Origin: Candidatus Desulfofervidus auxilii | GTDB lineage: Bacteria > Desulfobacterota > Desulfofervidia > Desulfofervidales > Desulfofervidaceae | Direction: 5' to 3' | Length of the DNA: 64,000 nt | Assembly (NCBI RefSeq): GCF_001577525.1 | Contig: NZ_CP013015.1 | Span: 1,619,667 to 1,683,666 of the forward strand | Shown here: positions 1 to 64,000 of the stretch, one piece after another | How positions within the stretch are numbered: position 1 is the stretch's first letter | How the letters are laid out: the number at the start of each line of letters is the position of its first letter | Position numbers and translations under genes: made by a program | Notes under the pieces: generated by a model | Database searches by the model: none | The model's input: only the letters and a program-made list of their open reading frames with translations | Told to the model about the DNA's origin: nothing

Positions 1-303
<303 letters not shown>

Positions 304-324
304 AAATATTTGTATTTTTGAATC

Positions 325-2682
325 ATGTCTTATTTTCGCCACCCTCTCATCTTCTTGCTCCCTTTTTATATTATAGGTCTTCTCCTGGGAGGCACATGGC
401 CTGAAGAAAGAAATTATTTTCTCTTATTTTTTTTATTGTTATCATTATTATCATTAATTGTTGTAAAAAAGGTTCAGCATTTCTCTTTTTTACGGTATCT
501 CTTGGGGATATCTATTATTGCTGGCGGAGCTCTTTATCAAAGTTATTTTTTCATTCCTCCCAAAAACCCTTCTCACATTGTCAATTATATTGATAAAAAG
601 GTTAATTTAAAAGGCAAAATCATTTCTGTCACTCCCTTTTCAGATAAAGCAGCACTCATTTTAACTAATTTACAATTACTTCAAGGCAAGCAGGAAGGAA
701 AAATCAAAGGTAAAATAGCAATCACTGTATATCACCCTTCCAAATCTTACCATAAGGGAAACATTATAAAAGTTAGAGGAAAAGTCAAAACCATTTGCAG
801 TTTTGGAAATCCAGGCATTTACGATTATGCTCGTCTGTGGCATGGGAAGGGCGTTTGGGCAAGAATGTGGCTTCAGGATAAAAATATATTGATTCTGGAT
901 TATGAAAAGCCAGGGCTATGGCCTTATTTATTAGAAACCATCCGAGAAAAAATTAGAAGGTTTTTAGCCAAACACCTCTCTCAACCTGCTCAGGGAGTTT
1001 ATCAAACTCTACTTTTAGGCGAAAAAGCAAGTCTTTTACCCTTTATCAAAGACGATTTCATCTTCACTGGCACAAGCCATTTATTGGCCATCTCTGGCTT
1101 GCATTTAGGGATGGTTATGGTCCTGAGCTTCACCTTATTCTGGTATTTACTCTCTCGTTCTGAATACCTTTTGTTGAAATTTGAGCTAAAAAAGATAGCA
1201 GTTTTGATATCTCTTATTCCTACTTTTTTCTATGCCTCTTTGGCCCATTTTTCGCCGGCTACCGCCCGTTCCTTTGTTATGATTCTTTTATTTTGGTGGC
1301 TTTATTTCAGTAGGCGTTTAAAAGATACCTGGGTCTTTCTGGCCACAGCAGCCTGGTTACTATTGCTTTTGCACCCTCCTATGATTTATCAAATTTCTTT
1401 CCAACTATCCTTTCTGGCCTTGGCCTCTATCCTTTATTTTACCCCCAGGCTACCTGGTGGGACTTATTGGCTTTCTCTGAAATCAGGCTCTTTTAAACAA
1501 AAGTGCATTCGCTATCTATTATTGTCTCTTTATGTAAGTATTGGGGCATGGCTTGGCACCTTACCTATAATCTTACATTATTTTGCCGGTGTTTCCTTCA
1601 TTGCTCCTGTTGTTAACCTTTTGGCTATCCCCTGGATGGGATTTGTGATACTTCCCCTTGGCCTTTTGAGCATTTTTACATTGTTTTTCTCCCCATCAGT
1701 CTCTGCATTTTTTCTCCACTTAGGTGAGGAGGCATTAAATCCTTTGCTATGCTTTCTTCACAAAATAGCCACTATTCCTGGCATTTTTACCTGGTGCATA
1801 ACACCCAATTGGGTGGAGGTATTGGCCATCTATATTTTTTTATTTGCTGTTTTTTATCCCCAAAAGGGAAAGAAATATATGTTTGTTGCTATCTTTTGTT
1901 TCTTTCTCTTAGACATAAGCTCCCAGTTTTACAAACACTCTCAAAAGAAGCTTACCGTTTCCTTTCTGGATGTGGGTGGAGGAACATCTGTTTTATTGCG
2001 TTTCCCTCATGGGAAAACCATGCTTATAGGTGGTGGAGGCTCTCATTTTTCTAATTATGACCCTGGACGGTTTGTGGTAGCCAAGACACTATGGGCGCAA
2101 AAATTATGGCGTTTAGATTATTTGGTCTTACCCACACCGCATTATAGTTATTTAAACGGCTTGACCTTTATCACCCAACACTTCCATCCGCAATTTTTGT
2201 GGACAAATGGAGTAAGAGTTAACGACGCTCATTACTGGCATCTATTTTATCTTTGCCAAAAAAGAGGTATTTCCATAAAAACACCCAAAACCCAGGAAAT
2301 AGACGGGGTTAAAGTGAAAGTCCTTTATCCTAAAAAAACAAAGGCTCTCTCTTTAAAAGACAGCTTAATAATCAAGTGCCATTATAAAGAAGTCTCTTTT
2401 CTTTTTCCTTTTTATACCCAAGTGAAGACACTTGAAAAACTTACTTCTTTTTTAAAAACAGATGTCCTTCTTTCCCCAAATTATGGTAGTAAAGCAGTCA
2501 ATTCTCCTCATTTTATTCAAAAAATAAAAGCTAGATATGTGGTTTTTGCAGGAAGAATACCTACTAGAGAAGTGGTAAAAAACTATGTAAATTCTGGGAG
2601 TAAAGTGTTTTTTACTGGTAAGGATGGTATGATCAATTTTGTCACAAACGGCTATGATTTAAAGGTAAAAACTCACCATTGA
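325..2682 (+). CDS. comEC: ComEC/Rec2-family competence protein with degenerate metallo-beta-lactamase domain
   Basis: The 785-residue polytopic membrane protein has the ComEC layout. An N-terminal DUF4131-like membrane/OB region comes first. The competence core follows (GTSHLLAISGLHLGMV near residue 250, then many hydrophobic helices to about residue 530). A C-terminal metallo-beta-lactamase-like domain starts at TVSFLDVGGGTS. ComEC forms the inner-membrane channel for single-stranded DNA uptake. In ordinary ComEC the C-terminal domain has DVGQGD and an HxHxDH metal motif. Here the equivalents read DVGGGT and PTPHYSYLNG, so the metal ligands are largely lost. No other competence genes are adjacent. 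The family call is firm; nuclease activity of the tail is doubtful. Confidence 0.88.
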   Translation: MSYFRHPLIFLLPFYIIGLLLGGTWPEERNYFLLFFLLLSLLSLIVVKKVQHFSFLRYLLGISIIAGGALYQSYFFIPPKNPSHIVNYIDKKVNLKGKIISVTPFSDKAALILTNLQLLQGKQEGKIKGKIAITVYHPSKSYHKGNIIKVRGKVKTICSFGNPGIYDYARLWHGKGVWARMWLQDKNILILDYEKPGLWPYLLETIREKIRRFLAKHLSQPAQGVYQTLLLGEKASLLPFIKDDFIFTGTSHLLAISGLHLGMVMVLSFTLFWYLLSRSEYLLLKFELKKIAVLISLIPTFFYASLAHFSPATARSFVMILLFWWLYFSRRLKDTWVFLATAAWLLLLLHPPMIYQISFQLSFLALASILYFTPRLPGGTYWLSLKSGSFKQKCIRYLLLSLYVSIGAWLGTLPIILHYFAGVSFIAPVVNLLAIPWMGFVILPLGLLSIFTLFFSPSVSAFFLHLGEEALNPLLCFLHKIATIPGIFTWCITPNWVEVLAIYIFLFAVFYPQKGKKYMFVAIFCFFLLDISSQFYKHSQKKLTVSFLDVGGGTSVLLRFPHGKTMLIGGGGSHFSNYDPGRFVVAKTLWAQKLWRLDYLVLPTPHYSYLNGLTFITQHFHPQFLWTNGVRVNDAHYWHLFYLCQKRGISIKTPKTQEIDGVKVKVLYPKKTKALSLKDSLIIKCHYKEVSFLFPFYTQVKTLEKLTSFLKTDVLLSPNYGSKAVNSPHFIQKIKARYVVFAGRIPTREVVKNYVNSGSKVFFTGKDGMINFVTNGYDLKVKTHH

Positions 2683-2688
2683 TATTTC

Positions 2689-3333
2689 CTATTTGATAAA
2701 GGGATTAAATCTTTTTTCTTCTCCGATGGTTGAATTTGGCTTTTCTCCATAATCATGACCTGGCCATACAATAGTTTCTTCTGGAAGAGTGAACAATCTG
2801 GTTTTAATAGACTTTATCAACGTCTCCCAAGAGCCTCCAGGGAGGTCTGTTCTGCCTACTGCTTTTACAAATAATGTATCACCTGTAAATACATGACCAG
2901 GATAATAAAGACAAATACTACCCGGAGTATGACCTGGAGTATGAATCACTTTTAAAGAAATCGGGCCAAGAACCACATTGTTTCCATTCTTAAGCAATAT
3001 ATCAGGTTGAGGGGTAGGCAACGCTCCAACTATACTGCCTAAAAATAAATTTGCTTGATTTAAAAAGGAGCCTGCATCTGACTCATGCATAGCGATGGGA
3101 ATATTAAAAACTTGTTTTAAGGTTTGATTACCGGCTGTATGGTCAGGATGGGCGTGAGTGTTAATGATTATTACCGGCTTTAAAGACATCTTTTTTATAG
3201 TATTTATAATTAAATCCTCATCCCCTCCTGGATCAATAATGGCTGTTTCTTTGGTTTCCGAGTAACCTACCAAATAACAGCAGACTGCTAGTGGGCCTAC
3301 AACCAACTGTTTGACAAATATTTCTGAATCCAC
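2689..3333 (-). CDS. Metallo-beta-lactamase fold hydrolase (glyoxalase II-like)
   Basis: The 214-residue cytoplasmic protein has the full MBL metal-binding set: NTHAHPDHTAG (HxHxDH) near residue 60, HTPGHTPGS near residue 132, FTGDTLF near residue 150 and a C-terminal WPGHDYG. This spacing matches the YcbL/glyoxalase II-like group, which hydrolyses thioesters such as S-lactoylglutathione or related low-molecular-weight thiol esters. The substrate cannot be told from sequence. It converges with comEC, ending 6 bases from that gene's stop, with no clear terminator between them. Its length is normal for short GloB-like hydrolases. Confidence 0.88.
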   Translation of the reverse strand: MDSEIFVKQLVVGPLAVCCYLVGYSETKETAIIDPGGDEDLIINTIKKMSLKPVIIINTHAHPDHTAGNQTLKQVFNIPIAMHESDAGSFLNQANLFLGSIVGALPTPQPDILLKNGNNVVLGPISLKVIHTPGHTPGSICLYYPGHVFTGDTLFVKAVGRTDLPGGSWETLIKSIKTRLFTLPEETIVWPGHDYGEKPNSTIGEEKRFNPFIK

Positions 3334-3408
3334 AAACTTATGTTATCTTTTTTCTCTCAAATGCACAAGGGAGTGTGATAACATGAAAAAGTTGTGCACC
3401 TCTGGTAG

Positions 3409-3515
3409 TAAGGCCTGCCTGTTCCCGCCTGCCGTCGGGCAGGGGCAGACAGGCCTGCCTCTCGGCAGACAGGCCTGCCTCTCGGCAGACAGGCCTGCCT
3501 GTCGGCAGACAGGGA
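3409..3515. repeat. GC-rich palindromic repeat with three 20-bp tandem units (family A)
   Basis: This short, strikingly GC-rich island lies in AT-rich DNA. Units of 20 bp (core AGGCCTGCCTCTCGGCAGAC) repeat head to tail at 3451-3470, 3471-3490 and 3491-3510, and diverged units precede them. Each unit is partly palindromic. Related CCTGCC...GGCAGG sequences recur near 30464-30515, 34430-34462, 53727-53762 and 59460-59536. The open frames across it on both strands are low-complexity artefacts of the repeat. Confidence 0.8.
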
Positions 3516-3706
3516 TTTTTAGCAAAGAAGGAGGTGCACGTATATATTAGGAATTGCTCTCCATGTTTTGAAACCAGAGATTTAAGAAATCTTCTAAGGT
3601 TTAGAATTACCTTACTACTTAAGACCATACCAGGTAAGGGTTGCCCAACTTTTTCATGGAAAACTGTATAATGTAGGTTTGACCCTAAATTTCGCTAAAT
3701 TTCGTA

Positions 3707-3960
3707 CGCTTTCAATAAGTGGAATAAGGAAATACTTCAAGATTAACTTCACCAACCTATTTATAGCTTATTTTAAAAAGTAGAGTTGGTTGAAGGGAAA
3801 AAGTTTTTTCTTTAATTATTAAGCTTAAAAATATTAAAGAGGAAGGCGAAAGCGGTCAGTTTTTTTTGACCGCAACCCTTAAAAAATGATTTTTTATACT
3901 GTGCGTAAGGTCAGTTACTATATTTCTGGGTTTTCTTTTAAAGCTATTACGGATTTGGGG
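3707..3960 (+). repeat. Dispersed intergenic repeat, copy 1 (family C)
   Basis: This block shares long matching stretches with 45894-46105 in the same orientation: TTCAATAAGTGGAATAAG at the left, AAAAAGTAGAGTTGGTTGAA in the middle, and TAAGGTCAGTTACTATATTT followed by TTTTCTTTTAAAG near the right end. The right end also matches 59532-59572. Interior segments differ between copies. It has no coding capacity and may be a non-autonomous mobile or extragenic element. Confidence 0.72.
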
Positions 3961-4015
3961 AGCTTTCCTTTCTTTTTAGAAAGCTTTTAAAAATTCTGGG
4001 GAAAGTCCTGATATT

Positions 4016-4097
4016 AAATCTCTTGACACTTGTATCTAAAGGCGATAAAGAATTGTCCTAGACACTCGGGGAGTTAGTACAAAAGGATAGGAAGAAA
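4016..4097 (+). repeat. 82-bp direct repeat, left copy (family D)
   Basis: It is almost identical to 5174-5255 in the same orientation, with one clear mismatch in the GTTAGTAC/GTTAGTAT part. The two copies flank the toxin-antitoxin pair. Each carries a consensus-like promoter. Long exact direct repeats around a small module suggest a duplication or a small mobile unit. Confidence 0.85.
4023..4051 (+). promoter_or_regulatory. Sigma-70-type promoter in left direct repeat
   Basis: A perfect -35 TTGACA (4023-4028) is followed after exactly 17 bases by TAAAGA (4046-4051), a good -10. It points toward the antitoxin gene at 4239 and would give a leader of roughly 180 bases containing the palindrome at 4132-4162. 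Confidence 0.55.
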
Positions 4098-4131
4098 AAG
4101 GGAAATGGTTAATGAATGAGAAAATTCACAA

Positions 4132-4162
4132 GAATTGGCCCCAATGATGTGGAGGCCAATTC
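4132..4162 (+). promoter_or_regulatory. Perfect 9-bp inverted repeat upstream of toxin-antitoxin pair
   Basis: GAATTGGCC (4132-4140) and GGCCAATTC (4154-4162) form a perfect inverted repeat with a 13-base spacer. It sits between the promoter and the antitoxin start, where toxin-antitoxin operons usually carry their autoregulatory operator. It lacks a T-run, so a terminator is less likely. The operator role is inferred. Confidence 0.4.
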
Positions 4163-4238
4163 CAACTTCTCGCCCAGTTTTCTAAAGCCCCTTTACTGAA
4201 GAAAATATTTGGCTTATAAAATATTATTGGAGGCTAAG

Positions 4239-4475
4239 ATGCAAGAACAAAACCGAAAATATCTTGATCTTCCCATCCCTTTTTTCAGAGATAAAGAAAA
4301 AAAGGACCTTTTCCTAACAGTAGTTGGTGCTTTATCTTTAAGACTTATAAGTTTAAGAAAAGCTGCAGAGCTTCTAAATCTTGAAGAGAAAACTTTATTA
4401 GAAATGCTAGATAGTGTTGGTTATTCTTTTTCTTTTCTTGAAAAAGAAGATATAGAAATAGAAAAGGAGTGGTAA
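4239..4475 (+). CDS. UPF0175-like antitoxin, small helix-turn-helix protein
   Basis: This 78-residue protein resembles UPF0175/HTH antitoxins. It has a conserved helix pair around SLRKAAELLNLEEKTLLEML, which looks like a helix-turn-helix, and an acidic tail (EKEDIEIEKEW). I chose ATG 4239 over the upstream TTG at 4209 because GGAGG at 4229-4233 is 5 bases before the ATG. It would bind and neutralise the downstream PIN-type toxin and repress the operon. The two genes abut: its TAA ends at 4475 and the toxin's TTG begins at 4476. Family assignment is moderate because the proteins are short. Confidence 0.68.
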   Translation: MQEQNRKYLDLPIPFFRDKEKKDLFLTVVGALSLRLISLRKAAELLNLEEKTLLEMLDSVGYSFSFLEKEDIEIEKEW

Positions 4476-4979
4476 TTGACAGCAGTTTTTAATACCTCTC
4501 CCCTAATTTTTCTTGGAAGACTTGGATATTTAGAAAAAACTTTGTCCTTATTCCAAATGGTTGCCATTCCAAAAAAAGTAATAAAAGAAATTTCTGTCAA
4601 AGACGATGAAGCTAATGAGAAAGTCTTAAAAATTAAAAACCATAGCAATGTTAACTTTGGTTTAGCCACCAAATTAGTAAAACTTTATAAAGCGTTAAAT
4701 GAAAGACTTGGCCAAGGTGAATCTGAAGCAATAGCTTTGGCAGTAGAATTAAATGCCGACGTGGTTATTTTAGATGATTTTGCAGCAAGAAAAGCAGCAA
4801 TGGAATTAGGTTTAAAAGTCAAAGGAACGCTAGGAATAATAAAGAAGCTTTTAGAAGAAAACAAAATTAAAATAGAAGACATAAATAAGCTTTATGAAAC
4901 ACTTAAAAAAATTGGTTTTAGAGTTAGAAGAGAAATCTTTAAGAATATCTTTGAAAGTTCTGTTTCTACTTGCAACTAG
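4476..4979 (+). CDS. DUF3368/PIN-domain toxin
   Basis: The 167-residue protein matches the DUF3368 branch of PIN-like ribonucleases. It starts with VFNTSPLIFLGRLG (first acidic position replaced by N, as in DUF3368), has GQGESEAIALA near residue 78 and VILDDFAARKAA near residue 96, and ends the core with KGTLGIIKKLLEE. PIN toxins cut RNA using clustered acidic residues and Mg2+. The start is TTG directly after the antitoxin stop, with AAGGAGTGG about 7 bases upstream as ribosome binding site. Pairing with a small HTH protein makes a type II toxin-antitoxin module the best reading. Target RNA is unknown. Confidence 0.75.
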   Translation: MTAVFNTSPLIFLGRLGYLEKTLSLFQMVAIPKKVIKEISVKDDEANEKVLKIKNHSNVNFGLATKLVKLYKALNERLGQGESEAIALAVELNADVVILDDFAARKAAMELGLKVKGTLGIIKKLLEENKIKIEDINKLYETLKKIGFRVRREIFKNIFESSVSTCN

Positions 4980-5393
4980 CTAAAAGCTCTCTTATATCTT
5001 TGCTAAATGCTAAATAAGGCTAATTATGGCAAAAAATACAATGCAGCAAGAATTAGCTATTTCCCTTAAAAATGCATAGGTATTTTTTATGTTACTAAAA
5101 CACTCACGAATTTATTACTCAACTAACGCCCTCACGCCTTACGATTTTTGCCACGCTTAACAACTTCCACATAAAATCTCTTGACACTTGTATCTAAAGG
5201 CGATAAAGAATTGTCCTAGACACTCGGGGAGTTAGTATAAAAGGATAGGAAGAAATAGTCAAAAAAGATAGTATAGAAAAAAGGATGCGAGATAGATAAG
5301 TGAGCATAATCGTAGGGGCGGTAAAGACAAAAAGATCTTTTATATGGTCTTTTTTAGTAAGGAGGGATTTTTGTCTTGACTTTTACCTTTTAA
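4980..5393. other. Non-coding interval with right direct repeat
   Basis: No gene is recognised. The right copy of the 82-bp direct repeat is at 5174-5255. An inverted repeat AAGACAAAAA (5324-5333) / TTTTTGTCTT (5368-5377) follows, function unknown. Nothing else is evident. Confidence 0.55.
5174..5255 (+). repeat. 82-bp direct repeat, right copy (family D)
   Basis: Near-identical copy of 4016-4097, 1158 bp downstream. It repeats the same TTGACA (5181-5186), 17-base spacer and TAAAGA (5204-5209), so a second promoter points toward the beta-helix remnant and dockerin fragment. Confidence 0.85.
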
Positions 5394-5501
5394 TGGGTGA
5401 CCCCAACTAAAAATGACTTTGGAGTCGATACTAATATGGATGATAATGTCAACTGGGATTGTGTTTATTATGATACTGTTACGGTCAATATTACAGAGTA
5501 A
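5394..5501 (+). pseudogene. Remnant of C-terminus of a secreted beta-helix protein paralogue
   Basis: The frame upstream of the TAA at 5499-5501 encodes FGVDTNMDDNVNWDCVYYD and ends TVTVNITE. The intact protein at 24508-26646 ends with the matching CIDTNMDNNITWDSLYCDS then IVVNVTE. Only about 35 codons remain before an upstream stop (5391-5393). This is therefore a decayed relic of a paralogue. The rest of the ancestral gene is not visible nearby. Confidence 0.7.
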
Positions 5502-5541
5502 ACTGTTAAATGAATAAATGCACTAATTCTAATTTTACTCT

Positions 5542-5799
5542 TTGTCTTTTCCTGCATTCCTTTGCGGGAAAGGTGGCAACAGAGGTGCAGCTCCTGATGT
5601 TAGTGCATGGGGGAGGACCGATTATTCTGATTTTGATACGGGTAGCGATGTAGATAGAAGTGATCTGGATGAATTTGCTGCTGTCTATGGTTTTACTTCT
5701 GCCGATAATAATTACAATGCGCTTTGTGATTTCGACAGTGACGGTGATGTAGATGGCTCTGACGTCAATATTTTTACTGAAGAATTTGGTAAGACTTAA
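5542..5799 (+). CDS. Dockerin type I-like fragment
   Basis: The frame holds two Ca2+-binding dockerin-type repeats: SDFDTGSDVDRSDLDEFAAV and CDFDSDGDVDGSDVNIFTEE. Each has the DxDxDGxVDxxD loop and following helix. Dockerins bind cohesins or act as cell-surface anchoring domains. No ATG or good ribosome site is present; the frame can begin at TTG 5542. A hydrophobic signal-like stretch (LILILLFVFSC) occurs just upstream in a different frame without a start codon. The region therefore looks like the broken C-terminus of a secreted protein, probably tied to the beta-helix remnant just upstream. Expression is doubtful. Confidence 0.55.
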   Translation: MSFPAFLCGKGGNRGAAPDVSAWGRTDYSDFDTGSDVDRSDLDEFAAVYGFTSADNNYNALCDFDSDGDVDGSDVNIFTEEFGKT

Positions 5800-5863
5800 A
5801 TTTCACATAACAGACTGTAATCATGGTCAAACCTCAATCATTCTATTTCGTAAAATATATTAT

Positions 5864-5890
5864 TTGACAAAAATGAGCGTGGCTTAAAAT
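5864..5890 (+). promoter_or_regulatory. Candidate promoter for the polysaccharide locus
   Basis: TTGACA (5864-5869) is followed after 15 bases by TAAAAT (5885-5890), just before the ribosome site and ATG of the flippase gene at 5913. The spacer is short for sigma-70, so this is tentative. It is the only promoter-like match at the head of this long same-strand gene run. Confidence 0.4.
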
Positions 5891-5912
5891 GTAAAGTGAG
5901 TTTGGTGGTGGA

Positions 5913-7430
5913 ATGAATCAAGAATTAACAACTTCATTTAAAAAGGTAGTAAAAGGCACGGGGGTAGTTTTTATTGGGACTATTTTAGGCACCCTTTTAG
6001 GTTTTATCTTTCGGGTGATAGTAGTTCGATATATTACTAAAGCAGAATATGGCCTTCTTTCTTTATCACTGGCAATGATAAATATTTTGGTAGTGGTTTC
6101 TTGTTTAGGATTCATAAATGGGGTCCCAAGATTTATTTCTTATGCACTGGGCAAGAGGGAATATTCAAAAGCTTGGGCAACAATAAAAACATCTATCAGC
6201 TTAGTTGCTGTTTTAAGTATTTTTTTTGCCTTGGTGTTAGTTTCTTTTTCTAATTATATTGCAAATTTTTTTCACAAACTAGGTCTTATTCCAATTGTTA
6301 AAATAATAGCCTTTGTGCTTCCTTTAATGGCATTAACAGAAATTTTTATCTCTATTTTAAGGGGTTTTGAGGATGTAAAGGCCAAAGTTTTTTTTCAAGA
6401 TATCTTTTCTAAGGGTATAAAAATTGTTATTGGAGGTTTAGTAATCTTATTAGATCTTTCCTTTAAGGGTGTGGTTTTTACATATTTAATCGGAGGATTT
6501 TTTACATTAATTTTTCTTTCTTATTACGCCAAAAGCAGGATTAATGAATTACTCCCAAAAATTTCAAATTTTTATCCTTCTATTACAAAGGAATTGATGT
6601 CTTTTTCTCTCCCTTTACTTGGGTCTAGCATTTTTGCAATTCTTAGAGAGCATTCTACTATACTCCTTCTTGGATACTTTAAACCAGCAAATACTGTGGG
6701 CCTTTATAATGTAGCATTACCTTTAGCCCAACTTATCTCTATGCCCTTAATGGCCATGGTTTTCATTTACCTTCCAATTGCCTCTCAGCTTTATGCGCAA
6801 GGGAATCTAAAAGATATGAAATTACTTTATATCAGTGTAACAAAATGGATATTCTTTATTACTCTACCTATTTTTTTATCCATGCTTTTAGCACCAAAAA
6901 TAATTATTAAACTTTTATTTGGAAGCAAATATATTGAAGCAAGCGTTGCCTTACAAATTTTAACTTTAGGCTTTTTCATTCATACTTTTTTAGGGCCAAA
7001 TGGGATGACTTTGATATCTATAGGAAAAACAAATATTATGCTATTTTGCAGTGTGATAAGCACATTTGTTGGAATAATTGTTGCTTTATTACTTATTCCA
7101 AATTATGGACTTATTGGAGCAGCTGTTTCTGCTGCCACTTCCCTTGCAATGTTTAATTTCTCAGCTTCTTTTTTTCTTTATAAAATATTTGCTTTACATC
7201 CATTTAAAAAAAACTATACTATACCACTCATTACTACAATAAGCTTAATTTTACTGGGATTTCATATAACAAAACATTTTTTAAGCTCAGACTGGCAAAT
7301 TATTATTTCAGTTTTATTCCTTTCTATCTGTTTTCCCTTAATAACATTTTTGACAAAAAACTTTACTGAAGAGGATATTTGGTTTATAACAACAGTAAAG
7401 AAGAAAATGATAAACAATAGTCATACTTAA
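5913..7430 (+). CDS. Oligosaccharide flippase (Wzx/MATE-like)
   Basis: The 505-residue inner-membrane protein has about 12-14 hydrophobic helices and the start typical of polysaccharide flippases (GTILGTLLGFIFRVIVVRY, then KAEYGLLSLSLAMINI). It would move undecaprenyl-linked oligosaccharide from the cytoplasmic to the periplasmic face. It begins the locus and is followed by modification and glycosyltransferase genes, which fits a Wzx/Wzy-dependent pathway. GGTGG just before the ATG serves as ribosome site. Substrate cannot be predicted. Confidence 0.88.
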   Translation: MNQELTTSFKKVVKGTGVVFIGTILGTLLGFIFRVIVVRYITKAEYGLLSLSLAMINILVVVSCLGFINGVPRFISYALGKREYSKAWATIKTSISLVAVLSIFFALVLVSFSNYIANFFHKLGLIPIVKIIAFVLPLMALTEIFISILRGFEDVKAKVFFQDIFSKGIKIVIGGLVILLDLSFKGVVFTYLIGGFFTLIFLSYYAKSRINELLPKISNFYPSITKELMSFSLPLLGSSIFAILREHSTILLLGYFKPANTVGLYNVALPLAQLISMPLMAMVFIYLPIASQLYAQGNLKDMKLLYISVTKWIFFITLPIFLSMLLAPKIIIKLLFGSKYIEASVALQILTLGFFIHTFLGPNGMTLISIGKTNIMLFCSVISTFVGIIVALLLIPNYGLIGAAVSAATSLAMFNFSASFFLYKIFALHPFKKNYTIPLITTISLILLGFHITKHFLSSDWQIIISVLFLSICFPLITFLTKNFTEEDIWFITTVKKKMINNSHT

Positions 7431-7476
7431 GAAATGCCAATAATAGAGATAAAACTTCTAATAAAAGAAATTATTT

Positions 7477-8487
7477 ATGGCTAAAAGAAAAATAATTCTT
7501 ATAGTCGGTATTCCTCGTTCTGGAACTACATGGATTGCCAAAATTTTATCTAAGTCTACAGGAGCTTATTATTTGCATGAGCCTGATAATGAAAAAAATA
7601 ATATTTTAGCTTACATTTTTAAAAAAGGTTTACATCGTTATCCATACTTAAATGCAAATGATCATTTAGATTCATATTATAAATTGTGGGAAATAGCATT
7701 TAAAGGTAAAGTTATTCCTAAAATGATTAATAGGTTTCTAAGAGTTCTTGCTATTCCTCGTTCTAAAAGATTGCCTATCTATGAGAATAAGGTAAGTAGT
7801 TGCCTTACAGATGAATTTAACACCATTACAAAATTCTTTGAAAAATATCAGCTATATCTTACTAAATATTTCACTTGGAAAATAATACCTTATCCTGAAA
7901 TTCTTATAATTAAGTCAGTTCATTGTATATTAAGTTTACCTTGGATTGAAAAAAATTTTAGACCTAGTAAAATTATTGTAGTTTTTAAAAATCCATTTAA
8001 TGTTATAACAAATTATTTAGAAATGAAATTACCAGACGCAATCCGAAATATATTTAACCAAAATGGTTTGATCGAAGATCATTTTAAATTTCTTAAATCC
8101 TCTCATTTAGATATTATTAACCATGGAACATTTATTCAAAAAATGGCTATGCAAATAGGCGGGTTTTATTATTTCCTAGAAAAAGAAATCCCTAAACATA
8201 ATGATTGGATAAAAATATACCATGAAGACCTTTGTGTAAATCCAATAAAAAAGTTTTATGAACTTTTTAATAAACTTAATTTAAAATGGAATAAAAATGT
8301 AGAAAATTTTATAAAGAAGCATGATAAAAAAGGAAAGGGGTTTAGTATCAGTAGAAAAGCTAATGAAGAAATTGATAAGTGGAAACACAATTTGTCAGAA
8401 CCCCAAATAAAAGAAATTTTAGAATGTCTTAAAATTTTTAATCAATCAACCAAATGGAATAAAAAATGGATGAACCAATTTTTATAG
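7477..8487 (+). CDS. Sulfotransferase family protein
   Basis: The 336-residue protein opens with the P-loop-like PAPS-binding motif VGIPRSGTTWIAK (residues about 10-22), characteristic of sulfotransferases that move sulfate from 3'-phosphoadenylyl sulfate to a hydroxyl or amine. The 3'-phosphate-binding segment is less conserved (VVFKNPFNVITNYLE near residue 170). The gene end overlaps the next sulfotransferase by 22 bases, so the two are likely translated together. In a polysaccharide locus the likely acceptor is a sugar residue, giving a sulfated polymer. Acceptor specificity is inferred only. Confidence 0.8.
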   Translation: MAKRKIILIVGIPRSGTTWIAKILSKSTGAYYLHEPDNEKNNILAYIFKKGLHRYPYLNANDHLDSYYKLWEIAFKGKVIPKMINRFLRVLAIPRSKRLPIYENKVSSCLTDEFNTITKFFEKYQLYLTKYFTWKIIPYPEILIIKSVHCILSLPWIEKNFRPSKIIVVFKNPFNVITNYLEMKLPDAIRNIFNQNGLIEDHFKFLKSSHLDIINHGTFIQKMAMQIGGFYYFLEKEIPKHNDWIKIYHEDLCVNPIKKFYELFNKLNLKWNKNVENFIKKHDKKGKGFSISRKANEEIDKWKHNLSEPQIKEILECLKIFNQSTKWNKKWMNQFL

Positions 8488-9398
8488 TAGGTGTGCCTCG
8501 TTCAGGGACTACATTGTTAAGGATGATGCTCAACTCTCATTCTAGAATCGCAATTGCTCCTGAAACTCATTTCTTCCGACTCTTTTGGGCCAACCGACAT
8601 AAATATGGAGATCTTAATAAAGATAATAACTTCCAAAAATTATGGAATGACTTGACTAAATGTAAGTATTTTGGTGACCTAAAATTAAAAAATGTGCAAG
8701 AAATTTATGAAGATTTGTTTAATGGGAAAAGGAGTTATAAAGCTATATTTACAAAGCTTATTAAAGAATATGCAAAACAACACAATAAGACTCGATGGGG
8801 GGAAAAAACACCAGGTCATTTGGAATACGTAAAAACTATTTTATCTTTTTATCCTCATGCAAAAATGATTCACATAATCCGTGATCCTAGGGATGTAGCC
8901 TTATCTCTTAAAAAAGTGCCTTGGGGTTCAAGAGATGTTTTTCCTATTGCCAGGTTTTGGAAAAGGTATATAAATATACCCAAAAAAATGAAAGTAATAC
9001 ACAGTTATTCGTATTTAGAAATAAGATATGAAGATTTAGTAAGAAGTCCAGAAGAAACACTAAAAGTGATATGTAATTTTATTAATGAAAAAGTAGAGAA
9101 GAATATGTTTAAATTTTATTTAGTTTCTGAAAATTATTTACCTGAGAATGAACCTTGGAAAACGGGATGTTTGAAGCCTTTAAATTCTGAATACATAGGT
9201 AAATGGAAAACTAAATTAAAAGAGTGGGAAGTTAAACAAATTATTGCCACTTGTAGTCATGAAATGCTAGAAAAGGGTTACATTGAAAATGAACCAAATT
9301 TTTCTTTTACAGATAAATTAGTCTTAAAGAGTAAGAACTTACAATCATATATTAAGTCATTTATTCGTTGGATAGTGAGAAGAATACTTGATAACTAA
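8466..9398 (+). CDS. Sulfotransferase family protein
   Basis: The 310-residue protein has a clear PAPS 5'-phosphosulfate loop (VGVPRSGTTLLRMMLNSHSR at residues about 6-25). It also has a strong 3'-phosphate motif (IIRDPRDVALSLKK near residue 140) and the KTRWGEKTPGH segment seen in this family. It overlaps the preceding sulfotransferase by 22 bases and is clearly diverged from it, so this is not a recent tandem copy. The pair suggests two different sulfation positions on the exopolysaccharide. Confidence 0.87.
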   Translation: MDEPIFIVGVPRSGTTLLRMMLNSHSRIAIAPETHFFRLFWANRHKYGDLNKDNNFQKLWNDLTKCKYFGDLKLKNVQEIYEDLFNGKRSYKAIFTKLIKEYAKQHNKTRWGEKTPGHLEYVKTILSFYPHAKMIHIIRDPRDVALSLKKVPWGSRDVFPIARFWKRYINIPKKMKVIHSYSYLEIRYEDLVRSPEETLKVICNFINEKVEKNMFKFYLVSENYLPENEPWKTGCLKPLNSEYIGKWKTKLKEWEVKQIIATCSHEMLEKGYIENEPNFSFTDKLVLKSKNLQSYIKSFIRWIVRRILDN

Positions 9399-9400
9399 AC

Positions 9401-10605
9401 ATGATGAATATTTTGATATGTACGTACCCATCCCCTTTTTTGAGAACACAAGGACAATCACTGCGAGTTTATAACATTTCTAAACATTTGGCAAAAAATC
9501 ACAAGATTTTCCTTTTAGTTCTTACTGATTTAAATACAAAAAATGATCATTTGGTATTTGATAAAGAACATATATTTTCAAAAATTTGGCAGAAAAAAAT
9601 AAAACGAAAAGGCTTTATGAAAATTTTCAATTTAATTGCAACAAAATCTTCTGCAAGATTAGAATTTCCAATAGTAAAAAAAAATTACATAAACTTGTAT
9701 TGCGAATTATCAAAGAACAAAAAATTGATATTTTGTATATTAACGGATTTCCTATCAATCTACTGTTAGCTGATTTCAAGGGTGTACCAAAGGTTTTAGA
9801 TCTTTGCGATTCTCCTACTTTAGCATATAAAAGAGAATTTGAAAATTCTGCAGGTTTTTTGAATAAACAAATAGCTTTTTTGAAATATCTTCGAGCAAAA
9901 GCTATTGAAAAATATCTTCTTCAAAATTATGATGTGATAACTTTCATTTCATCTATTGATGCGACATTTAGTGCTCGATTAGCAAGAGGATATTTTGAGA
10001 TTATACCAAATGGTGTTGATACAGATTATTTTGCTCCTATTCCTTCTATAAAGGAACAATTTCCTAGTCTAATCTTTTTTGGAGTAATGGATTTTAAACC
10101 TAACGTTGATGCTGTTCTTTATTTTTATAATCAAATATTTCCAAAAGTAAGGAAAATATTTCCAGATGTTCATTTTTATGTCGTGGGTAAAAATCCTAAA
10201 AGAAAGATTATTAATTTAAACAAAGATAGGGGAATAACAGTTACAGGGACAGTAAAGGATATTCGGCCTTTTATTATAAAAAGTAGTATTGTTGTTATTC
10301 CTATGCGTATAGGTAGCGGTATGAAAAATAAAATCTTAGAGGCAATGGCTTTAGAAAAACCGATTGTCTGTACTTCATTAGCTGCGGAAGCTTTAAATGA
10401 CAAATGTAAAAGTAAAGTTTTTATAGCAGATACACCAGAAGAGTTTGCAAAAAAAATAATAATGTTACTAAAAAATGAAAAAATAAGACAGTTATATGGA
10501 TTTCAAGGTAGGAAGATAGTAAAGGAAATGTACAGTTGGGAGAGAAGTTCTAAAAAATATGATGAGTTATATAAAATACTTTTATTTAAAAAATATAATA
10601 GGTAA
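9401..10605 (+). pseudogene. Glycosyltransferase family 4, interrupted by a frameshift in an A9 run
   Basis: Two overlapping frames together encode one GT-B glycosyltransferase of about 401 residues. The first (from ATG 9401) carries the N-terminal fold (ILICTYPSPFLRTQGQSLRV). The second (to 10605) carries the donor-binding half (FFGVMDFKPNVDAV, YVVGKNP, GSGMKNKILEAMALEKPIV). The join falls at nine adenines (9676-9684), where a -1 shift restores the frame (KK then KLHKLVLRIIKEQKI). The C-terminal part resembles sugar transferases of PEP-CTERM/exosortase-linked loci. A sequencing error, a real mutation, or slippage at the A-run are all possible. The intact flanks argue that loss, if real, is recent. 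Confidence 0.78.
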
Positions 10606-10617
10606 AGAAAAATAATT

Positions 10618-11919
10618 ATGTATTATTTACTAGCTATCTTGTTATTAGTTATTTTTATTTTGTTCCCTCTTTTAGTCCCACAATCATTTATGCGTTTTCT
10701 TCTTTTTACTGGTGCTATAAGTTTAAGTTTTATAGTAGGAGAAAGGACTTTTTTAACCTCCATAGGTGGGATAAGCCCTACTGCTTTTAAGTTATTTGCT
10801 GTGATGATAGCTGGAATAATAATTTTAGGAGCAGAAAAAAGGACAATAAATTTAGCAATTAATATCAAATTTCACTTATTGTTTATTACGTATGCTACTT
10901 TAAGTTTAATTTGGTGTGAAGATGTAATATATGGATTAAGAAATATTGCAAAATTACTTGCTCCTCCTTTGCTGTTATTAATTTTTCAAATTGCTTTACC
11001 TTCCGAGCAGGAAATAAGAAAAACCGAAAAGTGGATTTTTTTAGGCGGTATTTTTATAATAATCCTAGGTATTATTGCAGATGCACTTGGCTTAAAGCCA
11101 AGTCAATACCACTCTATACCTAGATTCACTATACCTCATTTAAACCCAAGCCCTTTTTCTTTTTATATGTTGATGCTGACATTATTTTCAATAGTCAGCT
11201 TTTATTATGATAGAAAAAATATTTATCTTCTTTTGTTTTTCCTTTTTTCAATATTTTGTGTTTTGCCACTTACAAGGATAACAATAGGTGCATTATTGAT
11301 TTCATTAATGGTTTTTCTAGTGTTAATTACAAGAAATAAAATAATAAAGACAATCATGTTCTTATCACCTATTTTTCTAATACCTTTTTTTATTTTTTTA
11401 TCTACAAGCATTAGTATTTTAAAAGAAAGAATGTTTTTAAATCCCGAAATAGTATCTTTTTCTACAATTTTTCAAAATCCAAAATTATTTTTAGAGCAAT
11501 TAAATACTTCGGGAAGAACAACACTTTGGTCCTTTGCTTTAGAAAAATTTTTTCAAAAAAATCCTTTGTGGGGATCTGGAGCAGGTGCGACTCAGCATTT
11601 TTTTTATGAAAAATTTGGAAGAGGAGTTGTTCACAGTGAATATATTAGATTATTATGTGAATTAGGAATTATAGGTTGTACATTTTTTATAATTGTGTTC
11701 TTATTATATTTAGCTGATATGTATAAAATTTGGCAGAGAACAAAGGAGATAACAACCAAAAAATATGCCTTGACAGCTATTCTCTGTCTAACTTCTTACT
11801 TGATCATAAGCATAACGGATAATGCAATAGATTATGTGTTTCATCTTAGTATGTATGTATTTGCTTTTACAGCATTTGCTTATCAATGTTATGAACAAGA
11901 AAATAGCATACTTTATTGA
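10618..11919 (+). CDS. O-antigen ligase/polymerase-like membrane protein (Wzy-type)
   Basis: The 433-residue protein has about 10-12 transmembrane helices and a large periplasmic loop before the last helices. That loop contains NPLWGSGAGATQHFF and GVVHSEYIRLLCELGIIG, the pattern of the Wzy_C/O-antigen ligase family. It would polymerise or ligate lipid-linked oligosaccharide on the periplasmic side. It follows the flippase, sulfotransferases and a glycosyltransferase in one transcript direction, as in Wzx/Wzy loci. Ligase and polymerase cannot be separated by sequence alone. Confidence 0.85.
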   Translation: MYYLLAILLLVIFILFPLLVPQSFMRFLLFTGAISLSFIVGERTFLTSIGGISPTAFKLFAVMIAGIIILGAEKRTINLAINIKFHLLFITYATLSLIWCEDVIYGLRNIAKLLAPPLLLLIFQIALPSEQEIRKTEKWIFLGGIFIIILGIIADALGLKPSQYHSIPRFTIPHLNPSPFSFYMLMLTLFSIVSFYYDRKNIYLLLFFLFSIFCVLPLTRITIGALLISLMVFLVLITRNKIIKTIMFLSPIFLIPFFIFLSTSISILKERMFLNPEIVSFSTIFQNPKLFLEQLNTSGRTTLWSFALEKFFQKNPLWGSGAGATQHFFYEKFGRGVVHSEYIRLLCELGIIGCTFFIIVFLLYLADMYKIWQRTKEITTKKYALTAILCLTSYLIISITDNAIDYVFHLSMYVFAFTAFAYQCYEQENSILY

Positions 11920-11922
11920 AAT

Positions 11923-13047
11923 ATGGGAAGAATTCTAATAATTGGCCCTACTCCCCCTCCTTATCATGGGGTAAGTGTAGCTACAGAAATGATTTTAAAT
12001 TCAAACTTACAGAGAAAATTTAAAATAATTCATTTAGATACGGCAGACAGAAGAGACTTATCAAATATAGGGAAAATAGATTTTACAAATATATATCTGG
12101 CCTTTGAACATTTTTTGAAATTTATTTGGCTTTGTATAAGAGAAAAACCTGAAATAGTTTATATCCCTATTTCACAAACTACATTAGGTTATTTGCGAGA
12201 TTGCCTTTTTCTTGTTCCAGCAAAGATATTCCATAAAAAAGTCATCGTGCATCTTCATGGTGGCTATTTTAGGAAATTTTATGAAGGATCTTCTAAATTA
12301 ATGAAAAACCTAATTGAATGGACTTTAAAAGAAGTAAAAAGAGCCATAGTCTTAGGAGAAAGTTTAAGATATATTTTTCAAGGATTGGTTCCAGATGAAA
12401 GGATTGTTGTGGTCCCTAATGGAGTAGATGAGAAACTTTTTGAAAAAACCAACTTAACCATTGATACAAAATCAAAAAATCATATTAAGGTTCTTTTTTT
12501 AGGTAATCTTATAAAATCTAAAGGATTTTTCGATGTAATTAAAGCTATACCAAAAGTTATAAGAAGATACAGTAATGTAAAATTTATATTTGCTGGTAAA
12601 TTTCCAAATAACTACAGGGAACAGAACGAAGTATTTAGGTATATTGAACAAAATAAATTAGACTCTGTTGTAAAATTTATGGAAGTTGTCCCTGGTGAAA
12701 AAAAGATTAAATTGCTTTTATTTTCTGATGTCTTTATTTTTCCTTCTTATAATGAAGGGCATCCCTTTGTTATTTTGGAAGCAATGGCAGCAGGTCTGCC
12801 TATTATTACTACAGATGTTGGAGCTATTAGAGAAACAGTTATTGATAAAGAAAATGGTTTTATTATTGAAAAAAATAATCCAAAACAAATAGCTGAAAAA
12901 ATTATTACATTGATCAAGAATCCAGAATTAAGGAAAAAAATGGGCGAAAAAAGCAGGCAACGTTTTTTAAAGTATTATACTAAAGATAAGTTTATAGAAA
13001 ATTTGAGTAATGTTTTTAGAGAAGTTTTTGAAATGGCTAAAAATTAA
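11923..13047 (+). CDS. Glycosyltransferase family 4
   Basis: The 374-residue cytoplasmic GT-B enzyme has the GT4 layout. The N-terminal acceptor half contains GPTPPPYHGVSVATEMI and LHGGYFRKFYEG. The C-terminal donor half has FLGNLIKSKGFFDVIKA and the EX7E motif in NEGHPFVILEAMAAGLPII, where the two glutamates bind the nucleotide sugar. It would add a sugar with retention of configuration to the lipid-linked repeat unit. It starts 4 bases after the polymerase gene. Sugar identity is unknown. Confidence 0.9.
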   Translation: MGRILIIGPTPPPYHGVSVATEMILNSNLQRKFKIIHLDTADRRDLSNIGKIDFTNIYLAFEHFLKFIWLCIREKPEIVYIPISQTTLGYLRDCLFLVPAKIFHKKVIVHLHGGYFRKFYEGSSKLMKNLIEWTLKEVKRAIVLGESLRYIFQGLVPDERIVVVPNGVDEKLFEKTNLTIDTKSKNHIKVLFLGNLIKSKGFFDVIKAIPKVIRRYSNVKFIFAGKFPNNYREQNEVFRYIEQNKLDSVVKFMEVVPGEKKIKLLLFSDVFIFPSYNEGHPFVILEAMAAGLPIITTDVGAIRETVIDKENGFIIEKNNPKQIAEKIITLIKNPELRKKMGEKSRQRFLKYYTKDKFIENLSNVFREVFEMAKN

Positions 13048-13050
13048 ATT

Positions 13051-13712
13051 ATGAACATAGGTAAAACATATAAAATATGTCAAATTTTAAATAAATTCTT
13101 TACTCTTTGTAAAAATGAAGGATATTGGTTTGCGATTAAAAAAGCTCTATGGGTAACGCGCAAGCTTTTTTTTACAGTCGAGGAGAATTTGTTATCATGA
13201 AAATAGATATTGAAAAAGTATAAGTAAGACTAATAGTATAATTAATGTTAAATATGAATTTAAAAAATTAGAGCTAAAGGATGTTGTGCTCTTTAACCAT
13301 TTAGTAAAAATAAGTAGAATAAAATTATTTTATAGCCGTCTAAAAAATAATGAATATTGTTTTGTTACTTTGAAGAATGACAAAATTAATTATTGGGTAT
13401 GTATAGGTAACAAAAATGCCAGATAAAAATTTAAATGGATTTGAAGTAATTTTATTTAAGGAAGAAATGTGTCTTCATAATCTTTATATTTTACCAGGAT
13501 ATCGACGAGAAGGAATTGCTACCACATTGGTGTTATATGTTATCAACTATCTTAACCAATTTGGATGCAAATATTTAATCGCTTTAGTAGATAAAGAAAA
13601 TGTAGCTTCACTTAAGTTATTTAAAAAATTGCAAGCAAAAGAAACTGAAAGAATTCCTTATAAATTTATTTTTTTAAAAGGGTATTTTCTTCACAAAGGC
13701 TTAAATATTTAG
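13051..13712 (+). pseudogene. Decayed GNAT-type acetyltransferase gene
   Basis: Pieces of one protein are spread over different frames. 13051-13200 encodes an N-terminal piece (KKALWVTRKLFFTVEENLL). A middle piece ends with YCFVTLKNDKINYWVCIGN before a stop near 13426. The C-terminal piece from about 13416 to 13712 has the acetyl-CoA loop LYILPGYRREGIATTLVLYV and ENVASLKLFKKL, typical of GNAT proteins. At least two frameshifts or stops separate the pieces. The gene was probably part of the polysaccharide locus as an N- or O-acetyltransferase. The last piece alone could still be translated from ATG 13416, but it lacks the N-terminal half of the fold. Confidence 0.68.
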
Positions 13713-13737
13713 CATGGCTACGTTAAACTAAAAGCAA

Positions 13738-15156
13738 ATGATCTCAATAACTCAATTTAAGAAAGTATATGAAAAAAGTCCATTACTATTCAAAAGATTA
13801 TTGGGTTATTTTTTAAGCCCAATTCCTCCTGAATTCCTTTATGGGAAAAATTTCCGCATATACAGAGCATTTTTAAAAAAATCCCAATGGTGGGACAAGA
13901 AAAAACTTGAAGAATATCAATTGCAACAATTACATAATATTATTAAATATTCATATGAAAATGTTCCGTATTATAAAAAAATTTTTGATGAGAGAGGAAT
14001 AAAACCTAAAGATATTCAAACGTTTGACGATCTTGAAAAAATCCCTTTTCTCACTAAGGATATTATAAAAAAAAATTTTCATAAATTAATATCGCGTAAG
14101 TTTCCTCGTTATAAGATGGTATATGTTTCAACAGGAGGAACTTCTGGTAAACGTCTTTATTTTTTAGAACCTGCAGAAAGTTTTGCAATAGAATGGGCAT
14201 TTATAACAACTATGTGGGAAAGAGTTGGTTTTAAACTTTCAGATATACGGATTGTGGTGACAGATGTTCCTATTAAAGGAAAATTATGGGAGTTTGATTG
14301 TATCAAACGGGAATGGCGCTTTTCGCCTTTTCATCTTTCACAAAAAAATCTTCAAAAATATATAGAAAAATTTAGAGAAATTAATTGTCAATATATACAT
14401 GGTTACCCTTCGTCATTGACGGTTTTAGCAAAGTTTATTCTGAATAATCAAATTTATAATTTACCTAAATTTAAAGCGGTACTTCTTGGATCTGAACCTG
14501 TTTTTTTGTGGCAAAAAGAGTTAATCAAAAAGGCATTTAATACAAGAGTATTCAGTTGGTATGGACAAACAGAAAAAGTAATTTTAGCTGGCGAGTGTGA
14601 AAAAAGTCAAATATATCATATTTTCCCAGAATATGGATATATTGAAGTAGTTAATTCTAATGGCAAAAGAGTTAGTCAAGAAGGAGAATTTGGAGAGCTT
14701 GTAGGTACTGGATTTTATAATTTTGCCATGCCATTTATTAGATATAAACCAGGTGATTGGGGCCAAGTTATAAATAAAACCTGTAAATGTGGACGCAATT
14801 ATCCATTGCTTACGAAAATAGACGCTAAAAGAATTGTAAATATGATTGTAACCAAACATGGTCATTTGATATCTACTACAGCTCTAAATTTCCGTAACCC
14901 AAAAATTTTAAATAATGTAGAAAAATTTCAATTTTATCAGGAAAAGGAAGGGGAACTTATTTTAAAAATTGTGAAAGGGAAAAATTATAAAGCGGATGAT
15001 ACATTAAAAATAATGAATGAATTAAACAACCAAATTGGCCATGCTGTGGAGTTAAAAATTGTATTTGTGGACAAAATTCCCTTGACTGAACGAGGTAAAC
15101 AAAAAATATTGGAACAAAAGCTAAATATTGAAAATTATTTGCAAATGTCAAAATAG
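13738..15156 (+). CDS. CapK/PaaK-like AMP-binding ligase of polysaccharide locus
   Basis: The 472-residue protein belongs to the phenylacetate-CoA ligase-like (CapK) group of adenylate-forming enzymes. It has the P-loop VSTGGTSGKRLYF near residue 130, the YGQTEKVILAGEC segment near residue 280, and a Cys-rich CKCGRNYPLL near residue 350. Such proteins are common in capsule and exopolysaccharide loci, where they may activate a carboxylic acid for attachment to a sugar. The exact substrate is not known for the CapK branch. The gene sits between a decayed acetyltransferase and an oxidoreductase on the same strand. True phenylacetate degradation is unlikely given the context. Confidence 0.85.
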   Translation: MISITQFKKVYEKSPLLFKRLLGYFLSPIPPEFLYGKNFRIYRAFLKKSQWWDKKKLEEYQLQQLHNIIKYSYENVPYYKKIFDERGIKPKDIQTFDDLEKIPFLTKDIIKKNFHKLISRKFPRYKMVYVSTGGTSGKRLYFLEPAESFAIEWAFITTMWERVGFKLSDIRIVVTDVPIKGKLWEFDCIKREWRFSPFHLSQKNLQKYIEKFREINCQYIHGYPSSLTVLAKFILNNQIYNLPKFKAVLLGSEPVFLWQKELIKKAFNTRVFSWYGQTEKVILAGECEKSQIYHIFPEYGYIEVVNSNGKRVSQEGEFGELVGTGFYNFAMPFIRYKPGDWGQVINKTCKCGRNYPLLTKIDAKRIVNMIVTKHGHLISTTALNFRNPKILNNVEKFQFYQEKEGELILKIVKGKNYKADDTLKIMNELNNQIGHAVELKIVFVDKIPLTERGKQKILEQKLNIENYLQMSK

Positions 15157-15168
15157 TAAAGAACTTTC

Positions 15169-17319
15169 ATGAAACAACTAATTATAGACCCAAAATCAGG
15201 CGAAATTAGAGTGGAAGAAGTGCCTCCACCTCAGGTAAAAAAAGGATTTGTGTTAGTAAAGAATCATTGCTCGATCATAAGCGTAGGTACTGAAAGATCA
15301 ACTTTAACTATTAGTCAAAAAAGTCTTTTAGGAAAAGCAAAAGAGCGTCCTGATTTGGTAAAAAAGGTAATAAAAAATATAAAAGACAGAGGGTTAATAG
15401 AAACCTATCATTTGGTTAAGTCCCGTCTTAGTGCTTGGAAAGCTTTAGGTTATTCTTGTGCTGGTGAAATTATTGAAGTGGGTGAAGATATAGAAAATTT
15501 TCAAATAGGGGATTATGTGGCCTGTGGTGGGCAGGATTATGCAAGTCATGCTGAAGTTGTAATTGTGCCCAAAAATTTATGTGTAAAGATTCCTAAAAAG
15601 AAAGACAGTAAATACCTTGATTTTGAAGAGGCTGCCTTTGCTACTATAGGCGCAATTGCCTTACAAGGAGTGCGTCAGGCTGACCTTAGAGTAGGAGAAA
15701 TTGTAGCTGTTTTAGGTTTAGGATTAATTGGGCAACTAGTAATACAAATTTGTAAAGCAGCTGGGTGTATGGTTTTAGGCAGTGATATTGATAAAAATAG
15801 ATTAAAACTTGCTAAGGAGCTTGGAGCCGATGAGGTTTGTCTCTCAAATCAATTAATCGATATAGCAGATAGATTCACTAATAAATTTGGTTTTGATGCT
15901 GTAATCATTACTGCAGCTACCAAATCGAATCAATTGATAGAAATAGCAGGTGAGATATCAAGAAAAAAGGGTAAGGTAGTAATAGTAGGACAGGTAGGTA
16001 TGAATATCCCTAGGGAAACCTATTATAAAAAAGAACTTGAACTTCGGCTTTCTTGCTCTTATGGGCCAGGTCGTTATGATCCTCAATATGAAGAAAAAGG
16101 AATAGATTATCCCTATGGGTATGTGAGATGGACTGAGCAAAGAAACATGGATGCCTTCCTTAATTTAATTGCCCAAGATAAGGTAAGTGTAAAGAGATTG
16201 ATTACCCATCGTTTTTCTATTGATCAGGCATTAAAGGCCTATGAAATAATTCTAAAAGATTCAGAACCTTATTTAGGAATTATTTTAAATTATCCTTCAA
16301 GGTCAATAACTTCAAAAGTTTATATTTCAAAGTCTATTTCTTCTAGAGAAGTAGCTTTAGGAATTATTGGAGCAGGGCATTTTGCTCAAGCTGTGCATAT
16401 CCCTCATTTAATGAAGGATAAAAGGGTAAAAATCGTAGCTGTTTGTAATGCAAGTGGAATTAGTGCAAAGTCTGTGGCAGAAAAAATTAAAGCTGATTAT
16501 TGTACTACTGATTACAGAGAAATTTTAAAAGATGATAAGATAAATACTGTACTTATTGCTACTCGTCATGATACTCATGGTATAATAACAAAAGAAGCTC
16601 TAAATACAGGAAAGCACGTTTTTGTGGAAAAACCCCTCTGTCTCTATGAATCAGAGTTAGAAGAAATTGCTGAAATTTATCGTAAATATCCAAATAATTT
16701 ACTTATGGTTGGATTTAACCGCCGTTTTTCTCCTCACGCAAAGGAGATTAAGGAATTTTTTAGCCAAAGAGATAACCCTTTGGTCATGTCATTTAGGATA
16801 AATGCAGGAAGTATTCCTGTTAATTCCTGGATTCAAGACCCAGAAGTTGGAGGAGGCCGCATTATTGGAGAGTGCTGCCATTTTATTGATTTTATGGAGT
16901 ATATAAGCGACGAGCTACCAAAAAGTATTTATGCAATACACATTGGTCGCCATACATCAGGCATTACTACTGATCAAGTAATCATTACTTTAGGCTTTGA
17001 GAATGGCTCAATAGGTACTTTGATATATACAGCAGGAGGTGATACTTCTTTAGCCAAAGAAAGATTTGAAGCATTTGGCGATGGGAAAGCTGTGGTTTTA
17101 GATGATTTTAAAATTACAGAGTTTTATTACAAAGGGAAAAAGAAGATTTTTAAAACAAAAAAACAAGATAAAGGACATAGTAAAGAAATATCTGCATTTA
17201 TTGAAAGTATAGTTAAAGGAAAAAATCCACCACTTAGCTGGGAAGAGATAGAAAAAGCAACAAAAGCCACCTTCCTTGTACATGAGTCTTTAAAAAAGGG
17301 GATTCCTATATATTTTTGA
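15169..17319 (+). CDS. Bi-domain oxidoreductase: zinc-type MDR dehydrogenase plus Gfo/Idh/MocA
   Basis: The 716-residue fusion has two NAD(P)-binding halves. Residues about 1-385 are a medium-chain dehydrogenase (SCAGEIIEVGEDIENFQIGD, then dinucleotide motif VLGLGLIGQLV). Residues about 400-716 are a Gfo/Idh/MocA dehydrogenase (GIIGAGHFAQAVHIPHL, then FVEKPLC with the conserved EKP). Such fusions typically sit next to heparinase-like genes in polysaccharide loci, exactly as here. They probably oxidise or epimerise a nucleotide sugar or uronate. The substrate is not established. It starts 12 bases after the ligase gene and ends 3 bases before the heparinase gene. Confidence 0.88.
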   Translation: MKQLIIDPKSGEIRVEEVPPPQVKKGFVLVKNHCSIISVGTERSTLTISQKSLLGKAKERPDLVKKVIKNIKDRGLIETYHLVKSRLSAWKALGYSCAGEIIEVGEDIENFQIGDYVACGGQDYASHAEVVIVPKNLCVKIPKKKDSKYLDFEEAAFATIGAIALQGVRQADLRVGEIVAVLGLGLIGQLVIQICKAAGCMVLGSDIDKNRLKLAKELGADEVCLSNQLIDIADRFTNKFGFDAVIITAATKSNQLIEIAGEISRKKGKVVIVGQVGMNIPRETYYKKELELRLSCSYGPGRYDPQYEEKGIDYPYGYVRWTEQRNMDAFLNLIAQDKVSVKRLITHRFSIDQALKAYEIILKDSEPYLGIILNYPSRSITSKVYISKSISSREVALGIIGAGHFAQAVHIPHLMKDKRVKIVAVCNASGISAKSVAEKIKADYCTTDYREILKDDKINTVLIATRHDTHGIITKEALNTGKHVFVEKPLCLYESELEEIAEIYRKYPNNLLMVGFNRRFSPHAKEIKEFFSQRDNPLVMSFRINAGSIPVNSWIQDPEVGGGRIIGECCHFIDFMEYISDELPKSIYAIHIGRHTSGITTDQVIITLGFENGSIGTLIYTAGGDTSLAKERFEAFGDGKAVVLDDFKITEFYYKGKKKIFKTKKQDKGHSKEISAFIESIVKGKNPPLSWEEIEKATKATFLVHESLKKGIPIYF

Positions 17320-17322
17320 TTT

Positions 17323-19167
17323 ATGAAAAACATCTTCTGGTATTTTTTTCGCTTAAGATTGATGTCCTTGCCTGAAATAATTCATCAAATAAAACAAGGT
17401 TTTATTTTTCAAATCTATCGTTTACTTCCATATACCTATCAAAAGTGGCTAAATAACATGCCTGATTCTTTAGAGTTATTCTCTTTTGTGTCTGAAAAGC
17501 ATTCTCATTTATTGCCTATACGCTTAAAAGATATTCCTCAAAATTTTGATTTAAAAAACATAGATTGGCATCTGGCTCCAGATACAGGAAAAATTTGGCC
17601 TAAGAGGTTTTCTCTTTCTATTCCCTATCGGCCTGGTAACATTTATGGAGATGCCCGTCTCGTTTGGGAAAAAGCTAGATTCCAAGAATTGGCAAATCTA
17701 GCTTTTCTTTATTATTTAAAAGATAATAAGCTAGAGGAGGCTGGGGAAATTGTAAACTACATTTGCAAAATAGTCTCCTCTTGGATAGATGAAAATCCGC
17801 CTTTAAGAGGCATTCATTATATATCTGCTATGGAATGTGGCCTAAGGATAATTGCTTTATGCTTTATTTTAGATATATTGCGTAAAAGACTTTCATCTGC
17901 CTTTTGGAAAAAAGTCTTAAAGACTATATATTTTCATGCTAAATGGATTGAGAAAAGACTTTCTCTTTTTTCCTCTTTAGGTAATCATACCATAGCCGAA
18001 TGTACTGGCTTACTTTATGCATCTTTACTTTTCCCAGAATTCCCTGAGGCTAAGCGTTGGTACAAAAAAGCGCTTAAGATTTTAGAAAAAGAAGCTGAAC
18101 ATCAAATTCTGCCAGATGGAGGAGGAATAGAACAGGCATTTTGGTATCATAAATTTGTACTAGATTTATATGGATTAGTCATTCATCTTTTGAAAAACAA
18201 AAAGCAAAAAATTCCTGAGGTATTTGAGAAACAATGGGAAAGGGGACATAAGTTTCTTTCTTTTTTTTATAACAAAAAAGAGGGAATTCCTGACATCGGG
18301 GACAGGGATGATGGGTTTGCCCTCTCTCCTTATTTAAAACTTGCTCCTAAAAAGGAGTCTTTTAAATGGGAAGGTATAAAGACCTTTTTTCATAGTGGTT
18401 ATACCGTGGTATCCTATCAAAGTCCCTATTTAATAAAACTAATATTTGATCATGGTCCCTTGGGGATGCCACCAGCATATGGGCATGGACATGCCGATGC
18501 CCTTTCCATTTTGTTTAACATTGAGGAAGATATCTTTATTGACCCTGGGACTTATACCTATGGCGGTGATCAAAGATGGAGAAAATATTTTAGAAGCACA
18601 AGTGCACATAACACTATAACCGTGGATGGAAAAGACCAAGCAGTCCAAAAAGGTACTTTTATTTGGGATAAGCCATATAATTGCCGATTTTTAAATTGTA
18701 TTAAGTTAGAAAATGGTGTTATATTGATAGCAGAACATGATGGTTATAAACGTCTTTTTTCTCCAGTAAAGCATCAAAGGGCAATTTATATAAATAAAAA
18801 TGGAATTTTGCTAATTTTAGACCAAATAAAAGGTAAAGGGAAACACCAAATTGAACTGAATTGGCATATAAATCCAAAAGCAAATGTTATTAAAATTGAG
18901 GATAAATTATTTCAAATAAATATTGGCCCAATTAAAGGAATGTTATTTTTAAAAGGGGGAAAGGTTTTTTTGGTCTATGGTGTAGAAAATCCAAAGATTC
19001 AGGGGTGGTGGTCACCAAGGTATAATGTAAGGAAACCAGCTCCAGTACTTTCTGTTTTGACAAATATGGAAGATTTTCATGAATTTATAACTTTTTTCTC
19101 ATTAAATAGGATTGATTTTGATAGTTTTAAAAAATTAGTTAAACAGGTAAAAGATTATCTAAAATGA
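17323..19167 (+). CDS. Heparinase II/III-family polysaccharide lyase
   Basis: The 614-residue protein has an N-terminal alpha-helical toroid of the alginate lyase type (residues about 60-330; HYISAMECGLRIIAL, GNHTIAECTGLLYASLLF). A C-terminal beta-sheet Hepar_II_III domain contains YGHGHADALSILFN near residue 390 and RSTSAHNTITVDG near 425, the usual catalytic His/Tyr region. Family members cleave uronic-acid-containing polysaccharides by beta-elimination. No signal peptide is obvious, so location is uncertain. The gene overlaps the next by 4 bases (ATGA). In this locus it more likely trims or edits the exopolymer than degrades food polysaccharide. Confidence 0.88.
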   Translation: MKNIFWYFFRLRLMSLPEIIHQIKQGFIFQIYRLLPYTYQKWLNNMPDSLELFSFVSEKHSHLLPIRLKDIPQNFDLKNIDWHLAPDTGKIWPKRFSLSIPYRPGNIYGDARLVWEKARFQELANLAFLYYLKDNKLEEAGEIVNYICKIVSSWIDENPPLRGIHYISAMECGLRIIALCFILDILRKRLSSAFWKKVLKTIYFHAKWIEKRLSLFSSLGNHTIAECTGLLYASLLFPEFPEAKRWYKKALKILEKEAEHQILPDGGGIEQAFWYHKFVLDLYGLVIHLLKNKKQKIPEVFEKQWERGHKFLSFFYNKKEGIPDIGDRDDGFALSPYLKLAPKKESFKWEGIKTFFHSGYTVVSYQSPYLIKLIFDHGPLGMPPAYGHGHADALSILFNIEEDIFIDPGTYTYGGDQRWRKYFRSTSAHNTITVDGKDQAVQKGTFIWDKPYNCRFLNCIKLENGVILIAEHDGYKRLFSPVKHQRAIYINKNGILLILDQIKGKGKHQIELNWHINPKANVIKIEDKLFQINIGPIKGMLFLKGGKVFLVYGVENPKIQGWWSPRYNVRKPAPVLSVLTNMEDFHEFITFFSLNRIDFDSFKKLVKQVKDYLK

Positions 19168-19898
19168 ATGTGTGTAGAGTGAGGATTTTAGATATTCCAG
19201 TGGATGTAATTAATAAGAAGAGGGCTGAAAAAAAAGTAGAACAGATGTTAATGGAAAATAAATCCCATACCATTATCGCTATCAATCCAGAAAAGGTTAT
19301 AGCTGCAAGGTATGACTCAACTCTGAAAGAAGCATTGGAAAATGCAGATCTTTTGCTCCCTGATGGGGCTGGCTTAGTCTGGGCAGCTAGGATATTTGGA
19401 TATAATGGCATACAAAGAATCCCTGGGGCGGATTTTATGGAGAATATTTGTAAGATAGCAGCTAGAAGAAATTGTGGTGTTTTTATTTATGGCTCAAGGG
19501 AAGAAGTAAACAGGAAGGCCACTCAAATATTGCAAAAAAGATATCCTAGATTACGGATTGCAGGACGCTGTCATGGTTACATAGATGAAGAGAAAATGGA
19601 TGAACTAATAGAGATGATCAACGCCTCTGGGGCTATTGTTCTCTTTGTGGCCTTAGGAAGTCCAAAACAAGAAAAATGGATGATGAAATATTTACCTAGA
19701 TTAAATAAAGTGAGAATTTGTCAAGGGATTGGAGGAACTTTAGATACCTTAGCTGGCTATTCAAAACGTGCACCTAAATGGATACAATATTTACAGGCAG
19801 AGTGGCTTTATCGTCTTTTGAGGGAACCATGGAGAATAAAAAGACAAAAGGCCTTAATCCAGTTTGCTAAATTGGTTTTAAAGGAAAAGGCAAGATGA
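19164..19898 (+). CDS. WecG/TagA/CpsF-family glycosyltransferase
   Basis: The 244-residue protein has the hallmark motifs of GT26: AINPEKVIAAR, LLPDGAGLVWAARIFG near residue 68, and FVALGSPKQEKWM near residue 155. These enzymes transfer N-acetylmannosamine or its uronate from a UDP donor onto a lipid-linked GlcNAc. The UDP-GlcNAc 2-epimerase encoded at 21754 would supply UDP-ManNAc, which supports this role. The start overlaps the heparinase stop and the end overlaps the GHL10 gene start, both by 4 bases, so translation is coupled. Confidence 0.92.
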   Translation: MNVCRVRILDIPVDVINKKRAEKKVEQMLMENKSHTIIAINPEKVIAARYDSTLKEALENADLLLPDGAGLVWAARIFGYNGIQRIPGADFMENICKIAARRNCGVFIYGSREEVNRKATQILQKRYPRLRIAGRCHGYIDEEKMDELIEMINASGAIVLFVALGSPKQEKWMMKYLPRLNKVRICQGIGGTLDTLAGYSKRAPKWIQYLQAEWLYRLLREPWRIKRQKALIQFAKLVLKEKAR

Positions 19899-21757
19899 AG
19901 AAATTATTTTACTTTTTGATTGTTTTCTCTATCTTAAATCAAGCATGGGCCGGTCCACCACAAGTTAACAAAAATGTCCTTTTTCTAGCACACTTTGATA
20001 AAAAAATAGATGCTGATTTTGCCAAGGGAAATCCAAAGGCTTATATTCATCAAGCTAAGTTAACAAAAGGGAGATGGGGCAAAGGATTGGATTGTCATAC
20101 CGGGTCTTATGCAAGCTTTGAGGCAAAGGGTAACATTTATGCAAAAGAAGGCACTATTACTTTTTTGGTTAAACCTTTATGGGATAAAAAAGACCAGAAT
20201 TCTCATACATTTCTCTCTTTAAGATGGAATTACCCTCCGGGGGCATATCTGGTTATCACCAAAGGGTGGTGGGAACCGGAGGGGAAGGATTGGTTTTATT
20301 TTATTTTTAACAACCAACTCTATCTTCATACTGAAAAGAAAATAAGACTCCCTTTAGACAACTGGACTCACATAGCCTGTAGCTGGGATTTGAATCCCAA
20401 GGGAGGATACTATCTATTTATAAATGGTGACCTAGTGGCCTCAGGAAAGATAAAAGAACAGCAATGGAAGAAATTTAATAATAAGGACATATACCCTGTT
20501 GGTCAAATGTTTGTTGGTTCTGATCTGGGCACGCCCCTTGTGAGGAATCGTTTTGCAAATGCTGTGATTGATGAGTTAACAATTTATAACAAGAGATTAA
20601 GTGAAACAGAAATCAAGAATCTCTATCATTCCCAAGAACCCAAGTGGAAGGAAATAAAATGGAGTTGGCTTATTGAAGTCATTAGAAAACCTTATAAACC
20701 TTTAAGAAATGCCAATGGTCATATCCTTGAAAGCAGGGCTATTTTTGATGAGGGCACAGGGTGGATGACAAAAAAGGGGGCTGATGCTATCCTAAACAGG
20801 ATAAAAGAGGCTGGTTTTAATGTATATGTCCCCTGCGTATGGCATGGGAGAGGCACAAGATTTATTTCAAAGGTAGCACCTTGGGAAAAAGGTTTAATTA
20901 AAAGTTTCCAAAAAAATCATCATTATCCCCTTAAATATCTTGTTAAGAAGGCTCATGAGATGAATATTCAAGTACATCCGTGGTTTTGTGTAGTATTGAG
21001 GCAGCGAGATTTCTTATCAAATTTTTATGACCCTGAACATACACCCAAAAAGGCATTTGATGTACATCGTCCTGGCTTTCGTAAGTTTATTGTTAATTTG
21101 ATATTGGAAGTAGTAAAAAATTATAATATTGATGGAATTAACCTTGATTACATTAGGACTATGGGAGTTTGCACATGTGAATACTGTATTAAAGAATATG
21201 AAAAACGGTTTCATAGAAATTTAAGATTAGATCTCCTTAATAGTTGGATACGACGTGGTTTAAGAAAATGGCCTGAGTCTCATCTATTGAAATGGCAAAG
21301 AGAAGTTATTGCTGATATAGTAAAAACAATTAGTGAAAAAGCAAGGAATATTAAACCCAATATTATAATAAGTGTTGATGGACATCCAGCGCATGAAGGA
21401 TACCAGCCTAACATTCAAGGTCGGGATGAAATTACCTGGGCAAATAAAGGGTGGATTGATATTATCTTTGCAATGGATTATGGGAGACATATTAAGTATG
21501 AAAGGTGGGATAAGGTACGGAAGGAGTTAAAGAAACCATCTGCATTGATAATTTTATGTGGAAATTATGAAAGAACAAAAGATAAAAAGGTAATATCAAG
21601 AGAGGCAGACTTGGTAGCGGCTCATATTGCCTATTGTCAACGAAAGTGGCCAGGTAATGGAGTTGCCCTATACCTTCAAAGTATGCTCAGTGATGAACAA
21701 ATTAAGGCACTTAAATTGGGGCCATTTAAAGAAAGTGCTCTGCCTTTTTGGAAATGA
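19895..21757 (+). CDS. Secreted LamG plus GHL10-type glycosyl hydrolase
   Basis: The 620-residue protein begins with a signal peptide (KKLFYFLIVFSILNQAWA). Residues about 25-210 form a concanavalin/LamG-like sandwich (KLTKGRWGKGLDCH, HIACSWDLNPKGGYYLFING). Residues about 265-610 form a GHL10/YngK-type TIM barrel (FDVHRPGFRKFIVNLILEVV, then YNIDGINLDYIR). The DG.NLDY segment at the end of a beta-strand is typical of the active site. It probably cleaves the exported polysaccharide. Coupled by 4-base overlaps to WecG before it and WecB after it, it belongs to the biosynthetic operon. Specificity is unknown. Confidence 0.85.
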   Translation: MKKLFYFLIVFSILNQAWAGPPQVNKNVLFLAHFDKKIDADFAKGNPKAYIHQAKLTKGRWGKGLDCHTGSYASFEAKGNIYAKEGTITFLVKPLWDKKDQNSHTFLSLRWNYPPGAYLVITKGWWEPEGKDWFYFIFNNQLYLHTEKKIRLPLDNWTHIACSWDLNPKGGYYLFINGDLVASGKIKEQQWKKFNNKDIYPVGQMFVGSDLGTPLVRNRFANAVIDELTIYNKRLSETEIKNLYHSQEPKWKEIKWSWLIEVIRKPYKPLRNANGHILESRAIFDEGTGWMTKKGADAILNRIKEAGFNVYVPCVWHGRGTRFISKVAPWEKGLIKSFQKNHHYPLKYLVKKAHEMNIQVHPWFCVVLRQRDFLSNFYDPEHTPKKAFDVHRPGFRKFIVNLILEVVKNYNIDGINLDYIRTMGVCTCEYCIKEYEKRFHRNLRLDLLNSWIRRGLRKWPESHLLKWQREVIADIVKTISEKARNIKPNIIISVDGHPAHEGYQPNIQGRDEITWANKGWIDIIFAMDYGRHIKYERWDKVRKELKKPSALIILCGNYERTKDKKVISREADLVAAHIAYCQRKWPGNGVALYLQSMLSDEQIKALKLGPFKESALPFWK

Positions 21758-22917
21758 GGCATTTAACCAAAATAGTAAGTGTGGTGGGGGCAAGACCCAA
21801 TTTCATGAAGATTGCCCCTATTATTGAACAGTTAAAAATTAAGAATAAAAATTTAAAAGCAGAGTTAAAGCATGTACTAGTCCATACCGGACAACATTAT
21901 GATGAAGAAATGTCAAAGTCTTTTTTTGAAGATTTAAATTTACCTAAACCTGATATAAACTTAGGTGTAGGTTCAGCCTCCCATGCAGTGCAAACGGCTA
22001 AGATTATGATCGAATTTGAGAAGGTCTGTTTAAGAGAAAGACCAGATTTAATTATCGTAGTGGGTGATGTAAACTCAACAATTGCCTGTGCCCTAGTGGC
22101 CTCTAAATTAGGGATTAAAATAGCCCATATTGAAGCAGGTCTTAGAAGTTTTGATAGAGCTATGCCAGAAGAGATTAATAGAGTGCTTACAGATGCTATA
22201 TCAGATTACCTTTTTACCACCTGTGAGGATGCCAATGAAAATTTAAGGAAAGAGGGAATCCCTGAAGAAAAGATATATTTTGTAGGAAATGTAATGATCG
22301 ATACACTTTTAAGATATAAGGAAAGGGCCAAAAAATCAAAGATATTGGAAAAATTGGGTTTAAACAAAGATTTACAAGTAAGGTCATATGCTTTGCTAAC
22401 TCTACACCGACCAAGTAATGTGGATAATAGGGAGACTTTTATAAATATTTTAAAAGCATTAAAAAATGTTTCAAAAAAAATTCCCATAATATTTCCTGCC
22501 CATCCCAGAACACAAAGGCAGATAAAAAGTTTTGGCTTGGAAAAATATTTCAATTTTGTGAACATTGAATCAAATAGTTGTGTTAACATCGAAAATTCAA
22601 TAAATTTGCTAGATCCTCTATCTTACCTTGATTTTTTAAATCTTATGGCCAATGCTAAATTTGTTTTAACAGATTCTGGAGGAATTCAGGAAGAAACTAC
22701 AATTCTCAATATTCCATGCTTAACTCTCCGTGAAAATACAGAAAGACCTGTTACATTAAAAGAAGGGACTAATACAATTGTAGGAAGCAATCCTGAAAAA
22801 ATTATTTCAAAAAGTATGGATATTTTAAATGGTAAGAAGAAAATAGGTAGAATTCCCAAGTTGTGGGATGGAAAGGCAGCAGAGAGGATTATAAACATTC
22901 TTATTGAGAAATTATGA
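21754..22917 (+). CDS. wecB: UDP-N-acetylglucosamine 2-epimerase, non-hydrolysing
   Basis: The protein of about 387 residues shows VVGARPNFMKIAPI at the start, VHTGQHYDEEMS, VVGDVNST, HIEAGLRSFDRAMPEEINR and DSGGIQEE, the full signature of WecB. It interconverts UDP-GlcNAc and UDP-ManNAc in the cytoplasm. I prefer ATG 21754 over TTG 21748 because it overlaps the preceding stop as ATGA, the pattern used throughout this operon. Its product is the expected donor precursor for the WecG-type transferase encoded upstream. Confidence 0.95.
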   Translation: MRHLTKIVSVVGARPNFMKIAPIIEQLKIKNKNLKAELKHVLVHTGQHYDEEMSKSFFEDLNLPKPDINLGVGSASHAVQTAKIMIEFEKVCLRERPDLIIVVGDVNSTIACALVASKLGIKIAHIEAGLRSFDRAMPEEINRVLTDAISDYLFTTCEDANENLRKEGIPEEKIYFVGNVMIDTLLRYKERAKKSKILEKLGLNKDLQVRSYALLTLHRPSNVDNRETFINILKALKNVSKKIPIIFPAHPRTQRQIKSFGLEKYFNFVNIESNSCVNIENSINLLDPLSYLDFLNLMANAKFVLTDSGGIQEETTILNIPCLTLRENTERPVTLKEGTNTIVGSNPEKIISKSMDILNGKKKIGRIPKLWDGKAAERIINILIEKL

Positions 22918-24470
22918 AATTGATCTCATTTGCTAAAAAAAATGTGGTTAATCTGATTATAATAGCTGTTTATGTAATTTTGCTTACGTCACTTTATTAT
23001 TCAACCTTTTCATGGATGATTTATCGCTGGTATAGTAGTTCAGATTATAATTATTGTTTTTTAATTCCATTATTAGTCATTTATCTTATATGGGAAAAGC
23101 GAAAGGAGCTCAGTTATACACCTTCATATCCTTCTAGCTACGGTTTTTTACCACTTATATGCGGGATCATTCTTTTCTCTCTGGGAGAACTAGCAGGAGA
23201 ATATTACACTCTCTATATATCTTTTTGGTTGGTAATTGTTGGTCTCATTTGGATTCATTTAGGATGGAAGAAAATGAAAATTATCTCTTTTGCTCTAATT
23301 ATGATTTTAACAATGTTTCCTATTCCTGATTTTTTATATAACAATATTTCTGCTAGATTGCAACTCATTTCTTCTAAATTGGGAGTGGTCATGATGCAGA
23401 TTTTTGGTATTTCCGTTTACAGAGAGGGAAATATAATTAACTTGGGATTTACTAAGCTTCAAGTTGTAGAGGCCTGTAGCGGGCTTAGATATGTCATTCC
23501 CTTAATGGTATTGGGGTTAATTTGTACTTATTTTTTAAAAGGAAAATTGTGGAAAAAAATATTTATATTTTTCTCTACAATTCCTATTGCCATTTTGGCT
23601 AATGGTTTTCGAATTGGTATTACTGGAATTTTGTCAGAAATATACGGCCCAAAAGTAGCAGAGAGTTTTTTTCATGGTTTTTCTGGATGGTTTATTTTTA
23701 TGTTTGGTCTGGGAATTCTCTTATTAGAAATGCGACTATTGGGAAAATGGAAAACAAATAGAGTAAAAGGCTATAGGTCGAGAGAAAATATTTTTTTGCA
23801 AGAAAAAAAGAAAAAATCTTGGAATTATCATTTCTTAGGAGCAGTTACGCTTTTGGGAATAACCTTGACAATTTTTCAAGGTGTTGAATTTCGAGAAAAG
23901 ATCCCATCCCTAAAACCACTATCTCAGTTTCCTTTACAGATAGGGCAATGGGAAGGAACTCCTAAAACAATGGAACAAAAGTTCATTGATGCATTGGATT
24001 TAAGTGATTATGTCATAATCGATTTTTTAGATAAACAGAAAAGGCTGATTAATTTTTATGTTGCCTATTATGAAAGTCAAAGAAAAGGGAAATCAATTCA
24101 TTCGCCGGCCACTTGCCTGCCTGGAAGTGGCTGGTTCTTTAGAAAAGCAGGTGCTATAATTATTCCAGTCCCGGCGCATGGTGGCTCAATACGGGTTAAT
24201 CGAGCCTTAATGGAAAAAATAGGGCAAAAGCAGCTTTGCTATTATTGGTTTTCCCAGAGGGGAAGGATTCTTACAAATGCCTATCAGCTTAAAATTTTTG
24301 TCTTTTGGGATGCACTAACCAAGCATCGCACTGAGGGGGCATTAGTGAGGGTAATAAGCCCTGTATATAAAGGTGAAGATATTAAAGATGTAGATAAAAG
24401 ACTTCAGGATTTTATCAAGGAAGTCTTTCCTATCCTCGAAGAATTTATTCCAGGAAAGAAGTTGAGCTGA
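22914..24470 (+). CDS. Exosortase fused to EpsI (DUF3485) domain
   Basis: The 518-residue protein is a fusion. Residues 1 to about 280 form a polytopic exosortase with the catalytic set Cys188 (VVEACSGLR), Arg233 (ANGFRIG) and His254 (FHGFSGWF). Residues about 300-518 form an EpsI/DUF3485 domain (FPLQIGQWEGTP, then HSPATCLPGSGW). Exosortases are membrane transpeptidases that process PEP-CTERM-type C-terminal sorting signals and co-occur with exopolysaccharide loci, as here. EpsI-type fusions are typical of the XrtA/EpsH lineage. It overlaps wecB by 4 bases. I saw no PEP-CTERM substrate in the window. Confidence 0.93.
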   Translation: MKLISFAKKNVVNLIIIAVYVILLTSLYYSTFSWMIYRWYSSSDYNYCFLIPLLVIYLIWEKRKELSYTPSYPSSYGFLPLICGIILFSLGELAGEYYTLYISFWLVIVGLIWIHLGWKKMKIISFALIMILTMFPIPDFLYNNISARLQLISSKLGVVMMQIFGISVYREGNIINLGFTKLQVVEACSGLRYVIPLMVLGLICTYFLKGKLWKKIFIFFSTIPIAILANGFRIGITGILSEIYGPKVAESFFHGFSGWFIFMFGLGILLLEMRLLGKWKTNRVKGYRSRENIFLQEKKKKSWNYHFLGAVTLLGITLTIFQGVEFREKIPSLKPLSQFPLQIGQWEGTPKTMEQKFIDALDLSDYVIIDFLDKQKRLINFYVAYYESQRKGKSIHSPATCLPGSGWFFRKAGAIIIPVPAHGGSIRVNRALMEKIGQKQLCYYWFSQRGRILTNAYQLKIFVFWDALTKHRTEGALVRVISPVYKGEDIKDVDKRLQDFIKEVFPILEEFIPGKKLS

Positions 24471-24507
24471 AGGTCTATGGCAGTTTTATTAGTTGGATAG
24501 GTTCTAT

Positions 24508-26646
24508 TTACTCTGTAACATTGACTACTATACTATCACAATATAGGCTATCCCAAGTAATATTATTATCCATATTAGTATCAATACAAAAGTAAAATGT
24601 GTATGTTCCTGCCGGAAGTCCTGAAATAGGCATGTTTAACACCTCAAATGAATCCAAATTAAATAAAGGACCTTGATATCCTGGCACCCAATCAGTTGTC
24701 CAGCCTTCAAATGTAAAAAAGTAAAGACCAAATGGGGTTTCTTTTACCAGCCACCAGTCGGCATTGTCTATTACCCCATTATTCTTTAGGGATACAGTAA
24801 GAGTTAATGTGTCTGCTTGCCTCAACGTAATTGGGCTATCTGAACCATTCGCTAATATTTCAGGGGTAGGGTTGGAAGAGGATTGCGAATATACATGAAT
24901 CTCGGTATGATTTAATTCTGAATATTCATAAGCTCCGATATCAGGAGCGTAGTCCACAGGATTTCCCTCCATGTCTTCAGTCAGGCCAACATCTGTTCCT
25001 TTGTTAATGCAAAGTGAGTTAAATTGGAGATGGAAATTCCCATTTGGGGCATCAATAAATAATGGAGTCTGGGCTATAGAGTTTGCATCTTGATTTTTTT
25101 TATTTTGATAAGTTGAAAATTGAGCAATTGTATAAGTATTACTGTCCCATTTAATTAGCACTCCACTTGAACAAAAATAATCATTATAATCTAAAACTAA
25201 ATTAGGAAGAGAACCTGCAATAGAAACACGTAATTCATAACCTTCATTATTTGCTATAATATTATTCTTGATATAAATAGGAGCATCATTAGTAACATCA
25301 TATATTTGCCTAATAACTAATCCTCCATTCTTTGTATCATTCGTTGAATTTTGAGAATTACCAACAATAGTATTATTATATATTTTGAGATTATCTAGTG
25401 CTTGATAGTTATGAATATAAACAATTAATCCTCCAAAAGAACCATCATCACTTTGAGATTTCCAGCCATTGTTGTAAATAAGATTATAATAAATTTCTGT
25501 ATCTTGTCCTAAATTATACTGTTGTGGTCCTCCATCAGCAATCATTATTCCTACTTTAGCATTATCATGAATTTTATTATATTTTGCTATACAGTGGTCA
25601 CAACCATAGAAGAATAGACCACAACTATTACAATCTGCTATATCGTTTCCTACATTATAAACATCACACCATTCTACAGTAATATACGAATTTCCATAAT
25701 TACCACCTATAGCAATTCCCTCTCTATCTACCCATGATGCATTATCCCATGGAAGATTTCCTATATCATGAACCTTACAGTTTGAAATTTTTATATGGGA
25801 ACAGTTTTTACTACACCCTATCCCATGAGCTCTTGCCCAAGCAACTTCTGAATTAGTTATATTAGAATTACTTGATGCCTTAAAAGTTATTCCTTTAAGA
25901 CTAGAGTAGAAAGATACACAATTATCTAGATTTACATGTGCTGAATCTTCAACGTGAACTAAACTTGAAGGAATTGCATTGTCATCAAACGCATTTGAAC
26001 CTTCAAACCTGAGATTTTCTATATTTATCCATGATTTATTTTCTATCCTAAGTGCAGCATTCCTCCATCCATATTCAATTTTATATTCACTGGGATGATG
26101 ACCTACTGGTGGCTTATAATATATTCTCCCTTGATAATGAGTCCATTGGTCATCTTTTAAATTGAAACGCTGAGAAGATGACACTTTCTCAAGAATTTCA
26201 CCATCTTTAATTAAGATTCGCACAAGACCATCAGCATCCTCAGGAGGATTTCCAACATATATAGAATATTCATCGTTAGATTCATTCGGTGGATCTGTCC
26301 AACCCTCAGCTACCTCTGCTGCTGATATAATTGGCTTTTCCCCTTCTCCATAAGCCCCAAAAGTGATGGGATTTCCCTCTTCGCCAGAAGAAGGAATAAT
26401 GAGTTGCTCACGCCAGATCTCTCCCCTCTTAAATAGGATAGTATCTCCTGGTTTAAAATCCATACTGTTAACCTTGCCTATGGTTTTCCAGGCAGTTTCA
26501 GGAGAAAGCCCATCGTTAAAATCATTCCCATTGGTAGCATCTACATAATAAGTGGTTGCATAAGCTGGAAGAGAAACATTAGTTAAGCTTAGCAAAACAA
26601 ATAGAGAAATGGCCAGGCATGAGAGAATAAGCCTGTTTTTGGCCAC
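24508..26646 (-). CDS. Secreted parallel beta-helix protein under c-di-GMP riboswitch
   Basis: The 712-residue protein has a signal peptide ending about SLPAYA. It then shows TTYYVDATNGNDFNDGLSP and AWKTIGKVNSMDFKPGDTI, the classic start of DUF1565/right-handed parallel beta-helix proteins. Repeated N-rich rungs follow (IKISNCKVHDIGN, AKYNKIHDNAKVGIMIADGG) and a C-terminal beta-sandwich-like module of about 130 residues. The start is GTG 26646 preceded by AAGGAGGTG. It would be exported and bind or cleave polysaccharide. No PEP-CTERM tail is present; the end is VVNVTE. A remnant paralogous C-terminus lies at 5394-5501. A c-di-GMP-I riboswitch sits in its leader. Confidence 0.85.
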   Translation of the reverse strand: MAKNRLILSCLAISLFVLLSLTNVSLPAYATTYYVDATNGNDFNDGLSPETAWKTIGKVNSMDFKPGDTILFKRGEIWREQLIIPSSGEEGNPITFGAYGEGEKPIISAAEVAEGWTDPPNESNDEYSIYVGNPPEDADGLVRILIKDGEILEKVSSSQRFNLKDDQWTHYQGRIYYKPPVGHHPSEYKIEYGWRNAALRIENKSWINIENLRFEGSNAFDDNAIPSSLVHVEDSAHVNLDNCVSFYSSLKGITFKASSNSNITNSEVAWARAHGIGCSKNCSHIKISNCKVHDIGNLPWDNASWVDREGIAIGGNYGNSYITVEWCDVYNVGNDIADCNSCGLFFYGCDHCIAKYNKIHDNAKVGIMIADGGPQQYNLGQDTEIYYNLIYNNGWKSQSDDGSFGGLIVYIHNYQALDNLKIYNNTIVGNSQNSTNDTKNGGLVIRQIYDVTNDAPIYIKNNIIANNEGYELRVSIAGSLPNLVLDYNDYFCSSGVLIKWDSNTYTIAQFSTYQNKKNQDANSIAQTPLFIDAPNGNFHLQFNSLCINKGTDVGLTEDMEGNPVDYAPDIGAYEYSELNHTEIHVYSQSSSNPTPEILANGSDSPITLRQADTLTLTVSLKNNGVIDNADWWLVKETPFGLYFFTFEGWTTDWVPGYQGPLFNLDSFEVLNMPISGLPAGTYTFYFCIDTNMDNNITWDSLYCDSIVVNVTE

Positions 26647-26720
26647 TATCTGGCACCTCCTTACGCACAGTTTGCACCCGGACCGAAGTGCACCTGTGTC
26701 GCTAGAAGTGCCAGGCCACT

Positions 26721-26817
26721 TCGTCCGGCAGACCCGCTACCATGTCCTACAAAGTAGGATTTAGGCCGGTGCCTTTGCGTCCTGCCCTTTCGGACAGTTT
26801 GCCTTTTTCGGACGCTT
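26721..26817 (-). promoter_or_regulatory. Cyclic di-GMP-I (GEMM) riboswitch
   Basis: Read on the minus strand, the leader of the beta-helix gene shows the GEMM-I core. A P1 stem CGTCCG/CGGACG encloses GGCAAAC, then GACGCAAAGGCACCGGCCT, a hairpin ATCCTAC/GTAGGAC, and ATGGTAGCGGGTCTGCC. The CGCAAAG, CACCGG, CCTAA and ATGGTAGC blocks match the two-helix three-way junction that binds c-di-GMP. Between it and the GTG start are hairpins GAAGTG/CACTTC and TGCAC...GTGCA close to the ribosome site, a plausible expression platform. Whether ligand turns expression on or off cannot be told. Confidence 0.85.
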
Positions 26818-26900
26818 CCACTTTAAATTTAGCAAATTTCGTGCCATTAGAGGCTAAAATAGATTCTCACCATTTTTTCAAGGAATTAATGAAAATTTAA

Positions 26901-26929
26901 TTGAAAAAAGGAAAAATTTATGATATAAT
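26901..26929 (+). promoter_or_regulatory. Sigma-70-type promoter for the PrsR-like regulator
   Basis: TTGAAA (26901-26906), a 17-base spacer and a perfect TATAAT (26924-26929) lie 36 bases before the ATG at 26965. It is one of the best promoter matches in the window, and it faces away from the divergent riboswitch-controlled gene. Confidence 0.6.
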
Positions 26930-26964
26930 TGACAAAAATGTAATTGGAGTTTTAAAATTGTAAT

Positions 26965-28323
26965 ATGGCTAGATTTTTAATTGCTGCGGAGGAGTTGGCT
27001 TTAAAAAATTTATTAAACAATACCTTAGGAAGAGGAAATATTCTTGAATTTTGTCCTGACGAACCTAGCATACTGGAAAGACTAAAAAGTATAAATTATG
27101 ACTTGATTGTTATAGATATGGAATTGAAAAATGGGGATGGGATGAAGTTATTAGAATCTACAAAATCTATGGCACCAACTACTCCTATAATTGTCATTGG
27201 TCACAATCGCACGGAACGGGTAGTAGAGACAATTAAAAAGGGTGCTTATGATTTTATAGCAAAACCTGCCTCTGGTGAAAAGATAAAAAATACCATTGAG
27301 AAAGCCTTAGAAAACCAAAGTCTTAAATATGAAATTGATTATTTAAGGCGGCAACAAGATGTTATCTATGACCTTAATAGAATCATTGCCAAAAGTCCTT
27401 CCATGAAGAGGATAATTAGTATTATAAGAAAGGTATGTAAAACAAATTCTACTATTTTGATGACCGGAGAAACTGGGACAGGAAAGAGTTTTCTGGCCGG
27501 AGCAATTCATTTTAATAGTCATCGCAAAAAAGGTCCATTTGTGGAAATCAATTGTGCTAATATTCCTGAAACCTTATTAGAGAGTGAATTGTTTGGACAT
27601 GAAAAAGGGACATTTACAGGGGCTACAAAAACTAGGATAGGCAGGTTTGAGCAAGCAAATAAAGGAACTGTCCTTTTAGATGAAATAGGAGACCTACCTT
27701 TTGCCTTACAAGCAAAGCTACTCCGCTTTTTAGAAGAAAGGGTTTTTGAAAGACTAGGAGGGAATAAAACTATTTATTCTGATGTTCGGGTTATAGCCAC
27801 TACAAATAAGAGCCTGGAAGAAGAAATTCAAAAAGGAAGGTTTAGAGAAGACCTTTATTACCGGATTAATGTAATAAATCTCCATTTACCTCCTTTGAAG
27901 GAACGAATAGAAGACATAGAAGGTTTGGCCCTGTATTTTTTAAAAAAACACTCCCGAAATATAAAAAAACATGTTGAAGGATTTCACCCAGAGGTATTGG
28001 AGATGTTTAAGCATTATCATTGGCCAGGTAACCTTCGCGAGCTTTCCAATGTTATAGAGAGGGCTGTCTTACTTACTGAAGACAAAATAATTCAAAAAGA
28101 CAGTATAAAATTGGGGAAGGATAACTATACTGAGCTTCCTAAAAGTATATCTTCGTCTCAATCTTTATTGGATATAGAGAGAAAAACAATAATAGATGCA
28201 CTAGATAAATCCATGTGGATTCAAAAGCTCGCTGCTAAGAGATTAGGTATATCCAGAAGGGTATTGAATTACAAAATCAAAAAACTAGGTATTAAGCATC
28301 CACGGTGGAGAAAAAATGTCTAA
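26965..28323 (+). CDS. NtrC-family response regulator, PEP-CTERM/exosortase-associated type (PrsR-like)
   Basis: The 452-residue regulator has a receiver (residues 1 to about 120; phosphoacceptor Asp51 in VIDMELKNGDG, Lys100 in FIAKPAS). A sigma-54 AAA+ domain follows (Walker A GETGTGKS at 168-175; the GAFTGA loop reads GTFTGA at 215-220; LLDEIGDL near 237). A Fis-type HTH ends the protein (AAKRLGISRRVLNYKIKKLG). It would activate sigma-54 promoters. PrsR-type regulators control exosortase/PEP-CTERM and exopolysaccharide genes, and its position beside the exosortase gene supports this. The usual partner kinase PrsK is absent from the window. The Ala-to-Thr change in the loop is a natural variant whose effect is unknown. 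Confidence 0.9.
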   Translation: MARFLIAAEELALKNLLNNTLGRGNILEFCPDEPSILERLKSINYDLIVIDMELKNGDGMKLLESTKSMAPTTPIIVIGHNRTERVVETIKKGAYDFIAKPASGEKIKNTIEKALENQSLKYEIDYLRRQQDVIYDLNRIIAKSPSMKRIISIIRKVCKTNSTILMTGETGTGKSFLAGAIHFNSHRKKGPFVEINCANIPETLLESELFGHEKGTFTGATKTRIGRFEQANKGTVLLDEIGDLPFALQAKLLRFLEERVFERLGGNKTIYSDVRVIATTNKSLEEEIQKGRFREDLYYRINVINLHLPPLKERIEDIEGLALYFLKKHSRNIKKHVEGFHPEVLEMFKHYHWPGNLRELSNVIERAVLLTEDKIIQKDSIKLGKDNYTELPKSISSSQSLLDIERKTIIDALDKSMWIQKLAAKRLGISRRVLNYKIKKLGIKHPRWRKNV

Positions 28324-28713
28324 CCCAACTTTGTCGTTTTTTGCCTGAAATTGTCCTAAATTGAGGAAACTGAAACATAAATGGGAAATTTAGGGTCAAA
28401 TCTACAATTCACACTTAATCTCATCTATTTCCTTTGCGTATTTTCTTGACTTTTTCCTTATTTTCTATTTTCTCCTCCAAGAACAACTCCAGCCTTTACA
28501 TCCTTAAACGGATCTTTCACATAAGAACTAGTCCCATTTTGATTGTATTATTTCTTTCATTTACGCAAAAGGGGAAGTTTTTCCCAAATCACACCCATGT
28601 TGACCTATCTTTTTCCCTAGCTATTTTTATCTTATTTTTTGGTTTTGATTCTTCATAGCTGCTGGGTTAAGGATACACTTGACTTTTTTAAAAAAATTAA
28701 CTAAGTTTAAAAT
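28324..28713. other. Intergenic region with short dispersed repeat
   Basis: About 390 bases without a convincing gene. At 28386-28406 an inverted copy of the short repeat (TGTAGATTTGACCCTAAATT on the minus strand) matches 3672-3692. A TTGACTTTTTT stretch at about 28679 could be a -35 element for the DtxR gene. A 74-codon frame at 28434 has no ribosome site or recognisable similarity and is ignored. Confidence 0.5.
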
Positions 28714-29412
28714 ATGTCTAAAAAAGCTAAACTAACAGAAAGTGCTGAAGATTTTTTAGAAGCCATTTATCTTATAGGAAAGACTAAAAAGGTAGTCAGG
28801 GTAAAAGATATTGCTCAACACCTGGATGTTAAAATGGCCTCAGTAGTGGTAGGTTTAAAATCTCTGGCTGAAAAAGGATTGGTGGAGCATGAACATTACG
28901 GTTATGTTGAATTGACACCCCCAGGTGAAGAAATTGCTAAGAAGACCTTATATCGTCACCAATTGCTTTTTAAATTCTTCCGTGAGGCCTTGGGTTTACC
29001 TGCGAAAATAGCAGACAGAGACGCCTGTAGGATAGAACATTACTTGTCACCCGAAGGATTGGAACGAATTTTAAAATTTATTGAGTTTATGGAAAAATGT
29101 CCCGAAGGCGCACCTAACTGGCTGACCAATTTTTATTATTTTCTTCAATATGACCAATTTCCCAAAATATGTCTTGAGAAAACCAAATCCTTAATTTCTT
29201 TAGAACAACTTGATACTCAAGCTAAAGGTAAAGTCCAAAAGTTAGGTGGTCAGGTAGAATTAAAACAAGAGTTGTTGAAAAAGGGAATTGTACCTGGGGT
29301 TATAGTTGCTATTGAAGAAAAAATTCCTGAGGGAATAAAGATAAAGATTAATGAGTCCGTTATTTTTTTAATGCCTGAGGAAGCCAAAGAAGTATTTGTT
29401 ATCCCTCTTTAG
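28714..29412 (+). CDS. DtxR/MntR-family metal-dependent transcriptional regulator
   Basis: The 232-residue protein starts with the DtxR winged helix (TESAEDFLEAIYLIGK, VRVKDIAQHLDVKMASVVVG, LAEKGLVEHEHYGYVELT). The metal-binding dimerisation region follows (RHQLLFKFFREALG, ADRDACRIEHYLSPEG), with the expected His, Glu, Asp and Cys ligands. The C-terminal 75 residues look like an SH3/FeoA-type domain (KQELLKKGIVPGVIVAIEE). It would sense Fe2+ or Mn2+ and repress metal uptake genes. No transporter is adjacent, so the regulon is unknown. Confidence 0.9.
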   Translation: MSKKAKLTESAEDFLEAIYLIGKTKKVVRVKDIAQHLDVKMASVVVGLKSLAEKGLVEHEHYGYVELTPPGEEIAKKTLYRHQLLFKFFREALGLPAKIADRDACRIEHYLSPEGLERILKFIEFMEKCPEGAPNWLTNFYYFLQYDQFPKICLEKTKSLISLEQLDTQAKGKVQKLGGQVELKQELLKKGIVPGVIVAIEEKIPEGIKIKINESVIFLMPEEAKEVFVIPL

Positions 29413-29513
29413 AAATGTGTTCTGATGCAGGACACAATAATCCACGAATTTCCAAAAACCACAGCTGATATACCTCTGGTAGTTGAAACAACACGTGATA
29501 ACATCGAAAGGAA

Positions 29514-30218
29514 TTAATCTTTAAATCCCTCATAAATACTGACTATTCCTCCTGTCAAATATTTATGTTTAATGTGTTTAAAACCTGCTTTTTGCATCAA
29601 ATTCATCCACTCTTGTGGTTGATAAAATACTTGAATACTATGTGCTAGATATTTATAGGCTTGTTTATCTCTACTGATAACACTGCCGATTCTGGGCAAT
29701 AAATATTTTAAGTAAGCGAAATACAGCTTCTTAAAAAATGATAAATATGGATGGGAAAATTCCAAAATTATCACCTTTCCTCCTGTCTTTAATGCCCTGA
29801 ACATTTCTTTTAAACCAGCAAGGCGGTCAGAAAAATTCCTCACCCCAAAGGCAACCATGATGGCATCAATCTTTTTATCTTTCAAGGGAAGGGAAAGGGC
29901 ATCTCCACACACAAAAAAAAGTGCGTTATCTTGCCACCGCTTTTTCCCATAAAGAAGCATGGGCTGACAGAAGTCTAGGGCCACAATTTTTCCTTTAAAT
30001 TTGGTATACCTCACCAACGCTTTGCTCAAGGGTAAAGTGCCAGCACATAAATCCAAGACAAGACCGTTAACATCATTTAGATATTTTACAGTCTGCCACC
30101 GCCAGTAATGGTCTATACCCAAACTTAACAAAGAGTTTAAAAAATCATAAAACCGGGTAATACTACTGAATTTTTGCTGAACAAAAGTTTTATCAGTATT
30201 AGAGTAATTGATAGTCAT
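29514..30218 (-). CDS. menG: Demethylmenaquinone methyltransferase / UbiE family
   Basis: The SAM-dependent class I methyltransferase has the UbiE pattern: VQQKFSSITRFYDFLNSLLS, the SAM loop VLDLCAGTLPLSKAL, DFCQPML, GVRNFSDRLAGLKEMFRALK and GKVIILEFSHP. It methylates demethylmenaquinone in the last step of menaquinone synthesis. The frame can be extended to TTG 30317, but the family start matches MTINYSNTDKTFVQQ at 30218, giving 234 residues. No Shine-Dalgarno is clear at either site. No other men genes are adjacent. Confidence 0.82.
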   Translation of the reverse strand: MTINYSNTDKTFVQQKFSSITRFYDFLNSLLSLGIDHYWRWQTVKYLNDVNGLVLDLCAGTLPLSKALVRYTKFKGKIVALDFCQPMLLYGKKRWQDNALFFVCGDALSLPLKDKKIDAIMVAFGVRNFSDRLAGLKEMFRALKTGGKVIILEFSHPYLSFFKKLYFAYLKYLLPRIGSVISRDKQAYKYLAHSIQVFYQPQEWMNLMQKAGFKHIKHKYLTGGIVSIYEGFKD

Positions 30219-30439
30219 TTCTGTTTTTGATACCACAAATCTGTAAAAATGGTCTTGAAAATGGTAACACTTTTCTTCTAAAAATAAAGACCAGGCAGAG
30301 TAAATTCGCACTCTCAACTACATTGGCTGCTTCTTTACAAAAACACTTTATATTTTTTCTTTTTATTTAACAAAGATAGAGCCTATAAAACGGTGGAATT
30401 GCTTCATGAACTTTGATCCTATCCTGATTTTGAAAAACC

Positions 30440-30530
30440 CAAAATCCGCGATTGATTTTTGGATACCTGTCTGCCCCCGCCTGCCGTCGGGCAGGGAACA
30501 GGCAGGAAGGTATTTTTAACGCGGATTTTG
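30440..30530. repeat. Palindromic element with 11-bp terminal inverted repeats (family B)
   Basis: CAAAATCCGCG (30440-30450) and CGCGGATTTTG (30520-30530) are perfect inverted ends of a 91-bp element. The interior starts ATTGATTTTTGGATA and holds a family A GC-rich palindrome. Related elements occur near 34430-34494 (inverted, one end only) and 59427-59572. It looks like a MITE-like or extragenic palindromic element upstream of lnt. Confidence 0.75.
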
Positions 30531-30581
30531 TCTCATAAAGGCACTTCTTTAAAAAGCTAAAATCCATTATAATGGTAAGTT

Positions 30582-32111
30582 GTGTTGAAAAAATATTTCC
30601 TTTCCTTTTGCACTGGGTTTTTGCTAATTTTCAGTTTTCCTCCCTTTGCCTTCTATCCTTTAGCTTGGATAGCTTTTTTGCCACTTTTTGAAGCCATAAG
30701 AGAGATATCTCCTAGTTATGCTTTTAGAATGGGGCTTTTTAGTGGATGTGTGTTTTTTTTAGGCATCTTATACTGGACTGTTCATGCCATGGTTTGTTAT
30801 GGTGGTGTTTCTTCGCCCTTGAGTTTGCTGGCCCTTTTTTTACTAGTATTTTATCTTGCCCTTTATTTTGGCATTTTTTCCTATTTTATTAAGATATTTT
30901 CTATAGAGTTTTCTCCCATACTTATAGCCAGTTTGTGGGTAAGTTTAGAATACATTAGGGCCCACTTTCTTACTGGTTTCCCTTGGGAACTTTTAGGGGA
31001 TTCTCAATACAACTGGTTATCCTTCATTCAAGTGGCAGATATTGGTGGGGTGTATTTACTTTCTTTCTTGGTAATGTGGGGTAATGCTAGTTTTTTTCAA
31101 TGTTTAAAAGAAAGAAATAAACAATCTTATTTTGGCCTTTTTATCTTGGGAATTTGTTTAGGAACAATCCTTTTTTATGGCCAAAATCGCCTCTCTTTCT
31201 GGGAAAAACAATGCCTTATTTCGCCTAAAAAAATTAACATTGGCGTCATCCAGGGCAATATAGACCAAAATCAGAAATGGGAGCCAGCATTTCAGGCAAC
31301 TACGGTAAAAATTTATGAACACCTCAGCAGACAAGCCATCAAAAACCATCCTGAATTGCTTATCTGGCCAGAAACCGCCTTGCCTTTTTATTTCCAAGAA
31401 AAATCTCCGTGGCAAGAACAGGTATTGACCTTGGCCAGAGATTTAAAAACCCCTATTTTGGCAGGTAGTCCTGCTTATGAAACAAGAGCTGAGGGAATTA
31501 AATACTTCAATCGGGCTTATCTCATCAATGAACAGGGAAAAATCACAGGCTATTATGACAAAGTGCACCTTGTGCCCTTTGGAGAATATATCCCATTACG
31601 GAAATGGTTACCTTTTCTTTCAGCTATTGCAGTCACGGTGGGTGATTTCTCTTCAGGAAAGGAGATAATGCCGCTTTCCCTCACTGGCCATTATTCCTTC
31701 GGTGTGCTCATTTGTTTTGAGAGTATTTTTCCAGAATTAAGTAGGGAGTTAGTTCAAAAACAGGCTCATTTTTTGGTAAATATCACCAACGATGCCTGGT
31801 TTGGTCGCACTAGTGCTCCTTATCAGCACCTAGCTATGTTGGTATTGCGAGCAGTGGAAAATAGACGGGCCATTGCCAGGGCAGCTAATACCGGATTTAG
31901 CGCCTTTATTGAACCTACAGGTAAAATAATTAAACAAACTAAATTGTTTGAGCAATCTTATATTATAGCCAACTTACCTTTAATAGAGAATAAAACATTT
32001 TATACCAACCATGGGGATATATTGGTTTTTTTCTGTTTCTGTGTTATATTTATTTTAGCTATAAAAACTGTAAAAAGGGGGAGTAAATGGAGGAAATTAG
32101 TGAAATTCTGA
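30582..32111 (+). CDS. lnt: Apolipoprotein N-acyltransferase
   Basis: The 509-residue inner-membrane protein has an N-terminal multi-helix region (PFAFYPLAWIAFLPLF; GFPWELLG) and a nitrilase-type periplasmic domain. The catalytic triad is Glu264 (IWPETALP), Lys327 (YYDKVHLVPFGEY) and Cys378 (LICFESIFPE). It N-acylates the Cys of diacylated lipoproteins, the last step of lipoprotein maturation in diderm bacteria. The start is GTG 30582. Its 3' end overlaps the start of prfB by 25 bases. Confidence 0.95.
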   Translation: MLKKYFLSFCTGFLLIFSFPPFAFYPLAWIAFLPLFEAIREISPSYAFRMGLFSGCVFFLGILYWTVHAMVCYGGVSSPLSLLALFLLVFYLALYFGIFSYFIKIFSIEFSPILIASLWVSLEYIRAHFLTGFPWELLGDSQYNWLSFIQVADIGGVYLLSFLVMWGNASFFQCLKERNKQSYFGLFILGICLGTILFYGQNRLSFWEKQCLISPKKINIGVIQGNIDQNQKWEPAFQATTVKIYEHLSRQAIKNHPELLIWPETALPFYFQEKSPWQEQVLTLARDLKTPILAGSPAYETRAEGIKYFNRAYLINEQGKITGYYDKVHLVPFGEYIPLRKWLPFLSAIAVTVGDFSSGKEIMPLSLTGHYSFGVLICFESIFPELSRELVQKQAHFLVNITNDAWFGRTSAPYQHLAMLVLRAVENRRAIARAANTGFSAFIEPTGKIIKQTKLFEQSYIIANLPLIENKTFYTNHGDILVFFCFCVIFILAIKTVKRGSKWRKLVKF

Positions 32112-33179
32112 AAGATCTTAATGCCCAGTTTCTTAAACTTGAGGAGTATCTTTGACCTCCCTTCCAAGTTATCTCGTTTAGAAGAAATAAACAAAATTAT
32201 TGTTAACCATAAAGATTGGCAACAGATAGAAGAAATAAGGCCTTTATTACAAGAAAAAAGCAGTATTGAGGAAACAATCCAGCTTTGGGAAGAGGATAAA
32301 AAAGCCTTAGAGGATTTAAATGTGCTTTATGAATTGGCTAAAGAGGAAAAAGACACTCAAATTTTAAAGGAAATAAGTGATGAGATTTCTCAATTAGAAA
32401 CAAAGATAAAAAAAATAAAATTGCAATGGCTTTTGAATCAACCTACGGATAAACTTAATGCCATAGTGGAAATCCATGCTGGAGCTGGAGGAACAGATGC
32501 TCAAGATTGGGCAGAAATCCTTTTACGTATGTATCTCCGCTGGGCAGAAAACATGGGATTTAAGGTAAAATTTTTAGATACCACTAGGGGGGATGAAGCA
32601 GGCATAAAAAGTGTAGTCTTTTTAGTAGAGGGTCATTATGCCTATGGTTTTTTAAAAGGTGAAACGGGAGTCCATCGGTTAATCCGGATTTCTCCCTTTG
32701 ATGCCAGTGGAAGGAGACATACTTCCTTTGCTGCGGTCTCGGTTTATCCTCAGATAAATGAAAGTATCCAGATTAAAATAAAAGAAAAAGATTTAAAAAT
32801 TGAGACCTTTCGCTCCAGTGGGGCAGGTGGTCAACATGTAAATAAAGTGGAAACAGGAGTGAGGATTACCCATATTCCCACAGGAATTGTGGTTCAATGT
32901 CAAGACCAACGATCACAATTTCGCAACAAGGAAGCAGCTTTAATGATTTTAAAATCCCGTCTGTATAATTTAGAACTCCAGAAAAGAGAACAGAAAAAAA
33001 AGGAAATATATGTTAATCAAAAAGAAATTGCTTGGGGAAATCAAATTAGAACATACACTTTACATCCTTATAAATTAGTTAAAGACCATCGGACTCAATT
33101 GGAAGTTCCCCAGATAGAGGAAGTTTTAAATGGAAAAATAGATAATTTTATTGAGGCCTATCTTTTACATAAAAAATAA
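32087..33179 (+). CDS. prfB: Peptide chain release factor 2 with programmed +1 frameshift
   Basis: Translation starts at ATG 32087 (AAGGGGGAG upstream) and runs 22 codons to an in-frame TGA at 32153-32155. The context TATCTTTGAC preceded by GAGGAG (internal Shine-Dalgarno) is the classic prfB autoregulatory site. A +1 shift on CTT continues as GACCTCCCT and gives 363 residues in total. The protein has the RF2 anticodon-like SPF motif (RISPFDASGRRHTS) and the peptide-release GGQ motif (SSGAGGQHVNKVETGVR). RF2 ends translation at UGA and UAA, so low RF2 increases frameshifting. This matters here because the genome also reads UGA as selenocysteine. Confidence 0.96.
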
Positions 33180-34247
33180 TTAAATTTCACTAACATATTT
33201 TGCAATCAAATCACCCACTTCAGAAGTAGACATACCCATTTTCCCAGCCGAAAGGCTTTTTATGTCTTTTTTAAGGGCTTTCATTACTGCCTGTTCCACA
33301 TCAGCCGCCGCCCTTTCTTCCCCTAAGGTTTCTAACATCATCTGTCCTGCACAGATAGCGGCCAAGGGATTGATCATGTTTTTTCCTGCATATTTAGGTG
33401 CTGAACCCCCTATTGGTTCAAACATAGATACTCCCTCAGGGTTAATATTTGCTCCTGCCGCTATACCCATACCTCCTTGGATTATAGCTCCCAAATCAGT
33501 AATAATGTCACCAAACATATTATCAGTAACAATGACATCAAACCACTCTGGATTTTTTACCATCCACATGCAAGTGGCATCTACGTGGGCATATTGAATT
33601 TTAATATCTGTATATTCTTGAGCTAGTTCATGGAAGGTGCGTTCCCATAAGTCAAAGGCATAAGTTAACACATTGGTCTTTCCACAAAGTAATAATTCCT
33701 TCTTTTTATTCCGTTTGCGGCAATATTCAAAGGCGTATCGCAAACACCGTTCTACCCCTTTTCGGGTGTTAATGGATTCTTGAATGGCTATTTCATCAGG
33801 TGTCCCCTTCTTAAGAAATCCGCCAGCTCCAGTATAAAGACCCTCAGTGTTTTCTCGAATCACTACAAAGTCTATATCAGCAGGCCCTTTATCCTTTAAA
33901 GGGGTATAAACTCCCTCATAAAGTTTAACAGGTCTAAGATTAATATATTGGTCTAAAGCAAAACGAAGCTTTAACAAAATACCCTTTTCTAATATTCCAG
34001 GTTTTACATCAGGGTGGCCAATCGCCCCTAAATAAATAGCATCTTTTTTAGATAACTCATTCAAGGCAGAATCTGGTAAGGTTTCTCCAGTTCTTTTATA
34101 ACGTTCACCCCCAAAATCAAACTCTTCTAACTCTAACTTAAAACCGTGTTTGACTGAAACTGCCTCCAATACCTTCACTCCTTCACGAATTACCTCAGGA
34201 CCAGTGCCATCGCCAGGTATGACCGCTATCTGGTAAGTCTTGGCCAT
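33180..34247 (-). CDS. leuB: 3-isopropylmalate dehydrogenase
   Basis: The 355-residue enzyme shows the isocitrate/isopropylmalate dehydrogenase fold: IPGDGTGPEVI at the start, LLKLRFALDQYINLRPVKLY (substrate Arg residues), RENTEGLYTG, DNMFGDIITDLGA and FEPIGGSAPKYAGKN. It oxidatively decarboxylates 3-isopropylmalate with NAD+ in leucine synthesis. Its stop abuts the prfB stop with no gap, so the two converge. Other leu genes are not adjacent. A homologous tartrate or homoisocitrate dehydrogenase is the main alternative. Confidence 0.85.
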   Translation of the reverse strand: MAKTYQIAVIPGDGTGPEVIREGVKVLEAVSVKHGFKLELEEFDFGGERYKRTGETLPDSALNELSKKDAIYLGAIGHPDVKPGILEKGILLKLRFALDQYINLRPVKLYEGVYTPLKDKGPADIDFVVIRENTEGLYTGAGGFLKKGTPDEIAIQESINTRKGVERCLRYAFEYCRKRNKKKELLLCGKTNVLTYAFDLWERTFHELAQEYTDIKIQYAHVDATCMWMVKNPEWFDVIVTDNMFGDIITDLGAIIQGGMGIAAGANINPEGVSMFEPIGGSAPKYAGKNMINPLAAICAGQMMLETLGEERAAADVEQAVMKALKKDIKSLSAGKMGMSTSEVGDLIAKYVSEI

Positions 34248-34429
34248 TTTCCTCTCCTTTTAAAAATTTAATGGCCATTATACGTAAATTTATCCTCATG
34301 GGCAAGTATTTTGTCCTATCTATCCTGCCCCATATTCCCAAAACAGGAGTAACTTTAAAATAAAACCCACAAATGGAGTAAAATAGTGAAGTTAACCTCA
34401 ATTAAAATAGAATAAAAAATGGGCTCGCC

Positions 34430-34494
34430 TGTGGGCAGGCCCGCCTGCCGTCGGGCAGGTCGGAATTTTATCCAAAAATCAATAGCGGATTTTG
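34430..34494 (-). repeat. Partial family B element with GC-rich core
   Basis: Minus strand reads CAAAATCCGCTATTGATTTT then TGGATAAAATTCC and a CCTGCC...GGCAGG palindrome, closely matching the left part of the element at 59427. The second terminal repeat is not found, so this copy is truncated or diverged. Confidence 0.65.
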
Positions 34495-34737
34495 AGTATC
34501 CCAGGGCCACGTCAAAGTCAAGCCATAAGTAATTTAACAAAAAGAACAAACGTTTAAATATGGTCTAAAAAATCCAAATTTCAAAATCCAAATGCCAAAT
34601 GAAATCCAAATGTCTTAATGCCAAAACATTAAATCAGTGAGTAGTGAAATAGTGAGGGAATGAAATAGCCAAATGTAGTGGAATTGGGGTCAAACCTACA
34701 AAATACAGTTAAGAAAATAGAAAACGGAAAACAGAAA

Positions 34738-34930
34738 TTCCCAATTCCCATTTCCCAATTCCCATTTCCCAATTTCCAATTCCCATTTCCAACGTGCCAA
34801 CTTGCTAACGTGTAAACTTGCCAACTTTCCAACTTGCAACTTTGTAATGCCTCAATCAAAAAGAAGACTAGAATTGACTAGAGACTAAGGACTAGGGACT
34901 AAGGACTAAGGACTAAGGACTAGGGACTAA
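34738..34930. repeat. Low-complexity minisatellite-like runs
   Basis: Several short motifs repeat imperfectly: TTCCCAATTCCCATT units from 34738 to about 34790, CCAACTTGC-like units to about 34850, and GGACTAAGGACTAGG units from 34886 to 34930. Slippage is the likely origin. Confidence 0.6.
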
Positions 34931-35125
34931 GCACGTCTCATCGTTCTAACGTGCTAACGTTCCAATTTAACAGAAGGCGATTTTGCATTTTTCAATTTGC
35001 ATTCTGCATTGAGTCATTGCGCTTAACATTTGGATCTCCGTTAAAATTACTTTGACGAAGTCCTATTTTGAGTATCCCCAAACTACTTGAATTTTTCTCC
35101 AAGAAATGTTAGACAAATAAAGTGT

Positions 35126-35202
35126 GGTGGGTGTAGCTCAGCGGTTAGAGCACTGGGCTGTGGCCCCAGGTGTCGGGGGTTCAAATCCCCTCACCCACCC
35201 CA
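35126..35202 (+). tRNA. tRNA-His (GUG)
   Basis: The cloverleaf is complete. The acceptor stem GTGGGTG (35127-35133) pairs with CACCCAC, with the extra G-1 at 35126 opposite the discriminator C, the identity mark of tRNA-His. The anticodon stem CTGGG/CCCAG holds loop CTGTGGC with anticodon GTG at 35160-35162. The T arm is GGGGTTCAAATCCCC, and CCA is encoded at 35200-35202. Confidence 0.95.
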
Positions 35203-35474
35203 GTGAAATTAAGCATTTTGTGAATCCGAGGCAGTTGAAAAATTCCTCACCCTATCACGGACCACAGAGGAAAAGTTCTTCATAGCGAAATAACTCTAAG
35301 AGAAAGAGTGAAAGTGGGTTAGTGGGTACTACAAATTGAATTCTTCAATTTACTAAAACTGGAATCAATAATTTAATGAATCAGCCATTATGAGTTAGCC
35401 TTCAAAGATAATCTCTGCTTGAAATTTCCAAATAGGTGTGGTAAGTAAAATCAAAAGTTTGGAGAATACCTAGG

Positions 35475-36059
35475 ATGCGGAAGTCAGAGATTAAACGGAA
35501 AACTACCGAAACAGAAATAGAGCTATGTTTGAATCTGGATGGCTCAGGACAAACCAAAATCTCTTCAGGTATTCCTTTTTTTGACCACATGCTTTGTCTT
35601 TTTTGTGTGCATGGCCTATTTGATTTAACACTTACTGCCAGAGGAGATTTAGAGGTAGATGCACATCATGTAATAGAGGATATTGGCATTTGCCTGGGAC
35701 AAGCCATAAAGGAGGCCTTAGGGAAGAAAGAAGGTATTAATCGCTATGGACAGGCATCTGTTCCTATGGATGAATCTTTAGCTCAGGTATTTATAGACCT
35801 ATCAGGGCGGCCTTTTTTCTTCTATCAAGGTCCTCCTTTAGTAGGTCAATTAGGACAGTTTGATCTAGAATTAACAGCGGAATTTTTCAGGGCCTTAAGC
35901 AATGAAGCAAAGATGAATCTCCATATCCATCTTCTTTATGGAGAAAATAAACATCATTGTGCTGAAGCCATTTTCAAGGCATGCGGCCGTAGTTTAAGAC
36001 AGGCTGTATGCCTTGATCCACGTCGTTTAAACATTCCTTCTTCTAAAGGAGTATTATAA
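35475..36059 (+). CDS. hisB: Imidazoleglycerol-phosphate dehydratase
   Basis: The 194-residue enzyme starts RKSEIKRKTTETEIEL and shows the metal-binding motifs GIPFFDHMLCLF, DAHHVIEDIGICLG, and at the C-terminus HLLYGENKHHCAEAIFKACG. It dehydrates imidazole-glycerol phosphate to imidazole-acetol phosphate in histidine synthesis, using a Mn2+ cluster bound by these His/Glu residues. Single-function length (no phosphatase fusion) is usual outside enterics. hisA follows directly, 2 bases after its stop. Confidence 0.96.
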   Translation: MRKSEIKRKTTETEIELCLNLDGSGQTKISSGIPFFDHMLCLFCVHGLFDLTLTARGDLEVDAHHVIEDIGICLGQAIKEALGKKEGINRYGQASVPMDESLAQVFIDLSGRPFFFYQGPPLVGQLGQFDLELTAEFFRALSNEAKMNLHIHLLYGENKHHCAEAIFKACGRSLRQAVCLDPRRLNIPSSKGVL

Positions 36060-36061
36060 GA

Positions 36062-36808
36062 TTGATTATTATTCCAGCCATTGATTTGAAAGATGGTAAG
36101 TGTGTCCGTTTACGCCAAGGGAAGGAAGGAACAGAAACTGTCTTTCATCAAGACCCAGTGGCTATGGCCTGTTACTGGGAAAGCTGTGGGGCAAAGAGGC
36201 TGCATGTAATTGATTTAGATGGGGCCTTTCTAAAAAGGCCATATCATGTAGAAATAGTGAAGGAAATGGCCAAAGCAATTTCTATCCCGGTGCAAGTGGG
36301 AGGTGGAATCAGAACCATTGAACACATTGAAGCATATTTAAAAGCAGGGATAAGGTGGGTAATTTTAGGCACTCTGGCCTTGAATGATGAAGAAAATTTT
36401 AGAAAAATTTGTGAACAATTTCCAGGACGGATTATTCTGGCCCTAGATGCCCAAAACGGAAAGGTGGCAGTAGAAGGCTGGAAGAAGGTTACTAATATAG
36501 AAGCCTTTGCCTTTGCTCAAAAGGCACAAAAATTAGGAGTAGTAGGTATTAATTATACCGACATCAGTCGAGATGGTATGGAAGTAGGCCCAAATTTTGA
36601 GGCACTTAGTATTTTGTTAAAAAAGGTAGAAGTGCCAGTTTATGTAGCAGGAGGTGTGGCCAAAATAGAAGATATTAAACGGCTTCTTTTTTTTAAAACT
36701 CATGGTTTAGCAGGTATAATTATTGGTCGTGCCCTTTATAGTGGTAAAATAGACTTCAGGCAGGCAATGGAGGTAACAAAGAAAAATGGAAGACAGCTTG
36801 ACCTATGA
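36062..36808 (+). CDS. hisA: Phosphoribosylformimino-5-aminoimidazole carboxamide ribotide isomerase
   Basis: The 248-residue TIM barrel has IIPAIDLKDGKCVRLRQG with the N-terminal catalytic Asp, VQVGGGIRTIE, ILALDAQNGKVAVEGW with the second catalytic Asp, and YTDISRDGMEVGPN. It isomerises ProFAR to PRFAR in histidine synthesis. The start is TTG 36062, placed by the family's II-PAID start and by the 2-base gap after hisB. The 3' end overlaps purM by 23 bases. Confidence 0.95.
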   Translation: MIIIPAIDLKDGKCVRLRQGKEGTETVFHQDPVAMACYWESCGAKRLHVIDLDGAFLKRPYHVEIVKEMAKAISIPVQVGGGIRTIEHIEAYLKAGIRWVILGTLALNDEENFRKICEQFPGRIILALDAQNGKVAVEGWKKVTNIEAFAFAQKAQKLGVVGINYTDISRDGMEVGPNFEALSILLKKVEVPVYVAGGVAKIEDIKRLLFFKTHGLAGIIIGRALYSGKIDFRQAMEVTKKNGRQLDL

Positions 36809-37829
36809 AAAGGCTGGGGTTAGTCTAAAAAGAGCAGATGAGGCGGTAAGCCGTATCAAGGCATTGGTAAAAAAGACACACCAAAGTAGTGTCCTTTATG
36901 ACATTGGCCATTTTGCTGGTTTCTTTGCTATTTCTCAAGATAGGTATAAAGATCCTGTACTTGTTTCTTCTACTGATGGTGTAGGAACAAAATTAAAAAT
37001 TGCCTTTATGATGGATAAACATGACACAGTAGGCATTGATTTGGTGGCTATGTGCGTGAATGATATAGTAGTTCATGGAGCTAGACCTCTTTTCTTTTTA
37101 GATTATATTGCTACTAGTTACCTTGCTCCAGAAAAAGTAGAAGAAATAATAAAAGGTATAGTTGAAGGTTGTTGTCAAGCAGGATGTGCATTAATCGGAG
37201 GAGAAACAGCAGAAATGCCTGATTTTTATACCCCAGGAGAATATGACCTGGCGGGTTTCATAGTGGGAATGGTAGAAAGAGAGAAGATTATCGATGGTTC
37301 TGGGATTTCTGTAGGTGATCAGTTAATAGGAGTAGCCTCTTCAGGTTTACATAGCAATGGTTATTCCTTAGTGCGAAAGCTGTTTTTTGAAGAATTGAAA
37401 TGGCCCTGTGATAAGTATTTAGAAACATGCCAGTGCACTTTGGGTGAGGAACTCCTTAAGCCAACTCGCATTTATGCATCTTCAGTTTTGTGTCTAATTC
37501 GAGATTTCCAAATTAGTGGTATGGCCCATATTACAGGTGGTGGGATTCCTGGAAATCTTAAGCGGATTTTACCCAAAGGTTGTAAGGCAATAATTAAAAA
37601 AGATAGTTGGGAAATTCCTCCGATTTTTAATATTATAAAGAAGCAAGGTAAGATAGAAGAAAGAGAGATGTTTTCTACTTTTAACTGTGGAATAGGACTT
37701 ATTTTAGTGGTAAATCCTAAATATACAGAAGAAATCATAGAACGGCTAATGGGTTTGAAAGAACAACCTTTTGTTATAGGAAAAATTTTAGAAAGAAAAG
37801 AAAATGAAGAACAAATAGAGTTCGTATGA
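36786..37829 (+). CDS. purM: Phosphoribosylformylglycinamidine cyclo-ligase (AIR synthetase)
   Basis: The 347-residue protein carries TYEKAGVSLKRADEAV, VSSTDGVGTKLKIAFMM, GIDLVAMCVNDIVVHGARPL, LIGGETAEMPDFY and HITGGGIPGNLKRILP, all standard in PurM. It closes the imidazole ring of AIR with ATP in purine synthesis. It is embedded in a run hisB-hisA-purM-DUF523-rpmB with overlaps, so all are likely one transcript. The histidine and purine pathways are linked through AICAR, which may explain the grouping. Confidence 0.96.
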   Translation: MEDSLTYEKAGVSLKRADEAVSRIKALVKKTHQSSVLYDIGHFAGFFAISQDRYKDPVLVSSTDGVGTKLKIAFMMDKHDTVGIDLVAMCVNDIVVHGARPLFFLDYIATSYLAPEKVEEIIKGIVEGCCQAGCALIGGETAEMPDFYTPGEYDLAGFIVGMVEREKIIDGSGISVGDQLIGVASSGLHSNGYSLVRKLFFEELKWPCDKYLETCQCTLGEELLKPTRIYASSVLCLIRDFQISGMAHITGGGIPGNLKRILPKGCKAIIKKDSWEIPPIFNIIKKQGKIEEREMFSTFNCGIGLILVVNPKYTEEIIERLMGLKEQPFVIGKILERKENEEQIEFV

Positions 37830-38251
37830 TTTTGGTCAGCGCTTGTTTGATAGGACTTAAATGTAGATACGATGGCACTAATGCCTTTTGTAATGAACTT
37901 ATGGATTTTTTAAAGGATAAAAACTATTTACCTGTATGTCCTGAGCAGTTAGGAGGTCTTCCTACTCCTCGTGCGCCAGCAGTAATAGTGGGTGGCGATG
38001 GCTTTGATGTCCAAAAACTAAAAGCAAGGGTAATAAATGAAGCACAGGAAGATGTAACCTTTAATTTTCTTCAAGGAGCGAAAAAGACTCTAGAACTGGC
38101 AGATTTGTTTGGTGTTGAAAGGTGTTATCTTAAGGAAAGGAGCCCTTCTTGTGGAGTAAACTGGGTTTATAAAAAAGAAGGGCTATCTCGGGGATGTGGT
38201 GTCACTACAGCCTTGCTTCTAAAAAATGGATATGCAATAATTGGTGTTTAA
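37826..38251 (+). CDS. DUF523 family protein
   Basis: The 141-residue protein matches DUF523 (YbbK-like): start VSACLIGLKCRYDGTN, then VCPEQLGGLPTPRAPAVI, and the conserved ERSPSCGV near residue 108 followed by GCGVTTALL. Several cysteines (in ACLIG, VCPEQ, PSCG) are conserved and suggest a redox or metal site. Its biochemical role is not established to my knowledge. It overlaps purM by 4 bases. Confidence 0.85.
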   Translation: MILVSACLIGLKCRYDGTNAFCNELMDFLKDKNYLPVCPEQLGGLPTPRAPAVIVGGDGFDVQKLKARVINEAQEDVTFNFLQGAKKTLELADLFGVERCYLKERSPSCGVNWVYKKEGLSRGCGVTTALLLKNGYAIIGV

Positions 38252-38266
38252 ATCTAGGAGGTTAAA

Positions 38267-38473
38267 ATGAGTTGGAAATGTGAGATTTGTGGCAAAAGAC
38301 CCTCTGTAGGTCATAATGTAAGCCATGCCAATAATCGGACTAAAAGAAGATGGTTACCAAATGTGCAAAAAGTAAGAGCAGTAGTAAATGGACAGGTAAA
38401 GCGCATTCGGGTATGCACTAAGTGTTTAAAGGCCGGGAAGGTAGTGAAACCCAGTGTTAGAAGAGCTACTTAA
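38267..38473 (+). CDS. rpmB: 50S ribosomal protein L28, zinc-ribbon form
   Basis: The 68-residue protein reads [20 protein letters not shown], then [12 protein letters not shown] and [12 protein letters not shown]. The two CxxC pairs make it the zinc-binding C+ type of L28. It is part of the large ribosomal subunit. AGGAGG stands 6-7 bases before the ATG. Its last 4 bases overlap the stop of the convergent mvhD gene. Confidence 0.95.
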
Positions 38474-39240
38474 TTTTTTATGATATAAACCGGAACTGGA
38501 ATACTCTCTTTAACGGTAACTCTACCTTTTTTTTCTAAAGAAGCAATATATTTTTCTACCTCTGCCTCAGCTATATTTAGTTTTTTAGCTAAGTTAGACG
38601 AAGAGTAAGGCGATTTTTGCAGATATAAAATTATTTGATGAAGAGAAAATTCATCTTTTATCATTTTTTTAAGTCCTTCACTCAATGTTAAATCTATTTT
38701 TTCTCCCTTTTCTCTCTTTTGTTTAAGTTTTACTGCCTGTTTACTAAATGCCATCCTTAATTTAGCTTTTTCTAAAGCCTCCTTTGCTGCCTCAAGCCTT
38801 ATTTGCAGTGTTTCTTCTTCTATATCCTCACTTTCTCCCAATTTGCCAAGGCCTTTAATCTCATCTATAAATTCAGTCATAAGTTTTACAAACCGTGTGG
38901 CCTCTGCTGACGAGGCCCACTCTAAGAGGAGTCTTTTGGGATTTATCCCTATTTCTTTCATTATTTTATGAACAAAAGTTATTACAAATTGGGCTTCATA
39001 ATTACCTTCCAGGTAATGACATTCACCCAAGTGTCACCCACCTACAAATATTCCATCTGCATGAGATAAAAAACCCTCTATAAGAAATAGGGGGTCTATC
39101 CTTCCAGTGCACATGACCCTGATTACCCTAGTATTAGGGGGGTATTGATAGCGAGCTACACCCGCAGAATCGGCTGCTGCATAACAGCACCAATTGCAAA
39201 GAAAACATAAAATTTTGGGTTCAAATCCATTATGAGCCAC
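38470..39240 (-). CDS. mvhD: MvhD/HdrD-type delta subunit selenoprotein (UGA read as Sec at 39034-39036)
   Basis: Reading through the in-frame TGA at 39034-39036 joins two frames into one 256-residue protein. The N-terminal [2Fe-2S] MvhD domain has Cys12, 15, 18, 19 (CFLCNWCCY), Cys44 (RVMCTGRID) and then GIFVGG-Sec69-HLGEC74HYLEGN. Family members have Cys at the Sec position. This alignment of conserved residues on both sides of the UGA is strong evidence for recoding. MvhD passes electrons from a hydrogenase or formate dehydrogenase to HdrA. Residues about 90-256 are a helical tail ending in a winged-helix-like part ([20 protein letters not shown]). It follows hdrA by 2 bases. A hairpin 16 bases after the UGA is a SECIS candidate. 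Confidence 0.93.
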
Positions 39241-39242
39241 AG

Positions 39243-42200
39243 CTATTCCTCCTTAAAAGCTGCGATTTGAGCCATTATCTGTTCATCAGTAAATCTTCCC
39301 ATAGAAATGGCTCTGGTAGGACAATGGGCAGAACATATACCACAACCTTTACAAGAAGCAGTTATGGTTTCGGCCTTCTTTCTTTTATTCACTTTGACAA
39401 GTCTAATTGCCTTATAAGGACATAGGCTCTCACAGGTACCACAGCCAATACACTTATCTTTATCCACCCAAGAAACAATAGGTTCAACTTCTACATATCC
39501 TTTAGCTAAAACAATAGAGGCCTTAGCTGCAGCAGCTAAGGCTTGAGATATAGTCTCATCAATAGGTTTAGGGAAATGGGCAATCCCAGCATAAAAAATA
39601 CCATCTACAGATGCTTCTACTGGCCTTAATTTTACATGTGCTTCTAAGAAAAAACCGTCACTACTAAGGGGTGTCTTTAGCAAGGTAGCTAGCTCTTTGT
39701 TATCATTAGGCACAATGGCTACGCTTAAAACCAATAAATCAGGATAAATTACTATTTTTTCTTCTAAAATAGGATCTATACCTGTTAGCTTCAATTTATC
39801 ATGGTCTTGTTCTACATTTGGAGGATTGTTTTTATCATATCTGATAAAAATTATGCCATTTTCTCTTGCCTTCTTATAATAATTTTCTCTAAAACCATAG
39901 GCTCTAATATCCCGATAAAATATATACACATTGGCATTGGGATTTATATCTTTTATTTTTAAGGCATTTTTAAGGGCCTGGCTACAGCAAATTTTACTAC
40001 AATAAGGTCTTTCTTCTGTCCGAGAACCCACACATTGAATCATAACTACGGTATTTAAGTCTTTTTCATTGAGTTCAGCAGTAACTAATTTCTTCTCTAA
40101 TTCTGTTTGGGTAAGCACTCTATCGTCTTCACCGTAAAGATACTGTTTAGGCAAATATTCATGTCCACCCGTGGCTACAATTATTGCCCCATGTTCAAGT
40201 TCCTTTTTCTCTCCATTGGATAACTCAACCACCGTCTTAAAATTACCCACATAACCACTAATTTCTTTTATATTTGCATTGGTAAAAACCTCTACTTTTT
40301 TATGTTGAGAAATTTCTTCATTCAGTCTTTCTAGGAGTTCCTTGGGATTATTCCCCTCTAAGGTATAATGGATGTGACGGAGATTCCCACCCAATTCACT
40401 TTGTCTTTCTATCAAGTAACATGCAAACCCTTGATTGGCTAAGGTAAGGGCAGCAGTCATCCCTGCTAATCCCCCTCCAATGATAAGGGTGCGTGGTATA
40501 ACTGGTACTTTTTCTTCCTTAAGAGGTTTGATGTATCTGGCCTTAGCCACTCCCATGCGCACCAATTCTTTTGCCTTTTCTGTTGCTTTTTCCTTTTCAT
40601 GCATATGCACCCAAGAACATTGGTCTCTGATATTTACAAATTCAAATAAACAACGGTTTAGACCTGCCTCTCTGATGGTTTCTTGAAACAGAGGTTCATG
40701 AGTCCTAGGAGTGCAAGCAGCCACTACTACCCGATTTAAGCGGTATTTTTTAATCATTTCCTTGATTCTTTCTTGAGTATCTTGAGAACAACTATATAGA
40801 TTTTGCTCACTATAAACCACATTTTTTAAAGTAGCAGCATATTTTTGGACTTCAGGCACATTGACTACTCCACCAATATTTATTCCACAATGACAAACAA
40901 ATACTCCTATTCTTGGTTCTTCTTCTATTTCTATTTCTGGAGGATATTCTTTCTTAACTGTAAGGGCATTTCTTGCTGGAGCAAGTAAACTACAAGCACA
41001 ACCAACTGCACCAGTTGCCTGGGTGACACTTTCTGGGATGTCCTTTGGTCCTTGAAATGCCCCGGCTACATAAATACCCTCTTTTGTGGTATTTACAGGA
41101 GTAAATTCATTTGTTTGAGAAAAACTGTATTTATTCAACCCAATTTTAAACACCCTAGCAAGCTCCAACGCTGTTCGTGGAGCAGCTAGACCCACCGATA
41201 AAACCACCATATCAAACTCTTCTTCCACAATCTTTCCGTTTTCTAAACAATACCTTAAGACTAAATCATGGTTTTCTATCTCTCTCACTTGGCCCACACG
41301 GGAATGCACAAAACGGATGTGGTATTCATCTTGTGCCCGTTGGATAAATTCCTCAAAACCTTTTCCTTGCGCTCTGATATCCATATAAAAAATAGTAATT
41401 TCTAAATCAGGGTCATGTTCTTTAGAAACCACGGCCTCTTTTACAGCATACATACAACAAACTGCTGAGCAATAAGGATGCTTCTGGTCACGAGAACCCA
41501 CACATTGCAGCCAAGCAATCTTTTTGGGAGGTTTTTTATCCGAAGGCCGTAAAATCTCCCCTTTATAAGGACCAGAGGCACACATAATCCGTTCAAACTC
41601 AAGGCTGGTAACCACATTTGGATATTGGGCATAACCATATTGATTAGAAGTATAGACATCACTAACGCTAAAACCTGGGGTTAAAATAATAGCACCTACA
41701 GCAATTTCCTCATAGGATGCTGTTTGACTAAAATCTATGGCCTCTGCCTGACAGGTAGGAACACATATCTTACACTCCTGCCTATTTACAAACAAGCAAG
41801 CACTAGTGTCTACTACATAAGTGGCAGGAACTGCCTGAGGATAATCAATATGAATACACTTTGTGAGCCCAAGGTTAGCGTTATAAGTATCAAAAACAGG
41901 TGTAGGACAATAACTTGCGCAAATACCACAAGCTGTGCACTTTGTTTCATCAATGTATCTTGGTTGTTTCTTAATTTTTACCTTAAAATTTCCTGGTTTC
42001 CCTTCAATATTTTCTATTTTAGCGAGGGTAATGATTTTTATATTGGGGTGACCACCTGCCACCACTAGCTTTGGTGAAAGAATTCAGAGAGCACAGTCAT
42101 TGGTGGGAAATGTCTTATCTAACTCCGCCATAACTCCACCAATACAAGACTTTTCTTCCACCAGATAGACAAAATATCCCACTTCTGCTAAATCTAAAGC

Positions 42201-42269
42201 AGCTTGAATACCGGCAATACCTCCCCCTACAACCATTACTGCGCCTATCATTTTTCCTTTCTCTACCAT
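39243..42269 (-). CDS. hdrA: Double-module HdrA-like flavoprotein, selenocysteine-containing (UGA at 42084-42086)
   Basis: Reading the TGA at 42084-42086 as Sec62 gives a 1008-residue protein. The N-terminal module has FAD motif VVGGGIAG and the HdrA signature FPTNDCAL-Sec-ILSPKLV. Cys/Sec (Cys59-x-x-Sec62) stands where other HdrA proteins have CxxC. A ferredoxin-type [12 protein letters not shown] and further Cys ([16 protein letters not shown]) follow. From about residue 390 a second HdrA-like unit begins ([41 protein letters not shown]) with a second FAD motif ([13 protein letters not shown]). Two C-terminal [4Fe-4S] motifs end it ([24 protein letters not shown]). HdrA is the flavin bifurcating core. 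ATG 42269 lies 7 bases after hdrC; ATG 42251 is an alternative start. Confidence 0.93.
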
Positions 42270-42276
42270 TTTTTAG

Positions 42277-42738
42277 TTAAATACTAGACTTAGCTAATTC
42301 TTTTAAATTAACTTCTAATGTTTCAGCCTTTTTATTTAGTATGTTCAAAAGCATCTTCTCTCTGATTTCAAGAGAAAATTTGTCTATTTTTTCTACTGTT
42401 TCTTTAAAAGAAGGATGGGCATAATTATCTTCAATCGCCATATTTCTCAAAACGGCCATAATTTCACTGAATTTCACATCTTGAGGACAAACAAAGGAGC
42501 AACTTTTACACTGAATACAATGCCAAATAATGTCAGAGCTAAGCACCTGTTTTTTCATTCCCAAAAGAACCATGTGTATTATTTTTCTGGGGTCAAATGC
42601 CTCATTTACCCCTTTTACAGGACAGGCTGCAGTGCAAGTTCCACAAGCAAAACAGGCTTTAATACTTTCTCCTCCAAGTTTTCCAGCTACTTGAAACTTA
42701 AAATTTGGGTCTAATTGTTCAATTAATATCTCTTCCAA
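42277..42738 (-). CDS. hdrC: Heterodisulfide reductase subunit C-like ferredoxin
   Basis: The 153-residue protein carries two CxxCxxCxxxCP cluster motifs: ACFACGTCTAACP near residue 30 and HCIQCKSCSFVCP near residue 70. The helical C-terminal part is typical of HdrC. It would relay electrons from HdrA toward a disulfide reductase HdrB or another acceptor. It sits between the two HdrA-like genes, 16 bases after the upstream one and 7 before the downstream one. No hdrB is present in this window, so the terminal acceptor is unclear. Confidence 0.92.
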   Translation of the reverse strand: MEEILIEQLDPNFKFQVAGKLGGESIKACFACGTCTAACPVKGVNEAFDPRKIIHMVLLGMKKQVLSSDIIWHCIQCKSCSFVCPQDVKFSEIMAVLRNMAIEDNYAHPSFKETVEKIDKFSLEIREKMLLNILNKKAETLEVNLKELAKSSI

Positions 42739-42753
42739 AGTTATACCTCCCTT

Positions 42754-45700
42754 TTAACTCAATTTCAAAGCCATATCTATCATAGCTGAAAACTGCTCCA
42801 GGCTATGATTGGGAATGTATATTCCCTTTTTGGGACAAGTGGCTTGACAAATTCCACATCCTTGACATAAAAACGGATTTGACTCCACAGTCTTTTTTAT
42901 TTCACCATTTTTTATATATTCAATAAGTGAAAGCGCATTATAAGGACAAGGGTCAATACAATAACCACATCCATCACAATTTTCATCAACGACTTGAGAA
43001 ACAATAGGGGATAAAAATATCTCATCTTTAGATAGAATTAAAACCCCACGGTTAGCAGCAGCCATAGCCTGAGCAATACTTTCTTCCATAAATTTTGGGC
43101 CTTGAGACAAGCCACAGATAAATATGCCTGCCACAGGGGTATCCACCACACTTAAATCCTTTAAGGTTTCTTGAAAGAAACCAAATTCGTCTAAGGGTAT
43201 ATTTAATATCTGTGCTAATTTTTTGTTTTCTGAGGATGGTATGATCGGCAAAGCCAAGGCAAGAATATCTGCATTTATCACAAGCTCTTCTCTTAAGATT
43301 GGGTCATACACCTTTACTTTTAACTGTGACCCACCTTCCTCCATTTCTACTTGTGGCTTTTTATCCAAGTCATAACGGATAAATACTATTCCTTTGTTTC
43401 TTGCTTTTCGATAAACGTCCTCCCTAAAACCAAAGGTTCTTATATCCCGATAAAGGATATATATATTTATCTCGGGATTTTTTTCTTTCAATTGGATAGC
43501 ATTTTTCAAAGAATGAGTGCAACAGACCCGACTACAATAAGGCCTATTATCATCTCTTGAACCTACACATTGGATAAAAACTACATTTTTGCTATTTTGT
43601 AAAAGTTTATCTCCTTTAGCAATCCTTTCTTCTATCTCTAAAAGACTCAAAACTCGGGAATGTTTTCCATAGAGATAATCTGCTGGTCTATCCTCTTTAC
43701 CTCCTGTAGCTATAATAATTATTCCATGATGGACTTCCTGATTTCCTGATGGGGTATTTAAGATAGTAGTAAATGCCCCTACCTTGCCTTTGGTCTCAAC
43801 AATTTCTGTTTTTTTAAACACCTTAATTAAAGGATGTTTTTCCACCTGTTCAATTAATTCTTTTAAAAAGCTTTGAATATTTCTTCCTTGCCAAGAAAAA
43901 TAAAGTTTTTTGGCTATACCACCTAATTGTTCAGTCCTTTCCACCAGATAAACTTCTATTCCTCTTTTGGCTAAATGTAGTGCCGCTGAAAGTCCGGCAA
44001 TGCCTCCTCCGATCACTAAACCTTTCTTAAAAACACTAGGTCTTTTTCTGAGTAAAGGTTTTTCTAAAGCAATTTTAGCCACCGCCATTTTGATAATCTC
44101 TGTGGCCTTTTCAGTAGCTGCTTCCTGCCAGTCTGCATGGACCCAAGCACATTGTTCACGAATATTAGCTATCTCTATCAAATAAGGATTTAACCCTACC
44201 TCTTCTCCAATCTTTTTAAAATGTGTTTCATAAAGTCTGGGGCTGCAGGCAGCGATTACCATGCGGTCTAACTTGAATTCCTTGATTTTTTCCTTTATAA
44301 ACTGCCTTCCTTCCAAGCTACACAGATTAAAATGTGCTTTAGCACATACTACTTGAGGCAATTGTTTTAAGTCTTCTAATATTTTATCAATCTTAATTAT
44401 ATCACTTATACTACCCTGACACTGGCAAATAAATACACCTAAACGGGGTTCTTGAGAAAAAACAGGTGGATAAGGTTCAATAACCTTTTCAGGGGTTTTT
44501 AAAACCAGAGATGCTTCAGCAGCCGCGGCACTAGCCTGAATAGTGGTATCTAAAATATCCTTGGGCTCTTGGAATACACCGCATGTATAAATTCCTGCCC
44601 TGGAAGTTTGAACAGGTCTTAACATATCTACAGACACAAAATCATAATGATTAAGAGCAATACCTGTTTTTTGGGCTAATGCTACCATTTTTGGAGAAGG
44701 GGAAAAACCTACAGAAAGGACCGCCAAATCAAACTCCTCCTCTTTCAACCCCCCTTCAGGAGAAGCATATCTTACTATCACATTTCCATTTTCAGGACTT
44801 TCTAAAATGGCATGAACCCTGGAACGAATAAACCGGACCCCTGCTTCTTTGGCCTTGGTTAAATATTGCTCACCTTTTTTCCCATAGGCCCTTAAATCCA
44901 TAAAGAAAATACTTCCCTGAATATTTCGTTTTTGGGTTACGATAGCCTCTTTTAAGGCATACATACAACAGACACTGGAGCAATAACCATGATTATTGGT
45001 CACATCTCTTGAACCTACACATTGCAGCCAGGCAACTCTTTGAATCTTTTTTCTATCCCAAGGCCTCACCAAATCTCCGAGAGTGGCGATGGAATTTTTT
45101 ATTAACCGTTCAAATTCCATACTAGTTATAACACTAGGTAATTTGAGGTAATTATAAGCATCATAAATAGAGGCATCAGAAAGCCTGGCTCCGCTGGCCA
45201 AAATAATTGCCCCTACATTTAAATGGCGGACTTCTTGAGGAGCATTAAAATCAATAGCTTGAACAGGACAAACCCGTTCGCATTCCTTACACTCACCTTT
45301 AGTGAAAAATAAACAATTTTTGGTATCAATCACATATCTATTGGGAAAAACAGAAGCATAAGGCAAGTAAATGGCCTTCCTAGATTGGAGTTTCCTCAGA
45401 AAGGGGTCATTTACCTTCACAGGGCATTTAGAAGCACAAATACCACAAGCATTACATTTATTATTTACATATTGCGGACCTTGAATAAGGGTTACCTGAA
45501 AGTTCCCTGCTTCTCCCTCTACTTTTTCTACTTGTGTCTGAGTCAAGACTTCTATATTGAAATGATTGATACAGGCAGAGAGTTTGGGATAAATATGACA
45601 GTAAAAGCAGGTGGGATATGTTTTAAAAATTTGAGCCATCAAACCACCTAAAAAAGGTGATTTTTCTACCAAGTAAACATAATACCCTGCCTCTGCTAAT

Positions 45701-45756
45701 TCTAAGGCTGCATGAATACCACCTATTCCCGCTCCAATGACCAATATCTTATCCAT
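42754..45756 (-). CDS. Double-module HdrA-like iron-sulfur flavoprotein, Cys form
   Basis: The 1000-residue protein has the same layout as its Sec-containing neighbour. An N-terminal FAD module (VIGAGIGGIHAAL) carries Cys50-x-x-Cys53 in YPTCFYCHIYPKL, then CNACGICASKCP and CKECERVCP. A second HdrA unit follows (VFICQCQGSISD, CSPRLYETHF, IREQCAWVHADWQEAA) with FAD motif VIGGGIAGLSAAL. Two C-terminal clusters end it (CDGCGYCIDPCP, CQGCGICQATCP). It resembles QmoB/HdrA-type flavoproteins. The Cys pair stands where the neighbour has Cys/Sec, but the FPTNDC context is lost. It heads the operon; AAGGAAG precedes the ATG. It may be the second half of a heteromeric HdrA complex. Confidence 0.9.
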   Translation of the reverse strand: MDKILVIGAGIGGIHAALELAEAGYYVYLVEKSPFLGGLMAQIFKTYPTCFYCHIYPKLSACINHFNIEVLTQTQVEKVEGEAGNFQVTLIQGPQYVNNKCNACGICASKCPVKVNDPFLRKLQSRKAIYLPYASVFPNRYVIDTKNCLFFTKGECKECERVCPVQAIDFNAPQEVRHLNVGAIILASGARLSDASIYDAYNYLKLPSVITSMEFERLIKNSIATLGDLVRPWDRKKIQRVAWLQCVGSRDVTNNHGYCSSVCCMYALKEAIVTQKRNIQGSIFFMDLRAYGKKGEQYLTKAKEAGVRFIRSRVHAILESPENGNVIVRYASPEGGLKEEEFDLAVLSVGFSPSPKMVALAQKTGIALNHYDFVSVDMLRPVQTSRAGIYTCGVFQEPKDILDTTIQASAAAAEASLVLKTPEKVIEPYPPVFSQEPRLGVFICQCQGSISDIIKIDKILEDLKQLPQVVCAKAHFNLCSLEGRQFIKEKIKEFKLDRMVIAACSPRLYETHFKKIGEEVGLNPYLIEIANIREQCAWVHADWQEAATEKATEIIKMAVAKIALEKPLLRKRPSVFKKGLVIGGGIAGLSAALHLAKRGIEVYLVERTEQLGGIAKKLYFSWQGRNIQSFLKELIEQVEKHPLIKVFKKTEIVETKGKVGAFTTILNTPSGNQEVHHGIIIIATGGKEDRPADYLYGKHSRVLSLLEIEERIAKGDKLLQNSKNVVFIQCVGSRDDNRPYCSRVCCTHSLKNAIQLKEKNPEINIYILYRDIRTFGFREDVYRKARNKGIVFIRYDLDKKPQVEMEEGGSQLKVKVYDPILREELVINADILALALPIIPSSENKKLAQILNIPLDEFGFFQETLKDLSVVDTPVAGIFICGLSQGPKFMEESIAQAMAAANRGVLILSKDEIFLSPIVSQVVDENCDGCGYCIDPCPYNALSLIEYIKNGEIKKTVESNPFLCQGCGICQATCPKKGIYIPNHSLEQFSAMIDMALKLS

Positions 45757-46176
45757 CTCTCAAGCTTCCTTATATTTAATTTAAAAAATCATTTTTTAAA
45801 CATCTTATCATGTTTGTCAAGAGAAACTCCCTTGGATATTCCCCAGAATTTAGAAGTCAATCTTTAAAAACATTGATGAATTAAGGATTTTTGGCGTTCA
45901 ATAAGTGGAATAAGAAAATACCTCAAGGTTAACTTCACTAATCTTTTTAAAAAGTAGAGTTGGTTGAAAGGAAAAAAAATGTCTTAATGTGCATCTGATT
46001 TTTTTTTCAACAGCCTGTTAAAATCGAAAAAACAATTTTCATGCTGTGTGTAAGGTCAGTTACTATATTTGACCGTTTTCTTTTAAAGTTATCACAGATT
46101 TTGGGAAAGTAAAAATCTTGACTTAGATAAAAAACCATGCTACTTTTTTCTTTGAAAATTCTACATTGGCAGGCGG
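45757..46176. other. Intergenic region between hdr operon and tRNA-Ser pair
   Basis: About 420 bases without a gene. It contains the second copy of the family C repeat (45894-46105) and must also hold the promoter of the leftward hdr operon, which I could not place with confidence. Confidence 0.55.
45894..46105 (+). repeat. Dispersed intergenic repeat, copy 2 (family C)
   Basis: Matches 3707-3960 in order and orientation at GTTCAATAAGTGGAATAAG, TTTTTAAAAAGTAGAGTTGG, TAAGGTCAGTTACTATATTT and TTTTCTTTTAAAGTTATCAC. The copies differ by interior indels. Its right edge is about 70 bases before the tRNA-Ser pair. Confidence 0.72.
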
Positions 46177-46269
46177 GGAGGGGTGGCCGAGTGGTTTAAG
46201 GCGGCGGTCTTGAAAACCGCTGGGTCCTTAAAAGGGACTCCGCAGGTTCGAATCCTGCTCCCTCCGCCA
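46177..46269 (+). tRNA. tRNA-Ser (UGA)
   Basis: Acceptor GGAGGGG pairs with TCCCTCC. A long variable arm (TGGGTCCTTAAAAGGGACTC) marks a class II serine tRNA. The anticodon loop is CTTGAAA with anticodon TGA at 46211-46213 in stem GCGGT/ACCGC. The T arm is GCAGGTTCGAATCCTGC, and CCA is encoded at 46267-46269. Confidence 0.95.
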
Positions 46270-46274
46270 AATGA

Positions 46275-46367
46275 GGAGAGATGGCCGAGTGGACGAAGGC
46301 GCTCGCCTGCTAAGCGAGTGTGGGGTTAATAGCCTCACCGTGGGTTCGAATCCCACTCTCTCCGCCA
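46275..46367 (+). tRNA. tRNA-Ser (GCU)
   Basis: Acceptor GGAGAGA pairs with TCTCTCC. The anticodon stem CTCGC/GCGAG holds anticodon GCT at 46309-46311. A long variable arm (GTGGGGTTAATAGCCTCAC) is present. The T arm is GTGGGTTCGAATCCCAC, and CCA is at 46365-46367. It is 5 bases after tRNA-Ser(UGA). Its 3' end is the left boundary of the accessory island. Confidence 0.95.
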
Positions 46368-46439
46368 ATATTCAATTTCTGTGTTTTTGGATTATTGTTT
46401 ATCATTATAATAGAAAAAATAATAGAAAATTTTAAAAAA

Positions 46440-46761
46440 ATTAAGAAAGCAAAAGGGTCTATCTCTTGACTCCCGTAATCAGGAAATCAAAAGAGAAATT
46501 ATTTCGGTTGGTTCTCTTAATGCCAGTTTAGTCCACCCTAGAGAAGTCTTTGAACCAGCAGTAAGAAATTTAGCCGCTCAAATAATTTTAGCTCACAATC
46601 ACCCTTCAGGAGACCCAGAACCATCAGAAGATGACATAACAATCACTAAAAGATTGATAGAAGCTGGTAAAATTATGGGCATAGAAGTAGTTGACCATAT
46701 TATTGTAGTAAAAAATGGATTTTTTAGTTTTAAAGAAAAAGGCTTACTGGAACAAACTTGA
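46440..46761 (+). pseudogene. radC: RadC/JAB-domain fragment
   Basis: An open frame without a start codon encodes the C-terminal half of Rad[21 protein letters not shown], then [16 protein letters not shown] with the JAMM metal motif (HxHx7D), [16 protein letters not shown] and the terminal [11 protein letters not shown]. It ends at TGA 46759-46761. Full RadC is about 225 residues, and the N-terminal HhH part is missing. It begins about 70 bases after tRNA-Ser and is probably a relic cut off by an integration or deletion at the tRNA. Confidence 0.85.
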
Positions 46762-46844
46762 AATATAAAATTGACTTATTTCAAATTATTGTCTAAACTT
46801 GAAATAAAAAGGATATTTATTTCAATTTAACGGCGATAATAAAT

Positions 46845-47987
46845 ATGCAAAAGTTTGAGGTAGGTATTTATAAAAAATGCTTTCAAGGAAAGGACTATGA
46901 GTATCAATATTTTAGTCCTAAATTTATTAATAAACCATTTGAATGGGAGGATAAAAGAATCACTTTATTATTAGAGGAAGCAGTGCGTTTGGTAGGAGAG
47001 TTTAATGCCTACTCTTTGTTGGTTCCTGATGTTGATTTTTTTATAAAAATGCATGTAGTTAAAGAAGCAACGCTCTCTAGCAGAATCGAAGGCACAAAGA
47101 CTGGTGTAGAAGAGGCGATTCTTCCTGAAGAAGAAATAATCCCTGAAAAAAGAGATGATTGGAGAGAGGTGCAGAATTATATCAAGGCAATTCATTACGC
47201 AGTCTCAGAGCTTGAGAAGCTCCCTCTTTGTATGAGGTTGATAAAGAACGCTCATAGAATTTTACTTTCCGGAGTGAGAGGGAGGGAAAGGCAACCAGGA
47301 GATATAAGAAAAAGCCAGAATTGGATAGGAGGTTCAAGTTTGCAGGATGCTATTTTTATTCCACCGCATCATACAGAAATCCCAGACCTTTTGAAAGATT
47401 TAGAGGAATTTTGGCATAATAAAAAGTTAAGTATCCCTACACTGATTAAAGTTGCCTTGACACACTACCAGTTTGAAACTATCCATCCATTTTTGGATGG
47501 TAACGGAAGAATTGGTCGTCTTCTTATAACTTTGCAACTTATTGATTATGGGTTTTTAAAAAAACCTTCTCTCTATCTCTCAAGTTTTTTTGAAAGACAC
47601 AGGGCATCTTATTATGATTCTCTTAATTTAGTCCGAACAAGCAATAACATTGAGCAGTGGTTAAGATTTTTTCTTACAGGGGTTATTACTATTTCTAAAG
47701 AAGGGATAGATATTTTTGAAGAGATTATTAAGCTTCGTCAATTATATGAAAGAGAGATTATGAAGTTTGGGCGCCAGGCAAAGCTTGGTCATCGAGCTTT
47801 GCTTTTTATGTTTTCTAAACCCATTGTAGACGTGAAAACTATCAAGACGGAACTTGATGTTGCTTTTAATACTGCTAACTCTCTTCTCGGTAAATTTTTA
47901 AAAGCAGGACTCGTTAAAGAAATAACCGGCCATTCCCGTAATCGCCTTTTTGTTTTATGGAAGTATTTAGATTTATTTAAAAAGTAA
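46845..47987 (+). CDS. Fic-family protein with N-terminal inhibitory helix
   Basis: The 380-residue protein is a class II Fic enzyme. The inhibitory motif SSRIEGT is near residue 78. The Fic core [14 protein letters not shown] near residue 212 supplies the catalytic His and the phosphate-binding GNGR, and [12 protein letters not shown] precedes it. A winged-helix-like C-terminus ([20 protein letters not shown]) follows. Fic proteins usually transfer AMP from ATP to a hydroxyl of a target protein. It leads the island and abuts the mod gene (2-base gap). Its target is unknown; toxin, defence or housekeeping roles are possible. Confidence 0.9.
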
Positions 47988-47989
47988 TT

Positions 47990-49565
47990 GTGACAGATAA
48001 AAATTTACAATCTGAAATAGAAAAACTAAAAGCCGAAATTGAACGGCTAAAGAAAGAATTAAAGAAAAGAAAAAAGTATGGTTTAGTGGGGGAAGATAAA
48101 CCAGAAGATGTGGTTAAGATGTGCAGGGAGAAACTTCCAGTTCTAAAAGAGGTAAAAACTAAGGAGATAATTACTGATATTACTGATAAAGAGAAACCGG
48201 TAAATTTACTTATTGAAGGAGATAATTATCATGCTCTTTCTGTCTTGAATTATACTCATGTTAAAAAAGTAGATGTGATTTACATTGACCCGCCGTATAA
48301 TACTGGAAATGATGAGTTTAAATATAATGATGCTTTTAATCATTCTAGTTGGCTTGTTTTTATGAAGAATAGATTAGAAGTAGCGAGGAATTTATTACAA
48401 GATAATGGAGTGATTTTTGTTCAGTGTGATGATAACGAACAAGCATACTTAAAAGTCTTAATGGATGAAATTTTTGGTAGAGACAATTTTATAAATACTA
48501 TTAGTTTGCGAATTAGTCCCCCAGAAGGAGTAAAGACTACCTACATGTATATGCTAGAAACAGACAAAAAATAGAGGTTAAACCTGTTTATGTTAAGGCG
48601 GATAAATGGGATACGCATTATGGATCTTACCTCGAGAATATCGAAGAACCAATGGAAAGGGGAGAATAATACCCTTATCTCAAAAATTAAAAGAAGAAGG
48701 ATTAATAGCTGATCTAGACGATAAAAGATTTACTAAATGGATTATTGATAATTCTAACAGAATATTTCAGTTAATTGATGCTGGAAAATATAAAAATATT
48801 AAAAAATACCGGAAAGATAAATTTCAATGGACGGATGATGGAAAAATTATTATTTACAAAGGAAGAAAAGTACATTTTTTGAAAGAAGGTTTAAAAGAGA
48901 CAGATGATGGGTTAACATTAGATAGATTATTATGTGATTTCTGGAAAGATATTTCTTTTAATAATCTCTTCCAAGAAGGCGGAGTTAGTTTAATTGGAGG
49001 CAAAAAACCTGAAAAACTTATTAAAAGAATTCTGGAGATGTTTACTACCAAGGATGATATTATCTTAGATTTCTTTATGGGGACCGGAACTACTTGTGCT
49101 GTTGCCCACAAAATGGGTCGTCAATACATTGGAGTTGAGCAGCTCGATTATGGAGAAAATAGCGCAGTTGTTAGGTTGAAAAATGTGATTAACGGCGATC
49201 AAACTGGTATTTCAAAAGCAGTTGGTTGGAAAGGAGGTGGCGATTTTGTCTATCTAGAACTCCTAAAATGGAACCAAAATTTTGTTGAGAAAATCCAGAA
49301 GGCAAAAACAAAAGAGGAACTTAAAAAGCTTTGGGAGACAATGAAGAAAAAAGCTTTTTTAAGCTACAAGGTCGATGTGAAAACTATTGATGAACATGCA
49401 AAGAATTTTGAAGAGTTGTCTATTGAGGATCAGAAAAGATTTTTGCTTGAGTGTTTAGATAAAAACCACCTTTATGTCAATTACAGCGAGATTGATGATG
49501 AGGAATATGGGGTAAGTGAGAAGGATAATAAGTTGAATAGGGAGTTTTATGACTATGACTTTTAA
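47990..49565 (+). pseudogene. mod: Type III restriction-modification methyltransferase (mod), frameshifted
   Basis: The 5' part (GTG 47990 to TAG 48574) encodes a coiled coil, then NLLIEGDNYHALSVLNYTHV and the catalytic motif IDPPYNTGN near residue 102, up to NTISLRISPPEGVKTT. After the stop the sequence continues in a second frame (PVYVKADKWDTHYGSYLENI) for about 30 codons. A third frame to 49565 carries LADLDDKRFTKW-like spacer sequence and the AdoMet motif LDFFMGTGTTCAVAHKMG. The order DPPY then FxGxG fits a beta-class adenine methyltransferase. Two frameshifts make an active enzyme unlikely. The reading from 48606 (ATG) is a C-terminal fragment only. Confidence 0.85.
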
Positions 49566-50574
49566 ACTCTGGAGTGAATTAAATCCAAAAGCAAAAAAAG
49601 AATTAAAACCTGATTTTGGTTTAAGGAGTTGGAATTCTTTAAGTAGTGATGAGAAATATAAAATTTGGAAGTGTTTAGAATGGTATTTTTTTGACAAAGA
49701 TATAAAAACTAAATACGAAGGATATTATCTATCAAGAAAAATCCATTATTATAAATTTTTTGGAGAACCTCCGGAGAATGGGAAAAAGAAGAAAAGAATT
49801 TATTTTTCGATAGCGGCTCTTAATCATAAGTATAAAGCTAAGAGCTATGCTAAAAATTTTTTAGAGGATAACACATTAAATTCAGCATGCCATGACTTCT
49901 ATGAAATTTTTATGAATCAAGACGAAAATGTTGTAATGGAGTTACTCTCTTTATATTCCCTTTTATTAATTCCTGAAAGAGCAAAAGGAACAATACATAA
50001 GAAAGAAGGAGAGTCAGAAGAGGAATATAATCAAAGGTTAGAAAATTGGAGGTGGGAAGAATTTGATAAATTTCGCAAAGACTTGAACGAAGTTTTTACT
50101 GATTTTGGAATAAATCTTTATTTAACAGGACAAGGTTTTGCACCCCGGCAAGAAGAGAAAATAATTAAGGAAATTTATGAGCCTGTTTTAAATTATTTAT
50201 CACATTCAAAATGGACAGAGGTTAGTAAAATTTTATCAGATGCATTTGATGAGTATAGAAAAAATACTCCTCAGGGATATAGCAATTGTGTTACGAATGT
50301 TATTTCTGCTATTCAAGCATTTTTACAAATTGTAGTTAATGGGAAAACCGGTAAGGGAGAAATTTCTAAATTAATTCCGATCGCTCAAAAGAAGAAACTA
50401 ATACCTGATGATTTTTTCACGCAGAAGATTTTTGACAATTTAGAATCAGTTTTTGCCAGACAAAGACAAGAAACTGGTATAGCCCATCCTAAGAAACAAT
50501 ATGCCAATGAAAAGAATGCTCGTTTGATGCTAAATTTAGCAATGGTATTTCTTCAACATTGTATACAAAAATAA
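49549..50574 (+). CDS. Uncharacterised protein with HEPN-like C-terminal RX6H motif
   Basis: I do not recognise the N-terminal half of this 341-residue protein (FKLWSELNPKAKKELKPDFG, KYKIWKCLEWYFF). The C-terminal half from about residue 190 (FGINLYLTGQGFAPRQEEK) resembles abortive-infection C-terminal/HEPN-type modules. It ends in an all-helical part with RQETGIAH, an Rx6H arrangement as in HEPN ribonucleases, followed by NEKNARLMLNLAMVFLQHC. The start overlaps the end of the mod frame by 17 bases; ATG 49555 is an alternative start. Unlike mod and res it is intact, which suggests it is still useful. A role in RNA-targeting defence is an inference. Confidence 0.6.
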   Translation: MTMTFKLWSELNPKAKKELKPDFGLRSWNSLSSDEKYKIWKCLEWYFFDKDIKTKYEGYYLSRKIHYYKFFGEPPENGKKKKRIYFSIAALNHKYKAKSYAKNFLEDNTLNSACHDFYEIFMNQDENVVMELLSLYSLLLIPERAKGTIHKKEGESEEEYNQRLENWRWEEFDKFRKDLNEVFTDFGINLYLTGQGFAPRQEEKIIKEIYEPVLNYLSHSKWTEVSKILSDAFDEYRKNTPQGYSNCVTNVISAIQAFLQIVVNGKTGKGEISKLIPIAQKKKLIPDDFFTQKIFDNLESVFARQRQETGIAHPKKQYANEKNARLMLNLAMVFLQHCIQK

Positions 50575-50622
50575 CTATGCTCCACCAAACATTTAATTCA
50601 ATAAAAGAATCATTTAGACATT

Positions 50623-51609
50623 ATGGCTAAAAATAATTTCCAAAAAGGCGAAATAGTAATTTATAAAACTCCTAAAAATGAGGTTGAGGTTGAGGTGCGA
50701 TTTGAAAAAGAAACTGTTTGGTTAAGGCAGGATGAAATTGCTCGTCTCTATGGCAAAGAGCGTTCTGTTATTACGAAGCATATTAATAATATTTTTAGAG
50801 ATAAAGAAGTGGATAAAAAAAGCAATGTGCAAAAATTGCACATTGCTGGTTCTGATAAACCGGTTGCTTTTTATAGTTTAGATGTAATTTTAGCGGTTGG
50901 GTATAGGACCAATTCAGCAAGGGCTATCCATTTTAGAAAATGGGCAACCAATGTTTTGAAAAGATATTTATTAAAAGGATATGCCATAAACAAAAAGCGC
51001 CTTTTGCAGACGCGGAGTAGGTTAAAAGAATTACAAAGTGCAATTGACTTTCTGCAAAAGAAATCTAAATATCAACTTTTAACTGGTCAGGAAAAAGAAA
51101 TATTAGATTTACTTGCCAATTATTCTAAAACCTTAAGTCTTCTTGAGCAGTATGACAAAGGTAGAATAAAATTAGTAAAAAAATCCAAGGCGGAATTTGT
51201 TTTAGAATATGAAGAAGCAAAAAGGATTATTAAAGAAATAAAAAAAGATTTAATAAGTAAAAAAGAAGCAAGTGATTTATTTGGTCAAGATAACGAAGGA
51301 AGATTAGCAGGAATTATAAAAAATATTTATCAAACATTTAAAGGCAAAGAATTATATCCATCACTGGAAGAAAAGGCTGCCCACCTTTTGTATTTTATTG
51401 TAAAAGATCATCCTTTTATTGACGGAAATAAACGCATCGCCTCTTTTTTATTTGTTTATTTTCTGGATAAAAATAATTTTCTTTATAAAGAAAACCGCGA
51501 AAGAAAAATCAATGACAATGCTTTAACTGCTTTAACTCTTTTAATTGCGGTTAGCGAGCCAAAAGATAAGGATATTTTAATTAAAATCATTACAAATTTA
51601 ATTAGTTAA
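50623..51609 (+). CDS. RhuM-like/Doc-type Fic fusion protein
   Basis: The 328-residue protein has an N-terminal RhuM-like segment (VRFEKETVWLRQDEIARLYG, then NVQKLHIAGSDKPVAFYSL and YRTNSARAIHFRKWATNVL) that looks DNA-binding. A C-terminal death-on-curing Fic core carries KDHPFIDGNKRIASFLF near residue 265. Doc-type Fic proteins have GNKR rather than GNGR and often phosphorylate EF-Tu, but the activity here is unknown. The gene lies between the HEPN-like gene and the res remnant. It is intact and starts with ATG after a 48-base gap. Confidence 0.88.
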   Translation: MAKNNFQKGEIVIYKTPKNEVEVEVRFEKETVWLRQDEIARLYGKERSVITKHINNIFRDKEVDKKSNVQKLHIAGSDKPVAFYSLDVILAVGYRTNSARAIHFRKWATNVLKRYLLKGYAINKKRLLQTRSRLKELQSAIDFLQKKSKYQLLTGQEKEILDLLANYSKTLSLLEQYDKGRIKLVKKSKAEFVLEYEEAKRIIKEIKKDLISKKEASDLFGQDNEGRLAGIIKNIYQTFKGKELYPSLEEKAAHLLYFIVKDHPFIDGNKRIASFLFVYFLDKNNFLYKENRERKINDNALTALTLLIAVSEPKDKDILIKIITNLIS

Positions 51610-51614
51610 AGATT

Positions 51615-52167
51615 ATGCTTTATGAAACTCTTAATGCCTTAAAAGAATCTTTTGGGCCAGATTATTTTACCAGTCGCGTAGATGATGGGATAGCACAGAA
51701 CCTTAATCCGAAGTTTGAATTGCGGGAATATCAAAAAGAAGCCTTGGGTCGGTTTGATTTTTATTTTTCTGAATATCAAAAAAGGCAATGGCCGGCTCAC
51801 TTACTTTTCCATATGGCGACCGGAAGTGGAAAGACGCTTATAATGAAAAGTTTTTCCAAGTTTTTGATTTTGACGAAGGCAGGCCATTTGAGCCAGATTT
51901 CATAATGATTTTGAAGAAAAGGAACAAGGTTATTAGTATTTATCAGATTTTTATTGAACCTAAAGGGGTTGGACATATGATATGAATAAGCGATTTGAAT
52001 TATCACAAGAGGGTTGGAAACAAAAATTTTTACTTGAGATAGAAAATAAGGCGGATACGGATTTGAAATTTGAGAATAAGTACTTTAAACTAATGGGATT
52101 GCCGTTCTATAATAAAACATTAGAAAAAGAATTTGAGGAGGCATTAGAAAATAAGATATTAAAATAG
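51615..52167 (+). pseudogene. res: Type III restriction enzyme (res), internally deleted remnant
   Basis: The start encodes the Res N-terminus (MLYETLNALKESFGPDYF, FELREYQKEALGRFDFYF) with Walker A HMATGSGKTLIM. Directly after, in a shifted frame, comes the end of Res: FDFDEGRPFEPDFIMILKK and YQIFIEPKGVGHM, the C-terminal PD-(D/E)xK endonuclease region. A final piece (MNKRFELSQEGWKQKFLLEI) runs to 52167. The whole helicase core, normally several hundred residues, is gone. With broken mod upstream, this type III system is dead. Confidence 0.85.
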
Positions 52168-52196
52168 GTTCGAATTTTTTCCAACAGACACCGCCA
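52167..52196 (+). other. Candidate att remnant at island right edge
   Basis: Bases 52167-52175 (GGTTCGAAT) and 52191-52196 (CCGCCA) match the start and end of the tRNA-Ser 3' segment GGTTCGAATCCC...CCGCCA at 46343-46367. They sit between the end of the res remnant and the stop of chromosomal rimO, where an integrated element at tRNA-Ser would leave its second att site. The middle has diverged, so this is only suggestive. Confidence 0.35.
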
Positions 52197-52200
52197 TTTT

Positions 52201-53499
52201 TTAATCTATGACTCCTATTAAATCGTAATCATTAGCATCTGTAATTTTTACCTTTTTTATCTCACCTAAAGAAAATGCTCCTTTAGTAATATAAACCTGA
52301 CCATCTATCTCTGGTGCTTGCCATGGTGTTCGTCCCATTCCCACACAATCTTCTTCTAATTTTTCAATAAAAACAGGTTGTTCCTTACCAATGTAATTTT
52401 TGTGCTTTTTACGCACTATTTGTTTTTGAAGCTCCATCACTTCTTGATACCTCTGTTCTTTCATTCCCTCAGGCACTCTATCTTCCCATTTAAAGGCCTG
52501 TGTTCCCTCTTCAGGAGAATATTTGAATACACCCAGATGGTCAAATTCTATTTCTTTAAGAAAAGAAAGGAGTTTTTTAAAGGCTACTTGGGTCTCGTTA
52601 GGGAACCCCACCATTACCGTGGTGCGCAATTTTACTTCTGGTAGCTCTTCTCTCAATTGAATCAAGGTTTGCCTTATTTCCTTTTCAGTCATGCCTCGTC
52701 CCATAGCCTTCAACACCTTAGTATCTATATGTTGAATAGGAATATCCAGATAAGGAGTGAGGTGTTGGCAGGTAGAAAAGACCTCTATCAACGGAGGAAT
52801 ATGCTTAGGGTGGGTATAAAGAACCCTTAGCCAGGTAACACCTGTTTTTTCAAGTTGCTGAATTAATTTAGATAAACACGGTTTTCCGTAAATATCTATT
52901 CCATAAGCAGTGGTTTCTTGGGCTACCAGAATTACTTCCTTTATTCCTTGGGCAACTAATAATTCTACTTCCTCATAAACATCCTCTATGGGTCTACTTT
53001 TTAACCTCCCTCTTATGACTGGGATGGTACAAAAGGTGCAATGATTGGAACACCCCTCCGCAATCTTGACATAAGCAGTAAAAGGATTTGAAGGCAGACG
53101 TTTTAGATAGTGCTCTTGCTGCCAACCTGAACCTCCTAAGAGCAAACAAGGCAAAAATGGCTGTTTTAACCACTTAGGCAATGTAGCTAAACTTTTAAGC
53201 CCAAACCAAGCATCTACTTCAGGGAACAAACTTATTAATTTCTCTCGATAACGCTCTACTAGACATCCAATAACAATCAATTTTTTCCCTGGTTGTTTTT
53301 TTTGCGCAAGTTCTAAAATGGCCTCTATGGATTCTTCTATAGCTGGTTTAATAAAAGCACAGGTGCTTAGGAGAAATATTTTGGCCTCTTTTGGTTCTTC
53401 CACAATCTCAAAACCTGCTTCATAAAGTAAGGCAGATAAAATCTCGCTATCTACCAAGTTTTTAGGACAGCCTAGGGAGAGAAAGTATACTTTTTGCAT
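52201..53499 (-). CDS. rimO: Ribosomal protein S12 methylthiotransferase
   Basis: The 432-residue radical-SAM enzyme begins YFLSLGCPKNLVDSEILSAL, the RimO form of the UPF0004 domain. It has the other cluster cysteines in STCAFI and IGCLVE, and the radical-SAM motif CSNHCTFCTIP. A C-terminal TRAM domain ends with GEIKKVKITDANDYDLIGVI. It adds a methylthio group to an Asp of ribosomal protein S12 using two [4Fe-4S] clusters. The LGCPKN start separates it from MiaB. It marks the return to conserved chromosome after the island. Confidence 0.95.
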   Translation of the reverse strand: MQKVYFLSLGCPKNLVDSEILSALLYEAGFEIVEEPKEAKIFLLSTCAFIKPAIEESIEAILELAQKKQPGKKLIVIGCLVERYREKLISLFPEVDAWFGLKSLATLPKWLKQPFLPCLLLGGSGWQQEHYLKRLPSNPFTAYVKIAEGCSNHCTFCTIPVIRGRLKSRPIEDVYEEVELLVAQGIKEVILVAQETTAYGIDIYGKPCLSKLIQQLEKTGVTWLRVLYTHPKHIPPLIEVFSTCQHLTPYLDIPIQHIDTKVLKAMGRGMTEKEIRQTLIQLREELPEVKLRTTVMVGFPNETQVAFKKLLSFLKEIEFDHLGVFKYSPEEGTQAFKWEDRVPEGMKEQRYQEVMELQKQIVRKKHKNYIGKEQPVFIEKLEEDCVGMGRTPWQAPEIDGQVYITKGAFSLGEIKKVKITDANDYDLIGVID

Positions 53500-53582
53500 C
53501 TTACCTTTACAAATATCTTATTGCTATAATAAATATTTTCACATTTTGCAAACTTTTCACCCTTATCCTGACTTTAAGCTTA

Positions 53583-53834
53583 ATGGTAAAGATAAGTTTT
53601 GAAAGGATGATGTGGGAACTTGAGGACATTGAAGAATTGGTGTTTATATATCCTAACCATAAGGTTTTGAAGAAAATAACAAGGCTGTCTGAGAAACAAA
53701 GAGGCTTTTTGATATCTTTACTTTATCTGCCTACCTGCCTGTGCGTTGCACGCAGACAGGCCAAGGATACAGTTAGACAAACTTACTCTGGATTAAAAAG
53801 CAATGGTATTTCTGGAGAAAATAAATTTTTTTGA
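53583..53834 (+). CDS. Small hypothetical protein interrupted by GC-rich repeat
   Basis: The 83-codon frame starts at ATG 53583 and encodes MVKISFERMMWELEDIEELV and then KVLKKITRLSEKQRGFLISL, a plausible charged helical peptide. From about codon 50 a family A repeat (CCTGCCTGTGCGTTGCACGC) supplies the sequence. No clear ribosome site and no known family are seen. It may be a short gene whose tail was replaced by a repeat, or a chance frame. Confidence 0.3.
   Translation: MVKISFERMMWELEDIEELVFIYPNHKVLKKITRLSEKQRGFLISLLYLPTCLCVARRQAKDTVRQTYSGLKSNGISGENKFF
53727..53762. repeat. Family A GC-rich palindrome
   Basis: The CTGCCTACCTGCCTGTGCG / CGCAGACAGG arrangement matches the dispersed GC-rich palindrome family at 3409 and 59460. 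Confidence 0.6.
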
Positions 53835-53898
53835 CCTTCTTGGCGAAAATCAGGTAATAGTGAGAAAAGTTAGGCGAAGTTTAAGGTAATTAATTCAT

Positions 53899-54960
53899 TT
53901 ATAACAAAACTTGCTCTAACCGTTTAAAATCTAGGTATTTTTGCGTAAGTGCTAGCCCTCTTTCTTCTTTTTCTTTTTCTTTAAGACTTACACGGGCAGC
54001 AATGTCTCGGACCTTTTGGGCCACTGTATAAGTATCATCTCCCACAAGAATAATGGGAACATTCTTCTGGTCTGCTTTTGAGAGAATAATATTGTTGGGA
54101 ATGAGATTACCAGTTAGTATCAAACACTTTACCCCTTCTTCAATAGCTACTAATTGAATATCTGCCCTATCACCCCCTACAATTACACCTGGGTTTAGGG
54201 AATTACGAAGGTATTCAGTAAACTTGTCTACTTCCATACCTCCTACAAGGTAATTTTGCACAAAGTTATTGGCACCTTGGTATCCTGAAAGTAGTTGTCC
54301 TCCTAGTTTCTCATTCAATTCGGACACCTTTACAGCGCTAAGGAAACTATCATAAGGTATGAGACCTAGCACCGGAATCTCTCTTTTTTCTAACCAAGGA
54401 ACAATTAACTCTGTGATGTCTAGTCTCTGCTCTTCCTTTATATGGTTTAATACTATTCCCCGGAAATCTTCCTTCAATATTTTTTTAATTTCGGTGATAT
54501 TATCTAAAAAAGACGTTCCTGTGTATTTATCAACAAGGATAAGCTGAGCATTTAATGCCCTTATTATGTCTACTCCAGAAATTCCTAGAAAAGCCCCTTG
54601 CCATACTGTTTCTGAGCCGCCTATTATAACTATGTCTTTTCTAGTGGCGATAACTTCAAATGTCTTCTTGACCTCTGACATTAATTCTCCTATCTCTCCT
54701 CGCACAGCCTTTACCATTAATTCATAATCTAAAAGAACAGGAGATATATAAGACAAATCATCTTTAAGTCCTAAGCTCTGATAGATAAAATAGGCCAGTC
54801 TATCAGTAACGATATCAGTTTCTACCCGGTAAGGAGTAGTTCCAAGTGGTTTGAAGTAACCGACCTTCAATTTTTTTTCCAGAAAATATTTCCCTATTCC
54901 TAAGGTAATAAGCCCCTTGCCTGAAAAGGGCACCGTTGATCCAATATAAATTACTTTCAT
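53899..54960 (-). CDS. Phosphotransacetylase N-terminal-like / DRTGG domain protein
   Basis: The 353-residue protein has an N-terminal P-loop domain of the dethiobiotin-synthetase/Pta-N type (IGSTVPFSGKGLITLGIG, then YFKPLGTTPYRVETDIVTDR and VIIGGSETVWQGAFLGISG). A DRTGG domain follows (residues about 210-330; NPGVIVGGDRADIQLVAIEE). In acetate-handling bacteria such proteins lie beside acetyl-CoA enzymes and may act as regulatory subunits or nucleotide sensors. They lack the Pta catalytic domain. It is 36 bases downstream of acs on the same strand, so co-transcription is likely. Confidence 0.8.
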   Translation of the reverse strand: MKVIYIGSTVPFSGKGLITLGIGKYFLEKKLKVGYFKPLGTTPYRVETDIVTDRLAYFIYQSLGLKDDLSYISPVLLDYELMVKAVRGEIGELMSEVKKTFEVIATRKDIVIIGGSETVWQGAFLGISGVDIIRALNAQLILVDKYTGTSFLDNITEIKKILKEDFRGIVLNHIKEEQRLDITELIVPWLEKREIPVLGLIPYDSFLSAVKVSELNEKLGGQLLSGYQGANNFVQNYLVGGMEVDKFTEYLRNSLNPGVIVGGDRADIQLVAIEEGVKCLILTGNLIPNNIILSKADQKNVPIILVGDDTYTVAQKVRDIAARVSLKEKEKEERGLALTQKYLDFKRLEQVLL

Positions 54961-54996
54961 TATTTTCTTCCTCCATATTAACTACTAATTCAAGGC

Positions 54997-57054
54997 TTAA
55001 AAATTTTTCTCTTCTTTTCTTTCTACTGCTGCCTTTAAATATTGATAAGCCCTTTCTGCTTCCTTAACGGCTGTTGGGTCTTCCAAAGTGGTAATGTCTC
55101 CTAACTTCTGTCCTGTAATAACTGCCTTAAGTAATCTTCTCATAATCTTTCCACTTCTTGTCTTAGGGACTGTCTCCACAAAAAGAATAATGGCATCTGA
55201 GGCCACAATAGGGCCAATGGTCTTTCTTAAGTGCAGTTTCAATTCTGTCTCAAGCTCTGGGCTTGGACTAACTCCCTGTTTAAGCACAGTAAAAATACAG
55301 GGCACTTCTCCTTTTAACTTATGTGGTTTTCCGATACAAGCAGACTCCACTACCGTTGGATGCATAAGCATAGCTGACTCTATTTCAGCAGTTCCTACTC
55401 GGTGACCTGCAACCTTAAGCACATCATCTGCCCTTCCCAAAACCCATAAGTATCCATCTTGATCCTTTACCGCATAATCGCCTGTGTAAAACCGCCACTG
55501 TTTGTTTTTTGTAAATTTTGACCAATAAACATCAATATACCTCTCAGGGTCTTGATATAATGTCGTAAGCATACTTGGCCAGGGAGTAGATATTACAAGA
55601 TAACCCCTTTCTCCAGGGTTACAAGGGTTTCCATCTACATCCAAGACTTCCATTTTTACGCCAGGTAATGGGAAACCATTTGTTCCTGGTTTAAGGGGAA
55701 AGATTTTCCCTAAACCTGGGAAATGTCCTGTCAATATCTGGCCTGTTTCTGTCATCCACCAGGTGCTTGTGGCAACCACATCCTCTCTCCCCAAGTTCTT
55801 AAAGTACCAGTGGAATACCTTTGGATTGATAGGTTCTCCTACAGAATGGATAATTCTTAAAGTAGACAAATCGTGTTTTTTTATAAGATCTAATGGGAAT
55901 TTCATCAACATCCTTATAGCCGTGGGTGTAGTATAAAATACGGTAACCGCATATCTTTCTATAATATCCCACCATCTGTCAGGCCAAGGGTAATCCGGTG
56001 CACCTTCATACATGATGGTAGTAGTGCCTGTCATTAGCGGTCCATAAACGATATAAGAATGCCCTGTGACCCACCCAATATCAGCCACACACCAATAAAT
56101 GTCTTCTTCGTTTATATCAAATATAAGCTTCATAGTAGCACATAACCCCACGGCATAACCACCAATGCTATGTTGAACACCTTTTGGTTTTCCAGTAGTG
56201 CCTGATGTATAAAGGATATAAGAGATACTATCTGATTTGAGCCTTTCTGGTTCTATTCTTGCATTTTCGGGAATATCTTTAATAAATTCATGGTGCCAAA
56301 TATCTTTTATTTCCTTCCAAGGTATACCTGGCCTGTCTGTTCGGTTAACTACAATGACATGTTCTATATTGTGCCCCCGTTTTTCACAAATATTTACAGC
56401 TTCATCCACAATCTCTTTTAATGGTTTTACTTTACCCCTTCTATATAGAGCGTCCGCAGTAACAATTATGCGTGAGCCAGCCGCAATTGCTCTTTCAGCT
56501 AGAGCCAAGGCACTGAATCCACTGTAGACAATACTATGTGATGCTCCAAGTCTTTGCACTGCCAACATATAAAGGAGAAGTTCGGGAATCATAGGCATAT
56601 AAAATGTCAAGATTTCATCCTTCTTAACACCCAACTTTTCCCTTAAAGCATAAGCAATGCGGTTTGTCTGCTGATAAAGGTCGTAGTAGGTAAATTTTTT
56701 AAGCTCCTTGGGTTTTTTGACTGTTTCATCATAAGGTTCTCCTTCCCAAATCAAGGCCAGTTTGTTCTTTCTCCCTTGCTCAATTTGCCAATCCAAACAG
56801 AGATAGGATAAGTTTGTTTCTGCTCCTACAAACCACTTATAAAATGGAGGATTGCTATCATCAAGAACCCTATCCCACTTCTTAAACCAAAAAAGCTTAT
56901 TTGCCCATTTCTCCCACCAGTTCTCAATAGCCTTCTTATCCTTAATAGTATTTTCATGAAATCTCTGATATTCTTTAATGTCCCACACTTTGTCTTTCCA
57001 AGAAGAGGGCACTATGTACTGTCCAAATTCTTCATAAATCCTTTCTTCTGCCAT
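54997..57054 (-). CDS. acs: Acetyl-CoA synthetase, AMP-forming
   Basis: The 685-residue enzyme shows the Acs pattern: N-terminal WWEKWANKLFWFKKWD, the adenylate loop YTSGTTGKPKGVQHS near residue 285, TSTWWMTETGQ near 435 (the Trp that limits the pocket to acetate is retained), RADDVLKVAGHRVG near 565 and PKTRSGKIMRRLLK near 650. The lysine in SGKIMRR is the residue that GNAT-type enzymes acetylate to silence Acs in other bacteria. It makes acetyl-CoA from acetate, ATP and CoA. It lies 20 bases after the CoA-transferase/GNAT fusion gene. Confidence 0.93.
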   Translation of the reverse strand: MAEERIYEEFGQYIVPSSWKDKVWDIKEYQRFHENTIKDKKAIENWWEKWANKLFWFKKWDRVLDDSNPPFYKWFVGAETNLSYLCLDWQIEQGRKNKLALIWEGEPYDETVKKPKELKKFTYYDLYQQTNRIAYALREKLGVKKDEILTFYMPMIPELLLYMLAVQRLGASHSIVYSGFSALALAERAIAAGSRIIVTADALYRRGKVKPLKEIVDEAVNICEKRGHNIEHVIVVNRTDRPGIPWKEIKDIWHHEFIKDIPENARIEPERLKSDSISYILYTSGTTGKPKGVQHSIGGYAVGLCATMKLIFDINEEDIYWCVADIGWVTGHSYIVYGPLMTGTTTIMYEGAPDYPWPDRWWDIIERYAVTVFYTTPTAIRMLMKFPLDLIKKHDLSTLRIIHSVGEPINPKVFHWYFKNLGREDVVATSTWWMTETGQILTGHFPGLGKIFPLKPGTNGFPLPGVKMEVLDVDGNPCNPGERGYLVISTPWPSMLTTLYQDPERYIDVYWSKFTKNKQWRFYTGDYAVKDQDGYLWVLGRADDVLKVAGHRVGTAEIESAMLMHPTVVESACIGKPHKLKGEVPCIFTVLKQGVSPSPELETELKLHLRKTIGPIVASDAIILFVETVPKTRSGKIMRRLLKAVITGQKLGDITTLEDPTAVKEAERAYQYLKAAVERKEEKNF

Positions 57055-57074
57055 TTTGCTACCTCCTATAAAAT

Positions 57075-58931
57075 TTATTTAAACCTCATCTTCAATTCAT
57101 ACACCTCTTCAGTAACTCTTTTTTCAATCTCAAATCCCATTTTTTCAAACAGATGAAGCATTGGTGTGTTTTCTGGAAGCACTTCTGCCGTGAAGCCCAA
57201 AAGTCCCTGTTTTTTTGCTAGATACGTCAGATAAGAGAGAATTTCCCTACCAATTCCTCTATTTTGATAATCATCCCTTACTACAAGAGCCACCTCTGCA
57301 GTATGCGTAGTGGGGTCTATGGTATATTGTCCTACTCCTAAAATTTTTTCTTTTCCTTTTTGTTTTATCACAGCTAAAATCACCATTTCTTTGGTATAGT
57401 CAATAACAACAAATTCCTGCAAACGTTCATGTGGCATATCTTTTCTCTGAGACATAAACCTATAATATAGACTTTTATCTGATAGAGAATAGAAAAACTC
57501 TTTCAATAAAGGCTCATCGGTTAGTTTTACAGGCCTCAAAAAGATTTCAAGTCCGGTTTTAGTAGTTCTATAAGTTTCTAGGTCTTCAGGATATTCCCCT
57601 CCTTTTCCAGTTATGTATGCCTGGTCTTTATATATTAGATTTAGTTTTTTTGCTTCCTCAATGAGCCATGGTCTAAATTTTGGATGGGCTATGGCGATTA
57701 ACTCCATAGCACGTTCTCTGATATTTTTCCCATGTAGATATGCTATTCCATATTCTGTTACCACATAATGAATATCACCTCTATTTAGGGTAACGCCCGC
57801 TCCCTCTTTAAGGAAAGGCACTATCCTTGAAAACTTACCATTTTCTGCTGTTGATTGAAGAGTAAGAATTGTTTTACCATTGCGCGCTAAAACAGCACCT
57901 CTCATAAAATCGGCCTGTCCTCCTATCCCACTGTAAAATATTTTTCCTATGGATTCTGCACTTGCCTGTCCAGTAAGATCTATCTCCAGAGCACTATTTA
58001 TGGCAGTCATGTTGTCATGCTGGGCTATAATTAAAGGATTATTTGTATAATCAACGGTTCTGAATTCTATGACAGGATTGTCATGTAAATATTCATAAGT
58101 TTCTTTTTTACCCATACAAAAAGTGCCTATTGTCTTTCCCCGATTAATGTTTTTTTTCGTGTTATCAATAACACCTTTTTGCATCAATTCCACAATTCCA
58201 TCACTAAGAAGTTCTGTATGGACGCCTAGGTGTTTTTTGTCATAAAGATTAGCCAAAATGGCATTGGGTATACTTCCATATCCCACTTGGATAGTGTCTC
58301 CATCCTCAATAAGACTTGAAACATACTTTCCAATTCGCTGAGCAGTTTCAGTATCTGCCTCAGATTTATATTCCAGTATAGGCTCATCATGAGGAATTAT
58401 AAAATCCACATCTTTAATATGAATAAATCCATCCCCATGCACTCGTGGCATATTTGAATTCACCTGAGCTACAACCAATTTAGCAGTTTCTACAGCAGCC
58501 TTAGTAATATCAACACTTATACCTAAGCTCATATAGCCATGTTTATCTGGGGGAGATGTTTGAACTAAAGCTACATCAATAGGTATGACTCCACGATAGA
58601 ATAAATTAGGAATTTCTGACAGGAATATGGGTGTATAATCGGCAAGTCCTTTATTAACTGCATCTCTAATGTTGTTTCCGATAAAAAAGGAGTTATGGCG
58701 AAAATTTTGCTTGAATTTTTCGTCAGTGTAAGGTGCAACGCCAAGGGTCCATACTTGCAACACCTCGGTATCCAATAGAGCCTTTGGATAAGACTTTACA
58801 TAATTTATAAGAGCACTAACGAGGTATTGAGGCTCACCACACCCTGTCCCCACGAATATTTTATCCCCTGGGTGGATATAGCTAAAAATCTTTTCTTCTG
58901 GTGCAAATTTTTCGGGATAAATCTTGTTCAT
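57075..58931 (-). CDS. Acetyl-CoA hydrolase/transferase fused to a GNAT acetyltransferase
   Basis: The 618-residue protein has an acetyl-CoA hydrolase/4-hydroxybutyrate CoA-transferase-type domain (residues 1 to about 450; IQVGYGSIPNAILANLYD, VHTELLSDGIVELMQKG, SAESIGKIFYSGIGGQADF, RGDIHYVVTEYGIAYLHGKN). A C-terminal GNAT domain (about 460-618) carries VALVVRDDYQNRGIGREILS and NTPMLHLFEKMGF. It may move CoA between acyl groups and acetate. The GNAT half resembles Pat-type protein acetyltransferases, which in other bacteria regulate Acs. Its location just before acs makes Acs a likely partner, though this is inference. Confidence 0.9.
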   Translation of the reverse strand: MNKIYPEKFAPEEKIFSYIHPGDKIFVGTGCGEPQYLVSALINYVKSYPKALLDTEVLQVWTLGVAPYTDEKFKQNFRHNSFFIGNNIRDAVNKGLADYTPIFLSEIPNLFYRGVIPIDVALVQTSPPDKHGYMSLGISVDITKAAVETAKLVVAQVNSNMPRVHGDGFIHIKDVDFIIPHDEPILEYKSEADTETAQRIGKYVSSLIEDGDTIQVGYGSIPNAILANLYDKKHLGVHTELLSDGIVELMQKGVIDNTKKNINRGKTIGTFCMGKKETYEYLHDNPVIEFRTVDYTNNPLIIAQHDNMTAINSALEIDLTGQASAESIGKIFYSGIGGQADFMRGAVLARNGKTILTLQSTAENGKFSRIVPFLKEGAGVTLNRGDIHYVVTEYGIAYLHGKNIRERAMELIAIAHPKFRPWLIEEAKKLNLIYKDQAYITGKGGEYPEDLETYRTTKTGLEIFLRPVKLTDEPLLKEFFYSLSDKSLYYRFMSQRKDMPHERLQEFVVIDYTKEMVILAVIKQKGKEKILGVGQYTIDPTTHTAEVALVVRDDYQNRGIGREILSYLTYLAKKQGLLGFTAEVLPENTPMLHLFEKMGFEIEKRVTEEVYELKMRFK

Positions 58932-59105
58932 TTGGTTTATTTTGCAATTTTAGTTAAACCCGTTTGAATCATTATTTTTATGGTTAAACTTCACCGGTAC
59001 TTTTAACTCCATCCGCTGTAATAATTCATTATATAGCATTTTAAAATAATTTTACAAATTTGATTGAATAATTATCACTGTTTTATAAAATGGTTAGAGA
59101 CATAG

Positions 59106-59384
59106 TTATCTAGAAAGTGGTCCCGCTTCATCTAATATCAGTGCCATAGCAAAACTCAAAAGTCCAGGGGCAATCCAGTCAAATTCTTCCCTTTCTTTTA
59201 TGGATAATCCCTTTCTTACTTTACCAATCAGGGTTTTGAATTCTTTAAATTCTTCAAGACTAAACACCTTTTGGATAGCGATTTTATTTAAATAAAATTT
59301 AATTATTTCCTTTTCTTCTGGGTCTAAGACTTGTTTTTCTATATTTTCCAAAAGCTGATTAAATTTTTTTAAATGTAGCTTCAT
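59106..59384 (-). CDS. Small hypothetical helical protein
   Basis: The 92-residue protein is predicted from MKLHLKKFNQLLENIEKQVL, with charged helices and a C-terminal hydrophobic stretch (APGLLSFAMALILDEAG). I recognise no family. It is separated by about 170 bases from the CoA-transferase gene and lies next to a family B repeat. It may be a real small gene, but there is no strong supporting signal beyond its normal amino-acid mix. Confidence 0.45.
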   Translation of the reverse strand: MKLHLKKFNQLLENIEKQVLDPEEKEIIKFYLNKIAIQKVFSLEEFKEFKTLIGKVRKGLSIKEREEFDWIAPGLLSFAMALILDEAGPLSR

Positions 59385-59426
59385 TTCATGATTTTTTTAA
59401 AAAATTATAAAGAATAGTCAAGTACC

Positions 59427-59572
59427 CAAAATCCGCGATTGATTTTTGGATAAAATTCCAACCTGCCTGCAGGCAGGCGGGCCTGCCCCGACGGCCGTGT
59501 CTGCCCCTGCCCGCAGACAGGCGGGGGCAGACAGGTTTGTGGGTTTTCTTTTAAAGTTATCACGGATTTTGG
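59427..59572. repeat. Palindromic element with inverted ends and GC-rich core (family B)
   Basis: CAAAATCCGCG (59427-59437) and CACGGATTTTGG (59561-59572) are near-perfect inverted ends. ATTGATTTTTGGATAAAATT follows the left end as in the other copies. The core holds family A palindromes (59460-59536). The right part (GGGTTTTCTTTTAAAGTTAT) is shared with the family C repeats at 3930 and 46075, so the families are composite. Confidence 0.75.
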
Positions 59573-59688
59573 AGTCTTTATCCTGCCTCCAATGTCATTT
59601 TTATGTGGGTAAATTTTTTTCAATGACTTTTGAAATAAAAAGGTTGACTTTTTCTTAATACTATGATAATCAGAGGAATAATTTTTCA

Positions 59689-59949
59689 ATGAAAAAGGAG
59701 CTAAAGGAGTTTTTTCGTGAGTTTGCCAAGCTGGGTGCATATACTACTCAGATTGGAGTGGCAATTGTATGTGCCACTTTTATTGGGCTTGCAATTGGGT
59801 ACTATTTGGACAAATGGTTAAAGTTAAATTGGCCATTTCCTCACTTTTTGCTAGTGCTTTTTTTAATCTTTGGAGTAATTGCTGGTTTCAGAAGTGTATT
59901 TATTATAATGAAACGCATAGAGCGGGAGGAGAAGAAAAAGGGAATTTGA
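59689..59949 (+). CDS. AtpZ/AtpI-type F0 accessory protein
   Basis: The 86-residue protein has two transmembrane helices (GVAIVCATFIGLAIGYYLDK and a second helix after WPFPHFLLVLFLIFGVIAGF). This is the arrangement of AtpZ/AtpI (F0F1-ATPase subunit, putative Ca2+/Mg2+ transporter) that precedes F0 genes. It may help c-ring assembly. It overlaps the next gene by one base (TGATG). The F1 genes are not in the window, so F0 and F1 clusters are split, as in many Desulfobacterota. Confidence 0.82.
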   Translation: MKKELKEFFREFAKLGAYTTQIGVAIVCATFIGLAIGYYLDKWLKLNWPFPHFLLVLFLIFGVIAGFRSVFIIMKRIEREEKKKGI

Positions 59950-60326
59950 TGTTAGAAGACAATTTTAACAGTATCCCAGCCAATCTAAAAAGGAGAAATT
60001 GGATAATTTTGGGTTTTTTACTTCTTGGCTCTGTTCCCTTTCTTTCTTGGCGTTTTAGTATGGGTGTATTGATAGGTGGTGTCTTAGTTAACCTAAACTT
60101 CCATTTTTTACATCAGACATTAGTAAAGACCCTTATGGTAACTAAGACAAAGGAAGGTGTGGTTGCAAAGTATTTATTTCGCCTCCTTATAACAGGAATA
60201 GTCATTTTAGTGGTGCTTATTAAGAACTGGGTGAATATATTTGGTTTACTATTAGGGCTTTCAGTAGTAGTAATCAATTTAACCTATTTAGCCCTGAAGG
60301 AAACAAAGGGAATAGTTTTAAAATAG
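59949..60326 (+). CDS. ATP synthase subunit I-like membrane protein
   Basis: The 125-residue membrane protein starts at ATG 59949, which overlaps the preceding TGA, and has four hydrophobic helices (WIILGFLLLGSVPFLSW, MGVLIGGVLVNLNFHFLHQT). Small four-helix proteins of the ATP synthase I type occur in this exact position, between AtpZ and subunit a, and assist c-ring assembly. The longer frame starting at 59769 would overlap the upstream gene in another frame and is rejected. AGGAGG precedes atpB. Confidence 0.75.
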   Translation: MLEDNFNSIPANLKRRNWIILGFLLLGSVPFLSWRFSMGVLIGGVLVNLNFHFLHQTLVKTLMVTKTKEGVVAKYLFRLLITGIVILVVLIKNWVNIFGLLLGLSVVVINLTYLALKETKGIVLK

Positions 60327-60335
60327 GAGGTAGCA

Positions 60336-61028
60336 ATGGAACATCCAATTTTGTTTATGACAGTATTATTTGAAAAAATAGGCCTGGGGGCATTCGCCCA
60401 TCACTACCCTCAGGTCATAAATAGCTGGTTGGCAATGATTATCTTAATTGTCCTTGCTTTCCTAGTAAAACCCAAAATTGATCCCTTTCATCCTCCAAGG
60501 TCTCAAGTAATTTGGGAAACAATCATTAAAGGAATAGAAGACTTCACTGTAGATATCACAGGGGAAGAAGGAAGACCCTATTATCCACTTGTAGCGACGC
60601 TGTTTATATATATTTTCCTTTGTAATATAATGGGGCTTGCCCCAGGACTTATGGCACCAACCGCAAATTTGAATACCAACCTATCTATGGCTCTAGTATC
60701 TGTGATTTTTGCTGAATTTATAGGATTTAAAAAGCATGGGGTGAAATATATCAGGCATTATACAGGTCCTATTCTTCCTCTGGCACCTTTATTTATACCT
60801 ATTGAAATCATAGGACGTCTTGCCAGAATCCTTTCTTTGACTTTCCGACTTTTTGGAAATATCGTTGCTAAAGAATTAATTATCGGTCTTTTGATTTTCT
60901 TAGCCGGTGCCTATTTAGCACCAGTCCCTTTATATTTTTTGTTTATTTTATTATGTTTTATTCAGGCTTTCATATTTTATATGTTGAGTGCCATGTATCT
61001 TGCTGGCGCACTTGAAGAAGCACATTAA
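60336..61028 (+). CDS. atpB: ATP synthase F0 subunit a
   Basis: The 230-residue membrane protein has FLCNIMGLAPGLMAPTANLN and PLAPLFIPIEIIGRLARILS. It also has the stator segment LTFRLFGNIVAKELIIGLL with the essential Arg that faces the c-ring Glu, and ends with FIFYMLSAMYLAGALEEAH. Subunit a forms the ion half-channels of F0. It starts 9 bases after the previous gene. Confidence 0.95.
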   Translation: MEHPILFMTVLFEKIGLGAFAHHYPQVINSWLAMIILIVLAFLVKPKIDPFHPPRSQVIWETIIKGIEDFTVDITGEEGRPYYPLVATLFIYIFLCNIMGLAPGLMAPTANLNTNLSMALVSVIFAEFIGFKKHGVKYIRHYTGPILPLAPLFIPIEIIGRLARILSLTFRLFGNIVAKELIIGLLIFLAGAYLAPVPLYFLFILLCFIQAFIFYMLSAMYLAGALEEAH

Positions 61029-61074
61029 GCGGAAGAAGGCCGCAGATTATAAAAAATAGAAAGGAGGTGGAAAG

Positions 61075-61446
61075 ATGAGCAGAAATAGAAGAGCAGTTGT
61101 TTTGACAGCCATGTTTGTGCTAATGTTATCGAGCTTGGCATTCGCTCAGGAACAAATGAGCGCAGTGGGGCTGAAGTTTTTCATTACCACTGTATTTGTG
61201 GCAGGCTTTGGTATCGCTATCGCAGCTTTCGGTGGTTCCCTGGGTCAAGGTTGGGGTCTTCAAAAGAGTGTGGAAGGTATTGCTAGAAATCCAGAGGCCT
61301 CAGGTAAAATCACGGTTACCATGTTGATTGGTCTGGCCATGATAGAATCTCTGGTTATTTATACCCTAGTTGTCGAACTGATTCTCCTCTATGCCTATCC
61401 TATGGCCAAGCCACTTGCCAAGTTTGTTGGTTTAGAAGTAGGTTAA
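61075..61446 (+). CDS. atpE: ATP synthase F0 subunit c with signal-like N-terminus and Na+-type residues
   Basis: The 123-residue protein is longer than the usual 75-90 because of an N-terminal leader ([16 protein letters not shown], likely cleaved after Ala24). Helix 1 contains [20 protein letters not shown] and helix 2 [17 protein letters not shown]. Gln58, Glu91, Ser92 and Tyr96 match ligands or supporting residues of Na+-translocating c-rings; the neighbouring Thr is Leu here. Glu91 carries the ion. A strong GGAGGTGG precedes the ATG, as expected for the highly produced c subunit. A terminator follows. Confidence 0.95.
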
Positions 61447-61453
61447 TTTCTTT

Positions 61454-61486
61454 AAAAGGGGTTGGTGAATTTGCCAACCCCTTTTT
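61454..61486 (+). terminator. Rho-independent terminator after atpE
   Basis: AAAAGGGGTTGG and CCAACCCCTTTTT form a 12-bp stem around a short loop (TGAATTTG), followed by T-rich sequence. It lies 8 bases after the atpE stop and ends the F0 operon. Confidence 0.9.
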
Positions 61487-61498
61487 CATTTCACAAAA

Positions 61499-62389
61499 AT
61501 GTTTGCATCAAGCTCCAAGGTAGTTCTTGCTGAAGACAATGAAAGCATCGCTAAATTACTTTTGCTTATCTTAGAAGACCACAATTTTGAGACAAAATGG
61601 GTTTTTTTAGGAAATAAGGTAATCACTGCCTGTCTTGAAAAAATCCCTGATTTAATTATTTTAGACCCAATTCTGCCAGACAAGGACGGTTTCGAGTTAT
61701 TGAAAGAGGTAAAAAATCATATAATCTTACGTGAAATACCCATTGTTCTCATTTTAAACGAAGACAAACAAAAGGGGCGTTTTTTGCACTTTTCCCCTTT
61801 GGATATTTTAGTCAAGCCTGTGAATTTAAATGAACTTTCTTTAAAAATCAAAAATTGGGTTGGGGTTTTAGAAAATCAAAAAACCTTAAAGAAAAAGGCT
61901 ATGACCGATGCCTTAACAGGCTTACTGAATGACCTTGCCCTAGAAAAGGAGTTGACTATTGCCTGTTATTATGCTGAGAAATTTGGAAAAAACTTTTCTA
62001 CCCTTATGATTGATATTGATTACTTTACTAAATATAACAACATTTACGGACATCGGTTTGGAGATAGTTTGCTTCAAACTCTGGCTGTTTTCTGGAAAGG
62101 TGCCCTCCGTCCTACTGATGCTATATTCCGATATAAGGGTCCATCCTTCGTAGCTATCTTGCAAGATACACCTTTAGAACAAGGGATAAACGCTGCCGAG
62201 AGGTTGCGTCGCATCACTTATGAAAGGAGTTTACCCCATCAGCAGGGACTCAACAACGTTGTTACTATTAGTATCGGAGTCACCGCTTTTAAGAAAGGCG
62301 ATACTCCAGGCATAATCTTACATAGGGCTGCTAGTTACTTAACCAAAGCGAAAAAGTCGGGTAGAAATGTGGTAAAATCAGGAATATAA
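61499..62389 (+). CDS. Response regulator with degenerate GGDEF domain
   Basis: The 296-residue protein has a receiver (acidic pocket AEDNES at 11-16, phosphoacceptor Asp56 in LIILDPILPDKDG, Lys106 in ILVKPVN) and a GGDEF domain from about residue 130 (KAMTDALTGLLND, LMIDIDYFTKYN, HRFGDSLLQ). The signature loop reads RYKGPSF (211-217) instead of RYGGDEF, so diguanylate cyclase activity is unlikely. The metal site Asp172 is kept. It may bind GTP or interact with partners as an inactive c-di-GMP module. It starts just after the atpE terminator and converges with uvrA. Confidence 0.88.
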   Translation: MFASSSKVVLAEDNESIAKLLLLILEDHNFETKWVFLGNKVITACLEKIPDLIILDPILPDKDGFELLKEVKNHIILREIPIVLILNEDKQKGRFLHFSPLDILVKPVNLNELSLKIKNWVGVLENQKTLKKKAMTDALTGLLNDLALEKELTIACYYAEKFGKNFSTLMIDIDYFTKYNNIYGHRFGDSLLQTLAVFWKGALRPTDAIFRYKGPSFVAILQDTPLEQGINAAERLRRITYERSLPHQQGLNNVVTISIGVTAFKKGDTPGIILHRAASYLTKAKKSGRNVVKSGI

Positions 62390-62390
62390 T

Positions 62391-64000
62391 TCATATCCAG
62401 CCACTATTTATTAAATAACCCCCCTTTCCCCCGCCTTCAGGCCCAAGTTCAATAAGATAATCTGCTGCCTTTATAATTTCGGGATGATGTTCGGCAATGA
62501 TAACCGTATTCCCCTTTTCAATCAGCTTATCCAAAAGAGACAACAAATGGTTTATGTCTTCTAAATGAAGTCCTATGCTGGGTTCATCTAAGATATAAAT
62601 AGTTTCTCTCTGAGTTCCTGGTATTAATTCTCTAGCTAATTTTAATCTTTGGGCCTCTCCACCAGAAAGGCTAGGGGCAGGTTGACCCAGTTTTAAATAC
62701 CCTAATCCTACTTCTATCATAGTATAAAGATACTTTTTTATAGAAGGTATATGGCGAAAAAACTCATAGGCTTCTATAACACTCATATCTAAGACTTGGG
62801 CTATATTTTTTCCTTTAAATATAATTTCTAAGGTATCCGGATTAAATCGCTTTCCTTGGCAAGCATCACAGGGGATAAAGACATTTGGTAAAATACCCAT
62901 TTCTATCTTTACTACCCCTTCTCCCTTACAAACCTCACACCTGCCTCCTTTAACATTAAGGCTAAATCTTTCTGCAGTATAACCTCTAGCTCGGGCCTCT
63001 GGTATTTGAGCAAACAATTGTCTTATATGAGTAAAAACCCCTGTATAGGTAGCAGGATTAGACTTGGGTGTTTTTCCAATGGGATGAGCATCTATTGAAA
63101 CTACTTTTTTTATTTTTTCTATTCCTTTTATATCTATCGTGAAATTTACTCCTTTTCCCTGAAGTTTCTGTTTTAATCCCTGATAAAGCACATTGATTAT
63201 TAAACTAGTTTTGCCACTTCCACTCACACCACAAATGCAGGTAAGACAATTTAAAGGAATGGAAACAGTAATATTTTTAAGATTATGGGCAGCGGCTCCT
63301 TCTATCACCAAATAATCTTTTTTCTGTAGATGTTTTTTGCGGGAAAGTTTTTTTCTTCCTGAAAGATACTGACCTGTGAGTGTAGGGCTCTTTTTTAATG
63401 CTTCAGAATTGCCTACAAAAACAATTTCTCCACCTTTCTCTCCTGCCCCTGGTCCTAGTTCTATCACATAATCTGCATTTAAGATTACTTCAAGGTCATG
63501 TTCTATCACAATTATGGTATTGCCTAATGCCTTTAACAGTCTTAGAGTAGAAATAAGCCTTTTTACTTCCTTAGGATGAAGACCAGTAGTGGGTTCATCC
63601 AAGACAAAAATCACATCACTAAGAGTATTTATAACATACAGAGAAAGGATAAGCCTTTGATACTCACCGCTAGATACCTGGGTGATACTCCGGGAAAGGG
63701 AAAGATAATTTAAACCTATATTTAATAATTGAGTTATTCTTTTTTCCATTTCTTCTAAGATAGGAGAGGCAATACGTCTTTGCCTAGAAGATAAATTAAG
63801 GCCTCTTAAAAAAATCATTAGGTCTTCTAAAGGTAAATTGGAAACAGAGAAGATGTCCTTGCCCCCAATTTTTACTGCTAAGGCTTCTGTTTTTAACCTT
63901 TTTCCTTCACAAACAGGACAGATTTTTTCTCCCTTTTTACCCAATCCCTTACAGGCAGGACATGCACCTAAAGGAGAATTGAAAGAAAAAAAGGCAGGAG
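62391..64000 (-). CDS. uvrA: UvrA-like excinuclease ATPase, C-terminal part (partial)
   Basis: The frame stays open past the window edge (SFNSPLGACPACKGLG near 63950), so the N-terminus is missing. Present are: the end of ABC I (ITQVSSGEYQRLIL, VIFVLDEPTTGLHPKEV, VIEHDLEVIL), ABC II Walker A (CGVSGSGKTSLI), the zinc module (GGRCEVCKGEGVVKIEMG, IPCDACQGKRFN), and ABC II signature and Walker B (LSGGEAQRLKLARELIPG, IYILDEPSIGLH). UvrA is the damage-recognition ATPase of nucleotide excision repair. Only about 7 residues separate GLG from CPVCEGKRL; in standard UvrA an insertion domain of about 110 residues lies there. The first signature SSGEYQRL is also degenerate. It may be a UvrA paralogue. 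Confidence 0.88.
   Translation of the reverse strand, partial: PAFFSFNSPLGACPACKGLGKKGEKICPVCEGKRLKTEALAVKIGGKDIFSVSNLPLEDLMIFLRGLNLSSRQRRIASPILEEMEKRITQLLNIGLNYLSLSRSITQVSSGEYQRLILSLYVINTLSDVIFVLDEPTTGLHPKEVKRLISTLRLLKALGNTIIVIEHDLEVILNADYVIELGPGAGEKGGEIVFVGNSEALKKSPTLTGQYLSGRKKLSRKKHLQKKDYLVIEGAAAHNLKNITVSIPLNCLTCICGVSGSGKTSLIINVLYQGLKQKLQGKGVNFTIDIKGIEKIKKVVSIDAHPIGKTPKSNPATYTGVFTHIRQLFAQIPEARARGYTAERFSLNVKGGRCEVCKGEGVVKIEMGILPNVFIPCDACQGKRFNPDTLEIIFKGKNIAQVLDMSVIEAYEFFRHIPSIKKYLYTMIEVGLGYLKLGQPAPSLSGGEAQRLKLARELIPGTQRETIYILDEPSIGLHLEDINHLLSLLDKLIEKGNTVIIAEHHPEIIKAADYLIELGPEGGGKGGYLINSGWI

Follow-up and report, generated by a model that had tools for sequence, protein, structure and literature searches.

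The 64,000-nucleotide stretch analysed here (the window) belongs to the single-contig genome of Candidatus Desulfofervidus auxilii (2,540,211 bases). On its minus strand, positions 26646-24508 encode a 712-residue secreted protein with a GTG start codon, a signal peptide and a right-handed β-helix (PF13229, E = 9.4e-13). The N-terminal part of this protein is similar to a lacto-N-biosidase region. Residues 591-712 (24508-24876, minus strand) form a C-terminal module of about 120 residues, which has no Pfam match and is possibly an anchoring or secretion domain. Single-sequence structure prediction of the β-helix protein was poor (pLDDT 42.5). Four other proteins of the genome contain the C-terminal module at about 60-68% identity and a fifth at 32%; it is also present in many genomes of the phylum, joined to unrelated N-terminal parts.

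An exopolysaccharide (EPS) cluster ends next to the β-helix gene with an exosortase-EpsI fusion of the XrtD/VPLPA type (22914-24470, plus strand; TIGR04152, 572 bits). No relatives of the β-helix protein or of the exosortase were found in the genome contigs scanned. The earlier note on this DNA had described the β-helix gene as divergent from the exosortase locus, but the two genes are convergent, ending at 24508 and 24470, respectively, and the divergent neighbour is a response regulator gene at 26965-28323. The β-helix protein ends in ...CDSIVVNVTE, and no exosortase sorting signal (motif, hydrophobic segment or basic tail) was found on it; its link to the exosortase is therefore one of proximity only. 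What holds of the suggestion that c-di-GMP is tied to a surface protein beside an exosortase is the riboswitch on a secreted β-helix gene, not a functional role of the exosortase.

The leader of the β-helix gene contains a c-di-GMP-I (GEMM-I) aptamer (26812-26723, minus strand) on the same strand as the gene, 76 nucleotides before the GTG codon at 26646. It is the lone aptamer reported by Rfam within the window, matching RF03167 (c-di-GMP-I-GGC) with 71 bits (E = 8.1e-15); a whole-genome search with RF01051 finds the same site with 80.4 bits (E = 3.1e-16). Both scores are above the gathering thresholds of 59 and 35 bits, respectively. The P1 helix CGTCCG/CGGACG (26814-26809 and 26727-26722) is present in the predicted fold, and the aptamer also has a GAAA tetraloop and a CCUAAA...CAUGG receptor-like segment. 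Its core is intact, and its score is near the top among the c-di-GMP-I aptamers of the phylum. The aptamer is real; as a riboswitch it is ordinary and well supported, belonging to a known class. The earlier note had reached this assignment from GEMM-I motifs, all of which we found on the minus strand, and had named an RF01051 covariance search as a check; the RF01051 score and the PF13229 match bear out its proposal of a c-di-GMP-I riboswitch on a secreted β-helix gene.

The top Rfam match by E-value is c-di-GMP-I-GGC, which could be taken to point to a ligand other than c-di-GMP, either cGAMP or some further compound. We consider this very unlikely, given that RF01051 scores higher in bits and that the residues at positions 47 and 20 are not those of the variants. 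The ligand-contacting residues G20, A47 and C92, identified in the alignment and set against those of 31 other aptamers, are all canonical, and the expected ligand is therefore c-di-GMP, not cGAMP. In Vc2 numbering, the canonical class has A at position 47. In the RF03167 alignment, the window has A at this position, in GACGCAAA, where the consensus of the GGC model, GACGCGAA, has G. Because A47 is present, the aptamer is not classed as a GGC variant despite an RF03167 score above gathering, and we rejected the GGC label, misleading here, as a sign of altered specificity. Position 20 is G and not A, as it would be in a GEMM-Ib aptamer; the G20A change favours cGAMP, and G20A/C92U permits c-di-AMP (PMC7288161). 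Two related aptamers of the phylum (L022 and L027) carry A20; the window aptamer does not. An unusual GGCAC in the core had been suspected of affecting ligand choice, but in the predicted fold it sits in P3, outside the ligand pocket, and its 3' strand still pairs, with one G-U; the suspicion is not supported.

Upstream of the aptamer, at 26846-26831 on the minus strand, is a -24/-12 sequence (TGGCACGAAATTTGCT, TGGCACG-AAAT-TTGCT) that matches the sigma-54 consensus TGGCACN5TTGCW exactly and contains GG-N10-GC within it. A scan of the window found no other exact match, and the site had been overlooked in the earlier note. Nine exact matches occur genome-wide, against none for a reversed control pattern, and the genome contains rpoN. 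Among the others, one precedes another β-helix protein and one a GGDEF protein of about 205 residues. The site also agrees with the Desulfovibrio vulgaris sigma-54 consensus tGGcacg/tTGCt (PMC4641369). The predicted transcription start, at about 26820, falls just before P1, at the 5' edge of the aptamer. From these features, the β-helix mRNA appears to be transcribed from the sigma-54 promoter. That transcription bypasses the TGGCAC...TTGCT site and starts from a weak sigma-70 promoter instead is quite improbable: the consensus match is exact, the genomic count is nine against none, the distance between promoter and aptamer is correct, and no sigma-70-like site was found on the minus strand at the leader.

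A candidate activator is the product of the divergent gene at 26965-28323 (plus strand), a sigma-54-dependent response regulator with receiver, AAA+ and Fis helix-turn-helix domains according to Pfam; sigma-70-like promoters of its own are located at 26901-26929 and 26929-26958. This regulator resembles PrsR, the PEP-CTERM-box response regulator, but we did not adopt that name, as its TIGR02915 (PEP_resp_reg) score of 398 bits is under the cut-off of 502.6. No convincing inverted repeat that could be an activator site was found upstream of the promoter, and no binding site common to the regions upstream of the nine sigma-54 promoters of the genome was found.

The combination of sigma-54 promoter and c-di-GMP-I aptamer recurs in the phylum. 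We examined 115 c-di-GMP-I aptamers from 79 genomes, counting a promoter where GG-N10-GC and at least nine of 11 consensus positions were present 15-150 nucleotides upstream of the aptamer. Such a promoter precedes 34 of the 115 aptamers (about 30%), spread over 29 of the 79 genomes and 19 families (by family codes), counts that include related and hence non-independent genomes; in 27 of the 34, it is located 28-59 nucleotides before the aptamer. The same pattern was found at none of 30 cobalamin aptamers (Fisher p = 1.6e-4) and once in 115 on the opposite strand; dinucleotide shuffles gave a mean of 0.95, and the background in wider flanks predicts about four against the 34 observed. The pattern was chosen after the first 31 aptamers had been seen, 29 of which are within the 115, whereas the later sets were unseen beforehand; the 60 later regions alone have promoters near the aptamer in 18 cases, compared with three in the next 150 nucleotides upstream. 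We think it reasonably likely that a large share of the c-di-GMP-I riboswitches of the phylum are transcribed from dedicated sigma-54 promoters at the aptamer edge, and that the two together form a standard module by which secreted matrix proteins respond to two inputs (activator-dependent transcription AND/AND-NOT c-di-GMP). A search limited to open-access literature found no earlier description of this coupling, and term searches within PMC4641369 and PMC12316311 did not bring it up either.

An adjacent activator gene was considered as a general feature of these loci and rejected: one is present within about 1.5 kb at three of 52 c-di-GMP-I loci, compared with none of 30 cobalamin loci. As a separate observation, many of the sigma-54-positive aptamers (in L082, L085, L092, L098, L101 and L104) precede secreted proteins that start with a fibronectin-like segment, for example AQVTLAWDPNTEPDLAGYKVYYG.

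Between P1 and the start codon of the β-helix gene lies a 76-nucleotide platform with a folding energy of -38.4 kcal/mol (z = -4.6 relative to dinucleotide shuffles). The hairpins before the GTG codon that had been noted earlier as a possible platform are thus real, and can now be specified: they sequester the Shine-Dalgarno sequence and include an anti-P1 strand. The Shine-Dalgarno sequence itself, a strong AAGGAGG at 26662-26656, lies nine bases 5' of the GTG codon and, with the following UGCCAG (26662-26650), is sequestered in a long hairpin. In the minimum free energy (MFE) ensemble, the outer helix of this hairpin pairs the anti-Shine-Dalgarno strand CUGGCACUUC (26714-26705) with GAGGUGCCAG (26659-26650) with a probability of 0.86-1.0, and GGAGG is buried (unpaired probability 0.01-0.09). 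The 3' strand of P1 with its extension, CCGGACGAAGUG (26728-26717), can alternatively pair with the anti-P1 strand CACUUCGGUCCGG (26690-26678) in a duplex of -19.3 kcal/mol, an energy attained by only 0.05% of shuffles. P1 and anti-P1 pairing are mutually exclusive; P1 and Shine-Dalgarno sequestration coexist in one fold, and the anti-P1 fold is the alternative that loosens the Shine-Dalgarno sequence, leaving it partly free. Folding of growing transcripts, by a nearest-neighbour model that leaves out tertiary contacts and ligand, favours anti-P1 as long as the Shine-Dalgarno sequence has yet to emerge, with a margin of about 9 kcal/mol at 37 °C and 6.7 kcal/mol at 60 °C; the anti-P1 fold is the MFE structure for transcripts ending at about 26676-26666 at 37 °C, and to about 26661 at 60 °C. 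Once the Shine-Dalgarno sequence has been transcribed, P1 and the Shine-Dalgarno hairpin are ahead by 5-9 kcal/mol. The final MFE structure buries the Shine-Dalgarno sequence even without ligand, so that the ON state would depend on kinetics. No terminator was found in the leader, and translation is therefore the likely level of regulation. Four genomes of the same family have neither a c-di-GMP-I aptamer nor a homologous gene; no orthologous leader was found, and the platform pairing consequently stands without covariation support.

Three further c-di-GMP-I aptamers are present in the genome, at 2.096, 2.102 and 2.429 Mb; each of them precedes a giant secreted protein and closely follows a reading frame that we take to be Uma2-like. 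They share with the window switch the aptamer class and the position before secreted proteins, but differ in having C-C/G-G instead of G-C/G-C at two pairs beside G20, a long P3 insert, and terminators overlapping the 3' strand of the aptamer; no sigma-54 promoter was found at any of them. At each locus the aptamer 3' strand, AGCCGGGUUGCC, pairs (-18 to -21 kcal/mol) with a downstream strand that leads into a run of U, so that termination without ligand and expression with ligand are predicted (ON switches). The three loci (L009, 5700-6643; L010, 6190-7019 and 11650-12496) are near-identical cassettes, each before a different giant secreted protein, in the order Uma2-like frame, aptamer with P3 insert, terminator; the cassettes seem to have been duplicated. 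Several large secreted proteins in these regions carry at their C-terminus a dockerin-like repeat and, after it, LVLLCTRPRCATE or a closely similar sequence; this shared tail may be a sorting signal.

For c-di-GMP synthesis, the genome has four GGDEF genes. One of them (L043, 1501-2162) lies directly behind an exact sigma-54 promoter and encodes the small protein of about 205 residues mentioned above, with an intact RIGGDEF motif; through it, the sigma-54 regulon would be tied to c-di-GMP production. A response regulator-GGDEF protein in the window (61499-62389) has RYKGPSF in place of GGDEF and, with this degenerate active site, is probably not a cyclase. A search of the genome for EAL domains found none.

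Taken together, these features suggest a two-input leader that couples sigma-54 transcription to a translational OFF switch, a reading to which we give about an even chance. The sigma-54 promoter would be activated by an enhancer-binding protein, for which the divergent response regulator is a candidate, and the transcript would start right at the 5' edge of the aptamer, which is of the canonical c-di-GMP-I type. As the RNA is made, the anti-P1 strand would emerge ahead of the Shine-Dalgarno sequence. Were c-di-GMP absent, anti-P1 would displace P1 and the resulting hairpin would hold the anti-Shine-Dalgarno strand in its loop, leaving early ribosomes able to initiate; were c-di-GMP bound, P1 would hold, the anti-Shine-Dalgarno strand would pair with the Shine-Dalgarno sequence and translation would be off. 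The layout is thus predicted, from the modelled folds, to be that of a co-transcriptional, translational OFF switch in which the sensor probably hides the ribosome-binding site at high c-di-GMP, and production of the β-helix protein would require an active activator together with low c-di-GMP.

The same aptamer and promoter could instead act as an ON switch in which ligand binding raises translation, for example with the Shine-Dalgarno sequence freed through contacts or kinetics beyond secondary-structure prediction. The ON logic predicted for the other three switches of the genome speaks for this, as does the burial of the Shine-Dalgarno sequence in the final ligand-free structure; we nevertheless regard it as rather unlikely, because P1 is compatible with that burial and it is anti-P1 that loosens it. 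It is also conceivable that the aptamer is a relic, with the hairpin keeping the gene constitutively low and c-di-GMP having no regulatory effect. We judge this improbable. In its favour, the hairpin belongs to the most stable fold overall with no ligand present, and the leader and gene are missing from the four genomes of the same family; against it, the core is intact and scores among the highest in the phylum, the anti-P1 complementarity exceeds what chance would give, and sigma-54 promoters are found before such aptamers repeatedly across the phylum.

Riboswitch control and sigma-54 control are usually studied separately, and the β-helix gene seems to combine the two signals. Should the coupling prove real, it would account for the convergence of c-di-GMP and two-component signalling on shared extracellular genes, and promoters and start sites could be predicted for many riboswitches. 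A feed-forward loop would result if a single activator acts on both the β-helix gene and the diguanylate cyclase gene behind a sigma-54 promoter. With three switches predicted to be ON and one OFF, the genome lends itself to a clean test of how surface proteins are partitioned by c-di-GMP. It is the recurrent sigma-54 coupling, together with this predicted logic opposite to the three siblings, that is noteworthy about the leader.

Compared with known systems, the promoter resembles the sigma-54 regulons of the bacterial exterior (PMC3162934) and of Desulfovibrio vulgaris (PMC4641369), with which it shares the consensus and the association with exopolysaccharide, pili and other exterior genes. 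The riboswitch has in common with those of RF01051 and RF03167 the core, the three-helix architecture, the ligand-contacting residues, the tetraloop-receptor and the location in the leader of a gene for a secreted or surface protein; it differs from them in its sigma-54 promoter and in having a platform, predicted to turn translation OFF, in which the anti-P1 strand is separate.
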